Shown in pieces: positions 1 through 19,010 of a stretch of 19,010 bases of DNA. The position numbers and the translations under genes were made by a program. The notes below the pieces were generated by a model. That model had not been told where the DNA came from. It searched no databases and was given only the letters and a program-made list of their open reading frames with translations. Source of the stretch: Deltaproteobacteria bacterium (GTDB taxonomy: Bacteria > Myxococcota_A > JAADFL01); NCBI GenBank assembly GCA_013152945.1, contig JAADFL010000001.1, positions 1-19,010 on the forward strand, written 5' to 3'. How positions within the stretch are numbered: the stretch's first letter is position 1; each line of letters begins with the position of its first letter.

Positions 1-30
1 AACCAATTCATGGGCGAGCTATTGCAATTT

Positions 31-58
31 GAACAATGCCATTATTTCAGCATTGTTC
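31..58. repeat. Perfect 9-bp inverted repeat (hairpin)
   Basis: GAACAATGC at 31-39 is repeated in inverted form as GCATTGTTC at 50-58, with a 10-nt loop. There is no T-run after either arm, so it is not a classical intrinsic terminator. It may mark the end of a transcript whose gene lies left of the window, or be part of the repeat cluster that starts 17 bp further on. No function is assigned. Confidence 0.5.
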
Positions 59-74
59 GTTCCTCACAAATATT

Positions 75-130
75 GAGATCCGTCCCCCTCCATCCGTCCC
101 CCTCCGTGGTTGCGAGATCCGTCCCCCTCC
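75..130. repeat. Left tail of repeat copy 1: three 14-bp tandem units
   Basis: The unit ATCCGTCCCCCTCC occurs perfectly three times, at 78-91, 92-105 and 117-130. Before the first and third units it is preceded by GAG, and GTGGTTG follows the second and third. The array sits directly outside the left terminus of repeat copy 1. It is too short and spacer-less for CRISPR. Similar C-rich/G-rich tails with different units flank the other repeat ends in this window. Confidence 0.75.
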
Positions 131-132
131 GT

Positions 133-427
133 GGTTGATTTTCCCGAGGTCATATATAGCCGTAATATCAATAGGATACAGAGAGGAAAAAAACGGGGCC
201 ATGCACGATATGATTGCCGGGCGTGTCAGGCGGTTTTTTTTAGAGGCAATTTCATGTGAAAAATCTTCCATGGTACGCGAATCCAATATAAAGATTTTTG
301 TATTGTATATATTGAGCATGGCGCGAGCTCGGTACGAGTAACCGGGTTTGCACGCCGGGGGATTTTTCCCTGGCGCCAAGCTTCTTGAAATAACAACAAG
401 TTTTTGATGCCTTGTTGAAAATCAACC
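133..427. repeat. Dispersed palindromic repeat element, copy 1 (~295 bp)
   Basis: The element is bounded by a perfect 11-bp terminal inverted repeat, GGTTGATTTTC at 133-143 and GAAAATCAACC at 417-427. The body matches copy 2 (1263-1543) in the same orientation. The best-conserved stretch is 244-321, roughly 95% identical to 1373-1450. It contains an inner inverted repeat AAAAATCTT/AAGATTTTT at 259-267 and 291-299. Indels between the copies break every reading frame and no plausible protein is encoded. The layout resembles a MITE or a BIME/REP-type non-autonomous element (inference). No target-site duplication is evident. Confidence 0.7.
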
Positions 428-469
428 TGGGTGGGGAGACCGACCGGGAGACCGAGGGTGCGGTGGGGT
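428..469. repeat. Right tail of repeat copy 1: G-rich degenerate tandem units
   Basis: Immediately after the GAAAATCAACC terminus comes a G-rich stretch with GGGGAGACCGA and GGGAGACCGAG, followed by degenerate GGTG-rich sequence. Copy 2 (1544-1587) and the reverse complement of 18601-18640 have the same TGGGTGGGGAG start after the terminus but then use different repeat units. Confidence 0.55.
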
Positions 470-481
470 GACTCGTGCTCG

Positions 482-544
482 GGGCAGGGTTGCCCGGGAG
501 ACTCGAAGCTCGTGAGCCGAGGACACTCGTGCACAAGCACCGAG
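482..544 (-). terminator. Hairpin cluster downstream of the DUF302 gene
   Basis: Two compact hairpins lie 30-90 bp beyond the stop codon of the minus-strand DUF302 gene. GGGCA (482-486) pairs with TGCCC (491-495) over a 4-nt loop. CTCGTGC (526-532) pairs with GCACCGAG (537-544) over ACAA with one bulged C. Neither is followed by a T-run in the minus-strand direction. This could be a Rho-dependent or stabilising 3' structure, or degenerate repeat tail; the terminator role is inference. Confidence 0.3.
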
Positions 545-574
545 GTGTAACATGTTGCAGCCGATATCCGACCT

Positions 575-976
575 CTAGCCGATTGACTTCAGCACCCGGC
601 GCATCCTCTCCTCCACCTGGTCGGCGATGGGCGCGACCTCCGGGCAGTCCACCAATGTGAACAAAGCCTTAGGGCTCAACGCCGATACATCCACACGGCC
701 GTCGTCCATCTGTTGCACCACCACATTGCAGGGAAGGAGCAGACCGATGTGCTCCTCGGCCTGAAGCGCCTGGTATGCAAAGGGCGGATTGCAAGCCCCC
801 AGTATCGCGTATGGCCTGAAGTCAGCGTCCAACTTCTTCTTTAGAGTGGCCTGCACGTCTATCTCGGTCAGCACACCAAAGCCTTCCTTTGCCAAGGCAT
901 CTACCACCTCTTGTTTGACTTTGCTAAAAGACTTGCCTGTCACGCTCTTTACGAACCCGTACTTGAAATTCTGCAT
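575..976 (-). CDS. DUF302 domain protein
   Basis: This 133-residue protein matches the DUF302 family over its whole length. The diagnostic stretches are ILGACNPPFAYQAL (58-71) and LLLPCNVVVQQ (79-89), with cysteines at 62 and 83, and the usual D-G-x-V-x-V strand near 92-97. There is no signal peptide or membrane segment, so it should be cytoplasmic. The family's biochemical role is not settled; members often occur near thiol or redox genes, but nothing of that kind is adjacent here. The ATG start is supported by GGAGG five bases upstream. The gene stands alone on the minus strand between two repeat elements, so it is probably monocistronic. The family call is firm; the function is unknown. 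Confidence 0.88.
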   Translation of the reverse strand: MQNFKYGFVKSVTGKSFSKVKQEVVDALAKEGFGVLTEIDVQATLKKKLDADFRPYAILGACNPPFAYQALQAEEHIGLLLPCNVVVQQMDDGRVDVSALSPKALFTLVDCPEVAPIADQVEERMRRVLKSIG

Positions 977-1220
977 ATCCGCCTCCTACTTGTCTTTCGA
1001 TGTGCAGCAACCTAGTCGCTTCCTTTCGCACAAGGCTTACAAGAAAACCTCTTAAAATCAAAGCATAAATCGTGCCAGGATACAGTTTTATTGAAACCCC
1101 CCGGTTCTCGATACATAGGCTAGCTGGCTCGGCTCATTCATGTCTCACCGTACTGTACTGGAACATCCCCTGTTCAGCTCGGTCATGGAGAAAGAGACAC
1201 TCCTGAACTCGACTGGTTTG
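977..1220. other. Intergenic region upstream of the DUF302 gene
   Basis: Together with repeat copy 2 this forms a gene-free stretch of about 610 bp, up to the lptG stop codon. The first 244 bp should contain the promoter of the minus-strand DUF302 gene, but I see no convincing -35/-10 pair. No ORF with coding character and no RNA gene were recognised. Confidence 0.4.
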
Positions 1221-1259
1221 ATTCGTCCCTTCATTCGTCCCTTCCAATTCGTCCCTTCC
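1221..1259. repeat. Left tail of repeat copy 2: three 12-13-bp tandem units
   Basis: ATTCGTCCCTTC(C) occurs three times, at 1221-1232, 1233-1245 and 1247-1259, directly outside the left terminus of copy 2. The position and general form (a CGTCCC core, three copies) match the tail of copy 1, but the unit sequence differs consistently in all three copies. This suggests within-array homogenisation. Confidence 0.75.
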
Positions 1260-1262
1260 ATA

Positions 1263-1543
1263 GTTGATTTCCCCAAGGCTGGATATAGCCGTAATATCAA
1301 TAGGATACAAAGAGCGTAAAAACCGGGGTCGTGCACGATATGATTGCCGGGCGCATCAGGCGCTTTTTTTAAAGGCAATTTCAGGTGAAAAATCTTCCAT
1401 GGTACGCGAATCCAATATAAAGATTTTTATATTGCATATGTTGAGCATGGTGTGAGTGACCATTGTTTGCATGCCGGTGGATTTTTCGCTGGTGCGAAAC
1501 TTCATGAAATGACAACAAGTTTCTGGTGCCTTGAAAATCAACC
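1263..1543. repeat. Dispersed palindromic repeat element, copy 2 (~281 bp)
   Basis: This is the second copy of the element at 133-427, in direct orientation about 1.1 kb away. The termini are GTTGATTTCC at 1263-1272 and GAAAATCAACC at 1533-1543. The inner inverted repeat AAAAATCTT (1388-1396) / AAGATTTTT (1420-1428) and its 23-nt loop are identical to copy 1. It also has GCGC-ATCAG-GCGC followed by seven T (1351-1370), which looks like an intrinsic terminator for plus-strand transcripts; that stem is not preserved in copy 1. The element lies just beyond the lptG stop codon, so it forms the 3' end of the long minus-strand cluster. Confidence 0.7.
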
Positions 1544-1587
1544 TGGGTGGGGAGAGTCCGAGTCCGAGTCCGATCGGGAGAGTCCGA
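1544..1587. repeat. Right tail of repeat copy 2: AGTCCG units against the lptG stop codon
   Basis: After the terminus and TGGGTGGGGAG, the hexamer AGTCCG is repeated three times in tandem (1555-1572) and once more at 1581-1586 after a short interruption. The tail runs directly into the lptG stop codon, the reverse complement of 1588-1590, so no spacer remains between gene and repeat. Confidence 0.65.
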
Positions 1588-2676
1588 TCAGCTACTTGAA
1601 AAATCCGTTTTCATAGCCATGTATAATGATGCGGCCAAAAGTAACACAACAGGTATCCAAGCACCTGCAAGCGGCCCAACAGCACCGGTCACAGCCAATT
1701 TACTGGAAAAAGCCAACATCATCCAAGCAAGGAAAGCCGCAGCAACTCCCCGGGCCACGGCATTCACCAGCCCACCTTGTCTGCCGCTGCCGGAAGAAGC
1801 CCAGAATCCCAATAAAACACCGACAATCATCATCAAGGGAAAGGAAAACCTTGATTCGATCTCCATCACGTATTCTCTTGCGGTCCGGCCCTGCTTTTTA
1901 GCATCCTCGATGTATTTTTCAAGCTCTGCAAGGTGCAGTTGGTACGGCCTTCCCCTGATTGTCTCCAGGTCCCCGGGGCCAACCCCTAAATCAAGGACAA
2001 TGGACTTCTCGAACTTGCGTTTTATCTCCTGTCCTGGCCCAAAATCAATCATCTCAACATTCCTGCCCGCCCATTTACTATTTTCAAATACCAACCTGTC
2101 AGCCCTTATCCTCCTTTTCAACCTGAAATCCTTGCCGTACTCGAACACTACAGGCTTGAGCAAACGCTTGCCCGAGGACGAGGATTGCTCGACGTGGGCA
2201 AACAAGAAAGGACCCTTGAGCCATCTCCTTCCTCCATAGTACTTGGTCCAACTCCAGGTAAAGGCTTTGAATACTTCCACCCTCAACCTGTCGGCTTCTT
2301 TGTCGGCAGGAGGAACCAAGGCTTCAGACAAAACCACGTCAATCATGGCTGCGGCCACGCCGCACAAGAGAACAGGAGCCATGAGTCGAAACTTTCCCGC
2401 GCCCAAGCTCATTGCTGCAATCAATTCACCCGACTTGGCCATGGTTCCAAGCCCCAGTATCACCCCAAACATCACGGCCATGGGCAATATAACGTGCACC
2501 TGCTTCGGCATCTGCAAAACATAGAACATGATTGCCTGGTAAAAGTCACCCCTGCCCTTCATGACTATGCCCGCAGTATCAAAGAAATTGATGATTGCCA
2601 CAAGAATGGCCAACACGATCACTGAAGCTGCTATTGCGCCTGCAACCCTACCCAGAATATACCTGAATAATGTCAT
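1588..2676 (-). CDS. lptG: LPS export ABC transporter permease LptG (YjgQ-type)
   Basis: This 362-residue inner-membrane protein has the LptF/LptG (YjgP/YjgQ) layout. Three hydrophobic segments lie near residues 12-32, 47-75 and 97-117, then about 160 hydrophilic residues form the periplasmic jellyroll. Three more membrane segments lie near 279-296, 303-325 and 333-354. Such permeases pair with a partner and dimeric LptB to extract LPS and pass it to LptC/LptA; no lptB or lptC is in this window. The ATG overlaps the lptF stop as ATGA (2673-2676), which indicates translational coupling. The frame stays open upstream to 2913, but that part lies inside lptF and is not homologous. LptF/LptG identities are assigned by gene order as in E. 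coli. Confidence 0.9.
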   Translation of the reverse strand: MTLFRYILGRVAGAIAASVIVLAILVAIINFFDTAGIVMKGRGDFYQAIMFYVLQMPKQVHVILPMAVMFGVILGLGTMAKSGELIAAMSLGAGKFRLMAPVLLCGVAAAMIDVVLSEALVPPADKEADRLRVEVFKAFTWSWTKYYGGRRWLKGPFLFAHVEQSSSSGKRLLKPVVFEYGKDFRLKRRIRADRLVFENSKWAGRNVEMIDFGPGQEIKRKFEKSIVLDLGVGPGDLETIRGRPYQLHLAELEKYIEDAKKQGRTAREYVMEIESRFSFPLMMIVGVLLGFWASSGSGRQGGLVNAVARGVAAAFLAWMMLAFSSKLAVTGAVGPLAGAWIPVVLLLAASLYMAMKTDFSSS

Positions 2677-3779
2677 GGCCGCACCAGGCCGCGAATCCAT
2701 CCGATGAGCACGGCAAAAGCCAGGAGCACCAGGTTCGGCATCCAGGCTGCAATCCATGCGGGTACAAGGCCACGGGCAACAACATGATCCGAAAACCTGA
2801 AAAAGACGTAATACAACGCCACGATGAGCGCAGCGACTATCGCAGGCCCGGCTCTCGCCCTTGTACGCACCCTCGGGCCGACAACAATACCAAGCAATAC
2901 AAATATCAAGCATGCGCCCGGAAGGGCCAATTTCCTGTGAGCCGCAAGAAGGAGTTTTTGCCGATCCTGTACAGCGAGTTTCCCGGAACCACCCAGAACA
3001 TCCAGCAGTTCACCCAAGGTCATGGTCCCGGCATCCTGGATGAACCTGGTCCTTCTCTCAACTTCCCGGCCCACGTCGAACCTGAAAGTGCACTCTTTGA
3101 AAGAGGCTATTGAATCCTCTTTTTCCTTTTCTTCAATCGAGTACAACTCGCCGTTCTTCAATCCGAGTTCAAGCGAAAGACTGCCGGGAAGCGCGCTGAT
3201 CACGCCCTGATCGGCCAATACAAGCAATTCGCGGCCCTTGTTGTGTCTCCTGTCGATTGCAAAAATCTTATGAAGCATATTGCCGGCCCTGCTGGCGGCA
3301 TATACCGTCAGCCCGTCCGCCATCTTTGCAAAACCGCCGGGTCTCAGTGTGCCGGCAAGGTTTTCCTTTGCAAGGGTAAGGGCTTCATCCTTCAGTATGT
3401 CCATTGATACCGGCCCGAGCTCTGCTGCGAATATGAAGGCCAAAACAAAGCCCAGTGTGCCCAGAAGGGTCATGGGCAACAACAAAGCTTTCCTGGACCT
3501 GCCCAGGAGGCTCATGGCCATGAGTTCATTATCCCTGGACATGCGGGCCAGTGCAGCCATAACGCCGAAGAGTAAGCTGATTGGGACAGCCAGGACCAGG
3601 AAAGACGGCATCAGCAGGCCCACAAGTTCTATTACCCGGGACAAATCCAGGGCACTGCCCATGACCAACCCGGACAGCCTCAACGCCTGGGTAATCAGCA
3701 TGAGAAATAAAAGTACGACCAGTGCCAATAAGGAAGGTCTTGCGACCTCTCCCATTATGTATCGGTCCAGGAGGCGCAT
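2673..3779 (-). CDS. lptF: LPS export ABC transporter permease LptF (YjgP-type)
   Basis: This 368-residue permease has three N-terminal membrane segments (about 15-34, 50-78 and 98-118), a periplasmic domain of about 160 residues, and three C-terminal membrane segments. The N-terminal R-L-L-D-R-Y-I-x-x-E and the FGVMAALARMSRDNELMAM stretch (71-89) with its coupling-helix character are typical of the family. The ATG at 3779 has only a weak upstream purine tract. The gene lies 61 bp downstream of purE on the same strand and overlaps lptG by 4 bp. Together they should form the membrane part of LptB2FG. Its presence is a strong sign of an LPS-bearing outer membrane. Confidence 0.9.
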   Translation of the reverse strand: MRLLDRYIMGEVARPSLLALVVLLFLMLITQALRLSGLVMGSALDLSRVIELVGLLMPSFLVLAVPISLLFGVMAALARMSRDNELMAMSLLGRSRKALLLPMTLLGTLGFVLAFIFAAELGPVSMDILKDEALTLAKENLAGTLRPGGFAKMADGLTVYAASRAGNMLHKIFAIDRRHNKGRELLVLADQGVISALPGSLSLELGLKNGELYSIEEKEKEDSIASFKECTFRFDVGREVERRTRFIQDAGTMTLGELLDVLGGSGKLAVQDRQKLLLAAHRKLALPGACLIFVLLGIVVGPRVRTRARAGPAIVAALIVALYYVFFRFSDHVVARGLVPAWIAAWMPNLVLLAFAVLIGWIRGLVRP

Positions 3780-3840
3780 CTATTGCTGCTTTTTAAAACT
3801 TGGTCTCATCTCTGGCACTTCTTTTCAGGACCGATCGCGG

Positions 3841-4362
3841 TTAAATATTCTTAACCAACCGCCGGTCTTTTTCGTGGACCTTGCCTGCCATGGCCCTCCT
3901 GTATTCACCCAGTTTCGCAGCCAAGGCCGGCCTGGAAACAGCCAATATGCCGACAGCCATGAGCCCTGCATTCTTGGCGCCCGGCTTGCCTATCGCCATG
4001 GTGGCCACGGGAATTCCACCCGGCATCTGGACTGTTGCAAGTAATGCATCCAACCCGCCCAGGGCCGTAGCATTCAAGGGTACCCCGATAACAGGCAGGA
4101 GAGTGTGCGCTGCAATCATCCCGGCCAAATGAGCAGCCGCTCCCGCACCGGCGATGATGACCTTGAAGCCCTTGCTCGATGCCTTTGAGGCCAATTCAAT
4201 TGCCCGTTCCGGTGTCCTGTGTGCCGATACGATGTGTGCCTCGCTTCCAATTCCGAATGATTTCAGAACATCGACTGCATGTGACATCATATTCCAATCC
4301 GAGTCACTGCCCATCAACACAAGAACTTCCGCGCGTTTCGAAACCTTTCTTTTTTTCACCAA
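3841..4362 (-). CDS. purE: N5-carboxyaminoimidazole ribonucleotide mutase PurE (class I)
   Basis: PurE moves the carboxyl group of N5-CAIR to C4 to give CAIR in de novo purine synthesis. Family motifs are GSDSDW (18-23), SAHRTP (46-51, with the conserved His47), AGAGAAAHLAGM (71-82) and ATVQMPGGIPVAT (109-121). The 173-residue length fits class I enzymes, which normally need PurK to make N5-CAIR; no purK is visible here. The start is a TTG at 4362 or the GTG directly after it. Both lie behind AAAGG about 9-12 bases upstream, and no ATG precedes the first motif. The gene follows purD by 50 bp on the same strand. A basic N-terminal extension (residues 2-10) is unremarkable. Confidence 0.95.
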   Translation of the reverse strand: MVKKRKVSKRAEVLVLMGSDSDWNMMSHAVDVLKSFGIGSEAHIVSAHRTPERAIELASKASSKGFKVIIAGAGAAAHLAGMIAAHTLLPVIGVPLNATALGGLDALLATVQMPGGIPVATMAIGKPGAKNAGLMAVGILAVSRPALAAKLGEYRRAMAGKVHEKDRRLVKNI

Positions 4363-4412
4363 TTTTCAGTACCTTTCGACAGTCTTTTCACCAAACGTTA
4401 AAAAGTCCCGGC

Positions 4413-5693
4413 CTATGGCCTTTCGATCGCCTTTTTACCAATGTCTTTTCGAAAGTGCATTCCCTCGAATTTTATTTTCTGCATGGCCAAGTAGGCTTTT
4501 TCAACAGCAGTTCTTGCTCCTTGTCCCCTGGCTGTAACCCCCAATACCCGCCCGCCGTTCGTATACCACCGGCCGTCTTTCAACTTGGTCCCTGCATGGA
4601 AAACATACACATCGTCCAACCCTTCAAGCTCTCCCAGTCCTGTTATTTCCTTGCCTTTGTCATAGTGTCCCGGATATCCGCCGGAAGCAGCCACCACGCA
4701 TACCGCAGTCTGCGGGTTCCACTTGATTTTTGTCTTCTTCAAGCCGCCGTCAACAGCGGCCGACATGATGGAGGCCAAGTCGGATTCGAGCCTGAACAAC
4801 AATGGCTGAGTCTCGGGATCACCGAATCTCACGTTGAATTCCAAAACCTTGGGTCCTTCTCCCGTAATCATCAGCCCGGCATAAAGTGTGCCCATGAAGG
4901 GTGTTCCAAGTGCAGCCATGGCTCTTACCGTCGGCAACATTATTTCTTCATACACCCTGCTGCTCATGGCCTTGTCGAGTACGGGCGCCGGGGAATATGC
5001 ACCCATTCCTCCCGTGTTTGGACCCTTGTCGCCGTCGTCCACTCTCTTATGATCTTGCGAGCCTGCGAGCGGTAACACTACCTCGCCATCTGTGATTGCA
5101 ATGAAACTCGCCTCTTCGCCGACAAGACATTCTTCGATGATCACCCTCTCCCCGGCAGCACCGAATGTCTTGTCGACAAGCATCGACTTCAATGCTTCAC
5201 GTGCTTTGTCCCTTGTATCGCAAACAACCACCCCCTTGCCGGCAGCCAGGCCATCAGCCTTTACTACAACCGGGGGCTCCCAATTTTCGAGAGCCGAAGC
5301 AGCCTTTTCATAGTCGTCATAAAACTCGGCCCCGGCTGTTGGGATGTTGTTTCGAAGCAACAGCTCCTTGCAAAATATCTTGCTGCCCTCCAACATTGCC
5401 GCCCTTTTCGAAGGGCCGAACACCTTGAGCCCCCTTTTAGCGAATTCATCCGTGATTCCATCAACAAGCGGGGCCTCGGGACCTATCACGGTTAAATCGA
5501 CGCATTGCTTCGATGCATAATCCGCCAGTGCAACAAGATCGCCTTGATCAACCCCGGAGTTTTTTGCTTTGGGCAAAGAGAGAATGGCATCACTACCCGG
5601 TACACACAAGAGCTCGTCAACCATAGGGCTGGACGTTATTTTCCAGGCCATTGCATGTTCCCTGCCTCCGCTTCCGACAAGTAAGATCTTCAA
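4413..5693 (-). CDS. purD: Phosphoribosylamine-glycine ligase PurD (GAR synthetase)
   Basis: PurD joins glycine to 5-phosphoribosylamine with ATP, the second step of IMP synthesis. The 426 residues match the usual length. Motifs in order are GSGGREHA (7-14), GPEAPLVDGITDEF, the ATP-grasp stretch ADGLAAGKGVVV, GPNTGGMGAYSPAP, and the metal-binding FNVRFGDPETQ. The start is TTG at 5693-5691. GGAGG lies five bases upstream inside the last codons of the TPR gene, and the N-terminus K-I-L-L-V-G-S-G-G fits the family exactly. The TGA of the upstream gene overlaps this start, so translation is probably coupled. Confidence 0.96.
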   Translation of the reverse strand: MKILLVGSGGREHAMAWKITSSPMVDELLCVPGSDAILSLPKAKNSGVDQGDLVALADYASKQCVDLTVIGPEAPLVDGITDEFAKRGLKVFGPSKRAAMLEGSKIFCKELLLRNNIPTAGAEFYDDYEKAASALENWEPPVVVKADGLAAGKGVVVCDTRDKAREALKSMLVDKTFGAAGERVIIEECLVGEEASFIAITDGEVVLPLAGSQDHKRVDDGDKGPNTGGMGAYSPAPVLDKAMSSRVYEEIMLPTVRAMAALGTPFMGTLYAGLMITGEGPKVLEFNVRFGDPETQPLLFRLESDLASIMSAAVDGGLKKTKIKWNPQTAVCVVAASGGYPGHYDKGKEITGLGELEGLDDVYVFHAGTKLKDGRWYTNGGRVLGVTARGQGARTAVEKAYLAMQKIKFEGMHFRKDIGKKAIERP

Positions 5694-8431
5694 TTCGACC
5701 TCCTTTCAACCTGCAGCATCCCCTTCCTTGCCAGCAGATTGTCCGGAGCCACGGCAAGGACCTGCATGAACAACTCTTTTGCATGTTTCTCATGGCCGAT
5801 CTTGGTTTCGACCAAGCCTAATCTAAGTACTGCCGGCATGTAACCAACGTCGATATCCAATACGGACTTGTACAAGGCGGCTGCCTGCTCCAACTTGCCG
5901 TTGGCCTCGGCCAGCCTTGCGTTAAGATAATTTGCCGCTAAACTCAACCTGTCCAGGGACAATGCCTTTCGTGCCTCGGCCGAAGCTCTCTTCATGCTGT
6001 GACGGCCCAGGAAAATAGATGCCCTGTAAAGTCTTGCTCCGAAATCATCCGGATCCATTTTAATTGCCTTTGCAAATTCCCTTTCCGCATCGATTTTTGC
6101 GCCTGACCAGTAATATGCTACCCCCAGGGCCGAATGGGCCAATGGTTGTTCCCTTTGCTCTTTAGCCAGTGAACGCAGCCCTTGGACTGCCTGTAAAAGC
6201 AAAGACGGGCCTTGGTACATATCGGTCAGTTCCTCTGGAAAGGCCTCCTTGAAAGGTGGCAGATCCAGGCAGTTCTTCATGACGCCAAAGGCCCGGTCCG
6301 CCTGCTGAATTCTTGCATAGAAGCCTGACAACTCGATACATGTAAAAATATCGAACCTTGCAAGATGAACCGCTTGATTATATCTCTGCACAGCTTGATC
6401 CATGTCAGGCAATGCTTCCGAAACATGCCCGCCCAAACGCATTGCCAGAAAGGAATCCGGCATTTTTTCCAACAATGCATCCACCTTGTATTTTGCCTGC
6501 ACGATATTGCCTGCCTTTAAGTACAGTCTTGCAGCCAAAAAAAGCGAAGCAGGGTCGCCTGGGGATGCATCCAATGCCTGTTTTGCAAAGGAAACAGCCT
6601 CTTTCATCCTGCCGGCTTCGTCCGCCAGGATACCTGAGTGAACCATCAACCTGGCACGGAGTTCCGGGAACGACACTGTATCAGGCAGCATATTCCTGGC
6701 CAAACGTAGTTCCTCGCCGGCCTCCTTGAATTTGCCGAAGCCCTGGTACAGGAGCACTGCAAAATTCAACCTTGTTTCAACAGAATCTCCCCCGGTCTCG
6801 AATACTTTCGTAAATTGCCTCGAAGCCTTTTTAAGTTCCCCGTTCTCTGCCAGCATAGTTGCATATTTCGCCCTGGTAGCCCAATCATCCGGCTCTGATT
6901 TCAATCGCTCTCTGATCAAATCAAGTGCCTTGCCGTGTTTGCCCACCGCCTGATATGCAATTGCCAGGAACCTGTTCAAGATAGGTAAGGCCGGTCCTTT
7001 ATCCCTGGCCTCCTTGATATATTCGAGCGCCATTGCCGGACTGTCATCCAAGTACGCCCTTCCAAGTATCAACAGGGAAAGCGGATCATTTCCTTTACTC
7101 AACCTTTTTGCACGCATGGCGGACAGCCTGGCATCGTCGAGTTTCTTCGTCCGTAAAAACAAGAGGGCTCTGGCACGATAAGCAGCCACGGACTTGGGCT
7201 CCAGGTTGACGGCATATTCAACGAGGTCGAAAAATGACTGTAACGTGTCCACGTCCTGGCGGCTTGCAGGGTTGTCCAGTTCGGCTGTAATGTAACCTGA
7301 AATGGCATCCACGTTACCCGGTTCCTCCACCATTGCAGCCCTGTATTCCCTGGCAGCTTCTTCAAACCCCGGAACCACATCCCTATAGTAAGCCTTTTCA
7401 GCTTTTTTTATGTGTTCTTCAGGTGTTCCCGTTACATTCCCGACCCGCTTTGCCAATGAAGCTATATATGCCCTTGCCCTGGTGGAAACCTCCCTTGATT
7501 CTTGTCCGCCCTTGCCTACCCAATCGCCGGCAAACCCCAAGAAATACAGCGCTGCTCCCAAGGCAGCCAAACCCAATGCCCCGGCAACATAGTAAAGCCA
7601 TGAAGGAGGGCCGTTCCTCTTTCGTGCCGAGTAAAATGCAGTGGGAAGCGTTGGGGAAATTCGCCGATCAGGAAGGCTTTCTGCAACAACATCAGGAGGA
7701 GTTCCAAGGGCAGTGTTTTGTTCGCCTTCAGCCCAAGGGGCTGCTTTGTTATTTTCACTACCGGCCGGTTTACTGCCTTTGACATTGTCTTGGATATTTC
7801 CGGCTACTTTTCCATAAGCTCCATATTGTTCAGCGGAAGGCGGAGAAGCGCCAAGTTGAAGCATGTCCTGTCCAAAGGAGTAATCATCGGCCTTCTCCCC
7901 CATTGGAAATGCGTTCCGGCGTGTTGACGGAGAAACAGGGTTGCTGTTTTCCAAGTGCGCGGACAAGCCTTGTGCCGCGTCTTTGCCTGCCTGTTCGCAT
8001 TTAGGGCAAATTGAGGGTCCCCCGGACGGAATGGGGGCGCCGCATACAATGCAATTGCTCATGGAGGTTCCATTGCCTGAATTCGTGTCGTCGGATCTTT
8101 GCATGTCTTTGTTTTGCCCTGGAACCAAGTCATCCATGTTTCCCGGTTCCAGGTCCAGCGGCTTTATATCAGAGGGTTTCGGCTGATCGACGACAGGCGA
8201 ATAAAATGTCCTCGGTTCCTGCCTCTCCCCATGTGCAACCTGCCTGCCTGTATCGGAGCCGATAACTTTATCGAGCGAAATTTCCGCGCCACACATCGGG
8301 CAGTGCAACTTTACGCCGACGGCATGAACTCTTTCATCATCCACTGATATTACTGAATCGCACTTGGGGCACTTGATTTCCATTATTTTGTCACCACTTG
8401 CTTTTTTTTTCAGTAGCAATTCGATCATCAT
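5690..8431 (-). CDS. Zinc-ribbon / transmembrane / TPR protein
   Basis: This 913-residue protein heads the purD-purE-lptF-lptG cluster. The N-terminus has an MJ0042-type zinc finger (C21-x2-C24 and C44-x2-C47) and a second four-cysteine ribbon (C127-x2-C130, C142-x2-C145). A low-complexity linker follows to about 270, then one membrane segment (about 278-300), then roughly 600 residues of tetratricopeptide repeats from about 340 to the end. It is probably an inner-membrane protein with cytoplasmic zinc fingers and a periplasmic TPR scaffold (inference). Two starts are possible. ATG 8431 has AGGAG seven bases upstream; ATG 8383 gives the usual M-E-I-K-C-P-K-C start behind GGTGA. I chose 8431 for its better ribosome binding site. 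No specific function is known to me. Confidence 0.85.
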   Translation of the reverse strand: MMIELLLKKKASGDKIMEIKCPKCDSVISVDDERVHAVGVKLHCPMCGAEISLDKVIGSDTGRQVAHGERQEPRTFYSPVVDQPKPSDIKPLDLEPGNMDDLVPGQNKDMQRSDDTNSGNGTSMSNCIVCGAPIPSGGPSICPKCEQAGKDAAQGLSAHLENSNPVSPSTRRNAFPMGEKADDYSFGQDMLQLGASPPSAEQYGAYGKVAGNIQDNVKGSKPAGSENNKAAPWAEGEQNTALGTPPDVVAESLPDRRISPTLPTAFYSARKRNGPPSWLYYVAGALGLAALGAALYFLGFAGDWVGKGGQESREVSTRARAYIASLAKRVGNVTGTPEEHIKKAEKAYYRDVVPGFEEAAREYRAAMVEEPGNVDAISGYITAELDNPASRQDVDTLQSFFDLVEYAVNLEPKSVAAYRARALLFLRTKKLDDARLSAMRAKRLSKGNDPLSLLILGRAYLDDSPAMALEYIKEARDKGPALPILNRFLAIAYQAVGKHGKALDLIRERLKSEPDDWATRAKYATMLAENGELKKASRQFTKVFETGGDSVETRLNFAVLLYQGFGKFKEAGEELRLARNMLPDTVSFPELRARLMVHSGILADEAGRMKEAVSFAKQALDASPGDPASLFLAARLYLKAGNIVQAKYKVDALLEKMPDSFLAMRLGGHVSEALPDMDQAVQRYNQAVHLARFDIFTCIELSGFYARIQQADRAFGVMKNCLDLPPFKEAFPEELTDMYQGPSLLLQAVQGLRSLAKEQREQPLAHSALGVAYYWSGAKIDAEREFAKAIKMDPDDFGARLYRASIFLGRHSMKRASAEARKALSLDRLSLAANYLNARLAEANGKLEQAAALYKSVLDIDVGYMPAVLRLGLVETKIGHEKHAKELFMQVLAVAPDNLLARKGMLQVERRSN

Positions 8432-8465
8432 ATGTCAACTCCTGCGGAAGCAAGAGCAGAGAACT

Positions 8466-8654
8466 CTATTCAAAGGATTCCAAGACCCGGATCAAAGGTT
8501 TGATCGAGTTGTCACGTTTCGACATTTCGATTGTTATCTGGCCGTACGGTAAAATAATCAAAGAAACTCCCTCCAGGAGTACATCTTGCCAAATGCTTTC
8601 AAGTTTTTGCATAATGTGATCATCGAAGTCGTCCAATATGAAGGACAAGACCAC
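8466..8654 (-). CDS. Doubtful small ORF (62 codons) upstream of the TPR gene
   Basis: An open frame with GTG start (8654) or internal ATG (8612) ends 34 bp before the TPR gene start. Its segment GQITIEMSKRDNSI closely matches GQITIEMLRRDNSV of the divergent DsbA-like protein (residues 96-109). Two of five base differences in the 44-bp duplicated stretch are synonymous, and two give K/R and I/V exchanges. That pattern favours past or present coding use. Against it, neither start has a purine-rich ribosome binding site, and I recognise no family. It could be a small gene, a remnant from an inverted duplication, or chance. Confidence 0.3.
   Translation of the reverse strand: MVLSFILDDFDDHIMQKLESIWQDVLLEGVSLIILPYGQITIEMSKRDNSIKPLIRVLESFE
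8490..8505. promoter_or_regulatory. 7-2-7 dyad, possible operator
   Basis: GATCAAA (8490-8496) and TTTGATC (8499-8505) form a perfect inverted repeat around GG. It lies 59 bp upstream of the TPR gene start, in a place suited to a repressor or activator site for the divergent pair. It also overlaps the end of the 44-bp duplicated segment; the copy at 8954-8997 does not preserve the dyad. The regulatory role is inference. Confidence 0.35.
8500..8543 (-). repeat. 44-bp inverted duplication, arm 1 (intergenic)
   Basis: Read on the minus strand, this segment matches 8954-8997 of the plus strand with five mismatches in 44 positions and no gap. The partner lies inside the DsbA-like coding sequence. 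Both arms can be read in the same frame to give the peptide GQITIEM-x-[KR]-RDNS-[IV]. Confidence 0.8.
8586..8615 (+). promoter_or_regulatory. Candidate sigma70-type promoter for the DsbA-like gene
   Basis: TTGCCA (8586-8591) and CATAAT (8610-8615) are separated by 18 bp and lie about 54 bp before the ATG at 8669. The -10 matches consensus at five of six positions and the -35 at four of six. This is pattern matching only. Confidence 0.35.
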
Positions 8655-8668
8655 AAGGAGTTAATTGA

Positions 8669-9556
8669 ATGGGGGCATCAAAATCATTACTGGCGGGAAT
8701 ACTGCTTATATTATGGACATGGGCGCCTCTTGCCCAGGAAATTGGACACCAAAAGGTCCCCTGGCGACTTTTGGGCAATCCAAGGTTCAGCAAAGCAAGA
8801 AAGTTGAAACTCGAAAAACTTCTCAACGATACCTGGAACTATGGAGGATGCGGCGGTCCGATAGCCTATTGTCTCAACACGGAGCCGAAAGATACATGGA
8901 CCATAAGGACAGCCAAGGCTGTCATGCGCATGATGAAAATGGGCATGAGCGACGGTCAGATAACAATCGAAATGTTGAGACGTGATAACTCGGTCAATAC
9001 CAGGAATATCCTTTCGTTCGACCTTGCAAACCGCCCTTTCAGGGGAAAAAAGAACGCACCGGTGAAAATAGTGGTGTGGTCCGATTTCCAGTGCCCGGCA
9101 TGCAAGAAAACCGCGGGCATACTCGACAAGGTTTTTGAAAAATACAAAGACAAGGTTGGCATATACTTCAAGAACTTCCCAATCGTGAAGCATCATCCAA
9201 GAGCACTTAAGGCCGCCCTTGCGGCCATTGCGGCCGCCGGCTTCGGTAAGTTTTGGCAGATGCACGATCTCTTGTTCAAGAATGCGCCTGACAGGTTGTC
9301 TGACAGGGACCTATTGGAGATGGCTGCATCCCTGAAAATCAACAAGAAAGCATTCAAAAAGGCCATGGAATCACCCAAGAGCTATGCACTGCTCGAGAAA
9401 GATATAAAGGAAGCCAACAAGATCAAACTGGACAGGACCCCGGTATTGTTTTTCAACGGCAAGAGGTTTATTGCAAGGAAGGACTTCGACACGTTGTGTG
9501 AACGAGTCGAGGAAGAGCTTGACCTGATTGCAGAGGCAAAGAAGAATAAAAAGTAG
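8669..9556 (+). CDS. Exported DsbA-family thiol oxidoreductase with CcmH-like N-terminal module
   Basis: The 295-residue protein starts with a signal peptide (hydrophobic 7-20, likely cleavage after A-P-L-A at residue 22), so it acts in the periplasm. The C-terminal part (about 128-285) is a DsbA/Thioredoxin_4 fold with CPAC active site at 142-145 and the cis-proline loop T257-P258. Before it lies a short module with C61 and C68 followed by a helical V-M-x-M-M-K-x-G-M-S-D-x-Q-I (85-98). This resembles the CcmH haem-lyase-subunit pattern of a cysteine pair and a G-x-S-D-x-x-I helix. AGGAG eight bases upstream supports the ATG. The substrate is unknown. It is the only accepted plus-strand gene here and is probably monocistronic. 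Confidence 0.85.
   Translation: MGASKSLLAGILLILWTWAPLAQEIGHQKVPWRLLGNPRFSKARKLKLEKLLNDTWNYGGCGGPIAYCLNTEPKDTWTIRTAKAVMRMMKMGMSDGQITIEMLRRDNSVNTRNILSFDLANRPFRGKKNAPVKIVVWSDFQCPACKKTAGILDKVFEKYKDKVGIYFKNFPIVKHHPRALKAALAAIAAAGFGKFWQMHDLLFKNAPDRLSDRDLLEMAASLKINKKAFKKAMESPKSYALLEKDIKEANKIKLDRTPVLFFNGKRFIARKDFDTLCERVEEELDLIAEAKKNKK
8954..8997 (+). repeat. 44-bp inverted duplication, arm 2 (in the DsbA-like gene)
   Basis: This is the partner of 8500-8543, covering codons 96-110 of the DsbA-like gene between the CcmH-like helix and the thioredoxin fold. The arms are about 410 bp apart. Confidence 0.8.
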
Positions 9557-9566
9557 CAGCAGCAAG

Positions 9567-9612
9567 CCCGGCACTATCAAATCCATGTACCTGCCATAGC
9601 CCAAGTGCCGGG
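9567..9612. terminator. Inverted repeat at a convergent gene junction
   Basis: CCCGGCACT (9567-9575) and AGTGCCGGG (9604-9612) are perfect 9-bp arms around a 28-nt loop. They sit where the plus-strand DsbA-like gene and the minus-strand FakAB-like gene converge, with only 20 bp between the stop codons. The right arm lies within the last codons of the FakAB-like gene. The stem is strong and symmetric, so it could act as a bidirectional terminator, but neither side has a T-run. Confidence 0.4.
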
Positions 9613-11499
9613 TCCCATGTGAACGCCTGCAGTGGCGGACATGGGCCAAACGAGCAATTCAAAATCCTTACCGAGACATTCAACCCTCTTGGCCGCAATG
9701 TCTAGAACGAATCGCCTGCTTTCAGCATCAGTATACTCGAGAAGAACGATTTTTCGGCCGTAGGCACTGGAAAAATGCTGCATGAACCTGGCCAAGATGA
9801 AATCCAGAGCCGCCTGCCTGGACCTGACAACACCCGCCTTGCCCGCTCCATCTTTCTTGTGCTCGATAACAGGCTTTATACCTGCAGCGTTTCCGAGAAA
9901 AGCACCAATCTTGCTCATTCTGCCGCCCCGGGCAAGGTACTTGAGCGTGTCCAGCGAAATGTATTCCTTGCATCTTTGTACCTGTGTACGCGCAAAGGCC
10001 AACAATTTAGCCGGGTGGCGAACCTTTTCCGCCTCTCTTGCACACACGTAAGCCAGGAGCGCCAGTTGCCCGGATGCAGCAAGAGAGTCGATTATCCTGA
10101 ACTTGTCCCCGGGATCACCCCCTTGTTTTTCTTTCCATCTCGATGCGGCATCGTATGTGCCTGTGTACTGTGAGCCCGCAGTCAAGTACAGAACGGCTTC
10201 CTCTGTACCGGCCAAGTTTTCAAGACCCGCCCATATTTCTTCCTCTGATGCCCTTGCCGTTGTAACCGGCTCACTGCTCTTCTTCAGCAACTCGTACAGT
10301 CCATTCTTGTCGACATCACACTCGGGTTTCATATCGCCCTTGATATAAATATAACTATAGAACAACTTGATGCCGAATTCACCGGCTACTTGCCTGTCCA
10401 TGCTGGCAGCGGCATCGACTGCCACGCTTACACGTCCGACCCACGAGTCATGCCAGGGCGATGGCACATCATGCCCGTATTCAATAGGCTGGGCACGAGG
10501 CCCAGTACGGGGATCAACACGCCTTTTCGATATGAAACTCCTGACCTGCTCGTTCATATCATCGAGGTGCCATGCCAGTTCCGGTCCCAAAGTTTTACAA
10601 TATTCCCTTAGTTTTTCAGGTTTATTCGTGTGCATGTGAACCTTGAGCACACCGCTATTCTGCAGAATTTCAACAGATTCCCCAAAGTTATCCAAACCGG
10701 AAAGAATTTCCGCCTGATCCCTCTTTTCCGTCTTTAGGGCAAAATCAGCACAATACCTCGGCCCTTGTACCCATGTTTCCTGTCTCCATCCAGGCCGTAT
10801 CTTCATGCCCTTGAAGCGATTTTCTTCAGGTGGATTCAAACCATGCAGTCTATATAAAACGCCTTCCAAGAAAAAGAACAAGCCCAGCGCCCCGGCATCC
10901 ACTACGCCTGCCGAAGATAACACGGGCAGACCGATCATTGTTTCCAGAACCGTTGTCTCGAGAATTTCCCTCGCAGCTTCTACCTGAGATGGCTCGAATT
11001 CCACCTTTGAAAATTCAGACCTTTCGACAAGCACGTCCATGACGCTCAAGATCGTCCCTTCAACCGGAGAACCCACACTGGAGTAAGCCTCTTGCCTGCC
11101 GAGATATGCAGCTTGTTGAAACCCGGGCCAACCTTTCTCGAGGTTGCTTAATATCCGGTCCAGGAAACTGCACAACAAGTTTCCCGAATTGCCACGGGCG
11201 GCCAGCAGCAGCCTCTGCCTGATCGTGCCCATGGAATCGCCGGCAGCGGCAAGATCCAACAACGGCGCTACAGTACACGACATGTTGATGCCTGTATCCC
11301 CGTCAGCCACCGGAAACACGTTTATCGCATCGAGGAGACCGCTATATTGCGATAATCTCTTTGCACCGCTTTCCAGTGCATCGAGCCACTGTAACGTGCG
11401 GTCTGAAACCATGCTGTTTTTTATGTCTTGAGAGCCTGGTGTTCCTGGTCCGTACCTCCGGCCCTGGTCATTGCTACCCGACTCATCGGTTCTGTTCAA
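9577..11499 (-). CDS. FakA-FakB-like fusion: DhaL kinase domain + DegV fatty-acid-binding domain
   Basis: The N-terminal part (about 33-220) is a DhaL/DAK phosphotransfer domain with DGDTGINM (66-73) for Mg-ATP, GNSG (103-106) and SAGVVDAGALG (196-206). A middle region has VHMHTNKPEK (287-296), the FakA middle-domain signature. From about 355 to 640 it is a DegV/FakB domain: LYLTAGSQYTGTY (437-449), LDTLKYLARGGRMSKIGAFL (516-535) and a GVHMGPG end (625-631). In Firmicutes, FakA phosphorylates fatty acids held by separate FakB proteins; here both functions would sit in one chain. The start is uncertain: TTG 11499 overlaps the upstream gene by 17 bp with GAGGAG ten bases ahead, while ATG 11412 still covers all domains. 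Translation coupling with the CoA-transferase gene is likely. Confidence 0.85.
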   Translation of the reverse strand: MNRTDESGSNDQGRRYGPGTPGSQDIKNSMVSDRTLQWLDALESGAKRLSQYSGLLDAINVFPVADGDTGINMSCTVAPLLDLAAAGDSMGTIRQRLLLAARGNSGNLLCSFLDRILSNLEKGWPGFQQAAYLGRQEAYSSVGSPVEGTILSVMDVLVERSEFSKVEFEPSQVEAAREILETTVLETMIGLPVLSSAGVVDAGALGLFFFLEGVLYRLHGLNPPEENRFKGMKIRPGWRQETWVQGPRYCADFALKTEKRDQAEILSGLDNFGESVEILQNSGVLKVHMHTNKPEKLREYCKTLGPELAWHLDDMNEQVRSFISKRRVDPRTGPRAQPIEYGHDVPSPWHDSWVGRVSVAVDAAASMDRQVAGEFGIKLFYSYIYIKGDMKPECDVDKNGLYELLKKSSEPVTTARASEEEIWAGLENLAGTEEAVLYLTAGSQYTGTYDAASRWKEKQGGDPGDKFRIIDSLAASGQLALLAYVCAREAEKVRHPAKLLAFARTQVQRCKEYISLDTLKYLARGGRMSKIGAFLGNAAGIKPVIEHKKDGAGKAGVVRSRQAALDFILARFMQHFSSAYGRKIVLLEYTDAESRRFVLDIAAKRVECLGKDFELLVWPMSATAGVHMGPGTWAMAGTWI

Positions 11500-13408
11500 T
11501 TCCCTCGTTCTCCTCTTTTCTTACAACAGCTCCTTGTCCAGGGCTCTTGAGTTCGATCTGGACCCTGTTAACACCGTCTTCCAGACGGCTCTTAACAATC
11601 AACCCGGATTCATGCAATATCCTGAAAACCGGCTTGTTGTAGGCGAGCACGTCTGCAGAAAAAATTTTGACTCCCCTTTTTATCGCCGCATCTGCAAGGG
11701 TTCTTGCCAGATCCTTGCCCAGGCCCTTTCCCTGGAAGTCGTCACGAACCACGAACGCAACATCTGCTGACATCCCGGCAGGATCCCTTACATAGTTTGC
11801 CACCCCGATAAGTTCCTCCCCACCCGGTTCGCCGATAAAACCTCCGATTGCAAAATGCCGGTCATAGTCAAGCTCTCTCAAGGGCTCCCTGCGTTCCCTG
11901 GAAAGTTTCACCATGGATGTGAAAAACCTCCTCGAAAGGCTCTCATCCTCGAGAGAATAGAAAAAATCCTTCAGGGCATCCTCGTCCGATGTTTTGAGCG
12001 GCCTGACAAACACATGGGACCGGTCCTTTAAAATCAGATTGTGCTCCACTTCTTTCGGATAAGGCTTGTTCAACGGAGGAACAAAGAACATGTTCGATTC
12101 TACATAATGGTTCTCCCTTGCATAAGACAACAGCTCATCTCTGAACCTTGGGTGGGCGACCTGTATCAGGCTCAGTGCCCTGTCCCGTATGGACTTGCCG
12201 AACAAGTAGGCCATGCCCTGTTCCGTGACCACGAAGTGAACATCGCTCCTTGGTGTCACCACCCCGGCTCCTTCCCTGAGGAAAGGCGCTATCCTGCTCC
12301 TCTTGCCGTCACTCGTAGTGCTCGGCAGGCATATGATCGGCCTGCCTCTCTCTGATCTGCCGGCTCCTCGAATAAAATCGAGCTGTCCACCGACCCCGCT
12401 GTACAGCCTGGTTCCTATGCTGTCCGCCGCCACCTGTCCTGTAATATCCACCTCGAGGGCCACATTCACCGCCGCCATGCGGGGATTCTGTGAAATAATG
12501 AAAGGATCGTTCACATGTTCAGTAGGCATGAAAAATACGGACGAGTTGTCATTTATGAAATCATACAGTTTTTTCGTTCCCATGCAGAAACTTGTCACTG
12601 ATTTGCCCTTGTGAATCGTCTTCCTCTTATTCGTAATGACCCCCGACTCCGCCAAATCGACCATTGCATCGCCCATGACTTCGGTATGAACGCCGAGATC
12701 CCGTCTGTCTTCGAGAAACTTGAGAACAGTCATGGGAATCACGCCTATTCCCGTCTCCAATGTACATCCGTCGTCAATCAGCTCGGCAACGTTCCTTGCA
12801 ACCATGACCTGGACCTCGTCAGGCTCGGGGTACTCGTATTCCAGTATGGGCTGCTCGCCCCGGACCAGAAAATCCAGTTCATCTATGTGTATGGTGCTGT
12901 CACCAAGGGTTCGCGGCATTGTTTCATTCACCTCTGCTATTACCAGGCCGGATGTCTCGATTGCGGTTTTCACGATATCCACGCTAACCCCGAGCGAGAC
13001 AAAGCCATGCCTGTCAGGTGGAGAGACACATACCAAGGCAGCGTCCAGCCGCGCCCTGCCGTTTCGCATAAAGCCGGGAATATCCGACAGGGACATGGGC
13101 GTGTAATCCGCCCTGCCCTCCTGGACTGCATCCCTCATGGGAGGTCCAATAAAAAATGAATTGTGACGTATGCCGTCCGAGAGTTCCAGTTTCCCGTACG
13201 GCGCGACTCCCAACGACAACAAATGAAATATTTCCGAATCATCGACTTTCGATACCTTGTTAGAAATTGCCTTGGACAAGGCCTGGGGCTCACCGCAAGC
13301 AGTACCCAGAAATATGCGCATTCCGGGCTTGAGGCGTTCTATTGCATCACCAGGCGTTAATAGCTTCCGGCCGTATTTTTTTTCCCACCCCAAGGTCCAC
13401 CTCCACAT
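11483..13408 (-). CDS. Acetyl-CoA hydrolase/transferase fused to a GNAT acetyltransferase domain
   Basis: Residues 1-440 (from ATG 13408, 641 in total) form an acyl-CoA hydrolase/CoA-transferase of the 4-hydroxybutyrate CoA-transferase type. LETGIGVIPMTVL (217-229) precedes LGVHTEV, whose Glu243 is the expected catalytic residue that forms the glutamyl-CoA thioester. VVTEQGMAYLFGKS (393-406) is also typical. Residues about 466-620 form a GNAT domain with the acetyl-CoA loop D-F-Q-G-K-G-L-G-K (557-565). Such fusions occur in deltaproteobacteria-like genomes. The substrate is not predictable from sequence. The frame also allows GTG 13435, but the family alignment favours ATG 13408; neither has a strong ribosome binding site. 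Its 3' end overlaps the FakAB-like gene, suggesting a two-gene acyl-metabolism operon. Confidence 0.88.
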   Translation of the reverse strand: MWRWTLGWEKKYGRKLLTPGDAIERLKPGMRIFLGTACGEPQALSKAISNKVSKVDDSEIFHLLSLGVAPYGKLELSDGIRHNSFFIGPPMRDAVQEGRADYTPMSLSDIPGFMRNGRARLDAALVCVSPPDRHGFVSLGVSVDIVKTAIETSGLVIAEVNETMPRTLGDSTIHIDELDFLVRGEQPILEYEYPEPDEVQVMVARNVAELIDDGCTLETGIGVIPMTVLKFLEDRRDLGVHTEVMGDAMVDLAESGVITNKRKTIHKGKSVTSFCMGTKKLYDFINDNSSVFFMPTEHVNDPFIISQNPRMAAVNVALEVDITGQVAADSIGTRLYSGVGGQLDFIRGAGRSERGRPIICLPSTTSDGKRSRIAPFLREGAGVVTPRSDVHFVVTEQGMAYLFGKSIRDRALSLIQVAHPRFRDELLSYARENHYVESNMFFVPPLNKPYPKEVEHNLILKDRSHVFVRPLKTSDEDALKDFFYSLEDESLSRRFFTSMVKLSRERREPLRELDYDRHFAIGGFIGEPGGEELIGVANYVRDPAGMSADVAFVVRDDFQGKGLGKDLARTLADAAIKRGVKIFSADVLAYNKPVFRILHESGLIVKSRLEDGVNRVQIELKSPGQGAVVRKEENEGIEQNR

Positions 13409-13573
13409 ACCGACCAGGTAATGAAAAAAGCACACTGGTTATGACTCTAACAGAAAACAGAAACATTGGCCAAGCGCACAAAAAACAAAGCAATCCGGTT
13501 AGTTCAGGTCATGTCTCCCTGAGTGTCACCGGGGCTCATATTTTATTTTGATAGCAAGGCATTGGACCTTATC

Positions 13574-15058
13574 CTACCTGTCCCTGATGGACAGCAAGCC
13601 TTTCATAGTGCCAAGGTACGCAGTGCCGTCCGGACTGATTGCCATCGGCGGTCCGAAATTGGCATAGTCCAGGCCGATACCGGTTGGAATCTTGAATCTC
13701 GTCTCCCCGGTCCCTGCATCTATGGCTGTAAAGAAAAAGCGATAGTCTCCCGCCTCTTCCACGTATTTGTACGTGTACACATAAAGAAGCCCGTTCAAAA
13801 GGGAAACCTTTGGCAATACCTGGGAAGACTTCTCCCTGCTCCTCCAGACCTGCCTGCAGGTGAACCCTCCCTTACCATCCGGGAGCATGTCCACTCTTGC
13901 CAGGTTTCCCACGTGATTCATCCAACACCTCCCCGGTTTCAAAACACTCGCTCTGTCGATACCGTAATTATTGTCTATTATTACCGAGTACTCCAACCCT
14001 TGAGGGCCCGCCCTCACCCATCCGGGCATGGCGTTTTCAGTAGTACTCTCGTTGTCGTCGAATACCGGGACCTTACATGCGATCTCTCCGTCCTTCCGCT
14101 GGATGAACAGTACATTCATCCTGGGATCCGCGTTGTCGGTTATGGCAACCATATCGCCGAACACCTGGGGCGTTGAACCCGAGCCCTGGTTGAAATTGCC
14201 GGGTTTGACGCGGCTGCCTCGATCATACTCGGCCCGCCAGTCCATTTCAGGTTCACCGTCCATGCCCGCGTGGAAGCGATACATTGCATGATCACTCAAT
14301 ATATAGGCCCCGTCCTCTGCAACGGCGAACGAGTTTTCCAGTTCCTCTCCTTGCAACAGTGTGGTTTCCACCTTGCCGCTTTCCTGTTCCAGCGTGCCCA
14401 CCACACCGTACCTTGTCGTGAACCAAAGCCACCTGCCCGACCAGTCGGTAAGAGCCATCTGCACATGGTCCATTGCAGGCGGTTCCATTTTCACTACATA
14501 CGAAGATAGGTCGTACCTTTTGACCCGGACGAATTTCGAAGTCTCGTTGTCAAATCTAATTATCTGCAAGGCATTTTCAGAATCTGCAAAAATTATTCGT
14601 TCATGGTTGTCCATAACAAAATAGGCGGCGCCCGAGGTATCGTTGTACGGAAACAGCGGATCCATGGGATCGCGCGACGGTAGATCGTAGGATGCTATAA
14701 CATCCAATGAAACAGGATCCAGCATCAAAAACTTGTAGTTCAACATGCTCGCATCCACGGTTATCATTCTACCCATGGAGTCGAAGGTCATTGTTACACA
14801 CGTATTCATACCATCGGTATAGCTCTTCAGTTTCGTTTCCGGATTCAAGTCCTGCGGCCCTGCATATTCATATGTATCGGTCATGTATGCATCATCATGC
14901 ATGTTGTTACTGCCGTTAGGCCCCAGAAATGGATGCTGCGGCACTGCGAGGTGGGGCAACTTTCCCGGCAGGTTCTTGAAACCGCTTTCTTGGTTTGAAC
15001 AACCGGGTAACAACATGGATAATTGAATCAACGTCGCTATCAACGATATTTTTTTCAT
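13574..15058 (-). CDS. Lipoprotein with predicted beta-propeller fold
   Basis: The 494-residue product begins with a lipoprotein signal sequence ending in L-L-P-G-C with the acylated cysteine at 20; Pro at -2 is slightly unusual. The rest is rich in short beta strands and turns with DG and SPDGTAY motifs. The ending A-I-S-P-D-G-T-A-Y-L-G-T (about 476-487) is typical of PQQ-like or quinoprotein beta-propellers. A conserved-looking H-P-F-L-G-P-N-G-S-N-N-M-H-D-D (42-56) follows the anchor. I do not recognise a named family or catalytic residues. ATG at 15058 has GGAG eight bases upstream. It follows the methyltransferase gene by six bp and is the last gene of the top6 operon. It is probably anchored in the outer or inner membrane facing the periplasm. 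Confidence 0.75.
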   Translation of the reverse strand: MKKISLIATLIQLSMLLPGCSNQESGFKNLPGKLPHLAVPQHPFLGPNGSNNMHDDAYMTDTYEYAGPQDLNPETKLKSYTDGMNTCVTMTFDSMGRMITVDASMLNYKFLMLDPVSLDVIASYDLPSRDPMDPLFPYNDTSGAAYFVMDNHERIIFADSENALQIIRFDNETSKFVRVKRYDLSSYVVKMEPPAMDHVQMALTDWSGRWLWFTTRYGVVGTLEQESGKVETTLLQGEELENSFAVAEDGAYILSDHAMYRFHAGMDGEPEMDWRAEYDRGSRVKPGNFNQGSGSTPQVFGDMVAITDNADPRMNVLFIQRKDGEIACKVPVFDDNESTTENAMPGWVRAGPQGLEYSVIIDNNYGIDRASVLKPGRCWMNHVGNLARVDMLPDGKGGFTCRQVWRSREKSSQVLPKVSLLNGLLYVYTYKYVEEAGDYRFFFTAIDAGTGETRFKIPTGIGLDYANFGPPMAISPDGTAYLGTMKGLLSIRDR

Positions 15059-15064
15059 CTCTCT

Positions 15065-15733
15065 TTAACTCCGGCCTTTTACCTGCGGCGTACCCGGTTC
15101 GAGAACAGCCAAGATATAGAGACCCATAAAAAAAGACCTTTGGAGAGGCAAGAGCAACCTGGCGAGCCAGTACGGAGTCCTGTTCTGTGTAAAGGCCCCG
15201 AATCCCGTCATTTCGCGCACACCAAGACCGGCTCGAACAGCCATGTCCTCTATCAACCAGGGGAATGAAAAAAGTCCTCCGAGTTCCTCTTTTGCCACCA
15301 ATGAGAAAAACACCTGTGCCGGGTTCAACGCATTCGGTTCGATGAGCAGGACGTTCCTTCTCGATACCCGGCGTGCTTCTTTCAATATTATTACCGGCCT
15401 TTTCACGTGGTGCAGAATATTTGCAACCAGGACGAAATCGAAACTATCGTCCCGGAAAGGCAGCATTTCGCCCAGGGCCGCAACCCTGAGTGCCGCCGGG
15501 TTGCGTGCAAGCTGGTTCCTGAAGGCATCCAGCGCCACGAGGCGCCGCGACCTCTTCAATAGTTGGAAGCTGAACACGCCCGGTCCTGCTCCTATTTCCA
15601 GCAGGGAGGAGCCATCTACTTTGATCCGTTCCAAAAACCAGGATAACATGGTCCGGCCATATAGCCTTGCGGCCCTGTGATCACCCGGTCTGTACTCGAT
15701 TTTCGAGAAATATTCTTTTTCCTGTTCGTTCAA
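15065..15733 (-). CDS. SAM-dependent class I methyltransferase (Methyltransf_11 type)
   Basis: The 222 residues contain motif I LLEIGAGPG (44-52), the acidic residue at the end of strand 2 (D69), and the post-motif FRDDSFDFVLVANILHHV (93-110) typical of small-molecule or lipid methyltransferases. The C-terminal third is rather hydrophobic and aromatic (about 175-212), which could bind a lipid or hydrophobic substrate or touch the membrane (inference). The start is TTG at 15733, with AGGAG six bases upstream. It lies 25 bp after top6A and 6 bp before the lipoprotein gene, so it is probably co-transcribed with both. The substrate is unknown. Confidence 0.85.
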   Translation of the reverse strand: MNEQEKEYFSKIEYRPGDHRAARLYGRTMLSWFLERIKVDGSSLLEIGAGPGVFSFQLLKRSRRLVALDAFRNQLARNPAALRVAALGEMLPFRDDSFDFVLVANILHHVKRPVIILKEARRVSRRNVLLIEPNALNPAQVFFSLVAKEELGGLFSFPWLIEDMAVRAGLGVREMTGFGAFTQNRTPYWLARLLLPLQRSFFMGLYILAVLEPGTPQVKGRS

Positions 15734-15758
15734 TCAAGACTCCTCGATGCCGGGCTCT

Positions 15759-16922
15759 TCACGGCAGGAATGAACCCGGCTTGGATAACTTATCGGGAAG
15801 ATATTTTTCGATCACGTAGTTCAGCCCCCACTTGGCCAGGGCCTGTTGCTCGGCCCTTACTCCCATGCTGAGCATGAGTTCAATAGCCTTGCGCCACTTC
15901 TTGTGATGGATGAAAAACGGGTCGTTCTTCAGGGCGTCCCTGGCCCGCTTGATGTCCACCTCTTTGAGCGGATGGGTGGGCAAGTCATAATCATTGATAT
16001 CCATTGGAGTGACGCCCAGGAACCTTGCCTTGGGAACACAAAAAAAACGGTTGATATGGGCCGCATTGCCTGAGCCTACCTTCAATGTCCTATAAATATT
16101 GGACATGCCGTACGGATCGCAATCAACAAATGCATAAACCGGTATGTCGGCTTGTTCCGCGAGTTTTCTAACAAACCGCCTGGTAGCCCTTGTAGGAACT
16201 CCTGCCATGGAAATGAGGATACAATTCCAGGTTTTCCAAAACTTGTGCGACTGGAGCCTTTGGAACATGCCACCGGTCTCGATACACAAAATGAAATCCG
16301 CCTTGGTTTCGAATGACAGGTGCTCGACCGTGGAAGGAATCGAATACGCCCCTGTGCCGAATTTCGTGCAATCAATCCTTACCACTTCTCCTGATTCCGG
16401 GTCGGGATCCAGCACGACCAGTTCGCCTGCCACGGCTCCGCCATGCTCGTCCGGCACGAACTTGAGCTGTTCCCTTGATACACCATCAATGGAAAACATG
16501 GCCTCGATATCGTCCATGACCGTGTCTGATTCGAACTGATCCATAAAAGCGGCATCTCCCCAGTTCTTCGATTGGTAGTATGCGTCCCTCTTTGTAGCAA
16601 AATCCCTAGTCTCGATCAGTTCCTTTGACAAGGCCATCATCTTGAAGGTCTGGGCAAAGGTCTTTGCGGTAGTCACGCTCAATGTCCTGACTTTTCTCGT
16701 CCTTCCTATTTCAAAGTAACCCCTCGACACGTCGTACCTGACGTTAGACAGAGACCTCACCGGCAGTTTCAGTTCAGGCTTGGAGCCTTTTTCAATCCGT
16801 TTGAACACCTTTCGGGCCTGGAGTGTGATAGCATTCGAAGCGACCTTGTCAAGGAACATGCTCCTCTTCCCGGGGTCATCCTTGGTTTTAGCGGTCCTAC
16901 CTTTTTTTTTCTTACCTGCCAT
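15759..16922 (-). CDS. top6A: DNA topoisomerase VI subunit A (Spo11-like)
   Basis: The A subunit cuts both DNA strands in the A2B2 type IIB topoisomerase. This 387-residue protein has the 5Y-CAP segment ATKRDAYYQSKNW (109-121), with the catalytic tyrosine at 115 or 116. Its Toprim domain carries the metal site Glu215 (ILCIETGG) and D267-x-D269 (FVDCDPYGMSNIYR), as in archaeal Topo VI A. A lysine-rich N-terminus (3-23) precedes the winged-helix region. The length is close to archaeal A subunits (about 360-390). ATG 16922 has GGAG six bases upstream. The gene follows top6B by 12 bp. All key residues are present, so the enzyme should be active. In bacteria this family is sporadic and usually ascribed to transfer from archaea. 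Confidence 0.95.
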   Translation of the reverse strand: MAGKKKKGRTAKTKDDPGKRSMFLDKVASNAITLQARKVFKRIEKGSKPELKLPVRSLSNVRYDVSRGYFEIGRTRKVRTLSVTTAKTFAQTFKMMALSKELIETRDFATKRDAYYQSKNWGDAAFMDQFESDTVMDDIEAMFSIDGVSREQLKFVPDEHGGAVAGELVVLDPDPESGEVVRIDCTKFGTGAYSIPSTVEHLSFETKADFILCIETGGMFQRLQSHKFWKTWNCILISMAGVPTRATRRFVRKLAEQADIPVYAFVDCDPYGMSNIYRTLKVGSGNAAHINRFFCVPKARFLGVTPMDINDYDLPTHPLKEVDIKRARDALKNDPFFIHHKKWRKAIELMLSMGVRAEQQALAKWGLNYVIEKYLPDKLSKPGSFLP

Positions 16923-16934
16923 TTGAAACTCCGC

Positions 16935-18497
16935 CTACATCTTCCTGCTTCTTTCCAGCATGTTCGTCAACTGCTCGACAACTTGGTCCCTCTTCTTCGG
17001 GGACAGGGAAAGTATCTCCTGCAATGCATCTCCTACGTACGGCAGGTACTTGGCTATGTAAGTTCTTTTCCTGTGTTCATCCGCCTCGCGCTTTCCCCGC
17101 CTGATGTGGGCGGACAGTTTTCTGCCGCATTCCTGCAAGGCGAGCCTCACGTCTTTGAGCAACTCCGGGTAGTGGGCGATAGCTTCTTTTGATTCGCTCG
17201 TAAACGGGACCCATACACTCGCAATGTGCACAAAGATCACAAGAGGCCCTGAAGGCAAGGCTCCACGCGCCTGCTGCAAACCGTACCCGCGCCATGATGT
17301 TGTCAGCACCGCCTTGGTAATACCGCAGCCCCCGGCCTGGTACAGCAGGGGTACACGGTTGGCATATCGTATCACCCTGGCCAGGCCGTCCGATTCCAGT
17401 GCCCCTCCATAAGCCAAGCCCACCTCTACCTGAAAGGGGTTACCCCTGTACACGGACGGAGGCCTTGTCCTTGCCACATACCAATCAGCAGGCACGAGTT
17501 TCTTCATGCCCGACAAGATGGCGTCTTCACCTATTGGAGAAAGGCAATTCGTGGGAGGGGCCATTATCTTGACCTTTGGTATGGCCCTGAACAGGCTTTC
17601 CACCTCCCTGGAGGCCACGTGCCTGGGCGAACGTTTCTCCGGTATACCTGCCTCTTTTAAAATACTGCGCCCAACATTATCGCTCACCCTGGAAAAATCG
17701 CTCTTCAAGGCTGCAAGCACGGTCCTGGACTTGGAATCCCTTAACATCCTGGCGAGTATTCCGAGTTCCACGCCGTATGGATGCGGTTTTATCTCTCTCG
17801 CCTCCACTGGAAGCTCCTCCGTGGATCTCTCGTATGTGACCTCGTCACCCTTGGGTGTTCTGTATTCGATCCTTGCATGCGGATTTGCCATTGCGGTCTG
17901 CACCATGTACTCGTCCACCGAGTGCTGTCCCTTGCGATAGACCGCCTCGAGTTCCATGGTCACCCTTGTACCGTGCTTCTTGTCCCATTCTATTTCCTTG
18001 TCCTTGAGCACGCTTGGCGCATTTCGTTTTGTATCAATGGCGACCTCTAGTTGGTGTGGTTCCCTGGACGCCCCTGTCCTCGTGATTATAAGCACGGGTT
18101 TGCCGGTCGTGAGCTGTGCGTACATACCGGCCGCCGAGATCCCGATGCCCTGTTGTCCCCTGCTTTGCTTAAGCCTATGGAACTTTGAGCCGTAGAGCAG
18201 TTTGCCGAATATCTTCGGGACCTGCTTCCTTATGATTCCGGGACCATTATCTTCGACGGTCACCATGTACCTGTCTTCCGCCAGTGCATCGAGTTCAACC
18301 TTGATTTCAGGAAGAATGCCAGCCTCTTCACAAGCATCCAGGCTGTTGTCTACTGCTTCTTTTACAGCAGTAAGGAGGGCTTTTGAAGGGCTGTCAAAAC
18401 CCAACAGGTGGCGATTCTTGGTGAAAAACTCACTAATGGATATCTCACGTTGCCTGTTGGCTAGGTCTGCTGCACTTGCTCTTCTTTTTACCGCCAT
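16935..18497 (-). CDS. top6B: DNA topoisomerase VI subunit B (GHKL ATPase)
   Basis: Subunit B binds ATP, dimerises as a gate, and drives strand passage through the break made by subunit A. The 520 residues show the GHKL Bergerat fold: N-box E47-x-x-D50-N51 ([12 protein letters not shown]), G1 VEDNGPGI (81-88) and G2 [13 protein letters not shown] (112-124). The Topo VI-specific [12 protein letters not shown] (313-324) and [17 protein letters not shown] (381-397) follow. The WKxY motif of the transducer domain, which supplies the switch lysine to ATP in characterised enzymes, reads W402-R-G-Y405 here. The length matches the Sulfolobus type without the C-terminal Ig-like extension. GGGAG ten bases upstream supports ATG 18497. 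This is the first gene of the operon, behind a good promoter. Confidence 0.95.
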
Positions 18498-18524
18498 GTT
18501 TCATCAACTCCCGCATCAACAGGC
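18498..18524 (-). other. 5' leader of the top6B operon with ribosome binding site
   Basis: The leader just before the top6B ATG carries GGGAG ten bases upstream. If the promoter at 18570-18598 is used, the full leader is about 65 nt and includes the palindrome at 18525-18536. No riboswitch or small ORF is visible. Confidence 0.45.
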
Positions 18525-18536
18525 CCTAATATTAGG
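18525..18536. promoter_or_regulatory. 12-bp perfect palindrome in the top6B leader, possible operator
   Basis: CCTAATATTAGG is a perfect palindrome, extended by a further GG/CC pair after one mismatched base on each side (18522-18523 and 18538-18539). It lies about 30-40 bp downstream of the predicted transcription start and about 28 bp before the ATG, a fitting place for a repressor roadblock. The regulator is unknown. Confidence 0.45.
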
Positions 18537-18569
18537 ACCGCGCAACAATAGAAAGCCTCTCGGCCGGAG

Positions 18570-18598
18570 AACATAGGGATACTATGCATTTGTGTCAA
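18570..18598 (-). promoter_or_regulatory. Sigma70-type promoter of the top6B-top6A-methyltransferase-lipoprotein operon
   Basis: On the minus strand a perfect -35 TTGACA (18598-18593) and a -10 TATGTT (18575-18570, four of six consensus positions) are separated by exactly 17 bp. The expected start of transcription is near 18563, about 65 nt before the top6B ATG. The -35 box begins two bases from the end of the repeat tail at 18601. Confidence 0.65.
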
Positions 18599-18600
18599 TA

Positions 18601-18652
18601 CGAACTCCCCCGAACTCCCCACCCTTCGAACTCCCCACCCAAGTTGATTTTT
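18601..18652 (-). repeat. Third repeat end: terminus with CGAACTCCCC tail
   Basis: CGAACTCCCC occurs at 18601-18610, 18611-18620 and 18627-18636, and the last two are part of a 14-bp duplication (CGAACTCCCCACCC). It is followed by CACCCAAGTTGATTTTTC (18635-18652), which in reverse complement matches the GAAAATCAACCTGGGTGGGG ends of copies 1 and 2. I see no clear match to the body of copies 1 and 2 beyond the terminus, and no opposite terminus before the window ends. Confidence 0.65.
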
Positions 18653-18873
18653 CATGTTTCGCTTTTTAAGGGCCGAATTAATACATGGCATGCATGTAAT
18701 AACCTGCAAAGGGGCTTATATTGTTGATTTGGATGAAAGGTTTTCAGCACCAGAGCACCAGGCATGGCAAACAACACATATGAAACCATAAAAAACAGGA
18801 AATGTACGCTCCCTGGCCTTTGGCAAGTACAAGATCCGGTGTTCAATTCATGAGGGCAAGGACTATTAATCAG
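18653..18873. other. Unassigned AT-richer stretch
   Basis: Between the third repeat end and the partial ORF at the window edge I see no credible gene, RNA or promoter. Short frames on both strands lack ribosome binding sites and recognisable motifs. If the flanking ORF is the element's transposase, this would be the element's 3' untranslated part. Confidence 0.3.
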
Positions 18874-19010
18874 CTATCCCGGCCCAACTGTTTTGCAAGG
18901 AGCCTCTTCGCATCTTACTCCGGCCAATACCCGCAATTTATACGTCCCAAAAGGAAACAACACCTTGTTCTTGCCCTTTCGCCACTTGCTTAAGGCTGCC
19001 CTGTACTTCA
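18874..19010 (-). CDS. C-terminal fragment of an unidentified ORF, possibly transposase-related (partial)
   Basis: An uninterrupted minus-strand frame of about 45 codons enters from the right edge and stops at TAG (18876-18874). It includes W-R-K-G-K-N-K-V-L-F-P-F-G-T-Y-K-L-R-V, then A-G-V-R-C. The basic, aromatic F-P-x-G-T-Y-x-x-R-V pattern reminds me of C-termini of transposase-associated proteins in deltaproteobacterial genomes, but I cannot name the family with certainty. It points toward the repeat end at 18652, so it could be the protein that mobilises the repeats (inference). Most of the gene is outside the window. Confidence 0.35.
   Translation of the reverse strand, partial: KYRAALSKWRKGKNKVLFPFGTYKLRVLAGVRCEEAPCKTVGPG

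Follow-up and report, generated by a model that had tools for sequence, protein, structure and literature searches.

Topoisomerase VI genes in a Myxococcota genome

The window analyzed here, a stretch of 19,010 bases, is an entire contig (C1) of a Myxococcota MAG of 4.84 Mb (94% complete, 218 contigs). On its minus strand, at 15759–18497, it carries a DNA topoisomerase VI (Topo VI) gene pair, top6B followed by top6A, which lie 12 nt apart and have no internal stops (Table 1). An earlier note on this DNA had the coordinates, strand, and gene order exactly right, and the same B–A order is found in most relatives. In family-model searches, Top6B scored 693 bits against NF003218 (cut-off 274) and 565 bits against TIGR01052 (cut-off 381) and also matched the Pfam transducer model PF09239; Top6A matched the three Topo VI-A Pfam domains (PF21180, PF20768, and PF04406), each above cut-off. 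The window Top6A is 57% identical to that of Methanocaldococcus jannaschii (1d3y) over 300 aligned residues, and the window Top6B is 47% identical to that of Methanosarcina mazei (2q2e); another solved relative is 2zbk, from Saccharolobus shibatae. The H2TH domain, a hallmark of type IIB enzymes, lies between the GHKL and transducer domains and is covered by unbroken alignments of Top6B to residues 6–502 of 2q2e_B and 9–491 of 2zbk_B. The window enzyme shares its domains, active-site residues, and the parts of a B–A heterotetramer with these archaeal enzymes but differs from them in having a bacterial, gyrase-bearing host, and the C-terminal extension seen in M. mazei Top6B (621 aa) is missing from its B subunit (520 aa).

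Alignments of 70–136 relatives showed that Y116, E215, D267, and D269 of Top6A are invariant, as are E47, N51, D83/G85/G87, G114/G117/G119, and K437 of Top6B. The YY and Toprim motifs of subunit A and the N, G1, and G2 boxes of subunit B, which the earlier note had read as intact, were all found; the invariant tyrosine is Y116, and Tyr115, just before it, is not invariant in a second class of Top6A (class II, described below). The earlier note's claim of a complete Topo VI agrees with the family models, the solved relatives, and every catalytic residue, and the two genes presumably encode a functional Topo VI of a Gram-negative bacterium.

The Top6A, Spo11, and MksG/Wadjet families have a Toprim and winged-helix fold in common, and this shared fold is what would favor reading the window Top6A as a Spo11- or MksG/Wadjet-like nuclease instead of a topoisomerase subunit. 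That reading has almost no likelihood, given that the gene directly upstream of top6A encodes Top6B at full length, its GHKL and transducer domains intact, and that Top6A bears all three Topo VI-A Pfam domains. Spo11/MTOPVIB, the eukaryotic meiotic A-type protein with a B-like partner whose GHKL domain is degenerate, was ruled out by the complete GHKL domain and the bacterial host.

Table 1 Features of the Topo VI locus in window coordinates
Feature	Position	Strand	Remarks
top6B, DNA topoisomerase VI subunit B	16935–18497	−	520 aa; GHKL ATPase, H2TH region, transducer; without C-terminal Ig-like extension
N-box Asn51 codon, Top6B	18345–18347	−	Invariant, 70 sequences
G1 box DNGPG (residues 83–87), Top6B	18237–18251	−	Alignment
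G2 box GQQGIG (residues 114–119), Top6B	18141–18158	−	Alignment
Transducer switch Lys437 codon, Top6B	17187–17189	−	Invariant, 70 sequences
top6A, DNA topoisomerase VI subunit A, class I	15759–16922	−	387 aa; winged-helix DNA-cleavage domain and Toprim
Catalytic Tyr116 codon, Top6A	16575–16577	−	Invariant in 73 class I bacterial, 37 DPANN, 23 class II, and 3 PDB sequences
Toprim Glu215 codon, Top6A	16278–16280	−	Invariant
Toprim DxD (Asp267-Cys-Asp269), Top6A	16116–16124	−	Invariant
Sigma-70-like promoter candidate TTGACA-17-TATGTT	18570–18598	−	Upstream of top6B; 10/12 matches
Class I methyltransferase ORF	15065–15733	−	TTG start; 25 nt downstream of top6A

The operon had been described as having a good bacterial promoter and as lying beside lptF/lptG. 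One plausible site, matching at 10/12 positions, stands upstream of top6B, but the number of sigma-70-like sites in that region (2 observed vs. 2.9 expected) is not above chance. The lptF/lptG genes are genuine and the Gram-negative reading drawn from them holds, but they lie ~12 kb away (1588–3779) and do not adjoin top6. The methyltransferase ORF is perhaps co-transcribed with top6A. Among the fetched loci, no methyltransferase homologue adjoined Topo VI elsewhere and none of the window's adjacent genes was found again as a recurring neighbor, so no functional partner of Topo VI is inferred. Elsewhere on the minus strand, the window encodes a butyryl-CoA:acetate CoA-transferase-like protein fused to a C-terminal GNAT acetyltransferase domain (11483–13435) and a single fused protein with a FakA-like DAK2 kinase domain and a DegV/FakB-like fatty-acid-binding domain (9577–11499).

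The contig is bacterial

A chimera joining archaeal and bacterial DNA was weighed because the ancestry of Top6A and Top6B is archaeal and their identity to DPANN homologues reaches 69%. The GC content of the top6 genes (0.505–0.538) matches that of the contig (0.514) and falls within that of 18 sampled stretches of the genome (0.47–0.58), their codon usage agrees with that of the contig and of the genome at large, and the remaining contig genes are bacterial in type (lptF/G, purD, fakA/degV). In the A tree, the window Top6A lies inside a bacterial clade of 69 rows with support 100, which DPANN archaea and M. jannaschii adjoin; the closest relatives of the window Topo VI are bacterial. A chimeric window, or a contig derived from archaeal contamination, is therefore highly implausible, and we rejected both on these grounds; no sign was found of the chimera that the earlier note had named as grounds for abandoning its reading. 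One locus labelled ‘Euryarchaeota archaeon’ (L059, JABDBI010000006.1) carries a bacterial-clade Topo VI and falls in a phylum-level group with bacterial genomes of 5–9 Mb; it is probably a mislabelled bacterial MAG.

The host has gyrase and no detectable Topo IV

The earlier note asked what Topo VI contributes beyond gyrase and Topo IV, and proposed looking for gyrA/gyrB and parC/parE in the same genome. One gyrA and one gyrB were found, near one another and near dnaN on contig C107. GyrA, with the GyrA box QRRGGRG, is the sole PF00521 match of the genome (TIGR01063, 1218 bits), and GyrB is the sole PF00204 match (TIGR01059, 1011 bits). Profile searches of this 94% complete genome found no second PF00521/PF00204 pair, and hence neither parC nor parE, so that the premise of three coexisting enzymes does not hold for the host. 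This absence rests on profile searches of one genome, from a lineage without a compared relative closer than phylum. On contig C107, dnaN and gyrB (L126:578–4225, G000:C107) have a GC content of 0.35–0.39, compared to ~0.50 elsewhere on the contig and in the genome, possibly reflecting recent transfer or an origin-proximal effect.

With 94% completeness and 218 contigs, an assembly gap might be suspected to have removed Topo IV from the MAG. This is very unlikely, since second subunits of both A and B type would need to have been missed and since ~54 further Topo VI-bearing genomes of the group likewise lack a second subunit, including the complete single-contig genomes G277, G289, and G311 (12–13.6 Mb).

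Topo VI rarely co-occurs with canonical ParC

We analyzed the distribution of Topo VI across the host's phylum-level group, which is Myxococcota in the NCBI sense, using 312 genomes from 62 families, each with a completeness of at least 90%; the compared genomes are no closer to the host than phylum level. Topo VI-A was present in 73 of the 312 genomes and 20 of the 62 families, and Topo VI occurred in 32 of 58 genomes of a second, separate phylum-level group, which has no listed GyrA position in common with the first. Describing the enzyme as only sporadic in bacteria, as had been done for this locus, therefore understates its occurrence.

A second PF00521 protein was taken as a would-be ParC and counted in genomes with at least one PF00521 match. 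Such a second type IIA A-subunit was present in 16 of 71 Topo VI-bearing genomes of the first group vs. 204 of 237 genomes without Topo VI (Fisher's exact test, P ~1.6 × 10−23), a contrast that was kept when stratified by family (CMH test, P ~5 × 10−12). It recurred within families that have members of both kinds, with second A-subunits in 1/13 Topo VI-bearing vs. 36/37 other genomes in family f6, 0/2 vs. 4/4 in f28, 0/1 vs. 3/3 in f43, and 0/2 vs. 1/1 in f49. The second group gave the same picture (0/31 vs. 17/25, P ~1 × 10−8).

Two kinds of second A-subunit were distinguished, with scores for genomes without Topo VI read in a sample of them: canonical ParC (~466–505 bits, ~810–930 aa) and a short form (~330–361 bits, ~640–750 aa) of NCBIfam NF007209/PRK09631, the family being tested in genome G010. 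Fifteen of the 16 exceptions have the short PRK09631 type and belong to families f10 and f26. The remaining one, G208, is the sole genome with both canonical ParC and Topo VI; its Topo VI (L125, G208:C175:5000–11257) is divergent and sits on an 11-kb contig, and misbinning or recent arrival is a possible explanation. Topo VI and canonical ParC are thus nearly mutually exclusive among these relatives.

In G010 (L124:951–4779), the short type IIA pair consists of a 605-aa GyrB-like protein and a ~670-aa PRK09631-type ParC; such pairs accompany Topo VI in f10 and f26 and are also present in genomes of f10, f28, and f43 that lack it. Standing beside gyrase and Topo VI, they give some Myxococcota three type II topoisomerases. 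Conversely, 33 genomes without Topo VI have only gyrase, mostly in families f4 and f9 (e.g., G003 and G009), and a PF09239 search found no hidden Topo VI-B in them. Gyrase alone can apparently suffice, and Topo VI is apparently not the sole way to live without Topo IV.

Topo VI in bacteria has already been published, and the window is a further example: Allen and Maxwell reported it from 17 families of bacteria, found that Topo IV is missing except in Pseudomonadota and Terrabacteria, and saw three type II enzymes in those two groups only (PMC11302465). The window host, with gyrase present and Topo IV absent, resembles the Myxococcota and Planctomycetota described there, and it adds a deeply branching lineage. 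Unlike in that study, the short PRK09631-type ParC co-occurs with Topo VI in two Myxococcota families, and our sample is far larger. The present analysis adds the size of the pattern and its replication within families, the finding that short ParC and Topo VI coexist in the two Myxococcota families, and the incongruence between A and B described next.

Two classes of Top6A are paired with one class of Top6B

A second class of Top6A (class II) was found in Myxococcota families f6, f23, f48, f49, f54, f56–f58, and f62, and is 34% identical to class I, to which the window enzyme belongs with a matching B. The A subunit of S. shibatae is nearer to class II (40%) than to class I (33%). All 30 assigned genomes with class II Topo VI have a single type IIA A-subunit. 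At loci L130–L132, L136, and L201–L221, class II Top6A adjoins a Top6B of the window's own class. Genome pairs within class I were 59% identical in B and 67% in A; between class I and class II genomes, identity was 54% in B and 34% in A.

The trees differ accordingly. A single bacterial clade was rejected in the A tree (ΔlnL 350, AU test, P = 3 × 10−79), whereas all bacteria formed one clade in the B tree, with support 90. An A-like split was rejected by the B data in AU tests both when the class I B subunits were constrained to group with M. mazei (P = 0.018) and when the class II B subunits were constrained to group together (P = 0.0098); a constraint on the class I B subunits alone was not rejected (P = 0.11), nor did the A data reject a grouping of MM with SS (P = 0.36). 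The DPANN genome G520, which has a class II A and a B that groups with L070/L072 (support 96), appears to show the same exchange of A, with a placement of its B among the bacterial class II B subunits not clearly rejected (P = 0.064). Another DPANN locus, L234 (G539:C3), has a Top6B match spanning 991 residues, above the normal length, perhaps owing to an intein or a fusion.

The simplest reading of these sequence comparisons is that A and B differ in history, the A gene having been exchanged beside a retained B; the main alternative is that the evolutionary rate shifted strongly in A but not in B. In the part of the literature covered, we found no earlier report of incongruence between Top6A and Top6B. 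On balance, we somewhat favor a history in which Topo VI repeatedly took the role of Topo IV in Myxococcota with either of two ancient A classes, the A subunit being exchanged and the B subunit kept.

A proposed role for Topo VI as decatenase

Gyrase without detectable Topo IV, in a pattern seen across hundreds of related genomes, suggests that Topo VI most likely untangles chromosomes, a task that falls to Topo IV in most bacteria. We consider it quite probable that Topo VI is a dedicated decatenase that stands in for the missing Topo IV, its activity, role, and the direction of replacement being read from gene sequences and their distribution. The two genes would encode an A2B2 type IIB topoisomerase in which ATP closes the Top6B dimers, capturing one DNA duplex; Top6A, whose E215, D267, and D269 hold Mg2+, would then use Tyr116 to cut both strands of a second duplex, and the first would be passed through the break. 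Gyrase, encoded on contig C107, would be the source of negative supercoiling, and Topo VI would separate the replicated chromosomes in place of Topo IV. Decatenation is the proposed role common to the two enzymes; Topo IV (ParC/ParE), absent from the host genome, is a type IIA enzyme whose DNA-cleaving subunit is not homologous to that of Topo VI. Topo VI of M. mazei acts preferentially as a decatenase (PMC8837201), and PMC11302465 states, from unpublished data, that this enzyme complements a temperature-sensitive parE mutant of E. coli.

Several points count against a decatenase role: the 33 gyrase-only genomes, the combination of Topo VI with a short ParC-like pair in f10 and f26, and the host's being a 94% complete MAG, the one genome of its lineage in which ParC/ParE were looked for. 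Topo VI might instead be functional but accessory, with bulk decatenation left to gyrase and Topo IV lost for unrelated reasons, since the gyrase-only genomes, concentrated in f4 and f9, indicate that the lineage tolerates loss of both enzymes. We regard this as rather unlikely: the exclusivity between Topo VI and canonical ParC is strong and replicated, and Topo VI is highly conserved (bacterial class I A subunits are 55–88% identical), both of which argue for a central role.

With a decatenase role for Topo VI, asking why a bacterium has an archaeal topoisomerase becomes a proposal that can be tested, namely that chromosome decatenation was handed to a type IIB enzyme, as its near-exclusive distribution relative to canonical Topo IV suggests, and families f6, f28, f43, and f49, each with members that have Topo VI and members that do not, offer natural comparisons. 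If repeated replacement with exchange of A is true, Topo VI subunits would be interchangeable over evolutionary time and Topo VI would be a recurrent bacterial substitute decatenase. The apparent exchange of A under one class of B also bears on how Top6A could part from Top6B, as Spo11 did.
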